From: Dehalogenimonas lykanthroporepellens BL-DC-9 | GTDB taxonomy: Bacteria > Chloroflexota > Dehalococcoidia > Dehalococcoidales > Dehalococcoidaceae | Length of the DNA stretch: 64,000 bases | Assembly (NCBI GenBank): GCA_000143165.1 | Contig: CP002084.1 | Span: 186,001-250,000, forward strand | Direction: 5' to 3' | Part shown: positions 1 to 64,000 of the stretch, in pieces | Numbering within the stretch: the first letter of the stretch is position 1 | How the letters are laid out: each line of letters starts with the position of its first letter | Program-made: the position numbers and the translations under genes | The notes under the pieces: model-generated | What the model was told of the DNA's origin: nothing | Seen by the model: only the letters and a program-made list of their open reading frames with translations | Database searches by the model: none

Positions 1-509
1 TCCCGAAAAGGGCCGCCGGAAGCGGTCAGGATAATCTTTTCCGCGGGTGATGATTCACCGACCAGGCATTGCCAGATGGCCGAGTGTTCCGAGTCCACCG
101 GGCGGATTTGAGCATGGTGACGCCTGGCTTCGGCCATCAGGATATCTCCGGCCGATACCAGGCATTCCTTGTTGGACAGCGCGATAATCTTGCCGGCGCC
201 GGTTGCCGCCAGTGTCGGCGCCAGTCCGGTGCTACCGGGCAGGGCCACCACCACGATATCAACCTCCGGCAAAACGGCCATTTCGGCCGGCGTCAGGCAT
301 TCGGCTGAGCCGGGGTCGAAACCGGGCGCCAGGCAGGAAACATACTCCGGTTTGAATTCAGCCAGTTGTTGGCGGAATAGCGGCAGGTTGTTACCGGCGG
401 CCATGGCGATAACTTTCAGCCGTTCCGGGAACTGCCTGATGACATCCAGCGTTTGCCGGCCGATACTGCCGGTGGCACCGAGAACGGCAAGTCTGAGTGG
501 TAGATTCAT
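1..509 (-). CDS. dxr: 1-deoxy-D-xylulose 5-phosphate reductoisomerase, N-terminal part (partial)
   Basis: Catalyses the NADPH-dependent conversion of DXP to MEP, the committed step of the non-mevalonate isoprenoid route, in the cytoplasm. The 169 visible residues begin MNLPLRLAVLGATGSIG, with the NADPH-binding GATGSIG motif at residues 10-16. Later come SNKE, the metal- and substrate-binding PVDSEHSAIWQ, and TASGGPF, all family hallmarks. The gene runs off the left edge, so the C-terminal half is not seen. It lies downstream of uppS, cdsA and a YkgJ-type gene on the same strand; uppS-cdsA-dxr is a common bacterial order, and the YkgJ gene is an insertion into it. Identity is secure. Confidence 0.95.
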   Translation of the reverse strand, partial: MNLPLRLAVLGATGSIGRQTLDVIRQFPERLKVIAMAAGNNLPLFRQQLAEFKPEYVSCLAPGFDPGSAECLTPAEMAVLPEVDIVVVALPGSTGLAPTLAATGAGKIIALSNKECLVSAGDILMAEARRHHAQIRPVDSEHSAIWQCLVGESSPAEKIILTASGGPFR

Positions 510-590
510 TACATAATAGTACCGCAAAAAGGGCTTTTCAGGCCAATCAGCTATCACCTTGAGATTGGAACGAAACCGGCTCGCAGAAGA

Positions 591-1280
591 CTAATACGGT
601 GACCGGGCCTTGGCCTTCATATAAGCCAGGTCGGCGGGGTCGATGGCTTTGTAATCGTAGGCGGTTTTCAACATGTCCAGGTCCTTGATGTCGAAGCGGG
701 GTTGTCCGGCGGCGCGGCATTTCTCCAGGTGGGCGTAGAAATCCTGCATGAACAGGTTGACGGTGACATAAAAGTCCCGGGCGGCCGGGCAGTGCATCAG
801 CAGTCCCAGGCCTTCATCCTCCCCGGTATCGGGATTGCGGGTGATATTGAAGGGGAACAACCGGCAACCGAACGGCCGGGAATGGTAACGGGTACAGCGG
901 CTGGAACCGCTCAGGATGGGGCAGGGGTATTTCAGGTAGGTCTTGCCATTGCGTTTCTCCAGCCGGTAGCGGCTCTTGAGTTCCAGGACTTCATCCCGGG
1001 ACAGCACCACCCCCCTGTCCCAGTGGCGTTCGTTGGGACGACAGCACTGGCCGCACTGCTGGCATTTGAGGAAACTGGACACCAGGTACAAAGGCAGGAA
1101 GGACATCAGCGACCATTCTGCCTGGCTGGCCGTAGCCCGGTTGAAGACCGGCAGGTTGACCCCGATAAGGCGGCTGGTGCCGTGTTCGGCAATTACCCGG
1201 TCCCAGCGTTCTTCCAGTATCTCCCGGGTCAGAATTTCCTTATCTTCGGGTGTCGAAGCGTCGTTTTCAGCGGTTTCCAT
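591..1280 (-). CDS. YkgJ-family cysteine-cluster protein
   Basis: A 229-residue soluble protein carrying a cysteine cluster of the form CxxCGxCC (CQQCGQCC, about residues 74-81), followed by further Cys residues in YPCPIL, CTRYH and FGCRLFPF. This is the pattern of the YkgJ / zinc- or iron-chelating domain family, in which the Cys residues probably bind a metal ion. No enzymatic role is established for most members. It sits between cdsA and dxr on the same strand, but with gaps of about 80-110 bases on each side, so co-transcription is likely and functional linkage is not shown. A long opposite-strand frame over the same bases is a shadow. Confidence 0.8.
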   Translation of the reverse strand: METAENDASTPEDKEILTREILEERWDRVIAEHGTSRLIGVNLPVFNRATASQAEWSLMSFLPLYLVSSFLKCQQCGQCCRPNERHWDRGVVLSRDEVLELKSRYRLEKRNGKTYLKYPCPILSGSSRCTRYHSRPFGCRLFPFNITRNPDTGEDEGLGLLMHCPAARDFYVTVNLFMQDFYAHLEKCRAAGQPRFDIKDLDMLKTAYDYKAIDPADLAYMKAKARSPY

Positions 1281-1387
1281 AGCTGTATTTTACCATCTGG
1301 ATGTGTGGGGCGGCTACCCGTATGAAAAGGACAACTGGCGGGCCATCCCTATTGACGGGCTTTGTTACATTCCCAGATGGGTTTCGT

Positions 1388-2182
1388 TTAAATGACGAAG
1401 AAGACGACGTAGTAATACACCAGGACGGCGGCGAAGACGACCGAGTCCATCCGGTCCAGTAAGCCGCCGTGGCCGGGGATGCTGTTACCGGAATCCTTGA
1501 CGGCCATGTTACGTTTGAACAGCGATTCCACCAGGTCGCCGGCCTGTCCGATGGCGCTGGTGGCCAGTCCCAGCAGGGCGGCTTCCACCCAGCCAAGGGG
1601 CAGGTCGAACAGGGCGGTCAGCGCCAGCGCCGCGGTCGCGGCGAAAACAGCACCGCCGATGGCACCTTCCCAGCTTTTTTTCGGGCTGATGGCAGGCGTC
1701 ATCTTATGTTTACCGAAGGCTCGACCAATGAAGTAAGCAAATGTATCGGAGGCGGCGGTGACACCCAGGAGAAAGAAAACCCACTCCCGGCCGCCCTCCA
1801 ATCCCCTGAGAGCTACGATGAAAGATAATAACCAGCCGACATAGATGACCCCGGCCATGGTCCAGCCCCAGCGAATAAAAGACTGCGACCGGTCACCGGG
1901 TTTCAGCAGATACAATAAAGATCCTACGGTAAAAGCCGCCAGGAAAGGCGCCAGGCTGTCGGTGATATGGGGGCTGATGAGGAGCAGACCGACTCCTATG
2001 GTGCCGATAACTGTCATGGGTTTGGCCCGGGTTTGAGCGACAACGGTATTGAATTCCCGGAGGGCCAGAAGTCCCCAGACGAGCACGCCGACGGTCAGCC
2101 AGGGCAGAGGCTCATCGAACCACACCAGTACCAATGCCATAACAGCCAGAACGCATCCGGAGATCACCCTCTTTTTGAGCAT
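1388..2182 (-). CDS. cdsA: Phosphatidate cytidylyltransferase
   Basis: Converts phosphatidic acid and CTP to CDP-diacylglycerol, the branch point of phospholipid synthesis, in the cytoplasmic membrane. The 264-residue product is mostly hydrophobic with about seven or eight membrane segments. It ends with the CTP-transferase signature: SLFKRNMAVKDSG then SIPGHGGLLDRMDS at about residues 217-245. It overlaps the uppS stop codon by an ATGA junction, so the two are translationally coupled. Together with the PlsY, PlsC and FakA/FakB genes elsewhere in the window it would complete a route from acyl-phosphate to CDP-DAG. Confidence 0.93.
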   Translation of the reverse strand: MLKKRVISGCVLAVMALVLVWFDEPLPWLTVGVLVWGLLALREFNTVVAQTRAKPMTVIGTIGVGLLLISPHITDSLAPFLAAFTVGSLLYLLKPGDRSQSFIRWGWTMAGVIYVGWLLSFIVALRGLEGGREWVFFLLGVTAASDTFAYFIGRAFGKHKMTPAISPKKSWEGAIGGAVFAATAALALTALFDLPLGWVEAALLGLATSAIGQAGDLVESLFKRNMAVKDSGNSIPGHGGLLDRMDSVVFAAVLVYYYVVFFVI

Positions 2183-2892
2183 CAGTGAAGGCCTCCGAAG
2201 CGGCGGTGGCGGCCTGCGTAATCGGCCAGGGCACGGTTTATCTCATCTTCCTTGAAGTCCGGCCAGAGGGTATCGCTAAAGTAGAGTTCGGCATAGGCTG
2301 ACTGCCACAGCAGGAAATTAGACAGCCGCCGCTCGCCGCCGGTGCGGATGAGGAGGTCGACGTCAGGCAGTCCGGACGAACTCAAAAGTCCGCTGAAGGT
2401 CTTTTCGTCGAGAGTATCAGCGGCCACTTTCTGTTTAAGCGCCTGTCGGGCGGCTTCTACCAGTTCGGCTCTGGATCCGTAATCGAAGGCGAAGCTGACC
2501 ACGGCGCCGGTGTTGCCGGCGGTCTGTTCCATTACCCGCCGGACTTTATGGCGAAGCTGGTATGGCAGTCGGTCCAGCCGACCCAGATGGCGAAGTACGA
2601 TGTTGTTGTCGTCCAGTTCCTGTGACATCTTCCCCAGCGCTTCGGCCAGCAGACTGAGCAGTCCCCTGACCTCGCCGGCGGGCCGTTTCCAGTTTTCGGT
2701 GGAAAAACTGAACAGGGTGATATAACCGACTCCGGCGTCGGTGAATGCCCGGATGACCTCCGGGATGTTGTTCAGCCCGGCGCGATGCCCCTCCAGTCGT
2801 TCCCAACCCTGACGGAGCGCCCAACGGCCGTTGCCGTCCATGATGATGGCGACATGACAGGGCGGCGCAACCGGTTCCAATTCCTGATGCAT
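2182..2892 (-). CDS. uppS: Isoprenyl transferase (undecaprenyl diphosphate synthase type)
   Basis: Cis-prenyltransferase that extends farnesyl diphosphate with isopentenyl diphosphate to a long-chain lipid carrier. At 236 residues it has normal length. The active-site strand IIMDGNGRWA (about residues 16-25) carries the catalytic Asp. The C-terminal signature RTGGERRLSNFLLWQSAYAE and the following LYFSDTLWPDF are typical of the family. It is the first gene of the uppS-cdsA pair (ATGA overlap). Product chain length cannot be read from sequence, so undecaprenyl is an assumption. Confidence 0.93.
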   Translation of the reverse strand: MHQELEPVAPPCHVAIIMDGNGRWALRQGWERLEGHRAGLNNIPEVIRAFTDAGVGYITLFSFSTENWKRPAGEVRGLLSLLAEALGKMSQELDDNNIVLRHLGRLDRLPYQLRHKVRRVMEQTAGNTGAVVSFAFDYGSRAELVEAARQALKQKVAADTLDEKTFSGLLSSSGLPDVDLLIRTGGERRLSNFLLWQSAYAELYFSDTLWPDFKEDEINRALADYAGRHRRFGGLH

Positions 2893-2956
2893 TACTTCCC
2901 GCTATTTTAGGCTGATTGCCGGGCCGGGGCAAGGAGACGGTTCGGGAACCGCGCGC

Positions 2957-2985
2957 TTGCACCCGACGGAACGGGTTGGTATAAT
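2957..2985 (+). promoter_or_regulatory. Sigma70-type promoter for rplU-rpmA-rpmE
   Basis: A TTGCAC -35 box (2957-2962) and a perfect TATAAT -10 box (2980-2985) are separated by 17 bases. The predicted start of transcription lies near 2992, about 23 bases before the rplU start codon. This is the best-formed promoter upstream of the ribosomal protein genes. Confidence 0.75.
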
Positions 2986-3014
2986 GGCGAGTTGTTTTAA
3001 TCTGGAGGTGTACC

Positions 3015-3335
3015 ATTTACGCGATAGTTGAATCAGGTGGAAAACAGTATAAGGTGACCGAAGGCCAGACCTTCGATGTCGATTTACTGGATATCACTCC
3101 CGGCAGTACCATCGAACTCGACCGGGTTCTGCTGGTATCCGGAGATGCCGGTATCACTGCCGGCAAGCCGCTGGTGGAAGGAGCCAGGATTGTGGCCACC
3201 GCCGAAGGTAACGGCATGGGCGAGAAGGTTCGCGGCCTGCGCTACAAGAACAAGACTCGCGCTCACACCCGCACCGGCGGACGGGCGTTGTTCACCCGGT
3301 TGAAGGTCGACAGTATCGTCGTCCCCGCCAAGTAA
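3015..3335 (+). CDS. rplU: 50S ribosomal protein L21, ATT start codon
   Basis: Ribosomal protein of the large subunit, 106 residues. The mature beginning YAIVESGGKQYKV is the classic L21 N-terminus, and it is read directly from an ATT codon at 3015-3017. The Shine-Dalgarno GGAGG lies at 3004-3008, six bases upstream. No ATG, GTG or TTG exists in this frame between the Shine-Dalgarno and the conserved residues; the first in-frame ATG-like start would delete the conserved N-terminus. ATT is a rare start codon, best known from infC. It heads the rplU-rpmA-rpmE group behind a strong promoter. Confidence 0.92.
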   Translation: MYAIVESGGKQYKVTEGQTFDVDLLDITPGSTIELDRVLLVSGDAGITAGKPLVEGARIVATAEGNGMGEKVRGLRYKNKTRAHTRTGGRALFTRLKVDSIVVPAK

Positions 3336-3351
3336 TTAAGGAGATTGTCAC

Positions 3352-3606
3352 ATGGCTCATAAAAAAGGCGGCGGTTCCAGCCGCAACGGCAGAGATTCCA
3401 AGCCCAAGATGCTGGGCGTCAAGCGTTACGCCGGGGAGAAGGTGCTGGCCGGCACTATCCTGGTGCGACAGCGCGGCACCCCCATCAAGGCGGGTGAAAA
3501 CGTCGGTGTCGGACGGGATCACACCCTCTTCGCCACCGCCAGCGGTGTCGTGGAATACAAACCAACCAGCAACAACAGGAGGATGGCCAGCGTCAAGACT
3601 GGCTAG
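3352..3606 (+). CDS. rpmA: 50S ribosomal protein L27
   Basis: Ribosomal protein near the peptidyl transferase centre, 84 residues. It starts [16 protein letters not shown] and continues [16 protein letters not shown], a canonical L27 N-terminus without the cleavable leader found in Firmicutes. The motif [10 protein letters not shown] is also present. A GGAG Shine-Dalgarno is seen in the 16-base gap after rplU. Co-transcribed with rplU and rpmE. Confidence 0.97.
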
Positions 3607-3612
3607 GCAACT

Positions 3613-3819
3613 ATGAGAGAAAAAATTCATCCGAAATATCATCCCGAAGCCAGGGTAAGCTGTTCCTGCGGTAATCAATTCACCATCGGCTCGACCAAGC
3701 CGGAAATCAAAGTAGAGCTCTGTAACAAGTGTCATCCTTACTACACCGGTGAGCGCCGTATCGTCGATACCGCCGGCCGGGTTGACCGTTTCAAACAGCG
3801 TTACGGTCTCAAAGACTAG
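3613..3819 (+). CDS. rpmE: 50S ribosomal protein L31 (zinc-binding form)
   Basis: Ribosomal protein L31, 68 residues. Four Cys residues in CSCG (about residues 16-18) and CNKC (about 37-40) mark the zinc-ribbon (C+) form rather than the zinc-independent paralogue. HPYYTG is the usual sequence after the second pair. It begins six bases after the rpmA stop and is followed by a terminator, so it closes the operon. Confidence 0.95.
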   Translation: MREKIHPKYHPEARVSCSCGNQFTIGSTKPEIKVELCNKCHPYYTGERRIVDTAGRVDRFKQRYGLKD

Positions 3820-3839
3820 CTGTAACGGGTATAAAAAAA

Positions 3840-3866
3840 GGGCGGTTGAAAACCGCTCTTTTTTAT
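3840..3866 (+). terminator. Rho-independent terminator after rpmE
   Basis: A GC-rich hairpin (GGGCGGTT / AACCGCTC with a short GA-containing loop and one G-U pair) is followed by a T run (TTTTTTATTT). It starts about 20 bases after the rpmE stop codon. Confidence 0.85.
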
Positions 3867-3922
3867 TTGGCATCCGGGGTTGAGTGAAACCGGTGTCGGA
3901 ATCGGGGTAACATACAGGGAAT

Positions 3923-4897
3923 ATGGCTCAGAAATTCTATTACGGCGGACAGTCCATCATCGAAGGCGTGATGATCCGCGGTCAAAAATCGCTGGTCATG
4001 GCGGTGCGACGACCCGGCGGTGGTATCGCCGTCGAATCCAACCCTCTGCCCAGAATATATACCGGCCGGCTTCGGCAACTGCCGTTAGTCCGGGGTATCA
4101 TCGTCCTGCTGGAATCCATGGTGCTTGGCGTTCAGGCGTTGATGCATTCTGCGGACGTGGCGCTGGAAGAAGAACAGGAAGACCTGTCACCCTGGATGAT
4201 GTGGGGTCTGATCGGTTTCTCAGTAGTGGTTTCAGTGGTCGTCTTTTTTTTGGCTCCGCTGTTTATTACCCACCTGTTCGACCGGTGGCTGGAATCCGCG
4301 GTGCTGTTCAACATCGTGGAAGGTCTGGTCAGGCTGGGGATTTTTGTGGTTTACCTGAAACTCATCGGTCGCATGTCCGATATCCGTCGGGTATTTTCCT
4401 ATCACGGCGCCGAACACCAGACCATCAACGCCTATGAACACGGAGTCAAGCTGGATCCGCTGGAGGTGCGTAACTTTTCCACGGCTCACACCCGGTGCGG
4501 CACCAGTTTCATGCTGGCGGTGCTGGTTATCGCCATCTTCGTTTTCAGCCTCATCGGCAAACCCGACCTGTGGCTGATGGTACTGTCCCGCGTACTGCTT
4601 CTGCCGGTGATTGCCGCTCTGGGCTATGAGTTCACCCGGTATGCCGCCGGCCACGGCGATAATCCCCTGGTCAGTCTGCTGGCCCGTCCCGGCATGTGGC
4701 TCCAGGCCCTGACCACCCGTCAGCCGGAACTGGCGCAACTGGAGGTGGGCATTGCCGCTCTCAAGCGGGCTCTGGTCAACGATAATCCCGAACTGGAAGG
4801 CGAGCTTTATCCGCAAGGCGTGACTTCCGAGACAGATACCGACATTGAAAACGATGTTGAGCCTTCAACCGCTCCGGAAGAAGGACCCCTTACCTGA
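3923..4897 (+). CDS. DUF1385 family membrane protein (YqhQ-like)
   Basis: A 324-residue membrane protein. The N-terminus [20 protein letters not shown] is the family hallmark (GGQ..IEGVMMRG), followed by about four membrane segments (around residues 92-115, 130-150, 190-215, 220-240). The conserved [13 protein letters not shown] and [12 protein letters not shown] also match DUF1385. The acidic C-terminal tail is variable. No biochemical function is established for the family; Gram-positive homologues are often near ribosomal release-factor genes, and here it follows ribosomal protein genes. Identity of the family is firm, role unknown. Confidence 0.88.
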
Positions 4898-4915
4898 AAC
4901 CGGTGCAATTTTTAA

Positions 4916-4945
4916 TTGCCGGAAACCCCATGAAAATAGTAGAAT
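4916..4945 (+). promoter_or_regulatory. Probable promoter of pdxS
   Basis: TTGCCG (4916-4921) and TAGAAT (4940-4945) are separated by 18 bases, about 40 bases upstream of the pdxS start. The match to sigma70 consensus is fair, not strong. Confidence 0.5.
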
Positions 4946-4985
4946 TATAGTTCATCCGCAACACACATTGGGAAGGCAAAGAGAC

Positions 4986-5879
4986 ATGGAAAAAGAAATT
5001 ACGTCCGGTACTTTCAAGGTCAAGAGCGGTCTGGCTCAGATGCTCAAGGGCGGCGTCATCATGGATGTGACCACCCCGGAGCAGGCCAAAATCGCCGAAG
5101 AGGCCGGCGCCTGCGCTGTCATGGCGCTGGAGCGCGTCCCTTCGGACATCCGTGCCGCCGGTGGCGTAGCCCGCATGGCCGACCCGACCATTATCAAGCA
5201 AATCATGGAATCGGTAACCATACCGGTGATGGCCAAGTGCCGCATCGGTCATTTCGTCGAAGCCCGGGTGCTGGAGGCCATGGGGGTTGATTTCATCGAT
5301 GAATCCGAGGTGCTGACCCCGGCGGATGAGGCTTTCCACGTCTGGAAGAGTGATTTTACCGTGCCATTCGTCTGCGGTTGCCGCGAACTGGGCGAAGCCC
5401 TGCGGCGAATCGGCGAGGGTGCCGCCATGATACGCACCAAGGGCGAACCGGGCACCGGCAACGTAGTAGAAGCCGTCCGCCATATGCGGGCCGTCCAGGC
5501 CGGCATCCGTCGGGTGGTTTCAGCGCCGCAGGAAGAACTGATGGCAATCGCCAGGGAACTGGCCGCTCCCTTTGAGCTGGTGACCCAAGTCCACCGGATG
5601 GGCAAATTGCCGGTGGTTAATTTCGCCGCCGGCGGCATCGCCACTCCCGCCGATGCGGCGCTGATGATACAACTGGGCGCCGAAGGGGTCTTCGTGGGTT
5701 CCGGTATCTTCAAGTCCGCTGACCCGTCGAAAAGGGCCAGGGCTATAGTAAAAGCCACCACCCACTACCAGGACGCGGCGCTTATTGCCGAGGTTTCCGC
5801 TGACCTGGGCGAGCCGATGCATGGGCTGGAAATCAGCCAGATACCCGATGAGCAGTTAATGGCCGGCCGCGGCTGGTAA
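4986..5879 (+). CDS. pdxS: Pyridoxal 5'-phosphate synthase, PdxS subunit
   Basis: Synthase subunit of the DXP-independent vitamin B6 pathway; condenses ribose 5-phosphate, glyceraldehyde 3-phosphate and ammonia. 297 residues, the usual length. Family hallmarks: [37 protein letters not shown] and [12 protein letters not shown]. The catalytic lysine lies in VMAKCRIGH, and [14 protein letters not shown] forms the phosphate site. An in-frame extension upstream is rejected because this ATG has a GGGAAGG Shine-Dalgarno and gives the normal N-terminus. The glutaminase partner PdxT is usually the next gene but is not present here; the next gene is convergent. Confidence 0.95.
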
Positions 5880-5941
5880 TCATAACTTTCTGAATATCTG
5901 CTGGCTCCGGCCGGGACTTTCCGTCTCAGCCAGAGTTTCTG

Positions 5942-7495
5942 TTATGCCCCGGTGGTTCTCTTCGGGTCGTAGGATATGGCCAGTGCTATCGCCGCACCGG
6001 CCAGGGACACCCACATGGCCACTTCGATGGCGGTAGTCGTTGCCCGGGTGAACTGTTCGGTCATCACCTGTCCAATCAACAGCTGGAGATATTCCGGCGC
6101 GTCGGAGGTGACGGCGCCGCCCATGCCGTGGTGACTGACCCCTTCGAGGATAGCGTCTTTGGCTGATTGGGGCATGAATGGGATACGGTCGAAAAACTCC
6201 CGCAGATTCTTGACCATGTTGAACTGCAGTACCGCTCCCAGTACGGTTATGCCCAGGGTGGCGCCGGTCTGACGCATGGTCGTCAGTATGCCGGAAGCGG
6301 TGCCGGAACGGACAACCGGGGCTGAGGCCATGACGATGGAGCTCAGCGGGGCCATTACCAGTCCGAGACCGATTCCGGTCAGCCCCAACGGCCAGGACAT
6401 GGACCAGCCCGGCGTATCCGGTTGAATCTGGGAGAGGAAAGACATCCCCAGGCCGACCATGACCATTCCGGCTGACAGCAGGAAGCGCATCTGGAGCCGG
6501 TCGGCCAGCCGTCCGGCCAGCGGCGACACTATCATCATGGCCAGGGGCAGGGGCAGGATAATCAATCCCGATTCCATGGGGGAATAGTCCCGCACCGCCT
6601 GCAGGTACATCACCGACAGGAATATCAGGCCGACCAGGCTGAACATGACAATCAGTCCCAGGACATTGCCGGCGGTAAAGGAGATGTTTCTGAAAAAGCT
6701 GATGGGTACCAGCGGCACCGGTGCCCGGGATTCCACGAGCAGAAAAGTCCCGGCGCTCATCAGGGCGACAGCGAATAATGCCAGTATCGGCGGCGAAGTC
6801 CAGCCGAAAGCCTGCCCCTCGATGAGAGCAAAGCTCAGCGCCCCCAGCGTCAGCGTAGCGGTGGCCATCCCCGGCCAGTCCAGACTGCGGCTGGCATTGG
6901 GGTCAGATGATTCGGGCACTATTTTCAGGGCGGCGACGAAGGCGATCAGGCCGATGGGGATATTCACCAGGAATACCCAGGGCCAGCCCAGACTGCCGAC
7001 CAGAAGCCCTCCGATAATCGGTCCCAGCGCCGCCGCGGCGCCGGCTGACGCGCCCCAGATGCCCATGGCCAGGCCGCGCTGACCGCTTTGAAAACAGACA
7101 TTGATAATAGAAAGGGTCGCTGGCATCATCGCCGCGCCGCCGATAGCCTGAACCACCCGGCCGCTTATCAGCCAGCCGATATTCGGGGCGATGCCGCAGG
7201 CGAAAGAAGCCACGGTGAATACCGCCAGCCCGCCGATGAACAGCCGTTTGCGGCCGAAGATATCGCCCATGCGCCCCAACGTTACCAGCAGTACGGCAAA
7301 TACCAGAACATAAGCGTTGAGCACCCATTCCGCCTCCGACAGCGAAGCCGGCAGACGGTCCATAATCTTGGGCAGGGCGATGTTGACGATGGTCACATCG
7401 AGATTGACCATGAACAATGCCGTCGACAATACGGCCAGTACCGCCCATTTATTTACAGGGCGGGGGTTCTTGTCGGCAGACTCGGCATCTTGCAT
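5942..7495 (-). CDS. MFS transporter, DHA2 (EmrB/QacA-like) family
   Basis: A 517-residue membrane exporter with about 14 predicted segments, the size and segment count of the drug:H+ antiporter-2 family. The loop 2-3 signature GRMGDIFGRKRLF (about residues 78-90) is motif A of the major facilitator superfamily. LDVTIVNIALP in the first helix is the DHA2 motif D1. It would use the proton gradient to export lipophilic compounds or cations. Substrate cannot be deduced, and no regulator gene is adjacent. It is divergent from yebC and convergent with pdxS. Confidence 0.88.
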   Translation of the reverse strand: MQDAESADKNPRPVNKWAVLAVLSTALFMVNLDVTIVNIALPKIMDRLPASLSEAEWVLNAYVLVFAVLLVTLGRMGDIFGRKRLFIGGLAVFTVASFACGIAPNIGWLISGRVVQAIGGAAMMPATLSIINVCFQSGQRGLAMGIWGASAGAAAALGPIIGGLLVGSLGWPWVFLVNIPIGLIAFVAALKIVPESSDPNASRSLDWPGMATATLTLGALSFALIEGQAFGWTSPPILALFAVALMSAGTFLLVESRAPVPLVPISFFRNISFTAGNVLGLIVMFSLVGLIFLSVMYLQAVRDYSPMESGLIILPLPLAMMIVSPLAGRLADRLQMRFLLSAGMVMVGLGMSFLSQIQPDTPGWSMSWPLGLTGIGLGLVMAPLSSIVMASAPVVRSGTASGILTTMRQTGATLGITVLGAVLQFNMVKNLREFFDRIPFMPQSAKDAILEGVSHHGMGGAVTSDAPEYLQLLIGQVMTEQFTRATTTAIEVAMWVSLAGAAIALAISYDPKRTTGA

Positions 7496-7621
7496 GGAAA
7501 AATCATTCTATCGGGGCGGCTGACAGGTGTCAAAATGGAGGATGTACGGGTCGGCTTCTACGACTGGCTCTAAAATGTTAGAATAGCGTGAATCTTCAAA
7601 CCATCTGTCAAGGAGCACGAT

Positions 7622-8374
7622 ATGTCGGGACATTCCAAGTGGGCCACTATCAAACACCAGAAAGGGGCCGCTGACGCCAAGCGCGGTCAACTGTTCACCA
7701 AACTGTCCCGTGAAATTATCCTGTCGGCCAAGGACGGCGGGCCTGACCCGGCCATGAACGCCCGGTTGCGTCTGGCGGTGCAGAAGGCCAGGGATGCCCG
7801 GATGCCGTCGGATAACATTGAACGCGCCATCAAGAAGGGTTCCGGTCAACTGGAAGGCGAAACCCTGTTCGAGCTGACACTGGAAGGCTACGGCCCGGGC
7901 GGGGTGGCGATACTGGTGCAGGCGGTGTCGGATAACCGCAATCGGACCATCCAGGAAGTCCGTCACCTGTTCACCAAGAGCGGCGGGGCCATGGGCGAAG
8001 CCGGATGCGTCGCCTGGATATTCGATCCCAAGGGCATCGTGAACGTCAATGCCGAAAATCGGGATACGGATGAAGTCACTCTGGAAGTTATCGACGCCGG
8101 CGCCGAAGATGTCAAGGCTGACGGAGATTATCTGGAAGTCATCACCGCCCCGGAACAGCTGGAGGCGGTGCGGCAGGCGGTCGAGGCCAAGGCTATCCCC
8201 ATCGAAAATTCAGGTCTGGAGATGAAGCCCAAGACGCTGGTGGAACTGGACGACGATACGGCGGTGCAGGTGCTCAAACTGTTGACCGCCCTCGAGGATC
8301 TTGATGACGCACAGAACGTCTATTCCAACGCCGATTTTTCCGATGAGGCCCTTGAGAAATATCAGGCGGGTTAG
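7622..8374 (+). CDS. yebC: YebC/PmpR family DNA-binding protein (TACO1-like)
   Basis: A 250-residue protein of normal family length starting MSGHSKWATIKHQKGAADAK, the diagnostic N-terminus. Members act as transcriptional regulators or, as more recently shown, as factors that help ribosomes through difficult peptide sequences. GSGQLEGE, YGPGGVAI and GEAGCVAWIFD are further conserved stretches. A GGAG Shine-Dalgarno precedes the ATG. ruvC begins on the base after the stop codon, so the pair is co-transcribed, as in many bacteria (yebC-ruvC). Confidence 0.93.
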   Translation: MSGHSKWATIKHQKGAADAKRGQLFTKLSREIILSAKDGGPDPAMNARLRLAVQKARDARMPSDNIERAIKKGSGQLEGETLFELTLEGYGPGGVAILVQAVSDNRNRTIQEVRHLFTKSGGAMGEAGCVAWIFDPKGIVNVNAENRDTDEVTLEVIDAGAEDVKADGDYLEVITAPEQLEAVRQAVEAKAIPIENSGLEMKPKTLVELDDDTAVQVLKLLTALEDLDDAQNVYSNADFSDEALEKYQAG

Positions 8375-8875
8375 ATGAGAGTACTGGGAATCGACCCGGG
8401 AACCCGGTGCCTGGGATACGGCATCATCGACGCCGACGGCGCCGACCTGACCTTCGTAATCAGCGGTACCGTTAAATGCGCGGACAAAACCCCGATGCCG
8501 GAACGGCTGAAATATATTTACAGTGAACTGGTGGCCATTATCACCCGCTATCAGCCCCAATGCGCCGCCATCGAAACCCCGTTCATGGCTGAAAACGCCC
8601 GTTCGGCACTGACCCTCGGCAAGGCTCAGGCGGTGGCTGTCCTGGCTTCGGCCAATGCCGGACTCGAAGTCTACGAGTATCCGCCGGCCCGTATCAAATC
8701 CCATGTTGCGGGTTTCGGAGCTTCGGCCAAGGACCAGATAATCCGGATGGTAACCCTTCAACTCAATCTGGCTCAGCCGCCGGCGTCACCTGATGCCGCC
8801 GACGCTCTGGCCTGCGCCCTGTGCCATGTCCAGGAAGTCCGGATAGCCTCGGCCATTTCCGGAGCCCGTTCCTGA
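8375..8875 (+). CDS. ruvC: Holliday junction resolvase RuvC
   Basis: Endonuclease that cuts four-way junctions in homologous recombination. 166 residues. The four acidic catalytic positions are visible: D in GIDPGTRCLGYG, E in AIETPF, and the two Asp in SPDAADALA. HVAGFGASAKDQI supplies the basic residues. Translation is coupled to yebC with no gap. ruvA and ruvB, often downstream, are absent: the next gene is on the other strand. Confidence 0.93.
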   Translation: MRVLGIDPGTRCLGYGIIDADGADLTFVISGTVKCADKTPMPERLKYIYSELVAIITRYQPQCAAIETPFMAENARSALTLGKAQAVAVLASANAGLEVYEYPPARIKSHVAGFGASAKDQIIRMVTLQLNLAQPPASPDAADALACALCHVQEVRIASAISGARS

Positions 8876-8894
8876 CTGGCCGGAACCGGCGGAA

Positions 8895-9086
8895 TTACTG
8901 GCGGCGCCAGCCGGAAGTCACCAGCCGGTAACCCAGGTGGATGAACGCCAGCCCGATCAGGGCGGCCACGAACTGAAGCATCATGTTATCTGCCGCCCAG
9001 GATACGTATTCGTTTTCCAGCGTCACATTTATCAGAATGAAGATGCCGATTATTCCGGACAGCAGGCCTGTTGCGATTTTCCACAT
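8895..9086 (-). CDS. Small two-helix membrane protein of unknown function
   Basis: A 63-residue product with two predicted membrane helices (about residues 4-23 and 37-55) joined by a short polar loop and ending in a basic tail (TSGWRRQ). I do not recognise the family. It has a normal ATG with a purine-rich stretch upstream, and its composition fits real coding sequence. It sits between convergent ruvC and RNase J, just downstream of the RNase J region's opposite end, with no operon partner. Confidence 0.55.
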   Translation of the reverse strand: MWKIATGLLSGIIGIFILINVTLENEYVSWAADNMMLQFVAALIGLAFIHLGYRLVTSGWRRQ

Positions 9087-9123
9087 CTTTAAATTTCCCC
9101 CTGTAAGTCGGTGGCTGACCTCT

Positions 9124-10875
9124 TCATACGGTTACCAGCACCGGCAATATCATAGGCCGCCTTCGAGTACGTTCGTAGTAGAAGCGGGACAATATATCCC
9201 GCACCCGGTTGGATATTACCGGGGAATCGGAAACGCGTTGTGCTTCAGTTTCAAAGAAATTGACCACCAGATCCCGGCTTTCCTCAATCAGCGCCTTGCC
9301 CGATTCCGGATCAACGAAGCCCCGCGATACTATATCCGGTCTGACGGCCAGGTGGCCGGAGGCGGCGTCCAGGGTGACGATGGCCACCACGATGCCGTCC
9401 TGAGCCAGCATCTTGCGGTTGCGCAGAACGACACCGTTGATGTCACCGACCGACACCCCGTCGACATAAACGTTACTGGCCGGAGCGTGGCCGACCACCT
9501 TACCGCCGCCCGGCGTCAATTCCAGGATGTCACCGTCTTCCAGGGTGAAGATGTTATCCCGGGGGACGCCCATTTGCTCGGCCAGCTGGGAATGCAGTTT
9601 CAGATGGCGGTATTCGCCGTGAACCGGGATGAAGAATTTGGGACGGATAAGGCTCTGCAGGAGACGCAGTTCTTCCTGCGAGGCATGGCCGTGCACGTGT
9701 ACCTTGGCGATACGGTCGTAATACACCTGAGCTCCCAGTTTGAACAGGCTGTCGATGGTTTTGGATACAAATGATTCATTACCAGGTATGGGTGAGGCTG
9801 AGATGATTATGGTGTCATCTTTCTTGATCTGAATCTCGCGGTGTTCTCCGTTGGCAATACGTACCAATGCGGATGTCGGTTCTCCCTGGGACCCGGTGGT
9901 TACCAGGGCAACCCGGTTAGGCGGTAGCCGGTTCATCTCAGACAACTCCCCGATAAGGCCGTCTGGAGCTTTGAGATAACCCAGTCGGAGTGCCATTTTA
10001 ACAATTTCGCTCATACTCCGCCCGGCGATAAATATCTTGCGGTTATACTTAACCGCCGCGTCCATTACCTGCTGGATGCGAGCAACCAGGGAGGCGAAAG
10101 TGGTGACTATCACACGGCCGGGAGCATTAGACATAACGGCGGAAATAGTCTCGCCGACCACCTTCTCCGAAGGCGTATAACCCGGGATTTCGACGTGGGT
10201 GGAATCAGCCAACAGGAGCATTACTCCTTCGGAACCAATTTGCGCTAATCGGGACAAATCACAGGTTTTTCCATCCACCGGGGTATAGTCCAGCTTGAAA
10301 TCGCCGGAATGGACGATGGTGCCGACGGGGGTCCGGATTATCAGTCCGGCGGCATCGGGGATGGAATGGCACATTCTGACGAATTCCACCTTGAATGCGC
10401 CCAGGTCAATGATGTCTCCGGGCTTGACTTCATGTACTGGATTGGAAGGTTTCACCCGGGCTTCCTTGAGCTTGACCGAAATCAGGCCGTGGGGCAACGG
10501 AGCGCAGTATATCGGGGCGTCCAGGTGGGGCAGGACATAGGGCAGGGCGCCGATGTGGTCTTCGTGACCGTGAGTGATGACGATGCCCCTGATTTTATCG
10601 CGACGTTCGGTCAGGTAGGTTATATCCGGAATAACCAGGTCGATGCCCGGCATATCTTCCTCCGGGAACATCAGGCCGCAGTCGATGACTATGATGTCCT
10701 CACCGTACTCGATGACCATCATGTTCTTGCCGATCTCGCCCAGACCGCCGAGGGGGACTATTCTGAGGGCGGGGCCGGACTTGCCGGAGCGTCGAGGGTT
10801 AGCTTTCGAAGAGGTTGAGTTGTCGGACGTCGGCAGGTTCCGTCGCCCCGGTTTGCGTGGGTTCTGGTTTTTCAC
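9124..10875 (-). CDS. rnj: Ribonuclease J
   Basis: Metallo-beta-lactamase/beta-CASP ribonuclease with 5'-3' exonuclease and endonuclease activity in RNA decay and rRNA maturation. 583 residues. The metal-binding motif THGHEDHIGALPY lies at about residues 99-111, with HSGDFKLDYTP, LLADSTH and the C-terminal VHGEYRHL. A basic tail of about 35 residues precedes the first conserved strand RIVPLGGLGEIGKN. No other credible start lies between this ATG and that strand, so the first 77 bases must overlap the end of the upstream glycosylase gene. Confidence 0.94.
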   Translation of the reverse strand: MKNQNPRKPGRRNLPTSDNSTSSKANPRRSGKSGPALRIVPLGGLGEIGKNMMVIEYGEDIIVIDCGLMFPEEDMPGIDLVIPDITYLTERRDKIRGIVITHGHEDHIGALPYVLPHLDAPIYCAPLPHGLISVKLKEARVKPSNPVHEVKPGDIIDLGAFKVEFVRMCHSIPDAAGLIIRTPVGTIVHSGDFKLDYTPVDGKTCDLSRLAQIGSEGVMLLLADSTHVEIPGYTPSEKVVGETISAVMSNAPGRVIVTTFASLVARIQQVMDAAVKYNRKIFIAGRSMSEIVKMALRLGYLKAPDGLIGELSEMNRLPPNRVALVTTGSQGEPTSALVRIANGEHREIQIKKDDTIIISASPIPGNESFVSKTIDSLFKLGAQVYYDRIAKVHVHGHASQEELRLLQSLIRPKFFIPVHGEYRHLKLHSQLAEQMGVPRDNIFTLEDGDILELTPGGGKVVGHAPASNVYVDGVSVGDINGVVLRNRKMLAQDGIVVAIVTLDAASGHLAVRPDIVSRGFVDPESGKALIEESRDLVVNFFETEAQRVSDSPVISNRVRDILSRFYYERTRRRPMILPVLVTV

Positions 10876-11449
10876 TTCTTTTCAATTCCTTAATTATTTC
10901 CGGCAGTCGGGCCATGTCGGCCAGTATCGTCGCTCTCAGACTGCCCTGGTGCAGGGCGGCCGCCGGGTGGTACATGGCCAGGCAGACCAGGTCGCCCTGT
11001 TTTTCCCATTGGCCGTGAATCCGGCTGATGGTCTTGCCGGGAAAAAACCGGCTCATGGAGTATCGACCCAGCGTAACCACCACTCTCGGCCGGATGGCGG
11101 CCAGCTGGCGATCCAGCCAGTGGCGGCAGGCCGTAATTTCCTCCGGCAACGGGTCGCGGTTGCCCGGTGGCCGGCATTTGACGATGTTGGTGATATAAAC
11201 CTGGTTCCGGTTCAATCCGATGGACTCTATCATCTGCGTCAGAAACTGGCCGGCGGCCCCACAGAAAGGCCGTCCGGTACGGTCTTCATTGAAGCCCGGG
11301 GCTTCGCCGATGAACATTATCTCGGTTTCGGCATGGCCCTCGCCCGGCACCGCCTGATTTCTGCCGGAGGCCAGTCCGCAGGCTTCACAGGAGCCTATTT
11401 CGCGAGCGATGTCTTCCAGAGAAGCATTGTTATCTGTTGTCATATTCAC
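10799..11449 (-). CDS. Uracil-DNA glycosylase, family 4 (iron-sulfur), with C-terminal clamp-binding-like motif
   Basis: Removes uracil from DNA in base-excision repair. 216 residues. Four iron-sulfur-cluster Cys candidates appear in CEACGLA (about residues 18-21) and in VKCRPPGNRDP and ITACRHW. The active-site motif GEAPGFNEDRTGRPF and the later MYHPAAALH, with the catalytic His region, are typical of family 4. The extreme C-terminus reads RQLNLFES. QLNLF fits the bacterial beta-clamp-binding consensus QL(S/D)LF, suggesting direct tethering to the replisome. Its last 25 codons overlap the RNase J gene in another frame. Confidence 0.9.
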   Translation of the reverse strand: MNMTTDNNASLEDIAREIGSCEACGLASGRNQAVPGEGHAETEIMFIGEAPGFNEDRTGRPFCGAAGQFLTQMIESIGLNRNQVYITNIVKCRPPGNRDPLPEEITACRHWLDRQLAAIRPRVVVTLGRYSMSRFFPGKTISRIHGQWEKQGDLVCLAMYHPAAALHQGSLRATILADMARLPEIIKELKRSEKPEPTQTGATEPADVRQLNLFES

Positions 11450-11504
11450 CGGTTCGGGACGTACTCATGAATATTGGCATATTAACACCCGTTCTTCGTT
11501 CAGT

Positions 11505-11533
11505 AGTAGAATCCCCGTACGTGGTGTAAATTC
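11505..11533 (+). repeat. Left terminal inverted repeat of the IS256-family element
   Basis: Matches the reverse complement of 12851-12879 at most positions, with 13 identical bases at the inner end (GTGGTGTAAATTC). Confidence 0.85.
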
Positions 11534-11612
11534 CTGGAATTGAAAAAGCAGGCCATTGTGTGGTTTCTTGAAAGAAAATAACAACAAAGACTTTCAGGAG
11601 GTAACCACAACA

Positions 11613-12827
11613 ATGGCCAAAGACAGGATGACACTTTTGGAACTGCTACGCAAGTCAGGAAGCGACGGTGATCTTGATTTTCTGAGAGAAGGGGTGAAAA
11701 TGCTGGCCGAAGCGGTCATGGAGCTTGAGGTTAAGCAGAAGACCGGAGCTGAGAAACATGAGCGCAGTGACGGTCGTTTAACCTACCGTAACGGCTACCG
11801 GGGGCGTATCTGGGACACCCGGGCCGGCACGATACCCTTGGCGATTCCCCGGTTGCGGGACGGCAGTTATTTCCCCAGCTTGCTCGAGCCCCGGCGCCGG
11901 GCGGAACATGCCTTGCTGGCGGTAATCCAGGAAGCCTATGTGTTGGGCATCAGCACCCGCAAGGTGGAATCTCTGGTTCAGTCACTGGGTCTTAACGGGG
12001 TCAGTAAGAGCGAGGTATCGCGAATATGCGGGGCTCTGGACGATGAAGTGGAACGATGGCGTCACCGGCCTTTGTTATGGCGTTATCCCTATCTGTGGCT
12101 GGATGCGACCTACGTCAAGGTCAGGGATACCGGGCGGGTGGTCAGTCAGGCGGTAATTATCGCCTACGGCGTCCGGGAAACCGGAGAACGCGAGATCATC
12201 GGGCTTGAGGTCGGCCCCAGTGAAGACGGTGTATTCTGGAAAGAGTTTCTGCGGGGGCTGGTCAGCCGTGGTTTGAGCGGGGTGATGCTGGTAATCAGTG
12301 ATGCTCATCTGGGGCTGAAGGAAGCCATCAGCACGGTACTCACCGGGGTATCGTGGCAACGTTGCCGGGTGCACTTCATGCGCAATGCGCTGGCCAGAGT
12401 GCCACGGGGCGCCCAGGCTATGGTATCTGCCGCTATCCGTACCATCTTCGCTCAACCTGACCGCGACAGCGCTTGCAGCCAGCTCCGCCGGGTAGCCGAT
12501 AACCTCAGACTCCGATTCGGTCCTGTTGCCGACCAACTGGAAGAGGCAGAACCGGATATCCTGGCCTATACCGCTTTCCCCCGGGAACACTGGCGGCAAC
12601 TGTACTCTACCAATCCCCTGGAGAGACTGAATAAGGAAATCAAGCGCCGCAGTAATGTGGTCGGCATCTTTCCCAACAGCCAATCGGTAATCAGGCTGAT
12701 TGGGGCGGTGTTAATGGAACAGCAGGACGAGTGGGAGGTCGGACGACGCTACTTTTCTTTGGATTCGATGAAGAAAACGCTGGAAGGGGCGCAGGAGGAA
12801 CCCCTGATCATGGCTTTACCAGCTTGA
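11613..12827 (+). CDS. IS256-family transposase
   Basis: DDE transposase of 404 residues. Catalytic residues: Asp in WLDATYVKVRD, Asp in LVISDAHLGLKEA, Glu in STNPLERLNKEIKRR, with the family's C(2)H-like RCRVHFMRNAL between them. The ATG at 11613 is chosen because CAGGAGG lies ten bases upstream; an in-frame extension to 11556 has no Shine-Dalgarno. The sequence shows no frameshift, so the enzyme is probably active. The 5' untranslated part (11534-11612) is also conserved in the remnant at 59.5 kb. Confidence 0.95.
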   Translation: MAKDRMTLLELLRKSGSDGDLDFLREGVKMLAEAVMELEVKQKTGAEKHERSDGRLTYRNGYRGRIWDTRAGTIPLAIPRLRDGSYFPSLLEPRRRAEHALLAVIQEAYVLGISTRKVESLVQSLGLNGVSKSEVSRICGALDDEVERWRHRPLLWRYPYLWLDATYVKVRDTGRVVSQAVIIAYGVRETGEREIIGLEVGPSEDGVFWKEFLRGLVSRGLSGVMLVISDAHLGLKEAISTVLTGVSWQRCRVHFMRNALARVPRGAQAMVSAAIRTIFAQPDRDSACSQLRRVADNLRLRFGPVADQLEEAEPDILAYTAFPREHWRQLYSTNPLERLNKEIKRRSNVVGIFPNSQSVIRLIGAVLMEQQDEWEVGRRYFSLDSMKKTLEGAQEEPLIMALPA

Positions 12828-12850
12828 TTATTCGGGAAACCACCAATGAT

Positions 12851-12879
12851 GAATTTACACCACTTGACGGGACACTACC
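12851..12879 (-). repeat. Right terminal inverted repeat of the IS256-family element
   Basis: Inverted relative to the left end; immediately followed by the second copy of the 8-base target duplication CGTTCAGT (12880-12887). Confidence 0.85.
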
Positions 12880-13008
12880 CGTTCAGTCAATTACCGCCGG
12901 CCGGGTTCTGCCACCGCAGGCGGGATATGATAGAATAACTAATTAGCGTTTTGACGTTAAATAACATGTAATCCGCTCCTTCAGGAGCACTGACAAGAGG
13001 TTAAACAG

Positions 13009-16000
13009 ATGTTCAAGAAACTTTTCGGCGGCATGATGGATTCCAACGAAAAGGAAATCAAACGGATTCAGCCGCTGGTCGAAGAAATAAACGCCCTGGA
13101 AGAAGAGTTCCAGGCGCTGTCGGATGAAGCTCTCAGGGCAAAAACCCGGGAATTCAAGGAAAAAGTTCACGAGGAATACCGGTTGCTCTCCGATGACATC
13201 GACACTTTGCGGAATCAGCTGGCAGTCACTGTCGGTCCGAGCGAACGCAACAAGATAAAAGATAGAATCATCACCCTGGAAAACTCGTGCTTCGAGGAGG
13301 TACTGCCGGCGGCTTTTGCCGCGGTGCGGGAAGCCGCTCGTCGAACCCTGGGTCTGCGCCATTACGACGTCCAGATGATGGGCGGAGTCATTCTCCATGA
13401 AGGCCGCATCGCCGAGATGAAAACCGGTGAAGGCAAGACGCTGGTGGCTACCCTGCCGCTATACCTTAATTCCCTGCTGGGCCGGGGCGCTCACCTGGTG
13501 ACGCAGAATGATTACCTTGCCCGTCGTGACGCCTACTGGATGGGGCCGGTCTATGACGCACTCGGCGTGACCGTGGCTTCCATCTATCCCATGCAGACCC
13601 CGGATGAGCCCCAGCCATCCCGTATCTACGACCCGTCATACAATTCCGGCGGGGACAACGACCCGTGGCAGCACTACCGGCCGGTCAGCCGGCAGGAGGC
13701 TTACGCGGCCGATATCACTTACGGTACCTCGGCCGAGTTCGGCTTCGACTATCTCCGCGACAATATGGTGCTGGATCTCAGGAACGCGGTGCAGAGAACC
13801 GATGGACCGTTTTTTGCCATCGTCGACGAGGTGGATAATCTGCTCATCGACGAAGCGCGGACGCCCCTTATCATCAGCGCCCCGGACGTGGAGGCCGGCA
13901 GGCTGTATGAAAGCTTTGCCAAGGTCGTCACCCGTCTGCGTTCCGGCGAAGACTACGAACCCAAGGCCAAGGAGCGGCAGGCGGAACTGACCGAAGAGGG
14001 CTGGATCAAGTTCGAAAACCTGGTTCGGCGTGAAGGTCTGCTCAAGGCCGACAGCGTCTATGACCCTCAGAACGCTTTTCTCATTCGTCATTTGCGCAAT
14101 GCCCTGGCGGCCAAAGAGTTCTACCACCGCGACCGCCAGTATGTAGTCGACCGGGATCCGGACGGGGGACGGGGCATCGTCATCGTCGATGAATTCACCG
14201 GCCGCAAGATGGTCGGGCGGCGTTACTCCGAAGGTCTCCACCAGGCCATCGAGGCCAAGGAAGGCGTCAAGATTCGCCAGGAAACCAAGACCTATGCTTC
14301 CATCACCATCCAGAACTACTTCCGGATGTACGACAAGCTGTGCGGCATGACCGGTACCGCCCTGACCGAGGCCGAGGAATTCTCCCGAATCTACAACCTG
14401 GAAGTGGTGGCGGTGCCGACCAACCGGCCGGTCATCCGTCGCGATCAACCCGACCAGATATATAAGGACCTGTCCTCCAAGTTCAAGGCAGTGGTGCGGG
14501 AAGTCGAGGAAACCCGCGCCGCCGGGCGCCCGGTACTGCTGGGTACCGTGTCCATCGAAAACTCCGACCTGCTGTCCGATATGCTGAAGCGCAAGGGCAT
14601 CCCACACGAAGTACTCAACGCCAAGAAGCATGAACGGGAAGCGTCGGTAGTGGCCGAAGCCGGCAAGCCCGGGGCCGTTACCGTGGCCACCAACATGGCC
14701 GGCCGCGGCGTGGACATCATCCTCGGCGGTCGGCTGGAAGGCTACGAACCACTGGCTGACCTCAAGGAACACCTGGGTGTCGAACTGGCCAAACTCCCGG
14801 TTGACCGGAGCCGTCTGGAACAACTCGGCTCCGGTCTGAGGCCGCTGGAAGCGGAAATTACCCGTCTGCAAGGCCAAGTCAATACCAAACGCCTGGAATT
14901 CATCCAGGAAGTCAAGACCGCTCCCGACACCGTCGGGCAGAGCGGCCTGCCGGCTGAAATCGAAGCCCTGGAAGCGCGCCTGGCGGGGGTGGCCGAAAAA
15001 TACCTGTCGCTCTATGCCGAGGGTGTCGAAAAAATAGTCAGCCAGTTGCCGGAAAAGCCGCAGAAACTGGAATGCGATATCGATACCGGACTTTGTAAAA
15101 AAGTTATAGACCGGGATCGCCAACGGTTCCGCACCTGGCTGGAAAACTACGTCAAGGTGGTCAAAGCTGGCGGCCTGCACGTCATCGGCACCGAGCGACA
15201 TGAGGCACGGCGCATCGACAACCAGTTGCGCGGTCGGGCCGGCCGGCAGGGAGACCCGGGTTCCTCACGCTTCTTCGTGTCGCTGGAAGACGACATCATG
15301 CGCCGTTTCGGCGGTGACATGGTTCGTGGTCTTATGGAGCGTTTCGGTTTCGATGAAAACACCCCCATCGAAAACAAGATGATCAGCAATTCCATCGAAA
15401 ATTCCCAGAAACGGGTCGAAGGGTATAACTTCGATATCCGCAAGAATCTGGTCGAATACGATGACGTGGTCAACAAGCACCGGGAGGTTATCTACGGCGA
15501 GCGGCACAAGATACTGGCCGGGGCCGATCTCAAGGCGAATATCCTGGACATGGTCTATGAGGAACTCGACGCTATCGTCGATTCCCGGCTCTCGGGGCTG
15601 GATCATCATGACTGGGACCTCGACGGGCTGATGACCGACCTCGGCGGCATCATGCCCCAACCGGAAGGTTTCACCGCCGAAAACCTGGCCCGGATGTCAT
15701 CGGAGGAAATAGTCGGTTTTCTGAAGAAGTCAGCCGAAGACCTCTACGACAGGAAAGAGCGGGAAATCACCCCGGAGGTGATGCGCCAGATAGAACGGCA
15801 CCTGATGCTCCGGGTGATGGATTCGCTGTGGATAGAGCACCTGACCTTCGTCGAGCATCTCCGCCTTGAAGCCGGCTGGCAGACTTTGCGGCAGGTCAAG
15901 GCAGTGGATGCCTACAAAAACGAGGGCTTCAAGGCCTTCGAGGACCTGTTGGACGGTATCCGGCATGACGTGGTGCATACCATTTTCAAGGTACAGGTGG

Positions 16001-16227
16001 TCAAGCAGGGCGCCGGCGGCTCCATGCCGGCTAACGCTCAGGCCGGGCAGGCGCCGTTGACGGTGACTACTACCGCCGCGGGCAACGTATCATCGCCGAT
16101 GCAGGCGGTGGCTACGGCTAAGAATGTGGCGCCGACAGCACGGGACGCCGAAGGCCATAAAGTCGGCCGTAATGATTCCTGTCCCTGCGGTTCCGGTAAA
16201 AAATACAAGAAATGCTGTGGCGCGTGA
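13009..16227 (+). CDS. secA: Preprotein translocase subunit SecA (enlarged form)
   Basis: ATPase motor that drives proteins through SecYEG. 1,072 residues, clearly longer than the common 800-900. The Walker A motif GEGKT lies at about residue 140, then the DEVDNLLIDEART DEAD-type motif, GMTGTALTEAEEF, NMAGRGVDIILGG, and the helicase motif LRGRAGRQGDPGSS. The C-terminus carries a zinc-binding SEC-C motif (RNDSCPCGSGKKYKKCCG) for SecB or ribosome contact. Extra segments appear at about residues 60-90, 195-225 and 575-700. All motor motifs are intact, so these are lineage insertions rather than damage. Confidence 0.96.
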   Translation: MFKKLFGGMMDSNEKEIKRIQPLVEEINALEEEFQALSDEALRAKTREFKEKVHEEYRLLSDDIDTLRNQLAVTVGPSERNKIKDRIITLENSCFEEVLPAAFAAVREAARRTLGLRHYDVQMMGGVILHEGRIAEMKTGEGKTLVATLPLYLNSLLGRGAHLVTQNDYLARRDAYWMGPVYDALGVTVASIYPMQTPDEPQPSRIYDPSYNSGGDNDPWQHYRPVSRQEAYAADITYGTSAEFGFDYLRDNMVLDLRNAVQRTDGPFFAIVDEVDNLLIDEARTPLIISAPDVEAGRLYESFAKVVTRLRSGEDYEPKAKERQAELTEEGWIKFENLVRREGLLKADSVYDPQNAFLIRHLRNALAAKEFYHRDRQYVVDRDPDGGRGIVIVDEFTGRKMVGRRYSEGLHQAIEAKEGVKIRQETKTYASITIQNYFRMYDKLCGMTGTALTEAEEFSRIYNLEVVAVPTNRPVIRRDQPDQIYKDLSSKFKAVVREVEETRAAGRPVLLGTVSIENSDLLSDMLKRKGIPHEVLNAKKHEREASVVAEAGKPGAVTVATNMAGRGVDIILGGRLEGYEPLADLKEHLGVELAKLPVDRSRLEQLGSGLRPLEAEITRLQGQVNTKRLEFIQEVKTAPDTVGQSGLPAEIEALEARLAGVAEKYLSLYAEGVEKIVSQLPEKPQKLECDIDTGLCKKVIDRDRQRFRTWLENYVKVVKAGGLHVIGTERHEARRIDNQLRGRAGRQGDPGSSRFFVSLEDDIMRRFGGDMVRGLMERFGFDENTPIENKMISNSIENSQKRVEGYNFDIRKNLVEYDDVVNKHREVIYGERHKILAGADLKANILDMVYEELDAIVDSRLSGLDHHDWDLDGLMTDLGGIMPQPEGFTAENLARMSSEEIVGFLKKSAEDLYDRKEREITPEVMRQIERHLMLRVMDSLWIEHLTFVEHLRLEAGWQTLRQVKAVDAYKNEGFKAFEDLLDGIRHDVVHTIFKVQVVKQGAGGSMPANAQAGQAPLTVTTTAAGNVSSPMQAVATAKNVAPTARDAEGHKVGRNDSCPCGSGKKYKKCCGA

Positions 16228-16245
16228 GGTGACCGGTTTCCGTCG

Positions 16246-16959
16246 ATGAATGATGACAATGAACAGTCAATCGGCGTCACACCGTCAGCCGCCGCCGCTG
16301 TCGAACGTCTGCGGCTGGCGATAGCCGCCGGTCAGCACTGGTATCCGGCCATGCTGGAGGCGGCCGGCTACTGGCCCGAGGAGTGGGAATCCCTCGACGG
16401 CCGTATGTATCGCTACCTGATAGCCGGCGAGGCCTTTGACTTTCTTCTGCTGGCGGAGCGGCTGTCGGCGGCCGTGCCCGACCTGGTGCCGGAAAAAGAA
16501 AGAGTGGAACTGCTCTTCGAATCCCGGCCGCCGCGGGAAGTGACCGCCGCCGAGATGCGTCGCCTGATGGGGGACGTGCGCTATCAACAGCACCTGAATT
16601 TCTTCTACGGGGTGACGGTCGAAGAAGCCTTGATACTGACGATTCAGGATGAGATTCGCAAGGAAGAACGCTCGCTGGTCATCAAGGGCGGCGACACCCT
16701 GGAGGAAAGTTTCGCCCGGATTTACGATCGTTCCCGGACTGAACTGATGAAATCCTTCCGACTCAGCCGGGGGGAACGCCCCAACCGGTCACTGAAGCTG
16801 GGGGAATTCCGGGAGTTTACCTACTGGTTGTTCAAATACCGGTTGCGCTATGCCGACAAGGCCCGGGTGGCTTCCGATACCAAGAAAGCCCTGAACCGTC
16901 TGAAGCGATTTCCGGGCAGAAGCGGCGGTCCGGGGCTGGAAGAACTGCTGGGCGTTTAG
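16246..16959 (+). CDS. Conserved-looking hypothetical protein downstream of secA
   Basis: A 237-residue soluble protein I do not recognise. It is rich in Glu, Arg and Leu, largely helical in appearance, has no membrane segment, signal peptide or Cys cluster, and ends in a Gly-rich tail. The C-terminal part (KKALNRLKRFPGRSGG) is basic. It starts 18 bases after the secA stop codon, so it is probably co-transcribed. Its stop overlaps the end of the convergent gene at 16956. Codon usage matches neighbours. Function unknown. Confidence 0.65.
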   Translation: MNDDNEQSIGVTPSAAAAVERLRLAIAAGQHWYPAMLEAAGYWPEEWESLDGRMYRYLIAGEAFDFLLLAERLSAAVPDLVPEKERVELLFESRPPREVTAAEMRRLMGDVRYQQHLNFFYGVTVEEALILTIQDEIRKEERSLVIKGGDTLEESFARIYDRSRTELMKSFRLSRGERPNRSLKLGEFREFTYWLFKYRLRYADKARVASDTKKALNRLKRFPGRSGGPGLEELLGV

Positions 16960-17348
16960 TCTTTACCGGGCGGCGCCGGTGTGTGATGATTGAACTGGGC
17001 CAGGATGATGCCGGCGGCACTGGTCAGGATACTGAAGGACAGGAACTGATGCCGGTCGCGTAGAACCAGCCAGGCTAATACGGCCAGCTCGTAGAAGAAG
17101 AACTGGTTGAAGGCTTGTTGTTTTTCCAACGGTGACAGGTACTTCAATTCCGGTTGGGGAAAGCGGTTGAATGCCTCGAACAACGTCTGGTACAGCACCT
17201 CAGTCGGTTCGCTCAGTGAGACGGAAACCTTGAGTGCAGGGCGTTGTCCCAGCAGGTATTCCTGCAACGGGTCTACAATCTGCCGCAAAGAGGTCTTGAA
17301 CCAGTCATCGAGTTTGACCATGGCGTCATCGACGTAGTCGCTCCGCAT
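16956..17348 (-). CDS. Hypothetical protein with C-terminal membrane segment
   Basis: A 130-residue product. The first 80 residues look like an amphipathic soluble region (DDWFKTSLRQIVDPLQEYLLG), followed by a hydrophobic stretch at about residues 80-118 that could form one or two membrane helices (ELAVLAWLVL, then FSILTSAAGIILAQF). I do not recognise the family. It lies on the same strand as the aromatic operon but about 180 bases after tyrA. The last four bases overlap the convergent gene's stop. Confidence 0.5.
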   Translation of the reverse strand: MRSDYVDDAMVKLDDWFKTSLRQIVDPLQEYLLGQRPALKVSVSLSEPTEVLYQTLFEAFNRFPQPELKYLSPLEKQQAFNQFFFYELAVLAWLVLRDRHQFLSFSILTSAAGIILAQFNHHTPAPPGKD

Positions 17349-17384
17349 CGTCGGCAGGCCGAGGGTATTGGTGTGTCCCGGCAG

Positions 17385-17521
17385 TTAATCGTAAAAACGG
17401 TCAACGACATCAACTACCACCTGTTTCAGTCCCGCTGGATATTCCGATAATTCCTGACCCAGGAAGTTGCGGACAGCGCCGGGTGGATTTCCTCGATGAA
17501 GGGCAGGCGGCGCCGGGTCAT
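17385..17521 (-). pseudogene. Possible small frameshifted gene between tyrA and the next gene
   Basis: An ATG just after tyrA opens a frame reading MTRRRLPFIEEIHPAL that stops early at 17426. A second frame over the same bases reads AVRNFLGQELSEYPAG then LKQVVVDVVDRFYD and stops at 17385. Joined by one base shift they would give a protein-like product of about 45 residues. This could be a broken small gene or chance; confidence is low. Confidence 0.25.
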
Positions 17522-17527
17522 GACCGG

Positions 17528-18406
17528 CTAGTCCTGACGCCGGTTGGCCAGATGGTAGAGTTTCTGATAGGAGGCGCCGAAGTCGGGGTTGGCCGCTTCC
17601 AGCGTGGTTTTCAACCGGGACATGCGGTCGATGAAATCCTGCCGGCGGCCGTCGGCCACCAGTCCGGCCCACTCGTCAGCTTTCTCACCGAACAGTTTCT
17701 CCATTTCCGGCAGTTCCGGCAGGTTAAGCTGGATGGATGCGTACAGCGACGGGTCTTCGGACAGCACGCTTTCCACCAGGGTCAGCAGGGCTTTATAGGT
17801 AATGCCGGAGGCGCTGTTCATCTCGGTCAGTTTATCCAGGCTGATCAGGGCGTCGGCGGTCACAATGGCGATGAAATGGGCCAGCCCCAGGGAGATGGAC
17901 ATCAGCCGGTCGTGTTCTTCCGGAGAGGTAACGCGCACCCGGGCGCCCTGGGCGGTCAGCCAGTCGCGGACTTCGTCCGCCAGGCGATTCTCGGCCTCGT
18001 CGGTCGGTGTCAGGATGACGTTCTGGCCGTTGAGGCTTTCAGCGCCCGGCCCGAAAGCCGGATGAACGCCCAGCACCTGCGCCCTGTTGAAATTGCGGTG
18101 CATGGCCGCTACCGGCATGACCTTGACCGAGGTCAGGTCGAAAACCAGCTGTCCCGGCCGTATGTGAGGCGCCAGTTGTTCACAGACCCGGCCGAAGACA
18201 TCTACCGGTACCGAAATAATGACGATGTCGGCCCGGCCGGCGGTTTCCAACCGGTCGGTGGCGGCCACGCCCAGATTGACCGCCGCTTCGGCCAGTTTGT
18301 CCTTGTCGCGCCCGATGACGGTCACGGCGTGGCCTTCCTGCTTGAGCAAACGGGCGAACCAGGCGCCCATCTTGCCGTACCCGCCCACGATGGCTATGCT
18401 TTTCAT
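17528..18406 (-). CDS. tyrA: Prephenate dehydrogenase
   Basis: Oxidises prephenate to 4-hydroxyphenylpyruvate with NAD(P)+ for tyrosine synthesis. 292 residues from the ATG at 18406. The Rossmann motif GGYGKMGAWFARLL is at residues 8-21. LGVHPAFGPG carries the active-site His-Pro region, and HFIAIVTADAL follows. A longer upstream frame exists but would overlap pheA and lacks homology. It begins two bases before the pheA stop region (pheA ends at 18408), so the two are tightly coupled, and it is the last enzyme gene of the operon. Confidence 0.93.
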   Translation of the reverse strand: MKSIAIVGGYGKMGAWFARLLKQEGHAVTVIGRDKDKLAEAAVNLGVAATDRLETAGRADIVIISVPVDVFGRVCEQLAPHIRPGQLVFDLTSVKVMPVAAMHRNFNRAQVLGVHPAFGPGAESLNGQNVILTPTDEAENRLADEVRDWLTAQGARVRVTSPEEHDRLMSISLGLAHFIAIVTADALISLDKLTEMNSASGITYKALLTLVESVLSEDPSLYASIQLNLPELPEMEKLFGEKADEWAGLVADGRRQDFIDRMSRLKTTLEAANPDFGASYQKLYHLANRRQD

Positions 18407-18407
18407 C

Positions 18408-19475
18408 TTACCTGGCCCTCGGATAGGAACCCAGAATCTTGATGAACAGAACGTGTTCCTCCAGTTGCGGCAGGGCCGCCTGGAAATTGGCGTCCTGCCG
18501 GTGTCCCTCGAAATCCATGTAGAAATTATATTCCCAGGCTTTCTTGCGGGTGGGCCGGCTTTCAATCTTGGTCAGGTTGATGGCATGTTCGGCCAGCACC
18601 CGCAGGAATTCGTACAGCGCCCCCGGCCGGTGCTTGACGGCGAAGACCACCGAAGTCTTGTCATCACCCGACGGCGGGGCGTCCTTGCGGCCGATGGCGA
18701 AGAACCGGGTGAAGTTGTTGGGGTTGTCCTGGATGTCTCGGGCCAGTATCTTCATACCGTAAATGGCCGCGGCCCGTTCACCGGCGATGGCCGCGCCGTC
18801 AGTTATTTGTTTGTCCTTGATCAGTTTCACCGAACCGGCAGTATCGTAAGTGGGAATCAGTTCGAAGTTGAGCTGGCGCAGGAAATGGCCGCACTGCCCC
18901 AGCGCCTGGGGGTGAGAGTATATCCGGCGCACCGAATCCAGCGTGGCCTCGGGATGGCCGATAAGGCAATGGTTGACCCGCAGGTGCAGTTCCCCGGACA
19001 CCAGCAGGGAAGATTCCAGCATCAGGTCGTAGGAACGGGAGATACTGCCCTCGATGGAGTTTTCCATGGGGATGATGCCGAACTGAACGGCGCCGCTTTC
19101 CACTTCTCTGAAGACGGCTTCCAGTGTTTCAAACGGCCGGACGGAAGCCCGGGAGCCGAAATACTGCCAGGCGGCCTGCTCCGAGTATGCGCCCGGTTCA
19201 CCCTGGAAGGCGACGCTTCGTGACTGGCGCTGACGGGCCAGCTTGATGATGGCCTGGTACAGCTCGACCACTTCATCGGGAGTCATGCCGTCGGCGGCGC
19301 CGACGGCGGTGACGTGTTCGATGACCGCCCTTTCCCGTCCCAGGTCCTGGGGAGGGACTTCACCGGCGGCCTTTTCCCGGCCGATGGCCTCGGCGACCGA
19401 CAGCCGTTCCGCCAGCAATTTAACGATGCCGTCGTCTATTTCATCGACACGGCGACGCAGTTCCTCAAGGTTCAT
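18408..19475 (-). CDS. pheA: Bifunctional chorismate mutase / prephenate dehydratase
   Basis: Converts chorismate to prephenate and on to phenylpyruvate for phenylalanine. 355 residues in three domains: chorismate mutase (about 1-85, [20 protein letters not shown]); prephenate dehydratase (about 88-265, beginning [15 protein letters not shown] and carrying the TRF motif in [10 protein letters not shown]); and a C-terminal ACT domain (about 275-350) with [16 protein letters not shown] and the ESRP motif that binds phenylalanine in family members. Feedback inhibition by phenylalanine is therefore likely. It overlaps aroC by four bases (ATGA). Confidence 0.96.
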
Positions 19476-20569
19476 GTGATTACCCTCTCGATAAATCCGG
19501 CGCGTAACGCCAGGTCGGCCAGTACCACCGCGGTCATCGCCTCGGCGACCGCCGCCGCCCTGGGGACGATGCAGGTGTCATGCCGGCCCCCCACCTGGAG
19601 CACCGCTGATTCGCCGGCTGACAGGTTGACGGTATTCTGCCGGCAGGCGATGGACGGCGTCGGCTTGACCGCCAGCCGGGCCACCAGCGGCATGCCGTCG
19701 CTGATGCCGCCAAGGATGCCGCCGGAGTTGTTGGTGCGGGTGACAACCTGCCCTTCTTTTATCATGAATTCGTCGTTGTTTTCGGAACCCTTGAGCCGGG
19801 CGACGGCGCGCCCGGCGCCGAATTCCACCGCCTTGACGGCCGGTATGGCAAAATAAGCCCGGGCCAGCACGCCTTCCAGGGTATCGAAAACCGGTTCGCC
19901 CAGCCCTACCGGCAAACCCTCGGCGCGGGCTTCGATGACACCGCCGAGAGAATCGCCGTGGCTCCCGGTGGTTCTGATGGCTTCAATCATGGCTGACGCC
20001 GCAGACGGGTCGGCGCAGGTGACCTCATTGGTTGCCGCCACCGAGCGGATTTCGTTAATGTCATCCGGCGGGGCGGCTTCGATGCCGCCTATCTCCACCA
20101 CATGGGCGGTGATATCGATGCCGATGGTGGTCAGCAGTTTCTTGGCTACGGCTCCGGCCATGACGAAACCGGCGGTGACCCGGCCGGAAAAGCGTCCGGA
20201 ACCGCGCCAGTCGTTGAAGCCGCCGTATTTCCGGCTGGCGGTGAAATCAGCGTGACCCGGACGGGCCAAATCCTTGATTTTTTCATACTGGGCGGAATCG
20301 GTGTCCCGGTTCCTGATGATAAGGGTGACCGGGGCGCCGGTAGTTCGTCCGTTGAAGACGCCGGATAGTATCTCCACCCGGTCTTCCTCCCGGCGGGCCG
20401 TGGCCAGCGGCCGGCCGGCGCCGGAGCGGCGCTTGTCGGCTTCCCGCTGAATATCGGCAACCGACAGTTCAAGCCCGGCCGGGCAACCGTCGATGACGAT
20501 GCCGATGACCTCGCCGTGGCTCTCACCGAAAGAGGTGATGCGGAAGGCTTCACCCAGAGAATTATTCAC
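19472..20569 (-). CDS. aroC: Chorismate synthase
   Basis: Flavin-dependent enzyme making chorismate from EPSP. 365 residues, normal length. Signatures: [20 protein letters not shown] near the N-terminus, [27 protein letters not shown], and a C-terminal [15 protein letters not shown] with RHD just before it. Overlaps the aroA end by eight bases and pheA by four. Seventh and last step of the shikimate route, all of which is encoded in this operon. Confidence 0.96.
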
Positions 20570-21827
20570 TCAAAACCACCTTTCCCCCGGCCTGCCGGTA
20601 GTCTTCCCAGAAGCCGGGATAGGTCTTGCCGACGCATTCAGCGCCCTCGATGACGGTATCACCGCAGACCGAGGCCAGCATGGCGAAGGCCATGGCGATG
20701 CGGTGGTCGCCGCAGGAGTCGATGACCGCCCCGTGAGGTTGACCGCCTTCCATCATCATCAAATAATCTTCCTGGATGACCGGTATGCCCATCCGTAGCA
20801 GGTTTTCAGTTACTGCGGCCACCCGGTCCGATTCCTTCAGCCTGGCCCGGCCGATACCGGACAGGGCACTGTGGCCTTTGGCGGCGGCGCACAGGCAGGC
20901 CACCGTCGGCAACAGGTCGATGGACTCGTTCAGGTCCGCTTCCATCCCGTTCAGTGGTGATCGGGAGACGGTCAGCGAGCCGTCGTCGGCGACGTCGGTT
21001 TCGGCGTTCAGAGACCGCAGGCAGTTTAACATGAAACGGTCGGCCTGAAAACTGTCACGGCTCAGTCCGCGGACGGTGATGCGCCCGGCCAGGGCGCCCA
21101 GGCCCAGGAAGTAGGATGCGCTTGACCAGTCTCCCTCGACGGTATAATCTGCCGGCCGGTAATTCTGGGGCCTGACGGTGAACTTTCTCAGGTCGGCGTC
21201 GGTTTCGACATCGATGCCGAAGCGAGCCAGACAATCAATGGTCATGCGGATGTATTCCCGCGATTCCACCGGGGAACTCAGCCGGATACACAAACCCCGG
21301 CGCGCCAGCGGCGCCGCCAGCAGGAGGCCGGAGATGAACTGGGAGCTGATGTCGCCGGGCAGGGCAACCTCTGTCGAAGTTGTCTCCCCGCCACGGCCGT
21401 AGATATTGAGGTTGTTGCCGGACATCTCCGAAGATACGCCCAGCTGGCTCAGTATATCCCGCAGGGGTGTCTGGGGACGTCGGCCCAGCGCCGGGTCGAA
21501 TACCAGACGGCTGACACCGGACAACATGGCGCATACCGGGGTCAGGAAGCGCAGGGTGGCCGCCGACTGGCGGCAGTCCAGCCGGCGGCGGGTCGCCGTC
21601 AGCTGTCCGCCGGTGACCGACCAGTCGGCTCCCTTCCGGTCGATAACGGCGCCCAGGGCTGACAGGACACCGGTAGCGGCCTCGGTGTCGTCGGCTGACA
21701 GCGGCCGCCTGATTCGGCTGATGCCGTCGCTCAGGGCGGCGCAGAACAGTGCCCGGATAGTGTAACTCTTGGACGGCGGGGCGTTCACGACGCCTTCCGG
21801 CCGGCTTTTATCGATGGTGGCTTTCAT
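20562..21827 (-). CDS. aroA: 3-phosphoshikimate 1-carboxyvinyltransferase (EPSP synthase)
   Basis: Transfers the enolpyruvyl group of PEP to shikimate 3-phosphate. 421 residues from the ATG at 21827 ([14 protein letters not shown]). Hallmarks: [17 protein letters not shown] in the substrate loop, [26 protein letters not shown], and [18 protein letters not shown] near the C-terminus. [12 protein letters not shown] follows. Overlaps the end of aroK by 20 bases. The sequence at the PEP loop ([10 protein letters not shown]) departs from the common class I LGNAGTAMRP. Confidence 0.95.
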
Positions 21828-22338
21828 GTAACTCCAGCCTGGATATGATTTCATCGACTACCGCGGTGAAGGAGCGACGTCCGGTGCCGACGGTGATATC
21901 GGCGGCGGCCCGGTAAAGCGGCTCCCGGTCAGCTATCAGCTCCCGGATGAACTTCTCCCGGTCCGGCCGCTCCAGCAGGGGACGGCGGCGGCTGTGCGCC
22001 AGCCGCTCCTGGAGTTCTTCCACCCCGGTTTTCAGGTAGATGATGGTCGTATCCCGTTTCAGATTTTCCAGGTTTTCCGGCCGGGTGATGATACCGCCGC
22101 CGCAGGCGATGACGGCATTACGAGCCGTCAGCCCTATATTTTTAATGACCCCGGCTTCCAGTTCCCGGAAGGCGCCTTCACCTGATTCGCGGAAGATGTC
22201 GGCAATGGTCGCCCCGGCCGCTTCCTCCACCAGCCGGTCGGTTTCCAGAAAATCCCGGCCCAGCCGTCGCGCCAGGCGTTTGCCGACGCTGGACTTGCCG
22301 GAACCCATGAAGCCGATAAGGGCGATATTGCTTTTCAT
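21808..22338 (-). CDS. aroK: Shikimate kinase
   Basis: Phosphorylates shikimate with ATP. 176 residues from the ATG at 22338. Walker A GFMGSGKSSVGKRLA is at residues 8-22, the shikimate-binding DFLETDRLVEE follows, ACGGGIITRPENL is the second substrate motif, and RRPLLERPD forms the lid region. A longer in-frame extension upstream would run into aroE and is rejected. Overlaps aroE by four bases and aroA by 20. Confidence 0.95.
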   Translation of the reverse strand: MKSNIALIGFMGSGKSSVGKRLARRLGRDFLETDRLVEEAAGATIADIFRESGEGAFRELEAGVIKNIGLTARNAVIACGGGIITRPENLENLKRDTTIIYLKTGVEELQERLAHSRRRPLLERPDREKFIRELIADREPLYRAAADITVGTGRRSFTAVVDEIISRLELHESHHR

Positions 22339-23168
22339 GACATGGCCGCCGCGGCTGACCGGAGCATGACCGCGCGGTCGGGGGACTGTCCCGTCCACAG
22401 TTCGAAGGCAGTAGCGCCCTGTTCCACCAGCATGTCCAGGCCGTCGATGACACGGCAACCGGCGGCTTCGGCCTCGGTCAGCAGTCGGGTTCGTCGTGGC
22501 CGGTAGATGGTATCGAAGACCGTCAGACCGGGGTGCAGGAGAGAACCGGGCACCGGCGTTACCCCGGTATCCGGAAACAAGCCGACCGGAGTGGCGTTGA
22601 CCAGCAGTCCGGCGCCATCCAGCGCTTTTTGCAGTTCGGTTTCGGTAGTGCTCACCGCCGTTGCTCCGGTATCGGCGGCCAGGGTATCAGCTTTTTCGAT
22701 GGAACGGTTGGCGATGACTACCTCAGCGCCGGCATCTCGCAGGGCGAAAACGACGGCGCGGGCGGCGCCGCCGGCCCCGAGTACCACCGCTTTCTGTCCC
22801 GCCGGGGCGAAACCATGTTTTTTTAAAGCGGCCAGGAAACCGGCGATATCGGTATTGTAACCGGTCAGCCGGCCGGCGTCGTTGACCACCGTATTGACTG
22901 CGCCGACCCGCCGGGCGGCCTCGTCGACCTCATCCAGCAGACCCAAGGCGGCTGTCTTGTGGGGGATGGTCAGGTTGACGCCGCGGATGCCGAGGGCGCG
23001 GACCCCGTTCAAAGCGCCGGCCAGCCCGGCCGGGGTCACCCGGAAAGCCAGGTAGACATAATCAAGGCCCAGCCGGTCGATGGCGGCGTTGTGCATCGCC
23101 GGTGACACCGAGTGGGCCACCGGGTCGCCGAGCAGTCCCAGCAAGCCGGTACCTGTATTCATCATCAT
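22335..23168 (-). CDS. aroE: Shikimate dehydrogenase (NADP-dependent)
   Basis: Reduces 3-dehydroshikimate to shikimate. 277 residues. LLGDPVAHSVSPAMHNAA holds the shikimate-binding Ser residues. NLTIPHKTAA carries the catalytic Lys. NTVVNDAGRLTGYNTDIAGF is the second substrate motif, and VLGAGGAARAVVFAL is the NADP Rossmann turn. Joined to aroD and aroK by four-base overlaps. Confidence 0.95.
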   Translation of the reverse strand: MMMNTGTGLLGLLGDPVAHSVSPAMHNAAIDRLGLDYVYLAFRVTPAGLAGALNGVRALGIRGVNLTIPHKTAALGLLDEVDEAARRVGAVNTVVNDAGRLTGYNTDIAGFLAALKKHGFAPAGQKAVVLGAGGAARAVVFALRDAGAEVVIANRSIEKADTLAADTGATAVSTTETELQKALDGAGLLVNATPVGLFPDTGVTPVPGSLLHPGLTVFDTIYRPRRTRLLTEAEAAGCRVIDGLDMLVEQGATAFELWTGQSPDRAVMLRSAAAAMS

Positions 23169-23821
23169 AGTCCCGTGATACCGTATATTTCCGTAATCTG
23201 CGCCGCCGTCAGCTGTCCCGGCGCCGACTGGCGGCCGGGTTCGACCGCGGCGTAGGTGAATTCAGCCCCGGCCAGCGGCGCCAGCACCCGGCTGAGTAGT
23301 CCGGCCTGTCCCATGCCGAAGGCCACCAGGCGGCATCCCTGGAATTCCTGGTAGAGCCGGAGCAGAGCCAGGTTGTCTTCCGGGCCGACCGCCCGGGTGA
23401 CCAGTTTGCAGATATCGGCGCCGGCGGCCAGTTCCCGGCCGACGATGCTTTTTAATTCGCCTGAAGACGGTGTTTTTTCATAATCATGATGCGATATCAG
23501 GCAACGGGCGCGCTTCTTGACTTCGGCCACCAGTTCCCCCAGGTTGGGGGTGGCCAGTTCTACGTCGATGACCGCCGCTCCCAGTTCCAGTGCCCGGAGC
23601 AGTTCCGCCCGGCGACGGGTTTCGCTGTCACGCCAGGCGCCGCCTTCAGCTGACAGCCGGGCACAGCCGATCCAGGGTTTACCCAGTCGCCGGGCGACTT
23701 CCGGCCAGGCCTCGCCGATAAGGTCAATCCTGACCTCATAGAGCGTGGTCAGTGGTTCGGCGGCGATCGCCGCTGACAGGTCGGCGGCAGAGGTGACGAC
23801 GGTACAGACGGCAGGCTTCAT
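23165..23821 (-). CDS. aroD: 3-dehydroquinate dehydratase, type I
   Basis: Dehydrates 3-dehydroquinate by a Schiff-base mechanism. 218 residues, slightly short for type I enzymes. YEVRIDLI gives the substrate Glu and Arg. SHHDYEKTPS holds the catalytic His pair. The Schiff-base Lys is expected in GADICKLVTRAVGPED. SRVLAPLAGAEFTYAAVE is the typical C-terminal motif. Overlaps aroB and aroE by four bases each. Confidence 0.92.
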   Translation of the reverse strand: MKPAVCTVVTSAADLSAAIAAEPLTTLYEVRIDLIGEAWPEVARRLGKPWIGCARLSAEGGAWRDSETRRRAELLRALELGAAVIDVELATPNLGELVAEVKKRARCLISHHDYEKTPSSGELKSIVGRELAAGADICKLVTRAVGPEDNLALLRLYQEFQGCRLVAFGMGQAGLLSRVLAPLAGAEFTYAAVEPGRQSAPGQLTAAQITEIYGITGL

Positions 23822-24897
23822 CGGCTCAGCACCTCGGCAATCATAGCGGTGGGAACATCAGCGCGGTCAACGGTTGTACCGATACCGGCCGGCAGGATGA
23901 ATTTAATGCGGCCGTCAGCCGCTTTCTTGTCATGGCTCATGGCCTGCACCACGGCGCCGACGGCGTTCCTGCGGTTCAGCGATATCGGCAAACCGGCGGC
24001 GGTAATCAGCCCCAGTATCCGCTCCAGGTCTGCGCCCGACAGCAACCCCAGCTTCCAGGCCAGGCGGGAAGCTGAGGCCATGCCCACAGCCACTGCGGTG
24101 CCGTGGGCGACCTTGAAGCCGGATACGGTTTCGACAGCATGGCCGAAGGTGTGGCCGAAGTTCAGAATATGGCGGATATCGTGGTCATATTCGTCCTGTT
24201 CCACCACGCCGATTTTGACCTCGGCGGCGCGGTGAACGGCGAAGGTCAGCGCCCGGATGTCGCCGTCCAGCAGTACCGGCATGTTGTTTTCCAGGAACTC
24301 GAACAATTCCGGGTCGCGGATGACGGCGCTTTTGATGACTTCGGCCAGCCCGTTGCGGATTTCCCGGACGGGCAGGGTGCGCAGGGTGGCCGTGTCGGCG
24401 GCCACCAGCTTCGGCTGGTAGAAGGTGCCGACCATGTTTTTCAGTTTGCCGTTATTGACGGCCACCTTGCCGCCGATGGAAGAATCCACCTGGGCCAGCA
24501 GAGTCGTCGGCACCTGGACGAAGGGCACACCCCTCTGCCAGGTAGCGGCCACGAAACCGGTCAGGTCGCCGATGACGCCGCCGCCCAGGGCGACAACCGG
24601 GGTTCCCCGGTCGGCGCGGAGCCGGGCCAGGCTGTCATATAATCTGGCGGCGGTGGCCAGCGACTTATGTTTCTCACCGTCAGGAACGGTCAGCACTTCG
24701 GGTTCGAAGCCGGAGCATTTCAGGTTTTCGGTCATCGCTACGGCGTAATGGCGGGCCACTGTCCGGTTGGTGATGATGACCAGCCGCCGTCCCAGCTTGC
24801 TTTCCTGGAACAGTTCGCCCAGTTGCCCCAGTACTCCTTCCCCCAGGTATATCGGGTAAGCCCGTTCTTTCAGATTGACGTGTATCTGGTAGGTCAT
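23818..24897 (-). CDS. aroB: 3-dehydroquinate synthase
   Basis: Cyclises DAHP to 3-dehydroquinate using NAD+ and a divalent metal. 359 residues. VPDGEKHKSL, the glycine-rich ALGGGVIGDLTGFVAATWQRG, and PTTLLAQVDSSIGGKVAVN are signatures. The metal-site Glu lies in NGLAEVIKSAVI, with the His ligands in HILNFGHTFGHAVE. It follows the DAHP synthase gene directly, with only four bases between the stop and this start. Confidence 0.96.
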   Translation of the reverse strand: MTYQIHVNLKERAYPIYLGEGVLGQLGELFQESKLGRRLVIITNRTVARHYAVAMTENLKCSGFEPEVLTVPDGEKHKSLATAARLYDSLARLRADRGTPVVALGGGVIGDLTGFVAATWQRGVPFVQVPTTLLAQVDSSIGGKVAVNNGKLKNMVGTFYQPKLVAADTATLRTLPVREIRNGLAEVIKSAVIRDPELFEFLENNMPVLLDGDIRALTFAVHRAAEVKIGVVEQDEYDHDIRHILNFGHTFGHAVETVSGFKVAHGTAVAVGMASASRLAWKLGLLSGADLERILGLITAAGLPISLNRRNAVGAVVQAMSHDKKAADGRIKFILPAGIGTTVDRADVPTAMIAEVLSR

Positions 24898-24901
24898 GGC
24901 C

Positions 24902-25951
24902 CTATTTTACGGCAAACCGGCGCAACTGTCTTGCCTGGGCGATGATTTCTTCCAGTTCGCCCGGTGGAATCATCTGGGCGGCGTCGCACAGCGCTTCTTC
25001 GGGCCGGTCGTGGGTCTCGATCATCAGGCCGTCGGCCCCGGCGGCGATGGCGGCCAGACTCATCGGCCGGATGAGATCGCGGCGGCCGGTGGCGTGGCTG
25101 GGGTCGACGATTATCGGCAGAAAAGTCTCTTTCTGAATCACCGGCACCGCCGACAGGTCCAGCAGGTACCGGGTAAAACTCTTGCCCTTGCCGACGGGGA
25201 CGATGCCGCGTTCACACAGAATGATGTCCTTATTGCCTTCGGCGGCGATATATTCGGCGAAGGACAGGAACTCTTCCACCGAAGCGCCGAAATGGCGTTT
25301 GAAGATGATGGGCAGGCCGGTACGGGCGGCGGTCTGGAGCAGGTCCTGGTCGTACATGTTGCGGGAACCTATCTGGATGATATCTACGTAGCGGGCAACC
25401 AGTTCGGCCTGGGCTTCGCCGCGCACCTCGGTCACTACCGGCATGCCGAAGCGGTCGCCGGCTTCCCGGAGCCAGGTCAGGGCTTCTACGGCGCCGGCTT
25501 CCCCTGAGGAACCAAGCCCCTGGAAGGAATGAACGCTGGAGCGTGGCTTGAAGACGCCGCCGCGGAGAATCTGAGCGCCGGCGTCCCTGGCCTGCTCGGC
25601 GATACGGAACAGCGCGTCCCGGTCCTCGACGGCGCACGGCCCGGCGATAACCACCGGTTCATCGCCGCCGATGGCCACGCCGCCGACATTGACAATGTGG
25701 GTACTGGTTTCCCCGTAAGCGCTGGTGTACTCCCGGTTGATCAGCTTGTACGGGGCTTCTATCATTCTGGCCTCCTTTACTCCCGGCAGGGCCGCCAGGT
25801 GAGTGAAGTCCACCTGGCGTTCATCACCGACCAGCCCGATGACAGTCAGGTGCTGGCCGCGTGAAACGTCGGTGCGCAGTCCGACCTTGCTCACCTCCTC
25901 GATGACGTGGTCAATCTGTTCCGGGGTCGCGTCCTTTTTCATGATGATCAT
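24902..25951 (-). CDS. aroF: 3-deoxy-7-phosphoheptulonate synthase, type I-beta with N-terminal regulatory domain
   Basis: First enzyme of the shikimate route: PEP plus erythrose 4-phosphate gives DAHP. 349 residues in two parts. The first 70 or so (MIIMKKDATPEQ through GLVGDERQVD) form a ferredoxin-like regulatory domain as in Thermotoga-type enzymes, where tyrosine binds. The rest is a TIM barrel with GPCAVEDRD, LRGGVFKPRSSVHSFQG, QIGSRNMYDQDLLQ, LCERG and DPSHATGRRDL. A GGAG Shine-Dalgarno precedes the ATG. It is the first structural gene of the operon and follows an attenuator-like leader. Confidence 0.95.
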   Translation of the reverse strand: MIIMKKDATPEQIDHVIEEVSKVGLRTDVSRGQHLTVIGLVGDERQVDFTHLAALPGVKEARMIEAPYKLINREYTSAYGETSTHIVNVGGVAIGGDEPVVIAGPCAVEDRDALFRIAEQARDAGAQILRGGVFKPRSSVHSFQGLGSSGEAGAVEALTWLREAGDRFGMPVVTEVRGEAQAELVARYVDIIQIGSRNMYDQDLLQTAARTGLPIIFKRHFGASVEEFLSFAEYIAAEGNKDIILCERGIVPVGKGKSFTRYLLDLSAVPVIQKETFLPIIVDPSHATGRRDLIRPMSLAAIAAGADGLMIETHDRPEEALCDAAQMIPPGELEEIIAQARQLRRFAVK

Positions 25952-25981
25952 TTCCTGTCTCCTTTTTGTTCACTGTAAACT

Positions 25982-26006
25982 AAAAAATCCCCCCTGACGG
26001 GAGGAT
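25982..26006 (-). terminator. Intrinsic terminator (attenuator) in the aromatic operon leader
   Basis: Read on the minus strand, an eight-base-pair stem ATCCTCCC / GGGGGGAT with a GTCA loop is followed directly by six T. It lies between the leader peptide and the DAHP synthase gene, about 30 bases upstream of that start codon, so it must be read through for the operon to be expressed. The 5' arm CCTCCC can instead pair with GGGAGG at 26060-26065, giving a competing structure. Confidence 0.8.
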
Positions 26007-26041
26007 TCACTGCCTGAAACTGCTTTATGTTTTAAGTGCCC

Positions 26042-26125
26042 TTAAGCGGAAACGCCGAACCTCCCTGACGTGCCTCCTGGGCACCAGGTAAAGTAATAGG
26101 CGTAAAAGCTGTTTCGAGCTATCAT
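26042..26125 (-). CDS. Leader peptide rich in Phe, Tyr and Trp (aromatic attenuator)
   Basis: A 27-residue frame starting MIARNSFYAYYFTW: residues 7-14 contain two Phe, three Tyr and one Trp. The ATG lies only a few bases after the predicted start of transcription, so the message would be almost leaderless. Downstream the RNA can form a GTGCC/GGCAC hairpin that overlaps the Trp codon, and GGGAGG that can pair with the terminator's 5' arm. Stalling at aromatic codons would favour the antiterminator. Its place before the DAHP synthase gene fits classical ribosome-mediated attenuation. Inferred from sequence only. Confidence 0.75.
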   Translation of the reverse strand: MIARNSFYAYYFTWCPGGTSGRFGVSA

Positions 26126-26133
26126 CTGAGTGA

Positions 26134-26162
26134 AGCATAACACTCCGCCCGGGGAGTGTCAA
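26134..26162 (-). promoter_or_regulatory. Promoter of the aromatic operon with an internal palindrome
   Basis: On the minus strand, a perfect TTGACA -35 (26157-26162) and TATGCT -10 (26134-26139) are separated by 17 bases. Most of the spacer and the edge of the -35 box form the inverted repeat ACACTCC-N6-GGAGTGT (26140-26159), a possible operator. Transcription should begin near 26127. Confidence 0.78.
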
Positions 26163-26222
26163 GAAGCTGTGGGGCTGTCTGACGATTGGGGTTGGTTGGG
26201 TGCTTGTCGTCGCTCTCCACCC

Positions 26223-26582
26223 TCAAACAATCCCGGAAACCACGGCCACGGCATAGTCACGGCTGTGTGACAGGCTGACGGTCAGGTCGGTCAGTCCCAG
26301 TTCATCGGCCCTTGACCGGGCCCTGCCGTAGAGGGTGACGGTCGGGCGGCCGCTGTCGTCGGCGGTGATTTCGATATCGCGGTAAATCATTTCCCTGATG
26401 TCCAGCGCCTTGACCACGGCTTCCTTGGCGGCGAAGCGCGCTGACAGCGATGCCGGCCGGTGCCGGTACCGCCGGAGTTCCTCGGCGGTGAATACCCTTT
26501 CCAGGAAGCGGTCGCCCCAGCGTGTCGCGGCTTCTTTCACGCGGCTTATCTCGATGATGTCAATACCCAGGTGCTGTTTCAT
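26223..26582 (-). CDS. acpS: Holo-[acyl-carrier-protein] synthase
   Basis: Attaches 4'-phosphopantetheine from CoA to acyl carrier protein. 119 residues, normal. GIDIIEISRVKEA has the metal-binding Asp, RFLERVFTAEE follows, and ARFAAKEAVVKAL carries the second acidic metal ligand. The C-terminal SLSHSRDYAVAVV is typical. The ATG overlaps the fdhA stop codon (ATGA), so it is the last gene of the formate dehydrogenase operon; this pairing is metabolically unexpected and may just reflect compaction. Confidence 0.93.
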   Translation of the reverse strand: MKQHLGIDIIEISRVKEAATRWGDRFLERVFTAEELRRYRHRPASLSARFAAKEAVVKALDIREMIYRDIEITADDSGRPTVTLYGRARSRADELGLTDLTVSLSHSRDYAVAVVSGIV

Positions 26583-29239
26583 CTTTTCTCCAGCCTGACC
26601 GCGGCCACCTTGAATTCCGGGGTGCCGGCTTCCGGGTCGGCCGCCGGTGAGGTCAGGATGTTGGTCGCCGTTTCCGGGAAATGGAAAGTCATGAATACTA
26701 CCCCGGCTGTCGTCCGGCGTGAAAGGAGCGCCCGGGCTTCGACCGCGCCGCGCCGGGAAACGACCCTGATTATATCACCGTCGGCGATACCCAGTCGTCG
26801 GGCGTCGTCAGCGGCTATCTCCAGCGTCTCCTCCGGCTGGAGCGCCAGCAGTCCCGGCACCCGGCGGGTCATGGTGCCGGTATGGAAATGATAGGGACTG
26901 CGCCCGGTGGTCAGGAGGAACGGATACTCCCCGTCGGGTGACTCGGCCGGCAGACGGCAGGCGGCGACGCGGAAAAGTCCCCGGCCGCGGGTGAACCGGT
27001 CGGTATGCAGTATTGGCGTTCCCGGGTGGTCTTCAGCCGGGCACGGCCATTGCAGGCCGCCGTTTTCCAGCCGTCGGTAATTAATGCCGGCGTAAGCCGG
27101 GACGACGGCGCGGATTTCCTCGAAGACAGCCTCGGCGGAATCGTAATCGAAGTCCCGGCCGCCCAGACGTTTGCCCAGTTCGGCGGTAATCCACCAGTCG
27201 GGTCGGGCCTCCCCCGGCGGCGCGACCGCCCGCTTTACCCGCTGGACGCGCCGCTCGGTATTGGTAAAGGTGCCGTCCGTTTCGGCGAATGATGCCGCTG
27301 GCAGAACGATGTGAGCCAGTTCGGTGGTTTCGGTCGGGAATACGTCCTGGACGATGAGCAGTTCCAGCCGGCCCAGTGTTCGGCGCACCCGTCCGGTGTC
27401 GGCGTCGGACAGCGCCAGGTTGTCCCCGGCCAGGTACAGTGCCTTGATGAGGCCGGCGTCGATGGCATCCAGTATTCCGGGCAGGGTCAGGCCGGGAGTT
27501 GAACTCAGCGGTGTTTCCCAGGCGGCTTCGAAGTCCCGGCGCGCCGTTTCGTCGGCGGTCCGGCGATAGCCGGGAAAGACATCGGGCAGGACGCCCATGT
27601 CGCAGGCGCCCTGGACGTTGTTGTGCCCGCGCAGGGGATTGACGCCGCTACCCGGCCGTCCCATGTTGCCGGTCAGCATGGCCAGATTGGCGATGGCGCC
27701 GACATTGTCGGTGCCGTGGCTGTGCTGGGTGATGCCCATGGCGTACAGGATGGCCGCCGGTCCGGCGGTGGCGTACAGCCGGGCGGCCGCCCGGATATCG
27801 TCCGCCGGCACCCCGGTGACGCCGGCGGCATGGTCGATGTCGAATGACTTGAGCGACGCCGCCAGCTCAGCGAAGCCTTCGGTGCGCTCTTCGATGAAAG
27901 TCCGGTCGGTAAGGTTTTCTGCGATAATGACTCCGGCCATGGCCGAAAGCAACAGCATGTCGGTACCCGGCCGGGGCTGGAGAAAGATATCGGCCTGGCG
28001 GGCCAGCGGAATGCGAAGCGGGTTGATGACTATCAGCCGGGCGCCGGCTTTCACGGCTTGCCTGAGGTCGAAGCCGATGACCGGGTGCGTTTCGGTGGTG
28101 TTGGCGCCGATGACCAGGAAACAGGCGGAAGTCCGCAGGTCGTCCAGCGAGTTGCTCATCGCCCCGGAACCGAAGGTAGCGGCCAGTCCGGCCACCGTCG
28201 GGGCGTGGCATAGCCGGGCGCAGTGGTCGACGGTATTGGTGCCGATGACCGCCCGGGCCAGTTTCTGAATGAGGTAGGCCGCTTCGTTGGTGGCCTTGGC
28301 CGAGCCGATGACCGCTATCTCTTCCGGCCGGTAGCCATGGAGCCGGGAACAGGTTCTTTCCAGCGCCTCATCCCAGCTACTGGTCTGCCAGGCGCCGTTC
28401 CGGTTCCTGACCAGCGGCGATGTCAGACGTTCCGGGTGATGTACGAATTCCCGGATGCCGAATCGGCCCTTGACGCACAGCCGTCCCCGGGAAACCGGGC
28501 TGGCTGAATCCCCTTCGACGCCGGTAATCCGTCCCCGGCGTATCTGGAGCCGGAGGCCGCAACCGACGCCGCAATAGGGGCAGATAGTGGCGGTTTCACT
28601 GTCTGGTTTTACATAATACTTCGGCGTCAAGGCCGCCGTCGGACACCGGGCGACACATTCACCGCAGGAACGGCAATCGGTTTCGGCCAGCGGCCGGTCG
28701 GCCACGGTGCCTACCCGGGAATCGTAACCGCGGCCGGTCAGCTCGATGGCGCCGTTGCCGGTTATCTCGTCGCAGGCGCGGGTACAGCGGGCGCACAGGA
28801 TGCAGTAGGCGCGGTCCAGCCGGAAAAAGGGATTGGAGTCGTCAATCGGTCGCGTCGGGGTTGACGGCGGCAAACGCCGCTCGGTAACCCCCAGCCAGGC
28901 GGCCGCTGTCTGGAGTTCACAGCGCTGGTTCTTGACGCAGGCCAGGCAGTCCAGCGGGTGATCCTGGAGCAGGAGCTCCATCACCGTTCTACGGGCTTCG
29001 GTCAGCGCCGTCGTCTCGGAGCGTATCGTCAGGCCTTCGGTCGCCGCCGTGGTGCAGGCGGTCGGCAGGCCCCGGACGCCGTCTATCTCCACCACGCACA
29101 GCCGGCAACCGCCGTAAGGCTTCAGGTCGGGATGATGGCACAGTGACGGAACGTAGATGCCGGCTTCCCGCGCCGCTTCCAGCACTGTCCGGCCTTCGGC
29201 GGTTCTGACTTCCCGCCCGTCGATGGTCATCTTTATCAT
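26579..29239 (-). CDS. fdhA: Formate dehydrogenase catalytic subunit (molybdenum/tungsten, Cys form)
   Basis: Large molybdopterin oxidoreductase, 886 residues from the ATG at 29239. Domains in order: plant-type 2Fe-2S domain (about 1-78, CRLCVVEIDG); His/Cys-ligated cluster (HPLDCLACVKNQRCELQ); two 4Fe-4S motifs (CILCARCTRACDE and CRSCGECVARCPTAAL); 4Fe-4S of the catalytic domain (CPYCGVGCGL); then molybdopterin domains. The metal ligand is the Cys in CARLCHAPTVAGL, where other formate dehydrogenases have selenocysteine. It receives electrons from formate and passes them to the NuoF/NuoE-like partners. Overlaps the nuoF-like gene by ATGA. Confidence 0.88.
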   Translation of the reverse strand: MIKMTIDGREVRTAEGRTVLEAAREAGIYVPSLCHHPDLKPYGGCRLCVVEIDGVRGLPTACTTAATEGLTIRSETTALTEARRTVMELLLQDHPLDCLACVKNQRCELQTAAAWLGVTERRLPPSTPTRPIDDSNPFFRLDRAYCILCARCTRACDEITGNGAIELTGRGYDSRVGTVADRPLAETDCRSCGECVARCPTAALTPKYYVKPDSETATICPYCGVGCGLRLQIRRGRITGVEGDSASPVSRGRLCVKGRFGIREFVHHPERLTSPLVRNRNGAWQTSSWDEALERTCSRLHGYRPEEIAVIGSAKATNEAAYLIQKLARAVIGTNTVDHCARLCHAPTVAGLAATFGSGAMSNSLDDLRTSACFLVIGANTTETHPVIGFDLRQAVKAGARLIVINPLRIPLARQADIFLQPRPGTDMLLLSAMAGVIIAENLTDRTFIEERTEGFAELAASLKSFDIDHAAGVTGVPADDIRAAARLYATAGPAAILYAMGITQHSHGTDNVGAIANLAMLTGNMGRPGSGVNPLRGHNNVQGACDMGVLPDVFPGYRRTADETARRDFEAAWETPLSSTPGLTLPGILDAIDAGLIKALYLAGDNLALSDADTGRVRRTLGRLELLIVQDVFPTETTELAHIVLPAASFAETDGTFTNTERRVQRVKRAVAPPGEARPDWWITAELGKRLGGRDFDYDSAEAVFEEIRAVVPAYAGINYRRLENGGLQWPCPAEDHPGTPILHTDRFTRGRGLFRVAACRLPAESPDGEYPFLLTTGRSPYHFHTGTMTRRVPGLLALQPEETLEIAADDARRLGIADGDIIRVVSRRGAVEARALLSRRTTAGVVFMTFHFPETATNILTSPAADPEAGTPEFKVAAVRLEKR

Positions 29240-31104
29240 GATACCGCCACCGCGTCCAGCCGGCAGACTTCCCGGCAGATACCGCACCGGTTGCAGACGG
29301 CTTCGTCCAGAATCACCGGCCGGCGCTTGCCGGCGAAGGTAATGGCCTGGGCCGGGCAGGCCTTGACGCACAGACGGCAACCGGTGCACCGGTCGTTGAT
29401 AATGCGGTAGGTGATGAGTGACTTACACACCCCGGCCGGACATCGCCGGTCCCGGATATGAGCCGTATATTCATCGTGGAAATAGCGCAGGGTGGTCAGC
29501 ACTGGGTTGGGCGCGGTTCCGCCCAGGGCGCACAGCGATGTCTTTTTGATCTGCGCCGCCAGTCCTTCCAGCGTTTCGATGTCTTCCGGCCGGCCGTCAC
29601 CGGCGGTAATCCGTTCCAGAATGGCCAGCATCTGCCGGGTTCCCAGCCGACAGGGGACGCATTTGCCGCAGGACTCGGCCTGGACGAAGGTCAGAAAGTA
29701 ACGGGCCACATCCACCATGCAGGTATTTTCATCCATGACCACCATGCCGCCGCTACCCATGATGGCGCCTGAGAGGCTGAGCGATTCATAGTCCAGTCCG
29801 ACATCCGTGGCCTCCGCCGGCAGACAACCGCCGGACGGCCCGCCTATCTGCACCGCCTTCAGTTGCCGGTTTTCCGGTATGCCGCCGCCGATGTCGAAGA
29901 CGACTTCGCCCAGCGGCGTGCCCATCGGCACCTCCACCAGCCCCATGCGCCGGACGTTGCCGGCCAGGGCAAAGACGCAGGTGCCCCGGCTCTGTCCCGT
30001 GCCCATGGCGGCGAAATCGGCGGCGTGGCCGGCCATGATGTAGGCGGCCATGGCCAGTGTCTTGACGTTGTTGATATTGGTCGGTCTGCCGAACAGGCCG
30101 GAAACCGCCGGATACGGCGGCCGGGGTCGCGGCATCCCCCGTCGCCCCTCCAGGGAGGCGATGAGCGCTGTCTCCTCACCGCAGACGAAAGCCCCGGCGC
30201 CTTCCTTGATTTCGACGTCGAAATCGAAGCCCGAACCCAGAATATTCCGCCCCAGCAGGCCGGCCTTTCGCGCCTGGGCAACGGCCTGTTGAAGGGTGCT
30301 GACCGCCAGCGGGTATTCCGCCCTGACATAGACGTAACCCCGGGACGCGCCGACGGCGTAGCCGGAGATGATCAGTCCTTCGACGACCGAATGCGGGTCG
30401 CCTTCCAGAATGGAGCGGTCCATGAAGGCCCCCGGGTCGCCTTCGTCGGCGTTGCAGATGACGTATTTCGGGGCACCGGGTGCCTCGCGGCAGAACTGCC
30501 ATTTGCGGCCGGTGGGAAAACCGGCGCCGCCGCGGCCGCGCAAGCCTGAAGCGGTTATTTCCTCGATGACCTGTTCCGGACTCAGTCCGGTCAGCGCCCG
30601 GTGCAGACCGGCGTAACCGCCGCGGGCCAGGTAATGGCTGAGCCGCAGGGGATTGATATGGCCGCAGTTGCGCAGGGCAATGCGCCGCTGGGCGCGGTAC
30701 ATCGGCATTTCTTCCAAAGAGGGCAGGCCGTCAACCCGGCCTTCGCCGATGGTGCACAGCGCCAGGTCAGGCCGGGGGTCACCCCCGGCAATATAGTCTT
30801 CGATGACCCGGGTCGCTTTTTCCGGCGTCATATAGCCGTAGCTGATTCGGGGCTGTCCCGGCAGGGCGATGTCCACGGTGGGTTCGGCGTAGCACATGCC
30901 GAAACAGCCCACCTGGGTGATGTCGGCTTCGATGCCCAGTCGTTGCAGGGTGGCTTCGACCGCTTCCAGCACGCTCATGGCGCCGGCTACCTTGCCGCAG
31001 GTGGCCGTGCCGATGAGGATATGAGGTCGGGACCCGGCTATCAGGCCCTGCCATTCGGCGTCTGCCGAGGCCTGGAGTTCAGTGAAATCCGTCAACGGCG
31101 GCAT
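29236..31104 (-). CDS. NuoF-like NAD(P)-binding subunit with ferredoxin extensions
   Basis: Diaphorase subunit, 622 residues. The N-terminal thioredoxin-like 2Fe-2S domain (about 25-120, LIGTATCGKVAG, CFGMCYAEP) is followed by the NuoF core: GLRGRGGAGFPTGRKW, CNADEGDPGAFMDR for FMN, GAGAYVCGEETALI-like GAGAFVCGEETALI, and the cluster motif ESCGKCVPCRLG. The C-terminal 60 residues hold two 4Fe-4S motifs (CTGCRLCVKACP, CNRCGICREVC). This layout is that of HndC/HydB-type subunits in NAD(P)-linked formate dehydrogenases and hydrogenases; with FdhA, it suggests formate:NAD(P) oxidoreduction, possibly bifurcating. Confidence 0.9.
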   Translation of the reverse strand: MPPLTDFTELQASADAEWQGLIAGSRPHILIGTATCGKVAGAMSVLEAVEATLQRLGIEADITQVGCFGMCYAEPTVDIALPGQPRISYGYMTPEKATRVIEDYIAGGDPRPDLALCTIGEGRVDGLPSLEEMPMYRAQRRIALRNCGHINPLRLSHYLARGGYAGLHRALTGLSPEQVIEEITASGLRGRGGAGFPTGRKWQFCREAPGAPKYVICNADEGDPGAFMDRSILEGDPHSVVEGLIISGYAVGASRGYVYVRAEYPLAVSTLQQAVAQARKAGLLGRNILGSGFDFDVEIKEGAGAFVCGEETALIASLEGRRGMPRPRPPYPAVSGLFGRPTNINNVKTLAMAAYIMAGHAADFAAMGTGQSRGTCVFALAGNVRRMGLVEVPMGTPLGEVVFDIGGGIPENRQLKAVQIGGPSGGCLPAEATDVGLDYESLSLSGAIMGSGGMVVMDENTCMVDVARYFLTFVQAESCGKCVPCRLGTRQMLAILERITAGDGRPEDIETLEGLAAQIKKTSLCALGGTAPNPVLTTLRYFHDEYTAHIRDRRCPAGVCKSLITYRIINDRCTGCRLCVKACPAQAITFAGKRRPVILDEAVCNRCGICREVCRLDAVAVS

Positions 31105-31592
31105 GAACAGCCGTTCCCGTTGTCAGCAATGTGTTTTACCCCGGCGATGATGGAACCGGCCGATGATCTGCCGATGATTTCTTCATTGACCAGCACCACC
31201 GGCGCCAGGGCGCAGGCGCCGACGCAGGCCACCGTTTCCAGGCTGTATTCACCGTCGGCCGAGGTGCCTCCAGGCTCCACGTCCAGCCCGCGGCGAAGTT
31301 CGTCCAGTATCTTCTCACCGCCGCCGACATGGCAGGCGGTGCCGCGGCAGACCTTGATGATATGACGGCCGGAGGGTTGGAAACGGAACTGGGTATAAAA
31401 AGAAGCCACGCCGTACACGGCGCTTTCGGACAGCTTCAGCCGTTCGGCGGCGGCTGACAGGGCTTCCGGGGGCAGATAACCGAATTCCTGCTGGAGCGCC
31501 TGGAGCAAGGGAATCAGCGCCGAGCGGTCACGGGAGAAACCGGCGGCGATGCGCGTGGCGCTTTCTTCGACTGTCGGTGCCTGACTGCTCAA
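31092..31592 (-). CDS. NuoE-like 2Fe-2S subunit of the formate dehydrogenase complex
   Basis: Thioredoxin-like 2Fe-2S protein, about 166 residues. KVCRGTACHVGGG (about 95-107) and ACVGACALAPVVLVN hold the four cluster Cys (C-x4-C and C-x3-C). Start choice: an ATG at 31679 exists, but the -10 box of the operon promoter lies at 31650-31655, so that ATG would not be transcribed. The TTG at 31592, behind an AGGGCGG-like Shine-Dalgarno, is preferred and gives normal family length. Its 3' end overlaps the nuoF-like gene by 13 bases. Confidence 0.85.
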   Translation of the reverse strand: MSSQAPTVEESATRIAAGFSRDRSALIPLLQALQQEFGYLPPEALSAAAERLKLSESAVYGVASFYTQFRFQPSGRHIIKVCRGTACHVGGGEKILDELRRGLDVEPGGTSADGEYSLETVACVGACALAPVVLVNEEIIGRSSAGSIIAGVKHIADNGNGCSCRR

Positions 31593-31649
31593 TTTACCGC
31601 CCTGTCCGGCCAGTGCCGGGTTTATATATAAGAGGGGAGTGGAAAGTTC

Positions 31650-31679
31650 ATTATAAGCTATCGCCCGTGAGCGCGGCAA
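31650..31679 (-). promoter_or_regulatory. Promoter of the formate dehydrogenase operon
   Basis: On the minus strand TTGCCG (31674-31679) and a perfect TATAAT (31650-31655) are 18 bases apart. It points away from the tRNA promoter that begins 13 bases further on, so the two are divergent. Confidence 0.65.
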
Positions 31680-31691
31680 AGGTGGTTTGCG

Positions 31692-31719
31692 TTGACAACA
31701 CCGCCGCGGCGGATATAAA
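31692..31719 (+). promoter_or_regulatory. Promoter of the tRNA gene
   Basis: A perfect TTGACA (31692-31697) and TATAAA (31714-31719) are separated by 16 bases; transcription would start about 15 bases before the tRNA. Confidence 0.75.
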
Positions 31720-31741
31720 ATTGGCTTTCACTTGTCCACCA

Positions 31742-31816
31742 GGCGGCGTAGCTCAGTGGCAGAGCAGGGGACTCATAAGCCCTTGGTCGGTAGTTCAAAT
31801 CTACCCGCCGCCACCA
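31742..31816 (+). tRNA. tRNA with CAU anticodon, probably tRNA-Met
   Basis: A 75-base cloverleaf with encoded CCA. The acceptor stem GGCGGCG / CGCCGCC is perfect, the D-arm is GCTCAGTGGCAGAGC, the anticodon loop CTCATAA gives CAT, and the T-arm is GGTAG-TTCAAAT-CTACC. The discriminator base is A. CAU could also belong to tRNA-Ile2 (lysidine form) or an initiator. The first pair is G-C, so it is not a mismatch-type initiator. Elongator Met is most likely but not proven. Confidence 0.9.
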
Positions 31817-31833
31817 GAAAGATAATCGTAAAC

Positions 31834-31856
31834 AAGCCCGACAGCGGGCTTTTCTT
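31834..31856 (+). terminator. Terminator after the tRNA
   Basis: The hairpin AAGCCCG-ACA-GCGGGCTT is followed by TTCTTG, 18 bases after the tRNA end. The remaining bases up to hsdM (31857-32084) hold no gene I can support; a TTGACA at 32016-32021 may be the -35 of the hsdM promoter. Confidence 0.7.
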
Positions 31857-32084
31857 GTATCCAGACCTGTAGTTCCTGCGTATCCTCGCCGGTAGCGGAT
31901 TGTCATTCAAGTTACCGAAAGAGCTGTCTCGTATTACTTCTGCATAAATAATGTAATTCTTGGAACGAGCTTACCAGTAGCCTGTATCAATTGATTTAAT
32001 TGAATTGTCCGGTTCTTGACAAAAAATGGTTTCTTTATAAGGTAAAATGAAATACAATGGACTCTGTTTAACGTGGAGAGGTCA

Positions 32085-33656
32085 ATGACAAATCACAACT
32101 CAACCAAAGAGCAGGAACGCGCGGCATTACATCGCACTATCTGGCAAATCGCCAATGATATGCGCGGAAGTGTGGATGGTTGGGATTTCAAGCAGTATGT
32201 CCTGGGAATGCTGTTTTATCGATTCATCAGCGAAAATCTAACCAGCTATCTCAACAGAGAAGAGCGGCGTAGCGGCAATCAAGACTTCGACTACACTAGA
32301 CTCCCGGATGAACAAGCTGAGTTTGGTCGGGCGGATACGGTTAAAGAAAAGGGCTTCTATATTCTGCCGAGTGAATTATTCGTTAATGTTTGTGGCAAGG
32401 CACGTCTTGATGCCAACCTCAATGAGACCCTGGCTACTGTCTTTCGTAATATCGAAAACTCAGCCAAAGGGGCGGACAGCGAAGATGATCTTAAAGGACT
32501 TTTCGATGACCTTGATGTAAATTCCAGCAAACTGGGCAATACGGTAGAGAAAAGAAACCAAAAGCTGACCAGGCTGATAGAGGCAATCGGCGAATTGCGA
32601 CTGGGTAATTATTCAGATAATACCATCGACGCCTTCGGTGATGCTTATGAGTTTCTGATGACCATGTACGCTTCCAATGCCGGCAAATCCGGGGGTGAAT
32701 TCTTTACGCCTCAGGAAGTGAGCGAACTGCTTGCCCGCCTGGCGACGGTCGGGAAAAAAGAAGTCAACAAAGTATATGACCCGGCCTGCGGTTCCGGCTC
32801 GCTTCTTCTGAAATTCGCCAAAATTCTTGGCAAGGAAAATGTCAGAATAGGTTTCTTCGGACAAGAGATTAATATCACCACATACAACCTCTGCCGTATA
32901 AATATGTTTTTACATGACATCAACTATAATCATTTTGAAATCGCTCACGGTGACACGCTGACTGATCCCAAGCATTGGGATGATGAGCCGTTTGATGCTA
33001 TTGTTTCGAATCCACCTTATTCAACTAAATGGGAAGGGGACAGCAATCCCCTTCTGATAAATGACCCCCGTTTTTCACCTGCTGGCGTATTGGCGCCAAA
33101 AAGCAAAGCTGACCTTGCTTTCACCATGCATATGCTTTCCTGGCTTTCAACCAGCGGCACGGCGGCCATTGTTGAGTTTCCCGGAGTGCTTTATCGTGGC
33201 GGCGCGGAACAAAAGATTCGCAAATACCTGATAGACAACAATTACATAGATACGGTTATACAGCTACCGCCTGACCTTTTCTTTGGCGTTACCATCGCCA
33301 CCTGCATCATCGTGCTGAAGAAGAGTAAAAAAGACAATAAAACCTTGTTCATCGATGCTTCAACAGAGTTCGTGCGCGGAGGCAATAAAAATAAACTGAC
33401 CGAAGATAACCTAGCGAAAATACTTGAAGCATTCACGAATCGTACCGACGTGGAATATTTCGCCAAGCTGGTGGATAACAAAGCCATCGAAGAAAACGCT
33501 TGCAATATCGCTGTATCAAGCTATGTGGCACAAAAGGATACCCGTGAGGCCATCGACATCCAAAAGCTCAATGCCGAAATTGCCGGAATAGTCGCAAGGC
33601 AGAATGAATTACGCAAAGCCATTGATGAAATCGTTGCGGATATTGAAGGTGATTGA
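32085..33656 (+). CDS. hsdM: Type I restriction-modification system, methyltransferase subunit HsdM
   Basis: N6-adenine DNA methyltransferase subunit, 523 residues. The N-terminal helical domain (about 1-160; DMRGSVDGWDFKQYVLGMLFYRF) precedes the SAM-binding motif I YDPACGSGSLLLKFA and the catalytic motif IV NPPYSTKW. The ATG at 32085 is chosen for its GGAGAGG Shine-Dalgarno four bases away; a GTG twelve bases earlier is less likely. First gene of a four-gene operon (hsdM, nuclease-like, hsdS, hsdR) that is AT-richer than the surrounding core genes. Confidence 0.95.
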   Translation: MTNHNSTKEQERAALHRTIWQIANDMRGSVDGWDFKQYVLGMLFYRFISENLTSYLNREERRSGNQDFDYTRLPDEQAEFGRADTVKEKGFYILPSELFVNVCGKARLDANLNETLATVFRNIENSAKGADSEDDLKGLFDDLDVNSSKLGNTVEKRNQKLTRLIEAIGELRLGNYSDNTIDAFGDAYEFLMTMYASNAGKSGGEFFTPQEVSELLARLATVGKKEVNKVYDPACGSGSLLLKFAKILGKENVRIGFFGQEINITTYNLCRINMFLHDINYNHFEIAHGDTLTDPKHWDDEPFDAIVSNPPYSTKWEGDSNPLLINDPRFSPAGVLAPKSKADLAFTMHMLSWLSTSGTAAIVEFPGVLYRGGAEQKIRKYLIDNNYIDTVIQLPPDLFFGVTIATCIIVLKKSKKDNKTLFIDASTEFVRGGNKNKLTEDNLAKILEAFTNRTDVEYFAKLVDNKAIEENACNIAVSSYVAQKDTREAIDIQKLNAEIAGIVARQNELRKAIDEIVADIEGD

Positions 33657-33657
33657 T

Positions 33658-34107
33658 ATGAGCGCTAATCCAACCATGAAGATACAGAAAGCTTATAGGC
33701 AATTATTGGCAAGAGATAATCACCTACTGAGCGTGGAAGCGAATGAACGAAGCATTACTCATAAGCTGGCCGAATATTTGCAAGTAGAATTTCCTGAGTG
33801 GAATGTAGATTGTGAATACAATCGAAATGGCCTGGATGGTAAAAAATTGAGTACTTTTATTAAGGATATACAATCCGATGATACTGATGCAGTTTCTGTT
33901 TATCCGGACATCATTATCCATCATAGGGGCACAGAAAATAATTATGTAGTTATTGAAGCCAAGAAAAGTAATTCACGGACTGAAGATATGGATAATGAAA
34001 AACTATGCGCATACAGAAGTGATTTGGGATACGCGCATGCCTACAAAGTAACATTTCCTATTGGTGTCAGGGAGATTAATGTCCAACAGTGTGTTCAAAA
34101 AATATGA
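33658..34107 (+). CDS. PD-(D/E)XK nuclease-like protein embedded in the type I RM operon
   Basis: A 149-residue protein starting one base after the hsdM stop and overlapping the hsdS ATG (ATGA). The pattern YPDIIIHH (Asp84), then VVIEAKKS (Glu100, Lys102), with Glu30 in EANERSITHKLAEYL, is the restriction-endonuclease-like D-x15-ExK core. HsdR already carries its own nuclease domain, so this is an extra, small, probably soluble protein. It might act as an accessory nuclease or in defence against mobile DNA, but nothing in the sequence decides. The fold assignment rests on motif spacing only. Confidence 0.65.
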   Translation: MSANPTMKIQKAYRQLLARDNHLLSVEANERSITHKLAEYLQVEFPEWNVDCEYNRNGLDGKKLSTFIKDIQSDDTDAVSVYPDIIIHHRGTENNYVVIEAKKSNSRTEDMDNEKLCAYRSDLGYAHAYKVTFPIGVREINVQQCVQKI

Positions 34108-35339
34108 TGAATGAATCCATGAACACAATTGAAAAACTAACCGCCGAGCTTTGCCCTGATGGGGTGGAGTATTTTGAATTACATGATTTATTTGAGATTA
34201 AAAATGGCTACACACCATCAAAGAATAGTTTGGAATATTGGAAAAACGGTACGTTACCTTGGTTTAGAATGGAAGATATTAGAAAAAATGGACGTATACT
34301 GTCTGACTCCATACAGCATATTACTGAGAAAGCTGTAAAGGGCAAATTGTATCCCGCGTATTCCATTATCATGGCTACTACTGCCACCATAGGTGAACAT
34401 GCCCTGATAATTGCTGATTCGTTAGCGAATCAGCAATTTACTTTTCTTACCAGAAAAGTAAATCGCTTGGATTGTCTTAATCCAAAATTTGTTTACTACT
34501 ATTGCTTTTTATTGGGGGAATGGTGCAGAAATAATACCAATATTTCAGGCTTTGCGTCTGTTGATATGGGTAAATTTAAAAAATATAAGTTCCCCGTCCC
34601 CCCTCTTCCCATCCAGGAAGAAATTGTAAAAATCCTCGACACCTTCACCACGCTGGAGGCGGAGCTGGAGGCGGAGCTGGAGGCCCGAAAGAAGCAGTAT
34701 GAGTATTATCGGGAGGAGTTGCTGACGTTTGGGGATGACGTCGAGTGGAAGACGTTGGGGGAGGTCGGGACTCTTATTAGAGGAAACGGTTTGCAAAAAA
34801 AGGATTTTGTTGAAGAAGGAGTTGGCTGCATTCACTATGGCCAGGTTTACACGTATTATGGAACTTCAACCAATGCAACAAAGTCGTTTGTATCACCAGA
34901 ATTAGCCAACATTTTGAAGAAGGTCAATAAAGGTGATTTGGTGATCACTAGTACTAGTGAAAATATTGATGATGTCTGCAAGGCGGTCGCTTGGCTTGGC
35001 GAGGATGAGATTGTCACAGGCGGACATGCGACAATTTTAAAACATCATGAGAACCCCAAATATCTATCCTATTACTTTCAAACAACAAGCTTTTCCGAAC
35101 AAAAGCGAAAATATGCAAAAGGCACTAAAGTGATTGATGTGTCCGGTAGCGATTTAGCAAAAATAAAGATCCCCATCCCGCCTAGCGCCGAACAAGAACG
35201 CATTGTTTCCATTCTCGATAAATTCGACGCGTTGGTGAATGATATTTCTGTCGGCTTACCGGCAGAACTCAATGCCCGTCGCAAACAATACGAGTACTAT
35301 AGGGAGAAACTGCTTACCTTCAAACCATTAGGGAATTAG
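34104..35339 (+). CDS. hsdS: Type I restriction-modification system, specificity subunit HsdS
   Basis: DNA-recognition subunit, 411 residues from the ATG at 34104 that overlaps the preceding stop codon. Two target-recognition domains (about 10-175 and 215-365) are each followed by a similar conserved helix region: EEIVKILDTFTTLEAELEAE then YEYYREELLTF, and ERIVSILDKFDALVND then YEYYREKLLTF. The central spacer contains a 12-base tandem repeat encoding LEAE-LEAE-LEAR (34653-34685). In EcoR124-type systems such repeats set the distance between the half-sites recognised. Confidence 0.95.
   Translation: MMNESMNTIEKLTAELCPDGVEYFELHDLFEIKNGYTPSKNSLEYWKNGTLPWFRMEDIRKNGRILSDSIQHITEKAVKGKLYPAYSIIMATTATIGEHALIIADSLANQQFTFLTRKVNRLDCLNPKFVYYYCFLLGEWCRNNTNISGFASVDMGKFKKYKFPVPPLPIQEEIVKILDTFTTLEAELEAELEARKKQYEYYREELLTFGDDVEWKTLGEVGTLIRGNGLQKKDFVEEGVGCIHYGQVYTYYGTSTNATKSFVSPELANILKKVNKGDLVITSTSENIDDVCKAVAWLGEDEIVTGGHATILKHHENPKYLSYYFQTTSFSEQKRKYAKGTKVIDVSGSDLAKIKIPIPPSAEQERIVSILDKFDALVNDISVGLPAELNARRKQYEYYREKLLTFKPLGN
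34653..34685 (+). repeat. 12-base tandem repeats in the hsdS spacer
   Basis: Two perfect copies of CTGGAGGCGGAG (34653-34664 and 34665-34676) and a third copy of nine bases ending in C. Each unit adds four residues (LEAE) to the helix between the two recognition domains. Confidence 0.9.
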
Positions 35340-35340
35340 C

Positions 35341-38300
35341 ATGACAGAAAGTAGCCGGTACCAAATAGTAACGGAAAACCCACAAAGTACAGTAGTTGCG
35401 GAGTACATAGCTTATCGCACGGAGAAGTCATATCAAAGCGAAGCGGAACTGGAAAACGCGTTCATCGCCCAGTTGCAGTCCCAGGCGTACGAGTACTTAC
35501 ACATCACTTCCGAGTCCGATTTGATTACCAATCTACGGAAACAACTGGAAAAACTGAATGAATTCGCCTTTACCGATATCGAATGGGAGCGATTTTTTAC
35601 CAGTGAAATAGCCAATCCCAATCAAAGTATCACTGAAAAAACAGCCACTATTCAAGAAGACTTTATTAAAAACCTGAAACGGGATGACGGAACGGTCAAA
35701 AACATCTATCTGCTCCGTAAGGACAAGATTCATGATAACTGTTTGCAGGTTATCAATCAGTATGCCAGTGAAGATGGTCAGCGCCCGAACCGATATGATG
35801 TAACGGTGCTGGTCAACGGCCTACCGCTGGTACATATCGAGCTAAAAAGGCGCGGTGTAGCCATTCAAGAGGCCTTTAACCAGATCAATCGCTATCTGCG
35901 TGAAAGCTTCTGGGCGAGTTCGGGGTTATTTGAATATGTGCAAATATTTATCATCACCAACGGCACACATACCAAGTACTACAGCAATACTACCCGCAAC
36001 GAACATATCAAGGAATCTGTCGAAGGCGCTGTCAAAAAGGGAAAACGCTCCAGCAACAGTTTCGAATTCACCAGCTGGTGGGCGGATTCTACTAATAAGC
36101 CTATCACCGACCTGGTAGATTTCGCCAAAACCTTTTTCGCCAAACATACCCTGTTGAATATTCTTACCCGGTACTGTGTTTTTACCAGTGACAAACAGCT
36201 TCTGGTGATGCGCCCCTATCAGATAGCGGCGACAGAAAGAATACTCAATAGAATCGAAGTCAGCACCAACTATAAAAAGCTGGGAACCAGAGAAGCCGGT
36301 GGTTATATCTGGCATACTACCGGCTCAGGCAAAACCCTGACCAGTTTCAAGACAGCCCAGCTCACCAGCAAACTGCCGTACGTTGACAAGGTGCTTTTCG
36401 TGGTTGACCGCAAAGACCTCGATTACCAGACCATGCGGGAGTACGATAAATTCCAAAAAGGCGCAGCCAACAGCAACACCAGCACAGCGATATTAAGGCG
36501 CCAATTGGAAGACGCCAATGCGCGTATCATTATCACAACAATTCAAAAGCTGGACCGGTTTATCGGGCGTAATAAAGGTCACACCATTTTTAGCGGTCAT
36601 ACGGTGCTGATTTTCGACGAATGCCACCGCTCCCAGTTCGGTGAAATGCGGGCCGCCATTACCAAAGCCTTCAAGAGCTACCACATATTCGGTTTCACCG
36701 GCACTCCGATTTTTGCCGTGAACGCCGCTTCAGGCGGACGTCCTGATTTGAAGACCACAGAACAAGCCTTCGGTGAGAAATTGCATACGTATACAATTGT
36801 GGATGCTATCGCCGATAAGAACGTATTACCGTTTAAGGTTGATTATGTTTCCACGGTGCGTGAAGCGGAAGATATCGAAGATAAACAGGTACGCGATATT
36901 GACCGGGAGTCAGCCCTGGCCGCGCCGGAGCGTTTATCGAATATCGTTCAATATATCCGGGATCATTTTGACCAGAAAACTAAAAGAAACAGCTTTTACA
37001 AGCTCAAGGACCGCAGACTCGCAGGATTCAACTCGATTTTCGCCGTCTCCTCAATAGACACGGCTAAAAAATACTACGCTGAATTTAAAAAACAATTGGC
37101 GGACGCCCCAAGTGATAAAAAGCTCAAAATAGCGCTGATATACAGTTTCGGTGTTAATGATGAAGATGCCGATGGAATGATAGATGAAAACTCCGAGGAT
37201 ACCAGTGGATTGGATGCCAGTTCGAGGGATTTTCTGGAAAGTGCTATCAAAGATTACAACGCCATGTTTGGCACGTCTTACGATACTTCTTCGGATAAAT
37301 TCCAGAATTACTATAAAGATGTGAGTGAACGGGTGAAAAACCGGGAAGTGGATATTCTCCTGGTGGTGAATATGTTCCTAACCGGCTTTGACGCAACCAC
37401 GCTCAATACCTTGTGGGTGGATAAGAATCTGCGTTTGCATGGTTTATTACAGGCGTACTCACGCACCAACCGCATTCTGAATACGGTCAAGACATTCGGT
37501 AACATCGTTTGCTTTCGCAACCTGGAAAAAGCTACTAATGAATCCATTGGCCTTTTCGGTGATAAAGAAGCCAGCGGGATTGTCCTCTTAAAATCGTACG
37601 ATGATTACTACAATGGCTATACCGATGGAGATAAGCAGGTCCGGGGGTATGTCAGTCTGATAGCAGAACTTCAGGATAGATTCCCGATAGGTGAGCGAAT
37701 TCTTGGCGAGCAAGACCAAAAGGATTTCATCAGGCTATATAGCGGGATTTTACGGGTTAGAAATATCCTGGTCACCTTTGATGAGTTTACCGGCAACGAA
37801 ATATTGACTGAACGTGATGTTCAAGATTATCACAGCATTTATATTGACCTCTATAACGAATTTCGCCGTGAAGATGAAACTGCCAAAGAAAACATCAATG
37901 ACGATATCGTGTTTGAAATGGAGTTAATTAAGCAGGTCGAAATCAATATAGATTATATTTTAAGCCTTATCGAAAAATACCATGAGGACCATGTAAAGAA
38001 TCGTGAACTTCTTATCGATATCAACAAGGCAATCGACTCTAGCGTTGAGCTTCGCAACAAAAAGGATCTCATCAACCATTTTATCACTACCCTCGATAGC
38101 CATTCAGTTGTTGATGAAGACTGGCAGAAGTATGTGGAAGAGAAGCGAATTGAGGAGCTTGACGAGATTATCAAGCACGAAAGTCTTAATCGAGAAGAAA
38201 CCTATAAGTTCGTCCGCAACGCTTTTCGGAACGGCAGTGTCGCGACGACAGGCACTGCGCTGGCAAAGGTTTTACCGCCTGTATCACGTTTCTCACCAGG

Positions 38301-38391
38301 TGGGGAGCGCTCAAAGATGCGCGAAAGTGTTTTGAATAAATTGATGCGTTTCTTCGACCGGTTCTTTGGTATTTCCAGCGGGGAATTGTAA
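35341..38391 (+). CDS. hsdR: Type I restriction-modification system, restriction subunit HsdR
   Basis: ATP-dependent DNA translocase and nuclease, 1,016 residues. The N-terminal nuclease core has NRYDVTVLVNGLPLVHIELKRRG (Asp and ExK). The helicase motifs follow: HTTGSGKTLTS (Walker A, about residue 323), DECHRSQFGEM (motif II), GFTGTPIF (motif III), and VNMFLTGFD then LLQAYSRTNRI (motifs V-VI). The C-terminal 250 residues are the helical domain that docks on HsdM. It starts one base after hsdS. No frameshift is seen, so the system looks functional. Confidence 0.95.
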   Translation: MTESSRYQIVTENPQSTVVAEYIAYRTEKSYQSEAELENAFIAQLQSQAYEYLHITSESDLITNLRKQLEKLNEFAFTDIEWERFFTSEIANPNQSITEKTATIQEDFIKNLKRDDGTVKNIYLLRKDKIHDNCLQVINQYASEDGQRPNRYDVTVLVNGLPLVHIELKRRGVAIQEAFNQINRYLRESFWASSGLFEYVQIFIITNGTHTKYYSNTTRNEHIKESVEGAVKKGKRSSNSFEFTSWWADSTNKPITDLVDFAKTFFAKHTLLNILTRYCVFTSDKQLLVMRPYQIAATERILNRIEVSTNYKKLGTREAGGYIWHTTGSGKTLTSFKTAQLTSKLPYVDKVLFVVDRKDLDYQTMREYDKFQKGAANSNTSTAILRRQLEDANARIIITTIQKLDRFIGRNKGHTIFSGHTVLIFDECHRSQFGEMRAAITKAFKSYHIFGFTGTPIFAVNAASGGRPDLKTTEQAFGEKLHTYTIVDAIADKNVLPFKVDYVSTVREAEDIEDKQVRDIDRESALAAPERLSNIVQYIRDHFDQKTKRNSFYKLKDRRLAGFNSIFAVSSIDTAKKYYAEFKKQLADAPSDKKLKIALIYSFGVNDEDADGMIDENSEDTSGLDASSRDFLESAIKDYNAMFGTSYDTSSDKFQNYYKDVSERVKNREVDILLVVNMFLTGFDATTLNTLWVDKNLRLHGLLQAYSRTNRILNTVKTFGNIVCFRNLEKATNESIGLFGDKEASGIVLLKSYDDYYNGYTDGDKQVRGYVSLIAELQDRFPIGERILGEQDQKDFIRLYSGILRVRNILVTFDEFTGNEILTERDVQDYHSIYIDLYNEFRREDETAKENINDDIVFEMELIKQVEINIDYILSLIEKYHEDHVKNRELLIDINKAIDSSVELRNKKDLINHFITTLDSHSVVDEDWQKYVEEKRIEELDEIIKHESLNREETYKFVRNAFRNGSVATTGTALAKVLPPVSRFSPGGERSKMRESVLNKLMRFFDRFFGISSGEL

Positions 38392-38437
38392 AGATATCCT
38401 AACTAAAGCTACTTGTGCAATCTTCTAGGGGGACAAG

Positions 38438-38896
38438 ATGATGTCACTTGAAACTGCACTCTTAACGGTAACTGTAGGTGTGTCGGTGTTTCTTCTTGGG
38501 CAAATTATACTAGTCTTATTTGTAGAGCGTATAAGGATTCAAGCGAGAACGATTGAAGAGATTTCTGAATCGCTCGTCATTTATGCTCGCGAGTATTTAA
38601 ACCCTTCGCAACCAAGTGAATCTCTGTCCTCGGAGCGGAAAGAGCAGATCCAAGATGCAGCTGATAATTTGCGCAAACTTTCTGCTCGTTTGCGATCCAC
38701 GGCTGTGACTCTTCGTTATTATGCACTTTTCGAGCGCTTTGGTTTGGTTTTACCAAAAAATAGGATTATCAAAGCGTCAGGAAGTCTTATGGGACTATCA
38801 AATTCAATACCACCTACGCAGAATATGCTTCAAGATGCGTCGCGATTCAGAAATGAGATTGAAGAATCTCTTGATATCAAAATTCCTGAAATCTAA
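38438..38896 (+). CDS. Small protein with one N-terminal membrane helix
   Basis: A 152-residue product whose residues 8-30 form a hydrophobic helix (LLTVTVGVSVFLLGQIILVLF), probably a membrane anchor with the rest in the cytoplasm. The soluble part is helical and polar with no motif I recognise. It has a GGGG-AC purine stretch before the ATG and begins 46 bases after hsdR, still in the AT-rich island. Function unknown; it may be a passenger of the island. Confidence 0.55.
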   Translation: MMSLETALLTVTVGVSVFLLGQIILVLFVERIRIQARTIEEISESLVIYAREYLNPSQPSESLSSERKEQIQDAADNLRKLSARLRSTAVTLRYYALFERFGLVLPKNRIIKASGSLMGLSNSIPPTQNMLQDASRFRNEIEESLDIKIPEI

Positions 38897-39287
38897 ACAA
38901 AATATATTATAAGATTAAAAGTCAGCTTTATAGTTGTAATTTCGACGTGAGATTAAATAATTTAATTTAGTTATAATCCACTGGTGTTGAGGATGAGGGC
39001 AGATCAAGATATTGGCAAATCAAGTTTTAATCGGACGATGCGGCTTGAGTGGCATTTGAGGCGTGATCATTGAGCCAGTAAATACTACAAATTTCTCAGC
39101 TTGTCGGCTTAAGACAGAATTAGTGCATTACGCTGGTTTTATCGATATTCTCCGGCAGAGCCCTCCCATACGTGAAACAGGGTAGGGGGCTTTTCATACC
39201 TTGACACCTGTTGACAAGGCTTATATTTGGGTGTAGCCTATATCATAAGTACTAGGACTAAATTTTTGTAGTTCAAAGGAGGCACAA
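38897..39287. other. AT-rich intergenic stretch with possible terminator and promoter
   Basis: No open frame I can support. A hairpin around AGCCC-TCCC / GGGTAGGGGGCT followed by TTTT (about 39156-39195) may end the upstream unit. Two TTGACA-like boxes at 39201 and 39211 with TATATT or TATATC downstream could serve the SDR gene. I see no tRNA fragment or integrase remnant here. Confidence 0.4.
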
Positions 39288-40031
39288 ATGGGAAGATTAG
39301 AAGGCAAGGTAGCTATCGTGACCGGGGGAGCAACTGGCATAGGCAGGGCTTATAGTGTTGGTTTGGCTAAAGAAGGGGCCAAGTTGGTTGTAGCTGATAT
39401 TTCTGATGGCAGTGAAACGTCGAAACTTGTTAGGGAGGCTGGAAGTGAGGCGCTAGGCTTAAAAGTAGATGTGACCAATGAAGAATCTACACAGAAAATG
39501 GCCAAGGATGCTATCGAAAAATTCGGAAGAATCGATATTCTCGTCAACAACGCCGGTATATATCCCACTACTCCATTTGAAGCAATGACTTTTGCTGAAT
39601 GGAAAAAGGTTTTGGCAGTTAATTTGGACGGTAATTTCCTGGCAACGAAAGCCGTACTTCCACAAATGAAAACCCAAAAATACGGTCGTATAGTAAACAT
39701 TTCTTCGGGGACTGTTTTCATGGGTACACCGGGTTTGGCTCACTATATTACAACAAAAGCGGGAGTTATCGGCTTTACCAGGACTCTTGCAAGTGAATTA
39801 GGTGAGTATGGTATTACCGTCAATGCTATAGCTCCTGGTTTAACCGCAACCGACACCGTCCTGAAAGGATCCTTGGCAGGATCCTTTGACGTGATTATTC
39901 CCCAACAGGCAATCAAACGGCAACAGAAGCCTGAAGACCTGGTAGGAGCGCTTTTGTTTTTTGTCACCGATGAAGGCTCTTTTGTAACTGGTCAAACTCT
40001 TGCTGTAGACGGAGGACTGGTCAGACACTGA
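39288..40031 (+). CDS. Short-chain dehydrogenase/reductase
   Basis: NAD(P)-dependent oxidoreductase of the classical SDR family, 247 residues. The cofactor motif TGGATGIG is at about residues 12-19, NNAG at about 87, the catalytic Ser in NISSGTVF, and the YxxxK pair in HYITTKAGV. The C-terminus SFVTGQTLAVDGGLVRH is typical of FabG-like proteins. Asp at VVADISD suggests preference for NAD. A strong AAAGGAGG Shine-Dalgarno precedes the ATG. Codon and base usage are AT-richer than the core, so it belongs to the acquired island. Substrate cannot be deduced. Confidence 0.88.
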   Translation: MGRLEGKVAIVTGGATGIGRAYSVGLAKEGAKLVVADISDGSETSKLVREAGSEALGLKVDVTNEESTQKMAKDAIEKFGRIDILVNNAGIYPTTPFEAMTFAEWKKVLAVNLDGNFLATKAVLPQMKTQKYGRIVNISSGTVFMGTPGLAHYITTKAGVIGFTRTLASELGEYGITVNAIAPGLTATDTVLKGSLAGSFDVIIPQQAIKRQQKPEDLVGALLFFVTDEGSFVTGQTLAVDGGLVRH

Positions 40032-40061
40032 TATTAGAGGTCTGGCATATATTCATTAAAG

Positions 40062-40105
40062 AAGAGGAGGAGGGAAAGCAAAGCTTTCCCTCCTCCTCTT
40101 TAATT
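40062..40105 (+). terminator. Strong terminator after the SDR gene
   Basis: A perfect 18-base-pair stem (arms 40062-40079 and 40083-40100, purine-rich 5' arm) with an AAA loop, followed by TAATT. It marks the right end of the AT-rich island's transcription. Confidence 0.88.
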
Positions 40106-40229
40106 TGAGCTACAGTTCAGGGTTTTCTTCCCTTTGAAAAAAGTAGTCGTTCATGCTCCGGTGTCCAGTCCAAAATATGGAACTGCCGTGATTTCGCCCT
40201 ATCCCCGGAACAAAACCATCTTCAGCAGG

Positions 40230-41114
40230 TTAAATACCCGCCCCTGCCGGTATCTCATTAAAAACCTCAGCCGGCGCGTAGGCAACCCCCACCATGCTGG
40301 GGCCGGTATGAGCGCCCAGCACCAGCGACAGCGGCCCCAGCGGCAACCAGTTGCAGTCGAACCGCGCGTCAGCCATTTCGCGCAAAGTGGCCGCGCCTTC
40401 GGGGTTGAACGAATGAAGCACCTGAATCCGCAGGGAACTGCCTTTGGGATGCTGGCGGGCTATCAGGTCAACCAGGCCTTCCAGGGCTTTATTGAAGGTG
40501 CGCACCCGGCCCAGCTGGACATAGGTGCCGCCCTTCTTTTCCACGCCGATAAGCGGCTTGATGTCCAGTAATGAAGCTATCGTTCCGGTCAGGTGGCTGA
40601 TGCGTCCGCCGTGAATCAGGTACTTCAGCTCCTTGAGAGTATAGATGCTGTCGCTCGCTGAACCGATTCGTTTCATCAAGTCCAGAATTCTGTCTTTGGC
40701 CCAGCCGGTTTTGGCGGCCGCGGCGGCGGCTTTGACCTGCCAGCCGGCGGCGGCGGACAGGGTCTTAGTGTCGACATGGGTGATGCTGGCTTCCGGTACC
40801 AGTTCGGCGGCGGCTACGGCGGCGTTATAGGTGCCGCTCAAACCGGAAGACATGTGTATCGACAGGATTTCGGGGTCGTCGGCCGCGATGCGTTTATACT
40901 CTTCGGCGAAGGTGCCGACCGAAGGTTGAGAGGTGATGGGCATCCGTTTCGCTTGAGTCAATAACGGATAAAACTCCTCCGGAGTGATATTGACGCCTTC
41001 GAAATAGCTCTTGCCCTCAAGTGATACCACCAGCGGCACGACGGTGATGTTCAGCTCTTCGAGTTGTGCCGGCGATAACCCGGTATCCGTTCCGCTGTCG
41101 GTTACAATTTTCAT
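40230..41114 (-). CDS. DegV family fatty-acid-binding protein (FakB-like)
   Basis: A 294-residue DegV protein. In characterised systems these bind a fatty acid and present it to the kinase FakA, giving acyl-phosphate. Family features: IVTDSGTDTGLSPAQLEEL at the N-terminus, TSQPSVGTF (the lipid carboxylate-binding Thr-Ser motif), and the conserved SGLSGTYNAAV. A FakA-like gene lies at 59.7-61.3 kb and a PlsY gene at 62.0 kb. The lipid bound is unknown. Composition returns to core GC here. Confidence 0.88.
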   Translation of the reverse strand: MKIVTDSGTDTGLSPAQLEELNITVVPLVVSLEGKSYFEGVNITPEEFYPLLTQAKRMPITSQPSVGTFAEEYKRIAADDPEILSIHMSSGLSGTYNAAVAAAELVPEASITHVDTKTLSAAAGWQVKAAAAAAKTGWAKDRILDLMKRIGSASDSIYTLKELKYLIHGGRISHLTGTIASLLDIKPLIGVEKKGGTYVQLGRVRTFNKALEGLVDLIARQHPKGSSLRIQVLHSFNPEGAATLREMADARFDCNWLPLGPLSLVLGAHTGPSMVGVAYAPAEVFNEIPAGAGI

Positions 41115-41223
41115 TTTCCACCCTCGTTTTGTCTATTTTCGCATCAGTGTACCATAAAATGGGAATAAAAAGGCTTCGGAACGGGTTTTTCGGAAAATTA
41201 AGGGTTGCCTGTGGGTGGTTATT

Positions 41224-42120
41224 CTACCGGGATTGGAACAGCCCCGTACTCAGGTACTTTTCTCCCCGGTCGGGGAAGATGACCACGATGGTGCCGGTAT
41301 CGATTTCCCGGGCCACTTGCGCCGCGGCGTACATGGCGGCGCCGGAACTCATGCCGACGAAAATCCCCTCCTGGCGCACTATTTGCCGGGCCGTTTCCCA
41401 GGCCTCCTCGGTCTCCACCATGATGGTAGTGTCTATCTGTGACGGGTCGTAGATGGCCGGGACGATGGCCTCCTCCATGTTCTTGAGTCCCTGGATGTAA
41501 TGTCCCCGGACGGGATGGGCGCTGACGATTTTGACCGCCGGATTGCGTTCCCTCAGTACCTTGCCGACACCCATGATGGTGCCCGAAGTCCCCAGTGAGG
41601 ACACGAAGTAATCCACCTTGCCGCCGGTCTGGCGCCATATCTCTTCCCCGGTGGTGCGGTAATGCGCCATCTTGTTGTATTCGTTGGAAAACTGGTCCGG
41701 CATGAAGTAGCGTTCGGGTTCGGCCTTGATGAGTTCGCGGGCTCTGGTAATGGCGCCGTCGGTGCCCAGACGGCCGTCGGTCAGGGTGACCCGGGCCCCG
41801 AAGGCCTGTATCATCTGGCGGCGTTCCAGCGAAACGGCGTCACTCATCACTATTTCCACATCGTAGTCCTTGACGATGCCGATCATGGCCAGGGCGACGC
41901 CGGTGTTGCCCGAAGTCGGCTCCAGGATGGTCTTGCCTTTCACCAGCTGTCCGGCCTTCTCCGCCTGTTCTATCATGCTCAGGGCGATGCGGTCCTTGAT
42001 ACTGCCGGTCGGGTTCTGGCCTTCCAGTTTGGCGTATATGGTCACCGCCGGGTTGGGATTGAGGCGGTTGATGCGGACGACTGGCGTATTGCCGATGAGT
42101 TTCAGGATGTTTGCGGCCAT
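41224..42120 (-). CDS. cysK: Cysteine synthase (O-acetylserine sulfhydrylase)
   Basis: PLP enzyme making cysteine from O-acetylserine and sulfide. 298 residues. The Schiff-base Lys lies in NPTGSIKDRIALSMI (about residues 36-50). The substrate loop is EPTSGNTGVALAMIG and the PLP-phosphate loop is SSLGTSGTIMGVG. SSGAAMYAAAQVA near the C-terminus is usual. No cysE is adjacent. The neighbouring ispH gene is 37 bases upstream, so a shared transcript is possible. Confidence 0.93.
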   Translation of the reverse strand: MAANILKLIGNTPVVRINRLNPNPAVTIYAKLEGQNPTGSIKDRIALSMIEQAEKAGQLVKGKTILEPTSGNTGVALAMIGIVKDYDVEIVMSDAVSLERRQMIQAFGARVTLTDGRLGTDGAITRARELIKAEPERYFMPDQFSNEYNKMAHYRTTGEEIWRQTGGKVDYFVSSLGTSGTIMGVGKVLRERNPAVKIVSAHPVRGHYIQGLKNMEEAIVPAIYDPSQIDTTIMVETEEAWETARQIVRQEGIFVGMSSGAAMYAAAQVAREIDTGTIVVIFPDRGEKYLSTGLFQSR

Positions 42121-42157
42121 GCTTTCTTTCCCTTTCTCCCGGACCGGCGTGCCGGCC

Positions 42158-43009
42158 TCAGTTTTCCGCGCCCGCGCCTTCCAGCCGTGCCACCACCCGG
42201 TCGATGGTGTCCGGGGCGGTGGAGGCCCCGGCGGTAACGCCGACCAGGTTATGTCCGGCCAGCCAGGCCGGGTCCAGTTCTTCGGCGGTTTCCACCAGGT
42301 GGGTTTCGGTCACCGGTCGGCACAGCTCCACCAGGTGGCGGGTATTGGCGCTGTGATGGCCGCCGATGACCAGCATCAGGTCGGCCCTTCCGGCCAGCGA
42401 CAGGGTAGCTGACTGGCGGCGCCGGATATCATGGCAGACGGTATCCACTACCCGCAGTTCGGCGTCCTTGACCAGCGTCTTTTCCATGGCTGACTGGGCG
42501 AAGCGGATGAAGCTGGCCGGCACCTGGGTCGTCTGCGACAGCAGACCGACATGGCGGGGCAGTTCGCATTGGTTCAGTTCTTCCAGCGACAGCGTGGCCA
42601 TGCCCCGGCCCTCCGCCCAGCCCAGGATGCCCTTGACCTCCGGGTGGTTGACGTCGCCGTATATCAGAGTGAAAAAACCGGCCTCGGCCAGGCGGCGCGC
42701 CGCCTTCTGGGCCCGCTGAACGAACGGGCAGGTGGTATCCACAACCTCGATGCCGCGGGACTCGATTGCTTCCAGCACTTTAGGCCCGATGCCGTGAGAG
42801 CTGATGACCACGGTGTCTCCGGTGATTTCCGAAATATCCTTGACTACCCGGACACCCAGGCTTTCCAGCCGGGACATTACCTGCTGGTTGTGGACCAGCG
42901 CCCCCAGCGTTTCGATGCCGCCTTTTTCCCGGGCCACCTCTTCCAGGGTAGCCAGGGCGCGCTTGACGCCGAAGCAGAAGCCCAGGTCGGGCGCTCTTTC
43001 TATCTTCAT
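42158..43009 (-). CDS. ispH: 4-hydroxy-3-methylbut-2-enyl diphosphate reductase
   Basis: Iron-sulfur enzyme for the last step of the MEP pathway, producing IPP and DMAPP. 283 residues. The three cluster Cys lie in GFCFGVKRA (about residue 12), TTCPFVQRAQ (about 97) and TVCHDIRRRQ (about 191). SSHGIG, YGDVNHPEVKG and GHHSANTRHL are family motifs. Dxr, the pathway's second enzyme, is at the left edge of the window. It overlaps plsC by four bases. Confidence 0.94.
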   Translation of the reverse strand: MKIERAPDLGFCFGVKRALATLEEVAREKGGIETLGALVHNQQVMSRLESLGVRVVKDISEITGDTVVISSHGIGPKVLEAIESRGIEVVDTTCPFVQRAQKAARRLAEAGFFTLIYGDVNHPEVKGILGWAEGRGMATLSLEELNQCELPRHVGLLSQTTQVPASFIRFAQSAMEKTLVKDAELRVVDTVCHDIRRRQSATLSLAGRADLMLVIGGHHSANTRHLVELCRPVTETHLVETAEELDPAWLAGHNLVGVTAGASTAPDTIDRVVARLEGAGAEN

Positions 43010-43653
43010 GATTCCGTTTTCCCGTACACGCCGCGGTAGTCTTCCGGCAGGAGTTCGGCAATAGCCCGCATGATGCGGTCGCCGTAGGCGGTCAGGTCGT
43101 CCCTGTCCGGCTTTTTACCGTCGCCGGTGATTACGAATGGCCGGCCGATGGTGATTTTAACCCGGTGCCGCTTGAGGAACCACCATTTGCCGCGGATGGT
43201 CTCGGTGCCGGTGATGGCTACCGGCACCACCCGGGTGCGGAAGGCGGCGGCCAGGTAACCGGCCCCCGGCATGGCCGGTGTCAGTGTCCCCGCCGGGTTG
43301 CGCTTGCCTTCGGGGAAGATGATGATGGCGCCCTTATGTTTGATGACACGGGCGGCGGTCTTGAAGGAAGCGCCGGAAGCGCCGTCACGGTTCAGCGGGA
43401 TGGCCCCGGAGCCTTTCAGGATAGTGCCGAAGACGCGGTTCTTGAACAGCTCCTTTTTGGCCAGGAAATAGACGCCGTAGCGTGGCAGGTGCAGTCCCAG
43501 CAGGGGCGGGTCGAACGAGCTGATATGATTGGCGCATATCACCAGCGGTACACCGTCGGGCATGTTTTCCCGGCCGGTCACCTCTACCCGGGTGAACAGG
43601 GACATGATGCGGAAGGTCAGGCGTACCAGAGGGTAATACCAGGCTAGTTTCAT
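43006..43653 (-). CDS. plsC: 1-acyl-sn-glycerol-3-phosphate acyltransferase
   Basis: Adds the second acyl chain to lysophosphatidic acid at the membrane. 215 residues. Motif I NHISSFDPPLLG holds the catalytic His-x4-Asp, motif II region GSGAIPLNRDG, and motif III FPEGKRNPAGTL. One N-terminal hydrophobic stretch may anchor it. It would take the product of PlsY and supply CdsA. Overlaps ispH by ATGA. Confidence 0.9.
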   Translation of the reverse strand: MKLAWYYPLVRLTFRIMSLFTRVEVTGRENMPDGVPLVICANHISSFDPPLLGLHLPRYGVYFLAKKELFKNRVFGTILKGSGAIPLNRDGASGASFKTAARVIKHKGAIIIFPEGKRNPAGTLTPAMPGAGYLAAAFRTRVVPVAITGTETIRGKWWFLKRHRVKITIGRPFVITGDGKKPDRDDLTAYGDRIMRAIAELLPEDYRGVYGKTES

Positions 43654-43759
43654 CAGGATTGATTATAACCGGTCGGTACCCGCCTCACAAACCGGAGGGG
43701 TTGGCGGTGGTGGCCGGGTGCGATACACTGGAATCAGAAGACAACACCCGGAGGCGAAC

Positions 43760-45769
<2,010 letters not shown>

Positions 45770-45887
45770 TTTCGGTTTATCGCGGCGTTTTATTTTTTGT
45801 TGATGCCTGAGTTATACTCTACCTTTGTCGACCGAATAATTTCGCCGCCGGCGAATCTGCGAAATCCCGGCGGTAGAAGGATAACTC

Positions 45888-46868
45888 ATGGACATCGGCA
45901 TCTGGCCCTGGATTCTTTTCAACGCCTTTCTGGTCACCATGCTGGCGCTGGACCTGTTCGTTTTTCATCGTCACGCCCACGTCCTCAAGTTCAAAGAAGC
46001 TATCGGCTGGGTGGTGGTATGGATCAGTCTGGCTATTGTATTCGGCCTGGGCATCGGCGTTTTCAGCGGCTGGGAGCACGCCACCGACTATTTCGCCGCC
46101 TATGTGGTGGAGGAATCACTCTCGGTCGATAACCTCTTCGTCTTTCTGATGCTGTTCACTTACTTCTGCGTGCCGCGGGAGTATCGCCACCGGGTATTGT
46201 TCTGGGGCATCGTCGGCGCTATCCTGATGCGGGCCGGCTTCATCTTCGGCGGCATCGCCCTCATCAACGCCTTCCACTGGATAATCTACATTTTCGGCGC
46301 CTTTTTAGTGTTTACCGGCGTCCGCATGGGGATGAAAAAAGAAGAGGATCCTCATCCTGAAGCCAATCCGGTGTTGAAACTGGTGCGGCGCTTTCTGCCG
46401 ATGAGTCAACAGTATGACGGCGGCAATTTCTTCACCGTTGAAAACGGCCGCCGGGTAGCCACGCCTCTGCTGGCGGTGCTGGTGGCGGTGGAAACCACCG
46501 ACATCATCTTCGCCGTCGACTCCATCCCCGCGGTGCTGTCTATCACCACCGATCCGTTCATCGTCTTTACCTCCAACATGTTCGCCATCATGGGCCTGCG
46601 TTCCATCTATTTCGCCCTGGAGGGATTCGCCGACCGGCTTTACTATCTCCATTACGGCCTGGCCATCATCCTGGTGTTCCTGGGTTTCAAGATGCTCATT
46701 TCCGGCGTCTATCACATGCCGACCTTCCTCTCACTGGCCGTCATCTTCGTGGTGCTGGGTATCTCGGTCATCGCCTCGTTGAAACGGCCGCCTCAGCCGG
46801 AACTGCCGCCGGAATCGCCGTCCTGCGCTACCGACCTGGGCGAGGAGGAACCCATCGATGACCGGTAG
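45888..46868 (+). CDS. TerC family integral membrane protein (Alx-like)
   Basis: A 326-residue membrane protein with about eight or nine hydrophobic segments. Family hallmarks: EESLSVDNLFVFLMLF (about residues 75-90) and the second acidic motif VETTDIIFAVDSIPAVLSI (about 204-222), whose Asp/Glu residues bind metal in related proteins. TerC/Alx proteins are linked to manganese export and metal loading of secreted enzymes. The upstream 118 bases contain the hairpin TTCGCC-GCC-GGCGAA, but I cannot match the yybP-ykoY manganese riboswitch there. Confidence 0.9.
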   Translation: MDIGIWPWILFNAFLVTMLALDLFVFHRHAHVLKFKEAIGWVVVWISLAIVFGLGIGVFSGWEHATDYFAAYVVEESLSVDNLFVFLMLFTYFCVPREYRHRVLFWGIVGAILMRAGFIFGGIALINAFHWIIYIFGAFLVFTGVRMGMKKEEDPHPEANPVLKLVRRFLPMSQQYDGGNFFTVENGRRVATPLLAVLVAVETTDIIFAVDSIPAVLSITTDPFIVFTSNMFAIMGLRSIYFALEGFADRLYYLHYGLAIILVFLGFKMLISGVYHMPTFLSLAVIFVVLGISVIASLKRPPQPELPPESPSCATDLGEEEPIDDR

Positions 46869-46881
46869 GCAGTACCTGTAA

Positions 46882-47016
46882 CTGGTACCGGAAAAGCTGG
46901 CGCCGCTGGGGGCGGTCACCGGACGTGACATGTTCGGCGTCTTAGGTACGGTCACTCTGAACGGCAGCGGTAGCGGTGAGGGGGGAAACACCGGTGGTTT
47001 TGCCGTCATCCGATAA
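46882..47016 (+). pseudogene. Possible remnant of a TfoX N-terminal domain gene
   Basis: Forty-four codons read LVPEKLAPLGAVTGRDMFGVLG and end GGFAVIR before a stop. The order (LAPLG, then VT-R-MFG, then FA-I) recalls the TfoX N-terminal domain. The frame has a stop just upstream and no start, and the piece is too short, so it would be a decayed fragment. Resemblance judged by eye only. Confidence 0.3.
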
Positions 47017-47020
47017 CGAA

Positions 47021-47056
47021 GGCGGCTAACCGCCCCGCCGGATAGCGGTCTTTTTT
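47021..47056 (+). terminator. Terminator between terC and the glutaredoxin gene
   Basis: Overlapping GC hairpins (GGCGG-CTAA-CCGCC, or ACCGC / GCGGT) are followed by CTTTTTT. Its T run overlaps the -35 region of the next promoter. Confidence 0.65.
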
Positions 47057-47082
47057 GACGTCTGCCGGTTTTGCGTTATACT
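47055..47082 (+). promoter_or_regulatory. Promoter of the glutaredoxin-PDZ gene
   Basis: TTGACG (47055-47060) and TATACT (47077-47082) with a 16-base spacer; GGAGG at 47093-47097 serves the ATG at 47108. The gene has its own expression signals, which argues against it being silent. Confidence 0.75.
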
Positions 47083-47107
47083 GAACTGGTACGGAGGTTT
47101 CTGCCGG

Positions 47108-47608
47108 ATGAAAGTAACCGTCTATACCACACAGACCTGACCGCACTGTCATACCGTGAAAGGGTTCCTTTCACAGCAGGGCGTTCCCTTCACCGAAATC
47201 GACGTTGCCCGTGACCAGGACGCCGCCCGTGATCTGGTGGCCCGCACCGGTCAGATGGCGGTGCCGGTGACCGACATCGACGGCCACCTGGTCATCGGCT
47301 TCGATCGTCGTCAATTGGAATATCATATCGCCCAGGCCCGGTCAGCCGCCCCCCGTTTCGGTGCTTCGGTGGCCGACGGGGAGAAACACACCGGTCAGCC
47401 GGGGGCTTTCGTCGGCGCGGTTCGTGCCGGACAGCCGGCGGCGCTGGCCGGGCTGAAACCGGGTGATGTCATTACCGCCATCGACGCCGTCAGCATCGGC
47501 AATTCCGCCGACCTCACCCGCGCTCTGTCCGGTCTGCAACAGGGGGCCAGGGTGCGTATTTCCTTCATCCGGGACGGTCAGTCCCGGCAGGCCGAAGGCC
47601 GGCTCTAG
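47108..47608 (+). CDS. Glutaredoxin-like/PDZ fusion with in-frame UGA at the first active-site Cys (candidate selenoprotein)
   Basis: Reading from the ATG at 47108: MKVTVYTTQT, then UGA (47138-47140), then PHCHTVKGFLSQQGVPF. In glutaredoxin-like proteins this position is the first Cys of CPHC, so the motif would be U-P-H-C. The frame is otherwise open to 47608 (166 residues). A glutaredoxin/thioredoxin fold covers about residues 1-75 (cis-Pro in MAVPVTDIDG), and a PDZ domain about 95-165 (GAFVGAVRAGQPAALAGLKPGDVI). A perfect eight-pair hairpin follows the UGA at bacterial SECIS spacing. Alternatives: a nonsense mutation, with GTG 47156 as a poor restart. Confidence 0.7.
47138..47174 (+). promoter_or_regulatory. 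Candidate bacterial SECIS element
   Basis: UGA (47138-47140), a 15-base spacer, then the perfect stem GTGAAAGG / CCTTTCAC (47156-47163, 47167-47174) with loop GTT. The first loop base is G and lies 23 bases after the UGA, inside the range described for bacterial SECIS elements. A short outer CTG/CAG pairing is possible. No SelB-binding test is possible from sequence alone. Confidence 0.5.
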
Positions 47609-47991
47609 CTCTTTCTGCCGTCTTTCAGCGGCTGTTTGCGCCGCCGGTCGATGACATGGGTGACGGCCATCAAAGGATGACGGAGCGTCATCCGGGGGCC
47701 GGCATACCGCATCACTTCCCGCACTCTTTGTCGCGGTTCCGGTTTGTAGCAGTGTACCGGACATAACGCGCACACGGTTTTGCCCTCGCCGAAGGGACAT
47801 CTGTCCAGCCGTTGCAGGGCATATTCGCCCAGTTCCCGGCAGTCCTCACAGCGCTCCGGCGACCGGTGATGGTACCCGCAGTACATATCTATCATCACCA
47901 GGATGGTGACCGCTTCCCGCTGTAAACGGGGACGGCCGGCGAACATGGCTTTCAGACGCTCTTTTTCGGTCGGGCGGTGATTTCGGTTCAT
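47605..47991 (-). CDS. Nitrous oxide-stimulated promoter family protein
   Basis: A 128-residue cytoplasmic protein with a Cys/His-rich pattern characteristic of this small family: MIDMYCGYHH, ERCEDCRELGEYALQRLDRCPFGEGK, VCALCPVHCYKP and VMRYAGPRMTLRHPL. Seven Cys and several His suggest metal binding. The family was named for one promoter-linked gene in a denitrifier; its role is unknown. Four bases overlap the convergent glutaredoxin gene. Confidence 0.85.
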   Translation of the reverse strand: MNRNHRPTEKERLKAMFAGRPRLQREAVTILVMIDMYCGYHHRSPERCEDCRELGEYALQRLDRCPFGEGKTVCALCPVHCYKPEPRQRVREVMRYAGPRMTLRHPLMAVTHVIDRRRKQPLKDGRKS

Positions 47992-48081
47992 GGTACCGAT
48001 TATACTTCAGCTGACGGATATCCCCCAATTCTCGTTCTCCGTTGTGATAAAATGGTCGGGACGATAACGGAGAAACGGCTT

Positions 48082-48819
48082 ATGGCTTTGAAATTCACCA
48101 CCGCCGAAGGCCAGGCAATAACCCCCATCACCGTCCCGGTCATGCGGGAGATAGACCGGCTGGCGGTTCAGGAAACCGGGCCTAACCTCTACCAGATGAT
48201 GGAAAACGCCGGACGCAACCTGGCGGAGCTGACGCTGACGCTTCTGGGCGAAAGCCGGAACGGCTCCCGGGTGCTGGTGCTGGCCGGTACCGGCGGCAAC
48301 GGCGGTGGCGGACTGTGCGCCGGCCGCCACTTGGCCAACCACGGCCTGGCTGTGGATTACACTTTGGGTGACCGGGATGGTCTGTCGGAAGTCACCGGCC
48401 GCCAGCTGTCTCTGCTGGAACTGGCCGGCGGCCGGGAAGTCGACCCTGTCTCACCGGAAACTGGTGAAGCGGATATAGTTCTCGACGCCCTCATCGGTTA
48501 CAGCCTGCTGGGGGCGCCGTCCGGCCGGTCAGCCGAACTCATCCGGTGGCTGAACGCCGGCAACAGCCGGATAATCTCCCTGGACGTACCCTCCGGTGTC
48601 GATGCCGATTCCGGTCTGACACCGGGTGAATACGTCCGGCCTCAAACCACGCTGACGCTGGCCTGGCCTAAAACCGGGCTGTTGCCGCGCCTGACCGGTG
48701 AGCTGTGGTTGGGCGACCTCGGCATCCCTCCGGCGGTCTATACCCGGGCCGGTCTGAAAAACTTCCGGTCGCCCTTTATTGCCGGTTATCTGGTACGGCT
48801 TACCGCCTCGGAACAATAA
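48082..48819 (+). CDS. Stand-alone YjeF N-terminal domain protein (NAD(P)HX epimerase-like)
   Basis: A 245-residue YjeF-N fold protein. MREIDRLAVQETGPN, MENAGRNLAEL, VLVLAGTGGNGGGG, DALIGYSLLGAPSG and SLDVPSGVDADSG align with NAD(P)HX epimerases. The usual GNNGGDG loop is changed to GNGGGGL: the normally conserved Asp is Gly. A second, complete copy with the Asp intact is the N-terminal half of the gene at 52745. It may thus have a different role. The ATG at 48082 is preferred (ACGGAG upstream); an in-frame start at 48052 is possible. Confidence 0.82.
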   Translation: MALKFTTAEGQAITPITVPVMREIDRLAVQETGPNLYQMMENAGRNLAELTLTLLGESRNGSRVLVLAGTGGNGGGGLCAGRHLANHGLAVDYTLGDRDGLSEVTGRQLSLLELAGGREVDPVSPETGEADIVLDALIGYSLLGAPSGRSAELIRWLNAGNSRIISLDVPSGVDADSGLTPGEYVRPQTTLTLAWPKTGLLPRLTGELWLGDLGIPPAVYTRAGLKNFRSPFIAGYLVRLTASEQ

Positions 48820-48828
48820 GTTCCGTCT

Positions 48829-49086
48829 TCAGTCCAGCTTGGCCAGCATGTCGTGCCGGTACTTGTCGGCACTTTTCTTGACCGCCTTGCCGGTTTCTTC
48901 GGCGCGTTCACGCACCTGTTCACCGACGTGTTCGGCGCGTTCACGGAACCCGCGGGCTTGTCGCTGGAGGTTGCGGCGGGTCCGCCTTCCGGACTGGGGC
49001 GCGTACAACAGTCCGATACCCAGACCGATGGCGGCGCCGGCAATGATTCCCAGAACCACGCCTCCCATGGTGTCGTTGTTGCTCAT
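48829..49086 (-). CDS. YtxH domain-containing protein (copy 1)
   Basis: An 85-residue protein. A Gly/Ala-rich N-terminal membrane helix (GVVLGIIAGAAIGLGIGLLY, about residues 9-28) is followed by YAPQSGRRTRRNL, the YtxH hallmark, and then a charged coiled-coil helix rich in Arg and Glu. Members are linked to general stress in Bacillus. It overlaps copy 2 by four bases, with related sequence, suggesting a tandem duplication. Confidence 0.82.
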   Translation of the reverse strand: MSNNDTMGGVVLGIIAGAAIGLGIGLLYAPQSGRRTRRNLQRQARGFRERAEHVGEQVRERAEETGKAVKKSADKYRHDMLAKLD

Positions 49087-49367
49087 CGTACAACCTCCTT
49101 TCCGGTATACTGGTCACGGCAGACTTTGGCGTCATTGACTGCCTGCCGCAGACGACTGCTCATATCGTAGCTGAATTCTTCCACGCGATCCCTGATGTCT
49201 TCGCCCATGTCCTCGGCGCGGTCGCGCATTTCCTCAGCCCGGGTTCTCAGTTCGGCGCGCATCTCGCGTCCCGGCCGGGGGGCATAGAGCAAACCCAGGG
49301 CGACGCCGATGGCGATACCGGTCAGCAGGCCGGACAACAGTCCGCCGCCGGATTCTTGATTGGTCAT
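49083..49367 (-). CDS. YtxH domain-containing protein (copy 2)
   Basis: A 94-residue paralogue of the neighbouring gene: helix GLLSGLLTGIAIGVALGLLY then YAPRPGREMRAEL and a coiled coil with RAEEMRDRAEDMGEDIRDRV, close to a seven-residue periodicity. First of the two-gene unit. A GGGAGGAGAG Shine-Dalgarno lies upstream of the ATG. The 213 bases further upstream contain no gene I can support. Confidence 0.82.
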   Translation of the reverse strand: MTNQESGGGLLSGLLTGIAIGVALGLLYAPRPGREMRAELRTRAEEMRDRAEDMGEDIRDRVEEFSYDMSSRLRQAVNDAKVCRDQYTGKEVVR

Positions 49368-49580
49368 GTTCTCTCCTCCCGTTAATTGAAATACCTGTGT
49401 CTTTAATAACGACGCCGGCAGTCACCGGGTTAGCCCGGCTCTTTTCAAACTGCCTGTTATCATTATAGAACCATTCAGCTGGCTTGTGAATCCGTATTTA
49501 TACTTAATTTCAGCCGGGGGGTTTCAGCCCGCCGCATTTTACTATATCATGTACTTAACCCCTTTGACAGGAGGATAGGT

Positions 49581-50708
49581 ATGAATCTGTTACTTCGTGA
49601 AGACCTGTTGTCGCTGTTGCGAAACACCGAAACACCGGCGGTGTCGCTGTACCTGGCCACCCACCGTGCCGGGGATACCGACGCCGAACCCATCAGGTGG
49701 CGTCACCTGCTCGATGAGGCGGAGTCCCGGCTGACCGCCGCCGGTCTGAGAGCCCCGGTAGCCCGTGAAATGCTGGCCGAGCCGCGGAAGTTCGTCAACG
49801 ATGCCCTTTTCTGGCGTTATCAGGAAGAGGGTATGGTCTGCTTCATCACCCCGTCATCTTTCCGTTATTTCGCTCTGCCATTTGCCGTGCCTGATATGGC
49901 TGTCGTCGGGGAGCGTTTCCACGTTCGGCCGCTTCTGCCGTCGCTGGAGAGCAACGGTATCTACTATTTGCTAACGCTGAGCCTGAACAGCGTCGCTCTG
50001 TTCCAGTGCCGCCGCCGGACCGGCCGCGATATCCCCCTGCCCGAAGGTGTCCACAATGTCGCCGAGGCTAACCGACACGATGACTCGGAAAAACCCCTGC
50101 AGTATCATACTGTCGGCAAAGGTCCGGCTGTTTTCCACGGCCAGGCCGACCCGGGTGACTTCAACGACACTCACGTCACCTTGTTCCTGCAGAAGCTCTG
50201 CCGGGAACTGGAAAAACTGCTGGCGGGTGAGCGGGCGCCGCTGGTGGTGGCCGGGGTTGAAAATATACGCGCTCGCTTTGCCCGTGAATGTCGTTACCCC
50301 AATATCCTGCCGCAGGGCGTGGAGGGAAATCCCGACCGCATGACCCCGGAAAAACTGCGTGCCGCGGCCTGGGATACAGCCTCTGCCCATTTCGACCGCC
50401 TCCGCCGGGAGAGGGTCACCGCCTGGGTCGAAAGCTCGGTCCCCGGTCTGGCCGTCAACGGAGCCGCGCCGGTTGCCCTGTCAGCCGAGGAAGGGCGGGT
50501 GTCCGCCCTTTTCCTGGCCGTTGATGCCGACGTCCGGGGTGTTCTTGACCGGGAGAACCGCCGGGTACTGCCGGGCGATGGCCCGGAAGCTGTAGACCTG
50601 GTCGAATACGCCGTGGCCCAGACGCTCCTCCATGACGGCGAGGTCTTCGTCCTGACGCCGGAGGAACTGCCCGGCCTGGAGGACATGGCGGCCTCGCTCC
50701 GTTACTGA
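49581..50708 (+). CDS. baeRF-type (bacterial archaeo-eRF1-like) protein
   Basis: A 375-residue protein resembling the bacterial archaeo-eRF1 families described from genome analysis. PAVSLYLATHRAGDTDAEPIRW at the N-terminus, the central YYLLTLSLNSVALFQCRR, HDDSEKPLQYH, and the C-terminal half KLLAGERAPLVVAGVE with a domain like that of peptide-release/pelota proteins are the features seen. A role in rescuing stalled ribosomes has been proposed but not shown for this subfamily. GGAGGA lies 8 bases before the ATG. It stands alone, upstream of a TPP riboswitch. Family assignment by eye. Confidence 0.7.
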   Translation: MNLLLREDLLSLLRNTETPAVSLYLATHRAGDTDAEPIRWRHLLDEAESRLTAAGLRAPVAREMLAEPRKFVNDALFWRYQEEGMVCFITPSSFRYFALPFAVPDMAVVGERFHVRPLLPSLESNGIYYLLTLSLNSVALFQCRRRTGRDIPLPEGVHNVAEANRHDDSEKPLQYHTVGKGPAVFHGQADPGDFNDTHVTLFLQKLCRELEKLLAGERAPLVVAGVENIRARFARECRYPNILPQGVEGNPDRMTPEKLRAAAWDTASAHFDRLRRERVTAWVESSVPGLAVNGAAPVALSAEEGRVSALFLAVDADVRGVLDRENRRVLPGDGPEAVDLVEYAVAQTLLHDGEVFVLTPEELPGLEDMAASLRY

Positions 50709-50770
50709 CCCGACGCCATTTGACTCGCCTGCCTGCCGCCTGATATCATGTCGGCATAATAGAATATCGT

Positions 50771-50858
50771 TACTGGGGGAGCTGTCAGGCTGAGAGTTCC
50801 GGAGCTTTTCGGACGACCCTTGGAACCTGGTCTCGGTAATGCGAGCGTAGGGAAGTAG
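50771..50858 (+). promoter_or_regulatory. Thiamine pyrophosphate (TPP) riboswitch
   Basis: The conserved THI-box elements occur in order: GGGGGAGC at the 5' side, CTGAGAG (50790-50796), ACCCTTGGAACCTGGTCT, a variable hairpin, and GCGTAGGGAAGTA at the 3' side. It lies about 100 bases before the AIR-synthase-like gene and thiE. A hairpin with a T-rich tail at about 50869-50905 (GCCGGAAG / CTTTCGGC) could be its terminator. Confidence 0.92.
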
Positions 50859-50961
50859 CATCGGATTCGGCCGGAAGTCATTCGTTGCTTTCGGCTTCTT
50901 GTTTCCCGGCAGAGCCTCCCTGTACTCTCCCATGTAGCGTATGAAAGAAGGAGATTTGAGA

Positions 50962-52035
50962 ATGGGCGCAGAACTGCCGGAAATCGGTAAGATTTCCCCC
51001 GATATTTTCCGTGAGGTTATTTTTCCCCGGCTGGGGGCTGACGACGACGCGGTTCTCGTTGGGCCGAAGCATGGCGTGGATGTCGGCATCGTCGACGTCG
51101 GCGGCCAGGCGGTATCCTTCACCACCGACCCGGTTTTCATCGTACCCCAGTACGGCCTGGAGCGGGCGGCCTGGTTCGCCATCCATATCATCGCCTCGGA
51201 TTCAGCCACCAGCGGTCTCAAACCGCGTTTTTTGTCCATTGACCTCAATCTGCCCATGGAAACAACCAAACAGCAACTGGAAACCATGTGGCAGGTGATG
51301 CACCGGGAATGCGAGGCCATGGGTATCAACATCGTCACCGGTCATACCGCCCGCTACGAAGGTTGCCATTACCCCATGGTCGGCGGTGCCACCATGATCG
51401 GCACCGGCAGTCTGGAAGAGTACGTCTCCCCGCGCTTCGCCCGGGTCGGCGATGTCGTCATCATAACCAAGGGCCCGGCCATCGAAGCCTGCGGCATCTT
51501 CGCCGCTATGTTCCCGGACATCATCGCTGAAAAATACGGGCAGGAATTCGCCCGGCGCGCCGAAGACATCTTCTACAAAATGTCGGTGGTCGAGGACGCC
51601 ATGACCGCCGTCTCGGTTGGCGTGCGTGACAACGGCGTCAGTTCCATGCACGATGCTACCGAATGCGGCATCTGGGGCGGTCTTTATGAGGTGGCTCAAG
51701 CCGCCGGACTCGGCGCCCGGATTGACAAAGACAATATCGTCGTTACCGAAGGCGTACCGGAAATCTGTGACCTGTTAGGCATCGACCCCTACGCCGCCAT
51801 CAGCGAGGGTACGCTTATTATCACCTGCCGACAGCACAAGGCGGCAGAGGTAGTCTCAGCCCTGTCCGCCAAAGGCATCGCCGCTTCGGTAGTCGGGGAG
51901 CTCATCCCCCCGGAGCTGGGGATGATTCTCTCCACCGGGGGTCGGGAAAAACCGCTGGAACACCCCATTGTCGATCCCTTCTGGCGGGCGTTCTACGATA
52001 CCGTTGCCCGTGTTTCCGGAGAAAAGCAGGGGTAG
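50962..52035 (+). CDS. AIR synthase-related protein (PurM/ThiL/HypE superfamily) under TPP control
   Basis: A 357-residue protein of the PurM/ThiL/HypE/SelD fold. Features: IFREVIFPRLGADDDAVLVGP (ATP-site Asp cluster), SFTTDPVFIVPQY, GHTARYEGC and GLVISHP-like C-terminal GELIPPELGMIL. Two Asp-rich stretches coordinate Mg-ATP in relatives. It is not SelD, as the N-terminal Cys/Sec-Gly-Cys motif is absent. Being behind a TPP riboswitch and next to thiE it may act as a ThiL-type thiamine-phosphate kinase or HypE-like enzyme; substrate is unknown. The ATG at 50962 is favoured by GAAGGAG nine bases upstream. Confidence 0.78.
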   Translation: MGAELPEIGKISPDIFREVIFPRLGADDDAVLVGPKHGVDVGIVDVGGQAVSFTTDPVFIVPQYGLERAAWFAIHIIASDSATSGLKPRFLSIDLNLPMETTKQQLETMWQVMHRECEAMGINIVTGHTARYEGCHYPMVGGATMIGTGSLEEYVSPRFARVGDVVIITKGPAIEACGIFAAMFPDIIAEKYGQEFARRAEDIFYKMSVVEDAMTAVSVGVRDNGVSSMHDATECGIWGGLYEVAQAAGLGARIDKDNIVVTEGVPEICDLLGIDPYAAISEGTLIITCRQHKAAEVVSALSAKGIAASVVGELIPPELGMILSTGGREKPLEHPIVDPFWRAFYDTVARVSGEKQG

Positions 52036-52042
52036 TCGCTCC

Positions 52043-52684
52043 GTGCGTTTGCCGGTAACCGACCTCTACGCCGTTCTGTCCTCGGCTCATTCCGCCGGGC
52101 GGGGCAACGTGCGCACCGCGGAGCTTCTGCTCCAGGCCGGTGTCCGCATCATCCAGTACCGGGAAAAGGAATTTCCTTTTGACCGCCAACTGGCTGAATG
52201 CGCCGAAATCGCCCGGCTGAGCGGTTTACATAACGCCTGCTTCATCGTTAATGACTCTCTGGAACTGGCCCTGGCCGCTGGCGCCGGCGGGCTACACCTG
52301 GGACAGAGCGACCTGCCGCCGGCCGTGGCCCGGGTCCGGCTCGGCCGGGACAAGATAATCGGCTATTCGGTTACCTGTCCCGCTGAAGTTGACCGGGCGC
52401 TGGCCATGAGCGACATTGACTATCTCGGTGTCGGCCCGGTGTACGCCACGGCCACCAAGCGCGATGCTACCCGGCCCGGCGGTCTGGAACTCATCGATTA
52501 CGCCCTGCGTCTGTCACCGGTGCCGGTGGTGGCCATCGGCGGCATCGGCCGGCACAACGCCGCCGAGCTGGCGCGCCGCGGCGTGCCCACCCTGGCCATG
52601 GTCACCGAACTGGTCGGCGCCCCTGACATCGCTGAACGGGTGCGGGAGCTGAGGGCGGTGATGTGGGGCGATTCTCCGGCCTGA
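52043..52684 (+). CDS. thiE: Thiamine-phosphate synthase
   Basis: Joins HMP-diphosphate and HET-phosphate to thiamine phosphate. About 213 residues from the GTG at 52043. VRIIQYREKEF, VNDSLELALAAGAGGLHLGQSDL (the phosphate and Mg site) and IDYLGVGPVYATATKRDA are signatures, with AIGGIGRHNAAEL at the end. It follows the AIR-synthase-like gene with only seven bases between, so both answer to the TPP riboswitch. The GTG start is chosen by Shine-Dalgarno and family length; it is not certain. Confidence 0.88.
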   Translation: MRLPVTDLYAVLSSAHSAGRGNVRTAELLLQAGVRIIQYREKEFPFDRQLAECAEIARLSGLHNACFIVNDSLELALAAGAGGLHLGQSDLPPAVARVRLGRDKIIGYSVTCPAEVDRALAMSDIDYLGVGPVYATATKRDATRPGGLELIDYALRLSPVPVVAIGGIGRHNAAELARRGVPTLAMVTELVGAPDIAERVRELRAVMWGDSPA

Positions 52685-52744
52685 CCGGGCAGACTGTCCG
52701 CAGGACTATTGACCACCGGTTATGCCGCTGTTACACTTCAATCC

Positions 52745-54322
52745 ATGAAGCTGGTTACTTCGGCCGAGATGCGTCTGCTGGAAGAGCGGGCGGTGGCGGC
52801 GGGCATTTCACTCGATGATCTGATGCGCCGCGCCGGGGCCGCCGTGGCCGGCGATATCGTTCGAGTGTTCGACCCGGTCGCCGGCCGAAAAATCCTGGTG
52901 CTGGCCGGTCCGGGCAACAACGGCGGTGACGGTCTGGTGGCCGCTGTTCACCTGCGCCAAGCCGGCGCTTCCGTCGCCGTGTTTCTGCCGGCCGGGCATT
53001 CGCCCGAAGACCCGGTGCTGAAGTCGGCTCTGGCCGGCGGTCTGGATATTATAAGTTTTGAAGATGACCCGCAACTGGATGTCTTCGACCGGCTTCTGCT
53101 GGAATCCGACCTTATCGTGGACGCCCTGTTTGGTACCGGCAGTCTGCGGCCTATATCCGGCTTGACGGCCAATGTCCTGGACCGGGTCGCCGCTACCCGC
53201 CGGGATAATCCGGAACTGGCCGTGGTCGCCATAGACCTGCCCTCAGGCGTGAACGCCGACACCGGCGATGTCGACCCTCATGCGATACCGGCTGACCTGA
53301 CCGTTTCGCTGTCTCATCCCAAGCGGGGGCAGTTCCTGTTTCCGGGTGCCGATTATACCGGCTCCGTCAGTATCGTCGATATCGGGATACCAGAGGATGC
53401 CGATATCGCCCTGGATACCGGACTGCTGACCGATGCCGGTATCAGGCAGATATTACCGCAACGCCCCGATGACGCCTCCAAAGGCACCTTCGGTCGGGTG
53501 ATGGTACTCGCCGGCCCGGCGGAATACGCCGGCGCGCCGGTGCTGACCTGTCTGGCGGCTTATCGGGCCGGCGCCGGTCTGGTGACGCTGTCGGCGCGGC
53601 GGTCGCTGTACCCGGTGTTCGCTGCCAAACTGACCGAAGTCACCTACCTGCTGTTTCCGGAAACCGGCGATGACCCTGCTGAAGACGCGCCGGGTTACAT
53701 CATTCCCCGGTTGGATGAATGCGCTTCTCTGGTCATCGGTCCCGGTCTGGGCCGGACCGCCGGCACCGCCCGCCTGATGGCGCGGTTGCTGGAATCCTTG
53801 CCCGCCGGATTGTCGCTGGTACTTGATGCCGATGCTCTCAATATTCTGGCGGGACAAGCCGAATGGTGGCGCCGGCTCGACCGGGTCGGTGTACTGACGC
53901 CGCATCCGAAGGAGATGTCCCGCCTGACCGGCCTGACGGTTGCAGACATTCAGGCAGACCGGATAGAAACCGCCCGGCGTCATGCCATCCAGTGGCAACA
54001 GGTGGTCGTGCTCAAAGGCGCTCACACCGTCATCGCCTCAGCTCAGGGTGAGGTAATGGTATCGCCCTTCGCCAATCCCGGTCTGGCCACTGCCGGTACC
54101 GGTGATGTGCTGGCCGGTATCATCGGCGCGCTTACGGCTCAGGGGCTTTCTCCCTTCGATGCCGCTACCGCCGGTGTCTACCTTCACGCCCTGGCCGGGG
54201 AGCGGGTGCGGGAGGAGCTGGGTGACTCCGGATACCTGGCTTCCGATTTGCTGATAAACATCCCTAAAGCGGTAAAAACCATTAAGGAGACGGGTCATGC
54301 TTCTGGCGATAGATATCGGTAA
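52745..54322 (+). CDS. nnr: Bifunctional NAD(P)H-hydrate repair enzyme (epimerase + ADP-dependent dehydratase)
   Basis: Repairs hydrated NAD(P)H in two linked domains. YjeF-N epimerase domain (about 1-215): SAEMRLLEERAVAAGIS, LAGPGNNGGDGLVAAVHL, DALFGTGSLRPISG. ADP-dependent dehydratase domain (about 230-520): KGTFGRVMVLAGPAEYAGAP, GPGLGR, DADALNIL, LTPHPKEMSRLTG and NPGLATAGTGDVLAGIIGAL. 525 residues. The ATG at 52745 gives the family N-terminus. The upstream intergenic 60 bases carry no promoter I can call. The coaX start lies inside the last 26 bases. Confidence 0.94.
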   Translation: MKLVTSAEMRLLEERAVAAGISLDDLMRRAGAAVAGDIVRVFDPVAGRKILVLAGPGNNGGDGLVAAVHLRQAGASVAVFLPAGHSPEDPVLKSALAGGLDIISFEDDPQLDVFDRLLLESDLIVDALFGTGSLRPISGLTANVLDRVAATRRDNPELAVVAIDLPSGVNADTGDVDPHAIPADLTVSLSHPKRGQFLFPGADYTGSVSIVDIGIPEDADIALDTGLLTDAGIRQILPQRPDDASKGTFGRVMVLAGPAEYAGAPVLTCLAAYRAGAGLVTLSARRSLYPVFAAKLTEVTYLLFPETGDDPAEDAPGYIIPRLDECASLVIGPGLGRTAGTARLMARLLESLPAGLSLVLDADALNILAGQAEWWRRLDRVGVLTPHPKEMSRLTGLTVADIQADRIETARRHAIQWQQVVVLKGAHTVIASAQGEVMVSPFANPGLATAGTGDVLAGIIGALTAQGLSPFDAATAGVYLHALAGERVREELGDSGYLASDLLINIPKAVKTIKETGHASGDRYR

Positions 54323-55064
54323 TACCTCCATTTCACTGGGTGTCTATGACGGCGACCGGCTGAAAAGCTCCCTCCGGGTGGCTACCGTTGTTCACCGCCT
54401 GGCGGACGAATACGCTTCTCTTCTGCTTCATCTGCTGGAAATCAACGACATCGCGCCTGCTACCATCGATAAGGTAGCCATGTGTTCGGTGGTGCCGCCC
54501 CTGACCGATGCCTTCCAGGAGCTGTCCCACCGTTATTTCAAGACCGAGCCGCTGGTAGTCGGTGCCGGCATCAAAACCGGCGTTAAAATCCGCATGGATA
54601 ACCCCAACGAGGTCGGCGCCGACCGCATCGTCAACGCCGCCGCCGCCTTCAGTCTGCACCGCACCGCCTGTATTGTGGTCGATCTGGGTACGGCCACCAC
54701 TTTCGATACCGTTTCCGCCACCGGTGAATATCTCGGCGGCGCCATCGCTCCCGGCCTTAACACCGCCGCCGAGGCTCTCAGCGTTAAAACCTCCATGTTG
54801 CCGCGCATCGAACTGCGCCGGCCGGAGAAAGCCATCGGCACTTCCACCGTCAAAGCCATGCGTTCCGGTCTGTTCTTCGGCTATCTCGGCCTGGTGGAAG
54901 CGCTGGTCGGGCGCATCTCAGCTGAACTGCCGGTAACGCCGAAAGTCATTGCCACCGGCGGCTATGCCGGACTGCTGGCGGAGGACACCGCCGTGTTCGA
55001 TGCCGTCGAGCCGGACCTGACGCTCTACGGCTTGCGGCTGGTATACTATATGAACCGGGCCTAA
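54297..55064 (+). CDS. coaX: Type III pantothenate kinase
   Basis: First step of coenzyme A synthesis: pantothenate to phosphopantothenate. 255 residues. LLAIDIGNTSISLGVYDG is the phosphate-1 motif, GADRIVNAAAA the substrate motif, VVDLGTATTFDTV the second, and GGAIAPGLNTAAEAL the third. CoaBC, the following step, lies downstream after a 380-base gap with repeats. Overlaps the nnr gene by 26 bases. Confidence 0.95.
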   Translation: MLLAIDIGNTSISLGVYDGDRLKSSLRVATVVHRLADEYASLLLHLLEINDIAPATIDKVAMCSVVPPLTDAFQELSHRYFKTEPLVVGAGIKTGVKIRMDNPNEVGADRIVNAAAAFSLHRTACIVVDLGTATTFDTVSATGEYLGGAIAPGLNTAAEALSVKTSMLPRIELRRPEKAIGTSTVKAMRSGLFFGYLGLVEALVGRISAELPVTPKVIATGGYAGLLAEDTAVFDAVEPDLTLYGLRLVYYMNRA

Positions 55065-55119
55065 TGAAATGGGACAGACCTTTATTATGACCCACTCTCA
55101 GTCATGGCCTTTCACCCCA

Positions 55120-55347
55120 CGTCATTGCCAGCCTTTGGCGAAGAAATCCCGGTACCCTTATCCACCACGTTCCGTAGGGGCGAGGCATGCCTCGCCCCTA
55201 CGGTTACTTCCCCTCCGCGTCATTGCGATCATGTGGCGAAGCAATCTCGGTGTCCCCATTTCATCAATCAAAGCGAAGCAGAACCTGTCCCAGGCCGGAC
55301 ACAATTATTATCGTCATTACGAGGAGCGTAGCGACGTGGTAATCTCG
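55120..55347 (+). repeat. Cluster of dispersed-type palindromic repeats between coaX and coaBC
   Basis: Three related units of about 33-36 bases, each CGTCATT..(AAT)C(T/C)CG: 55120-55152, 55218-55250 and 55312-55347. The arms covary: ATTGC pairs with GCAAT in the second, ATTAC with GTAAT in the third. Between the first two lies a perfect 32-base palindrome (55172-55203) centred on GGCATGCC. The 380-base gap has no gene I can support; it resembles a MITE-like or REP-like insertion site. Confidence 0.72.
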
Positions 55348-55444
55348 TTTCTTCTTCCGCCACGTCCCAACGGTCGCCGGGAAAACCGGTGTACTTTTGG
55401 AACTGCCGGTGGCTATACTGATACTTATCTGGGAGCGTACTGAC

Positions 55445-56623
55445 ATGATACTGAAGAATAAAACCATCATCCTGGGCGTTACCGGTTCGGTAGCCGCCTA
55501 TAAAGCCGTCGATATCGCCTCGAAGCTGACTCAGGCCGGAGCTACAGTGGAAGTAATCATGACCGATTCCGCCCAGCGCTTCGTCACCCCCTTGAGTTTC
55601 CGGGCGGTCACCAATCGCCAGCCGGTCACTTCCATGTGGGACATGGCCGGGGAGTTCTCCATAGAGCATGTCTCCCTGGCCGAAACCGCTGATGCTGTCC
55701 TCGTCGCCCCGGCCACCGCCAACACCATCGCCCGCATCGCCTGGGGTTTTGCCGATGACATGATCTGCTCCACCGTGCTGGCCACCAAAGCCCCGGTCAT
55801 CGTGGCGCCGGCGATGAACTGTAATATGTATGAAAACGCCGCCACGCAGAAAAACATCCAAAGGTTGAAAGACCGTGGCATCGTTATCATCGAACCGAAC
55901 TCCGGCCACCTGGCTTGCGGCACCGAGGGCAAGGGCCGCTTGCCGTCCACCGATACCATCATCGGGGAACTCAGCCGCGTACTGGCCAAGGAATGCCCCC
56001 TGGCCGGTCGCAAGGTGGTCGTGACCGCCGGCGGCACCCGGGAGCCGCTGGATCCGGTGCGTTATCTCGGCAATCGTTCTTCGGGTAAGATGGGGCATGC
56101 CCTGGCATTGGCGGCAAGGGATGCCGGTGCTGATGTAGAACTGATTTCAACGGTCGATTTTCCGGTATCGGCCGGTATTGTCGTAACCCGTGTCGAAACC
56201 GCCGCGGAGATGCTGTCGGTGGTTCGCTCGGCGGTCAAGGGCGCTCATGCCCTCATCATGGCCGCCGCTGTCGCCGATTTCCGTCCGGTTGAAGCGTCCA
56301 AAGATAAGATCAAGAAGGGCGACAACGGCCTGGATTTGAAACTGGAACCGACCGAGGACATCCTCTCGGCGGTGAAAGGCGATTTCATCCGGGTCGGCTT
56401 CGCCGCCGAGACCGGGGATTTACTGGCAAACGCCCGGCAGAAGCTTTCGGCCAAGAACCTCGACCTCATCGTCGCCAATGACGTCACCTCCCCCGGCGCC
56501 GGCTTCGGTGCCGAAACCAATAAGGTTACTCTGCTGTTCAGGGATGGGCGGGTAGAGGAACTGCCGCTCATGAGCAAACGGGAAGTGGCTGAGAGGGTGG
56601 TGAGGGAGATGGATGAGGTGTGA
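55445..56623 (+). CDS. coaBC: Bifunctional phosphopantothenoylcysteine decarboxylase/synthetase
   Basis: Performs two steps of CoA synthesis. The CoaC domain (about 1-185) has ILGVTGSVAAYKAVDIASKL, the flavin-site His in SIEHVSLAE, and PAMNCNMYENAATQKN with the catalytic Cys loop GHLACGTEGKGRL. The CoaB domain (about 190-392) has VTAGGTREPLDPVRYLGNRSSGKMGHALA and the conserved NDVT. 392 residues, normal. Start at 55445 from family N-terminus. Separated from coaX by repeats. Confidence 0.95.
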   Translation: MILKNKTIILGVTGSVAAYKAVDIASKLTQAGATVEVIMTDSAQRFVTPLSFRAVTNRQPVTSMWDMAGEFSIEHVSLAETADAVLVAPATANTIARIAWGFADDMICSTVLATKAPVIVAPAMNCNMYENAATQKNIQRLKDRGIVIIEPNSGHLACGTEGKGRLPSTDTIIGELSRVLAKECPLAGRKVVVTAGGTREPLDPVRYLGNRSSGKMGHALALAARDAGADVELISTVDFPVSAGIVVTRVETAAEMLSVVRSAVKGAHALIMAAAVADFRPVEASKDKIKKGDNGLDLKLEPTEDILSAVKGDFIRVGFAAETGDLLANARQKLSAKNLDLIVANDVTSPGAGFGAETNKVTLLFRDGRVEELPLMSKREVAERVVREMDEV

Positions 56624-56795
56624 ACACTCAGCGATATCTCACAGCCCACGAGATCCCTTTCATCTCAAAATCTTTTGGCCGAAAGACGCTTGAGTCAAAG
56701 GTAAATAGATCACTGTTGGAAAACCAGTCCTCTGAATCAAATGAATAAAGTAAACCGGACTTAAATTGTTCGTCCCGAATGGGAGCAGTAGATGT

Positions 56796-57539
56796 TCAAG
56801 AATCGGATTCCGCTTCTGGTTCTATTATCGGAGTAAGTGGGTTGCCGGTAATGCCGGCTTGCGCTGCAATAATGGATGCATGGGTTCTACTGCGGGCCTG
56901 CAGCTTATCAATAACATTACGAATATGCTTTTTCACAGTATCAAGCGTTATATTCAGACTGGATGATATTTCCTTGTTGGAATCTCCGTTACCCATAAGT
57001 CTGAGTACATCCACTTCCCTGGCCGTGAGATGAGCCGCCTCAGCAGTGCGTTCAGCCAGAGTTTTGCGGCCGTTTTGCAATAGATTTTCCACCGCGGCGC
57101 GCAACAATACGGTCGAAACCTGGGCATCCCCCTCGATTACTCTATGAATATTTTTTGTCAAAGCATCCGGGGTCGTGTCTTTGAGAAAAAGATAGCCGCC
57201 CGCACCGGCATGAATAGCATCAATGACGTAAGAATCGTTGAGGTTTTCTGTCAGAACCAGGACGGCCACTTCCGGAAATTTATCCTTAATCAGCCTGGTA
57301 ACCTGAACGCCATCAATTTTGCCATTCCTGGTTTCGGTCAGGACGACATCGACAGGTTTACCACGGTCACGGGCCGACTTAATATACTGCAACGCCTGAC
57401 GTTCGTCCGGGGCGTCGTCAACCAGGGTAATCAGAGGGTCTTTGGCGATGATAGCCTGTAAACCTTCACGAACCACCGGATTGAAACCAATCATCAATAC
57501 TTTCAAGGATTCCTGTTCCAGATTCTGTTTGTTCACCAT
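56796..57539 (-). CDS. LuxR/NarL-type response regulator with altered receiver domain (orphan)
   Basis: A 247-residue protein. N-terminal receiver-like domain (about 12-125), linker, and C-terminal GerE/LuxR helix-turn-helix (about 170-235, LTAREVDVLRLMGNGDSNKEISSSLNITLDTVKKHI). The receiver is unusual: the acid pair near residue 17 is replaced (VLMIGFNP where VLLVDDHP is common) and the phosphoacceptor position reads TET (DVVLTETRN for DVVLMDIRM). The Thr/Lys positions (LVLTEN, FLKDT) remain. No histidine kinase is adjacent, so it may be phosphorylation-independent. The ATG at 57539 is preferred over an earlier in-frame start. Confidence 0.85.
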   Translation of the reverse strand: MVNKQNLEQESLKVLMIGFNPVVREGLQAIIAKDPLITLVDDAPDERQALQYIKSARDRGKPVDVVLTETRNGKIDGVQVTRLIKDKFPEVAVLVLTENLNDSYVIDAIHAGAGGYLFLKDTTPDALTKNIHRVIEGDAQVSTVLLRAAVENLLQNGRKTLAERTAEAAHLTAREVDVLRLMGNGDSNKEISSSLNITLDTVKKHIRNVIDKLQARSRTHASIIAAQAGITGNPLTPIIEPEAESDS

Positions 57540-57956
57540 AGTCTGCCTTCTTGGCAAATTCAGCGTGGCGCAAAACCTCCACTTCATCAAGCCTTAGAGT
57601 ACCATTATACCCCCCCATTTCAATATCTGCACTACCCTAATGGTTACCATCGGTATTTATGATCGGCCGCACCTTGATGCCCTCCCGATTACTACCAGCG
57701 GGGCTTGTGGATTGTTGAATCGGAGAACATACTTGAATCGGTGAAACTATGGGCTATCGACTGACTCCCCGGAGAAGTCATAAGAATCGGCGGTAGTTAA
57801 CACTCTGAAAAATACTTATGCGGTATCAAGTTATGAAGTATTTCTGGCTATATACGTAGAATCCAGCCAAGTTGTAACCAGGGGTAGCTTTTGAGGATAC
57901 CAACAGGTCGATGAAAATATTTTAGAGTTTAACAGTCTAAACAGAAAAGAAAATTG
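57540..57956. other. Intergenic region, no gene recognised
   Basis: About 417 bases, AT-richer than the core. I see no open frame of note, tRNA or riboswitch. A short inverted repeat GTTTA / TAAAC lies just before the next gene (about 57928-57943). Confidence 0.4.
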
Positions 57957-58202
57957 ATGAAGACAGGTAACGGAACCTTACTGGCAATCCTGGGCGGCGT
58001 GATCGGCGTGGTCGGCTTTGCGGCATTTCAACGGGCAAACGAGATCATATCACAAGGTGATGCCCTACTCAGCTTCGGGTGGTTTTTTTCTGATATAAGC
58101 CGGGATGACGCCACGATACTACAAATGGCCGGAATCGGTGGAATGGTGCTAGGCGCCATCCTGTTGATAGTAGGTTTGATGAAAGTTTATAAATCCCGCT
58201 GA
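57957..58202 (+). CDS. Small two-helix membrane protein
   Basis: An 81-residue product with helices at about residues 7-25 (LLAILGGVIGVVGFAAF) and 55-76 (GIGGMVLGAILLIVGLM). The intervening loop is polar. No family recognised. It heads a run of tiny membrane-protein genes on the plus strand that leads to a PRC-barrel protein, suggesting an envelope or stress-related cluster. The ATG at 57957 is used because an earlier TTG has no Shine-Dalgarno. Confidence 0.5.
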   Translation: MKTGNGTLLAILGGVIGVVGFAAFQRANEIISQGDALLSFGWFFSDISRDDATILQMAGIGGMVLGAILLIVGLMKVYKSR

Positions 58203-58234
58203 TATTAAAGCGTAAACAAGTTCAAGGAGGTAGG

Positions 58235-58408
58235 ATGGATTTCTTATGACTAATCGTGATTATCCTGTTCATACTTTGGTTCACCGGGTGGCGGGGAGGT
58301 TGGGGAAGGGGCAGATCGTCAAACCGAGGCCTGATTCACATCGTCCTTGTTCTGGCGGTGATAATATTGATTGTCTGGCTGTTGAAAGCGGTGCTGAATC
58401 TGTTCTAG
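58235..58408 (+). pseudogene. Lmo0937-like small membrane protein with in-frame UGA at codon 5
   Basis: GGAGG lies six bases before an ATG, then MDFL, then UGA, then a frame LIVIILFILWFTGW to a C-terminus LIHIVLVLAVIILIVWLLKA that closely resembles the intact gene at 58561. Four codons after a good start codon, the stop probably disables it or forces restart at GTG 58256, which lacks a Shine-Dalgarno. The family has Trp near this position, so a UGG-to-UGA change is the simplest explanation. Confidence 0.5.
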
Positions 58409-58441
58409 GTGTTGGGTCATGAGTGTATCGGAAGGCATAAC

Positions 58442-58561
58442 ATGGTTGAGTTTGTCCTGTTGCTTTTGATCTTTGCCGTCTCGCTGTTGGCAACGCCTGT
58501 AATCAGGGCATCGAACCAATCCGACGACGGACACGATCCGCAGGGAAAGGAGGTTAAATAA
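58442..58561 (+). CDS. Small single-helix protein
   Basis: A 39-residue frame starting VEFVLLLLIFAVSLLATP after the initiator, with a hydrophobic helix at residues 3-20 and a polar tail ending GKEVK. Its tail region contains the AAAGGAGG Shine-Dalgarno of the next gene, and its stop overlaps that gene's ATG (TAATG), which suggests translational coupling. Too short to classify. Confidence 0.4.
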   Translation: MVEFVLLLLIFAVSLLATPVIRASNQSDDGHDPQGKEVK

Positions 58562-58710
58562 TGCTACTTCTAATCGCAATCATACTCATAGTCCTTTGGG
58601 CACTCGGTGCGTTTGCCTTCAGTTTGGGCAGTTTAGTGCATATTGCGCTTGTTTTAGCGGTGATATTATTAATCATCTGGCTTTTGAAAAGTGTTTTCAG
58701 GGCTTTCTAA
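58561..58710 (+). CDS. Lmo0937/DUF5670-like small membrane protein
   Basis: A 49-residue protein with two hydrophobic helices: LLLIAIILIVLWALGAFAF and LVHIALVLAVILLIIWLLKS. Length and the central LG-x-HI pattern match the Lmo0937 family of stress-associated peptides. It is a tandem paralogue of the broken copy at 58235. Preceded by AAAGGAGG. Function is not established for the family. Confidence 0.65.
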   Translation: MLLLIAIILIVLWALGAFAFSLGSLVHIALVLAVILLIIWLLKSVFRAF

Positions 58711-58757
58711 GGCTGTTTATCCAGAGTGGATAACAGATTATTTAAAGGAGGAATACT

Positions 58758-59372
58758 ATGGCTAATAAATCAGCAAGGTTCGTACCGACTATCAGGTTGA
58801 AGGAGTACGATGTAATTAACAAAGAAGGCAAGGATATGGGGCAGGTCCAGACCTTCATCGTTGACATGAATGAGGGCTTGATAGCTTTCGTGCTTGTGGC
58901 CTTTGGGGGTACTTTGGGTTTTGGGGATAAATGGTTCGCTCTTCCCTGGGAGTCTTTAAAGTGGCAACCGGAAAAAGAGAATTTCCTTCTGGGTATGTCG
59001 GAAAATATCCTTAAGGATGCACCGGGCATGGACAAGAATAAATGGATGGAAGTAATTGAACAATGGCAGGAAGAAAATGATCTGGAACTGCTTGACCGAT
59101 ATTATACCAGCCACGGTTATGAGTCATATAAGGGGGTCATTCAAAGACGGGTAACAAACTTGGGTGACCGTAAGCCTGATGCCAAGTTCGAAGTAAATAT
59201 GGACGTAGCCGGCGAATATCGCTTTAAACTCGTTGCGCTGAATGGACAGACTATCGCAGTATCGCAAGGCTACAATGCCAAGGAAAGTGCCCTGCAGGGT
59301 ATTGAATCTGTCAGACAGAATGCCCCCATCGCTGTTATTGATGATGTGACAATTCCGGGCTCAGAAAACTAA
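58758..59372 (+). CDS. PRC-barrel domain protein with C-terminal DUF1508-like domain
   Basis: A 204-residue protein. The N-terminal PRC-barrel (about 10-95, DVINKEGKDMGQVQTFIVDM, then FGDKWFALPWESLKW) is the fold found in RimM and photosynthetic reaction-centre H subunits. The C-terminal part (about 140-200, AKFEVNMDVAGEYRFKLVAL, IAVSQGYNAKESALQGIESV) resembles the DUF1508/YegP repeat. No membrane helix. AAAGGAGG precedes the ATG. Its neighbours suggest a stress or envelope role, but this is inference. Confidence 0.75.
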   Translation: MANKSARFVPTIRLKEYDVINKEGKDMGQVQTFIVDMNEGLIAFVLVAFGGTLGFGDKWFALPWESLKWQPEKENFLLGMSENILKDAPGMDKNKWMEVIEQWQEENDLELLDRYYTSHGYESYKGVIQRRVTNLGDRKPDAKFEVNMDVAGEYRFKLVALNGQTIAVSQGYNAKESALQGIESVRQNAPIAVIDDVTIPGSEN

Positions 59373-59402
59373 TAGATTTACAATAACAATTAGTTAAATA
59401 TC

Positions 59403-59459
59403 TGGGGCGGCGACGGAACTAAGTGAGATTGATTAAAGATTGCATTTCCGTCGTCGCCC
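59403..59459 (+). repeat. Inverted repeat with long loop downstream of the PRC-barrel gene
   Basis: Arms GGGCGGCGACGGAA and TTCCGTCGTCGCCC pair over 14 bases (one G-U) with a loop of about 27 bases. It lacks a T run, so a terminator role is uncertain. It lies 13 bases before the left IS256 remnant. Confidence 0.55.
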
Positions 59460-59472
59460 TACACAGATTTAA

Positions 59473-59632
59473 AGTAGAATCCCTGTACGTGGTGTAAATT
59501 CCTGAAATTGAAAAAGCAGGCCATTGTGTGGTTTCTTGAAAGAAAATAACAACAAAGACTTTCAGGAGGTAACCACGACAATGGCCAAAAGCAGTTGTCA
59601 CTTCTGGAATTGCTAAGCAAGTCCGGCGGTGA
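59473..59632 (+). mobile_element. Left-end remnant of the IS256-family element
   Basis: Starts with the same terminal repeat and untranslated region as the intact copy at 11505 and is nearly identical through the Shine-Dalgarno and first transposase codons. It then shows a small deletion and frameshift (GGCCAAAAGCAG for GGCCAAAGACAGG) and homology ends near 59632. Only about 160 bases of 1,375 remain. The high identity suggests a recent common source. Confidence 0.88.
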
Positions 59633-59713
59633 TGGGTACTGGGCTCTTACATCATGCTTGCATTTTATGGCATGCTTCACCCAAACGGATTCTTCTTACT
59701 CTCTGAGAGCAAA

Positions 59714-61348
59714 CTATTCAAGTGCCACAATATAATCATAGTGCGGTTGCCCGCCCCAAACAACATCTACCTGAACCGAAGGATATTGCGTAATGAGTTT
59801 ATTGGCGATACTATCGGCGTCCTCCGCAGTGGTATCAGCCCCATGATACAAGGTTATCACTTTCACTTTAGAAAAGTCGGTCTTGGCCAACAGGTCGGTG
59901 AGGACTTTTTCAGACGATTCATTAACCGCTGACAGATGGTCGTCGAATAAACCGATAGTCTGATTCTTTTTGATGACCAGCTTGTTGAGTTTTGTATCGC
60001 GGCTGGCATGCGTGATTTCAATGGTGTGAACTTGGAGCGCGGCTTCAGTCATGCGTTGAACATTAATCTCAAACGTGGCGTCATAATCAAAGGCTCGTAG
60101 CGCAGACACACCTTGCGGCAGTGTCTTTGTAGGAACGACGGCGATGTTTTTGTTAGTCAGTTGCTTAACTAGTTCAGCGGCAGAGATGATATTTTTATTG
60201 TTGGGCAAGATAATGACCTGGTCACAGGCAACATGCTCTACTGCCTGTAAAATATCCTTGGTTGACGGGTTCATTGTCTGTCCCCCAGGGACAACGGCAG
60301 TTGCGCCAAGAGAAGAAAAGACATCAGCAAACCCATCACCGGCTACAATAGCCACGACCGCAATATCAAGAGCGGACTGACGGTCTTTCTGCAGAGCCAG
60401 AAAGTCTTCTTCATACTGTTCATCCATATTGCGTATGTTGACTTTATGAACTGTGCCTATTTTGGTGGCAAAATCGAGTACCAGACCAGGAGCAGATGTA
60501 TGAATATGGACACGAACCGTAGATTTATCACCGACTACGATGAGCGATTTTCCCTGTTGCTTGAAACTAGCTCTGATCTTTTCCGGGTCCAGGCCTTCGC
60601 CCTTGAGAAGGAACTCCGTGCAATAACCAAATGGTTCGTCGTCAGCCTGCTTCAATTGTCTTTTATTAGCACTCACCGGCTCGGAGCTGACTATAACCCG
60701 GGATTTTTTGAACTGCATTTGTTCGGTTTCATCGCGCAGAAAATACAGCATCCCCTCTAAGATAGTAAAAAGCCCCTGACCTCCCGCATCCACTACCCCA
60801 GCCTCCCGCAATACCGGTAAAAGTAACGGTGTTTTAGCCACCGACTCCGAGGCAGTTTTCACCGTGGCTTCTAACAGTTTATAGATAGAATCATTATCTG
60901 CCGCCGAATTTCTGGCAGTTGTAGCTACATCTTTAATGACGGTCAGGATGGTACCTTCCACCGGGTTAGTTAGACTTTTATAAGCCATTGCCTCAGCTTG
61001 TGTCCATGCATTGGCCCAATCAGCGACGGTTACAACTTCCTTGTCTTTGAACGCTTGGGCAAATCCACGCCATATCTGGGAAGAAATTACACCGGAATTA
61101 CCTCGGGCCTCCATGAGGGCACCTTCGGCAATTGCTGCCGCGACCGAATCCGCCTTGTTATCAGTTACTTTAAAAGCTTCCTCGACTGCAGACTGGAAGG
61201 TAAGTAACATATTGGTGCCGCAATCTCCATCTGGCACCGGGAACACATTAAGCGCATTAATGTCTAATACGCTTTTCTCCAACCACGCAACCGCGGCAGA
61301 CAGCATATCACGCAGTTCATAGCCGTTCATAGTAGTAGTTATTGACAT
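59714..61348 (-). CDS. fakA: Fatty acid kinase catalytic subunit FakA-like (DAK2/DhaL domain)
   Basis: A 544-residue kinase that phosphorylates fatty acids carried by FakB (DegV) proteins. N-terminal DhaL domain (about 1-200): NVFPVPDGDCGTNMLLTFQS binds Mg-ATP through the Asp residues, ARGNSGVISSQIWRGF and VVDAGGQGLFTILEGM follow. The middle and C-terminal domains have TEFLLKGEGLD, GDKSTVRVHIHT and LPNNKNIISAAE. The start at 61348 has GGAG upstream; longer and shorter options are weaker. PlsY lies just beyond. The gene sits between two IS ends. DGDCGTN has Cys where Thr is more common. Confidence 0.9.
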   Translation of the reverse strand: MSITTTMNGYELRDMLSAAVAWLEKSVLDINALNVFPVPDGDCGTNMLLTFQSAVEEAFKVTDNKADSVAAAIAEGALMEARGNSGVISSQIWRGFAQAFKDKEVVTVADWANAWTQAEAMAYKSLTNPVEGTILTVIKDVATTARNSAADNDSIYKLLEATVKTASESVAKTPLLLPVLREAGVVDAGGQGLFTILEGMLYFLRDETEQMQFKKSRVIVSSEPVSANKRQLKQADDEPFGYCTEFLLKGEGLDPEKIRASFKQQGKSLIVVGDKSTVRVHIHTSAPGLVLDFATKIGTVHKVNIRNMDEQYEEDFLALQKDRQSALDIAVVAIVAGDGFADVFSSLGATAVVPGGQTMNPSTKDILQAVEHVACDQVIILPNNKNIISAAELVKQLTNKNIAVVPTKTLPQGVSALRAFDYDATFEINVQRMTEAALQVHTIEITHASRDTKLNKLVIKKNQTIGLFDDHLSAVNESSEKVLTDLLAKTDFSKVKVITLYHGADTTAEDADSIANKLITQYPSVQVDVVWGGQPHYDYIVALE

Positions 61349-61639
61349 ACTTACACTCCGACAACGCCATCCGAACCTTAAGGTGTACCCCGTCATCCAA
61401 GCAGAATCGGGACAAGCGTAAGGTGGGAAACCGACTCAATTGACCGGGATTTTACCATACCTCCTGTGATTATGTCTCTGGTATAGACTTTCACCTGGAA
61501 TTTGTATCCCGCCCCCTGATGCTGATGTTTGACATTCCACCTGAAAAACAGATACTTCGAAAATGTTAGTACTCCGTTGAAGTTGCGGTCTTGGGCACAG
61601 CAAACTATGCTGGCTCAAACAACTTGAGGAAGAAAATTG

Positions 61640-61889
61640 AATCCGCTATTGAGTCGTTTAACGGCAGTTTTCGGGCGAGTGTCTGAATAGGCACTGGTTT
61701 TTGTCGCTCGAAGATGCCGGGGAGAAAATTGAAGCATGGCGGCCGGAATGTAGCAAGTGGAGACTTCACGGTGTTCTTGACAACCTGACGCCGCGGCCAT
61801 ATGCTGAACAGTATCTGGAAGAACTGTTTGATGGAGAAGGGCAAAATAGTCATAATTCTCTAATAATGGCTGTACCTGTTTTGGGGTGA
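61640..61889 (+). mobile_element. Decayed IS3-family transposase C-terminus
   Basis: Broken frames read SAIESFNGSFRA, a stop and shift, then WFLSLEDAGEKIEAWRPE and DNLTPRPYAEQYLEEL. This is the typical end of IS3-family OrfB integrases (ESFNG-R-R-ECLN-HWF-SLEDAR-KIE-WR ... LGNLTP-EYAE). Stops and a frameshift show it is a relic. Its 5' part is missing. Confidence 0.72.
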
Positions 61890-61897
61890 GGGTCAAT

Positions 61898-61925
61898 GCA
61901 TTTACACCACGTACGGGACACTGCC
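61898..61925 (-). repeat. Second IS end facing the remnant at 59473
   Basis: GCATTTACACCACGTACGGGACACTGCC is inverted relative to the left end at 59473: both share an inner block of about 17 matching bases around CGTACGTGGTGTAAAT. It lies beside the decayed IS3-family fragment. No matching 8-base direct repeats flank the 59473-61925 segment. Confidence 0.65.
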
Positions 61926-62006
61926 AGAAAGACGGCAAATTCAATAAAATGGTGATACCGATTTTGAGTCTAGTAAACTTCAGCCAAAGGAGGAATAGAA
62001 CCAGCC

Positions 62007-62729
62007 ATGATGGTAGAATTTGTCTTATTAATCCTTTTGGCCTATTTGATAGGCTCGGTGCCCAGTGCTTATCTGGCAGGTAAGTGGTTTCGCGGTGTCG
62101 ATATCCGAGAGCACGGGAGCGGCAACGTGGGAGTTAGCAACCTCATAAGCGCCACTTCATGGCAGATAGGACTGCCGGCCATCATTTTTGATATTGTCAA
62201 GGGTATTTTGCCAATATGGGTTGCTTACCAGCTACAACTTGGCATTCCCCAGCAGGTAACTGTGGGCACCGCCGCTATCGTTGGTCACAACTGGCCGGTT
62301 CTCCTCCGCTTTAATGGCGGCAGAGGTATGCTCACGACAATAGCAGTTGTCTTCGCACTTCCCGTAGTGAATGGCTACCTACCGTGGGAGCTCCTGGCTT
62401 TCTTCGTCTGTGCTGTTGTCTGTCTGTTTACCATCCACAATATACCGATAGGCACCGCCGCCGGTATCGGCATCGCTCCTGTGGTCAGCTGGCTGACAGG
62501 GAAACCGCTTGCCTTGACCCTTGGCTTTATCGCTATCTTTCTCATATTAATCATCAGAAGGTTGACGGCGCCGTTAACGGAAGAGTCCGCTAATGTCAGT
62601 ATGAAGCAACTGATAGTCAACCGCCTCTTTCTTGACCGCGATATCAGGGATAGGGAAGCCTGGATTAATCGGCAAAGTACAAAGCAGATTTCAGTTGAAG
62701 ATATGCCGAAGAAACTTCACCCTGGTTAG
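62007..62729 (+). CDS. plsY: Glycerol-3-phosphate acyltransferase PlsY-like
   Basis: Transfers the acyl group of acyl-phosphate to glycerol-3-phosphate in the membrane. 240 residues, about six membrane segments. Conserved blocks are GSVPSAYLAGKWFRGVDIREHGSGNVGVSNL (substrate loop; note GVSN where GATN is usual) and GHNWPVLLRFNGGRGMLT (GGKG in most members). These changes hint at a divergent paralogue. The C-terminal tail is longer than in the typical PlsY. AAAGGAGGA precedes the ATG. Together with the nearby fakA it would use FakA-made acyl-phosphate. Confidence 0.83.
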   Translation: MMVEFVLLILLAYLIGSVPSAYLAGKWFRGVDIREHGSGNVGVSNLISATSWQIGLPAIIFDIVKGILPIWVAYQLQLGIPQQVTVGTAAIVGHNWPVLLRFNGGRGMLTTIAVVFALPVVNGYLPWELLAFFVCAVVCLFTIHNIPIGTAAGIGIAPVVSWLTGKPLALTLGFIAIFLILIIRRLTAPLTEESANVSMKQLIVNRLFLDRDIRDREAWINRQSTKQISVEDMPKKLHPG

Positions 62730-62820
62730 GAGGGAGGCAAAGGGTATGGGGCGCAGAATTGAGGGGAGACGATGATTATCCGGCGAGGCAAGTATATGGT
62801 TAACGCCGATTTATCTTGTG

Positions 62821-63405
62821 TCAAAATAAATCAATACTATAAAATCCAGCAAATGCCAAGACCAGGTTTTTAGTCATATTGCCAGCCAGAGTTAATACCG
62901 CCCACTTTATTGGCGGAAATTTTAAAGTTCCCAAAGCGATGGTTACGGGTAAATGAATAGGGTTCATAATGGCTGAAATCAGGAAAGCGGTGAGCGAACC
63001 GCCTCTTCTAGCCAAATATACCCCTTGACGGTAACGTTTGCTATCAAATTTAGACACTATCTTATAGGATAGTTCCTTGCCCCTAAAACCGATGAAAAAC
63101 GTAGGGGCTTGCCCCAAAGTGGCTCCGATTGCGGAGACAGTTCCAACTACAACCGGTGCTAACACACCCCATTCCAGGGCAAGAGTGTTCGATAAAAGAA
63201 AGACTACAAGATAATAGGGAATCGGGATCAACGTCAGACTTATCAAACTGCTTGCCACTAATGCGATTACAAATACTCCGGCCAAACTATATCCGGCTAT
63301 TCTTTCAACATCGACCAGATTTTCTCGATTAACCAACGCGGCTATAATCAGTCCGATGGTAATCACCAGGGCCAGGACACCGATTATCTTATCTTTGTTG
63401 GACAC
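62821..63405 (-). CDS. VTT-domain (DedA/SNARE-associated) membrane protein
   Basis: A 194-residue membrane protein with about five hydrophobic segments. GYSLAGVFVIALVASSLISLT, then IPIPYYLVVFLLSNTLAL, then GAPTFFIGFRGKE-like GQAPTFFIGFRGKELS and RRGGSLTAFLISAIMNPIHLP match the VTT domain of DedA-family proteins, implicated in lipid-carrier flipping or membrane homeostasis. Convergent with plsY. AT-rich codon use, as in the surrounding stretch. Confidence 0.68.
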   Translation of the reverse strand: MSNKDKIIGVLALVITIGLIIAALVNRENLVDVERIAGYSLAGVFVIALVASSLISLTLIPIPYYLVVFLLSNTLALEWGVLAPVVVGTVSAIGATLGQAPTFFIGFRGKELSYKIVSKFDSKRYRQGVYLARRGGSLTAFLISAIMNPIHLPVTIALGTLKFPPIKWAVLTLAGNMTKNLVLAFAGFYSIDLF

Positions 63406-63707
63406 CTATATTCCCATCTATAATCATCACGTTACTGATAGATTACTGGACAGATAATCCCAGTTTAACCATGTGGGATAAATATTGCCACGCTGTTAAT
63501 TGGTCTGCCGCTTATTGCCCTCATATACAATAACCTTGATGCAACTGATCATGGAAAGGCGCTTGTGCCCGGTTCATCACCTGTTCTTTCGGGGAGGTTT
63601 CGAGGAACATTGAATCCCGATAAGCGCAGACTGGGGGGATTGTGGCCGGAATAACTGAATGGCGGCTGATTCAGCCGCCATTCAGTTATCATCGTATGAT
63701 TATCGCT
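63406..63707. other. Intergenic region with a strong hairpin
   Basis: About 300 bases with no gene I can support. It includes a perfect hairpin at 63651-63689; the first 230 bases show nothing recognisable. Confidence 0.5.
63651..63689. terminator. Perfect 19-base-pair hairpin before the end of the partial gene
   Basis: Arms 63651-63669 and 63671-63689 are fully complementary around a single central base, with the inner core GGCGGCTGA / TCAGCCGCC. It lies 18 bases past the stop codon of the minus-strand gene at 63708. No long T run follows on either strand, so efficiency is uncertain. Confidence 0.6.
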
Positions 63708-64000
63708 TTATTTCGTCGCATCTTGAAGGGTAACGCCGGCTTTTGATTTAGATTCTGCCGCGCCTTTGGCGGCGGCCGCGGAGAGGTATTTCTTGAAGTC
63801 GATGAATTTGCCGACACCGCTCAACACCATCGGCGGAATCTGAGAATCTGCCAGCAGATATTCATACAGGCTATCGCTTAGTTTCCGGCCGATGTCCTCT
63901 TCGTCAACGGCTTTATCCAGATTATCGGCGGCGTCTTTAAGCTTCTTGTGCCGGCCTTCCAGCTCCTTGAGGCTGGCCTTAACGTCGGTCAGGTCCTTTT
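63708..64000 (-). CDS. C-terminal part of an unknown protein (partial)
   Basis: The last 97 codons of a minus-strand gene that continues past the right edge. The visible part is a highly charged helical stretch (DLTDVKASLKELEGRHKKLK) that looks like a coiled coil, then SDSLYEYLLADSQIPPMVL, VGKFIDFKKYL, an Ala-rich segment and the C-terminus VTLQDATK. It has coding-like composition with core GC. I do not recognise it. Confidence 0.6.
   Translation of the reverse strand, partial: KDLTDVKASLKELEGRHKKLKDAADNLDKAVDEEDIGRKLSDSLYEYLLADSQIPPMVLSGVGKFIDFKKYLSAAAAKGAAESKSKAGVTLQDATK

Follow-up and report, generated by a model that had tools for sequence, protein, structure and literature searches.

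We identified in Dehalogenimonas lykanthroporepellens BL-DC-9 a gene that very probably (about 0.95) encodes a selenoprotein, with a glutaredoxin domain fused to a PDZ domain and an in-frame UGA at codon 11 that is predicted, from sequence comparisons, to specify selenocysteine (Sec). The gene occupies positions 47108-47608 on the plus strand of the stretch of DNA analysed here (64,000 nucleotides, hereafter the window). The original prediction of Sec decoding, made from this stretch alone, is now strongly supported, and the weight of the case comes from the exclusive alternation of TGA with Cys codons among homologous genes, a strict link between the TGA and a downstream hairpin, and the presence of the Sec machinery in the genome. 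We infer from these observations that Sec is incorporated in vivo.

A glutaredoxin-PDZ gene with one in-frame TGA

The reading frame opens with ATG, contains a sole TGA as codon 11 (47138-47140) and meets no further stop before the TAG at 47606-47608, as had been proposed; if the TGA stands for an amino acid, the product has 166 residues and begins MKVTVYTTQT-TGA-PHCHTVKGF. The TGA would thereby supply Sec11 of a UPHC active site, an assignment based on the TGA and Cys codons of 55 homologous genes. Upstream, a motif search of the region gave a single sigma70-like site, TTGACG-N16-TATACT (47055-47082, plus strand; 0.1 expected), followed by the Shine-Dalgarno sequence GGAGG (47093-47097, plus strand). 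The TATACT and GAGG columns are both invariant in eight orthologues, in agreement with the suggestion that the gene has its own promoter and ribosome-binding site. A YgbA_NO family protein (PF11756) is encoded convergently on the minus strand (window positions 47605-47991), its end overlapping that of the selenoprotein gene by 4 bases, and a TPP riboswitch is present at 50765-50870 on the plus strand of the window (Rfam RF00059, 62.8 bits).

Pfam profiles recovered both of the anticipated domains, namely a glutaredoxin domain (PF00462; residues 3-62, 47114-47293, plus strand; E 4e-17, 62.5 bits against a cut-off of 22.9), in which UPHC forms the UxxC motif, and a PDZ domain of the HtrA/DegQ type (PF13180; residues 85-163, 47360-47596, plus strand; 9e-14). 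The AlphaFold2 model, built with 40 sequences, has a mean pLDDT of 92.5 for both domains and places UxxC at the first helix of a glutaredoxin fold; with a pTM of 0.57, the relative placement of the two domains is uncertain. In Foldseek searches, the closest solved structure for the glutaredoxin domain was cGrx1 (7c10; rmsd 1.6 A, 51% identity), and the PDZ domain matched the PDZ domains of DegP/DegQ/HtrA proteases. The first glutaredoxin strand begins at residue 3 and no signal peptide was seen, which would make the cytosol the site of action of the HtrA-type PDZ domain. Thus, the product is best explained as a cytosolic protein composed of an N-terminal Sec glutaredoxin-like domain and one HtrA/DegQ-type PDZ domain. 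A scan of genome contigs returned mostly unrelated PDZ proteins, and a search of viral contigs yielded no glutaredoxin-PDZ protein; its matches were plain glutaredoxin-like sequences no longer than about 75 residues.

An ORF finder using translation table 11 reported GTG 47156 as the start of a 150-aa ORF, and automatic gene calling would place the start there, so that the catalytic residue is lost. Taken at face value, this start would make the TGA a true stop, ending a 10-residue leader peptide that is followed by a separate protein. We consider this arrangement very improbable: a start at GTG 47156 would leave the protein without its catalytic motif and first beta strand, the residues between the TGA and the GTG (PHC.T) are conserved with almost only synonymous changes, Cys14 is invariant in a 40-row alignment, and the relatives with a Cys form read straight through the position. 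Furthermore, across eight genomes of the genus, residues 1-10 and 12-16 accumulated many synonymous changes at a dN of 0 to 0.03, which rules out a separate start at this GTG.

Conservation of the TGA and its alternation with Cys codons

The glutaredoxin-PDZ gene is present in all eight Dehalogenimonas genomes, each time with a single TGA, which is codon 11, and the encoded proteins share 64-80% identity. In pairwise comparisons with the window gene, dS reaches about 1 or more, which is near saturation, against a dN of 0.13-0.27. Because the TGA is retained in all eight genomes despite this divergence, a sequencing error or a fresh nonsense mutation can be ruled out as its source; the codons before and after the TGA alike have a dN much lower than dS, and this copy shows no sign of the decay that would have spoken against Sec. 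The three genomes of the sister genus lack both a glutaredoxin-PDZ gene and a selB above the cut-off.

To place the gene in a broader context, we searched with a family profile 393 genomes of Dehalococcoidia and 400 genomes from other classes of the phylum, which revealed full-length genes of this architecture both in other Dehalococcoidia and in other classes. Codon 11 is TGA in 35 of the 55 genes examined in detail, TGT in 11 and TGC in 9, with no other codon at this position. Thus, UGA occupies a position where homologues have Cys, as expected of a bacterial selenoprotein, and the alignment of relatives, suggested as a check, places the TGA at the same codon in the eight genus genomes and in another 27 genes from the phylum, with Cys forms elsewhere. 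The original prediction had raised the alternative of a lone nonsense change from TGC or TGT. A conversion of this kind takes one base change and relatives with Cys forms do exist; however, an ordinary Cys glutaredoxin-PDZ gene hit by such a mutation, or by a sequencing error, is contradicted by the conservation of the TGA in 35 genes, 27 of them outside the genus and likewise followed by the hairpin, and by an intact frame under purifying selection in all eight congeners at near-saturated synonymous divergence. We regard this alternative as extremely improbable.

The distribution of selB, the presence of which was recorded for 25 of the 27 genomes with TGA genes and 11 of the 18 with Cys genes, follows the same direction (p 0.02, in a test that ignores relatedness). 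Both TGA genes without selB come from fragmented MAGs, one of them 69% complete. The protein tree requires 6-8 changes between Sec and Cys, but its deep support is weak and well supported branches demand no more than 2 of them; likewise, two of the seven independent Sec/Cys contrasts in the best tree lie on well supported branches, too few pairs for a sign test. In two genomes (L175 and L176, genus code g106), the TGA-type gene contains a shared frameshift near codon 51 with the TGA and hairpin kept, which could reflect either decay or a common assembly problem.

The SECIS-type hairpin and the Sec machinery

A bacterial-type SECIS hairpin, GTGAAAGG[GTT]CCTTTCAC, lies at 47156-47174 on the plus strand, 15 nt after the TGA, with the eight pairs and the G-first loop that had been described for it. 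Taken as sole evidence, this hairpin was rejected as too weak, given that an 8-bp hairpin of like type follows 4 of the 1192 TGAs on the plus strand of the window and that all 8 pairs arise in 1.4% of trials in which the peptide is randomly recoded with synonymous codons. Strong evidence emerges only across relatives, where the hairpin is tied to the TGA and its pairs covary. A hairpin with 6 or more pairs, beginning 13-18 nt downstream of the TGA, is present in 35/35 TGA genes and in 0/20 Cys genes, and the loop is GTT in 29 of the 35; across the TGA genes, therefore, a stem-loop lies just 3' of the UGA with G starting the loop, as in SECIS elements. In an alignment of 24 TGA genes, pairing in the stem is 99% and three pairs have changes in both partners; the covariation score of 0.272 (against 0.174 in shuffled alignments) was reached in 0/500 shuffles and exceeds that of every slid register. 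RNAalifold recovered the same helix unaided. Three genes have a shifted version of the hairpin (GTCAAGA[GGTT]TCTTGAC and similar), which is itself compensatory. Within the genus, five of the six amino-acid-invariant codons in the hairpin are identical in all eight genomes, compared with 6 of 78 elsewhere in the gene (Fisher p 8e-5), indicating that the nucleotides of the hairpin are constrained beyond the requirements of the protein. A scan of the hairpin region against Rfam found no matching model, only chance matches.

The BL-DC-9 genome, a single contig of 1,686,510 bases (C1), contains the sel genes that the original prediction had proposed to look for, in a single cluster at C1:1469899-1474393. 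The cluster consists of tRNA-Sec (selC; anticodon TCA, Rfam 69 bits), selD, selA and selB, the three protein-coding genes scoring 368, 519 and 346 bits, respectively, against NCBIfam models, all above the curated cut-offs. The selD gene itself carries an in-frame TGA (AYSG-U-AAKIGPGDL), and the gene for FdnG (C1:29717-32710, 1269 bits) has one as well (TQARL-TGA-HSS); both fall in the active site, where Sec is expected. The use of Cys by formate dehydrogenase had been cited as evidence against Sec decoding. This holds for the formate-dehydrogenase-like molybdoenzyme encoded in the window (26585-28654, minus strand, no in-frame TGA) but not for the FdnG of this genome; because the Cys enzyme is a diverged paralogue and FdnG has the TGA, the counter-evidence is removed. 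A second full-length formate dehydrogenase paralogue lacking TGA is located at C1:413449-416430. The Dehalogenimonas sel genes and the Sec in SelD and FdnG have been published (PMC4918011, PMC13390414); these two are the only selenoproteins named there for Dehalogenimonas, and glutaredoxin goes unmentioned.

Decoding of the UGA without tRNA-Sec, through suppression or near-cognate read-through that inserts Trp or Cys, appears very unlikely: the position alternates with Cys only, the hairpin is tied to the TGA, and the genome possesses the sel machinery along with in-frame TGA codons in selD and fdnG.

Relation to known selenoproteins and possible role

Sec-containing glutaredoxins (PF00462, UxxC) are an experimentally verified selenoprotein family (PMC13188914). 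The closest structural relative of our glutaredoxin domain, cGrx1 (7c10), is glutaredoxin-1 of Clostridium oremlandii (PMC7642778), and for the Sec-Grx of Clostridium (Alkaliphilus) oremlandii the status of selenoprotein is established (cited in PMC13188914). The Dehalogenimonas protein resembles cGrx1 in the glutaredoxin fold, the position of Sec first in UxxC and the 51% identity of the glutaredoxin domains, but cGrx1 is a single domain of ~84 aa, whereas the protein described here has a fused PDZ domain and belongs to a Chloroflexota family often encoded beside chaperone genes. The Trx7/PDZ (seleno)protein family NF041199 likewise combines a thioredoxin-fold domain with PDZ in a selenoprotein; however, it has a Thioredoxin_7 domain, a CxxU motif with Sec second rather than UxxC, and a model of 390 positions, which our protein matched through its PDZ part only (38.9 bits, cut-off 300). 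The Uxx-star families NF041212, NF041211 and NF041114 share a glutaredoxin-like domain with Sec in, or close to, the first position of the motif, but are single-domain proteins or have other fusions, and the scores fell below the respective cut-offs (52.7/66, 33.9/100 and 25.6/72 bits). The best NCBIfam match for the glutaredoxin domain was the YruB-family model TIGR02196 (85.9 bits, just under the cut-off of 88.55), which has no PDZ and is not Sec-defined, and no NCBIfam model spans the whole protein above its cut-off. A 2026 review that lists 119 families of prokaryotic selenoproteins includes Grx, UXX-star and Trx7/PDZ, and a glutaredoxin-PDZ family is absent from it (PMC13188914). We therefore rate the domain architecture and the lineage as new, and the chemistry, that of a Sec glutaredoxin, as known.

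In the mechanism we propose, SelB-GTP-Sec-tRNA(Sec), held by the hairpin directly behind the UGA, would insert Sec at codon 11. By analogy, Sec11 would attack disulfides or thiols oxidised in other ways, after which Cys14 would resolve the resulting selenenylsulfide. The PDZ domain probably holds clients or a partner via hydrophobic or C-terminal segments; both the reductase activity and the PDZ ligand are predictions.

The gene neighbourhood outside Dehalogenimonas suggests a context for such activity. Among the 22 upstream neighbours on the same strand within 150 nt, 11 encode DnaK (3), DnaJ (3), ClpB (3) or a LonB-like protease (2), a raw count (L141, L149, L152, L154, L157, L161, L162, L166, L170, L172 and L173). 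These neighbours span seven family codes and occur in Sec and Cys genomes alike; a ClpB gene also occurs at a distance of 370 nt upstream, and two more cases have an FtsH-type protease downstream. The upstream neighbour in L147 is rubrerythrin, and in one Dehalococcoidia genome a heliorhodopsin gene (L151:636-1523, minus strand) lies close downstream of the glutaredoxin-PDZ gene. Because dnaK, dnaJ, clpB or lonB adjoins the gene in these relatives, the protein might be a PDZ-targeted disulfide reductase of protein quality control that works with the chaperone and protease machinery, in our view its likeliest role, to which we assign slightly less than even odds. Alternatively, the PDZ domain and the chaperone neighbourhood could be functionally unlinked and the selenoprotein a generic Grx/NrdH-like reductant, a possibility that bears on the role and not on Sec, and that we take seriously without favouring it. 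The Dehalogenimonas neighbours, namely TerC, YgbA_NO and a GNAT-like protein (GNAT assigned by eye), are not chaperones, so the neighbourhood is not kept in this genus, and glutaredoxin domains that lack a PDZ partner are common in the class. However, Sec and Cys forms alike retain the fusion throughout the phylum, and the chaperone and protease genes recur upstream in seven family codes.

To conclude, this gene extends the selenoproteins of organohalide-respiring bacteria by one with two domains. The repeated switches between Sec and Cys, with the hairpin present or absent to match, amount to a clean natural experiment on how the two residues are exchanged. With chaperone genes next door, the idea of a redox role in protein quality control lends itself to direct testing. 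Tentatively, the family could be an undescribed Chloroflexota subfamily in which an HtrA-type PDZ domain tethers a Sec-glutaredoxin to DnaK/DnaJ/ClpB/Lon, and which may thus serve as a selenium-dependent partner of protein quality control in anaerobes.
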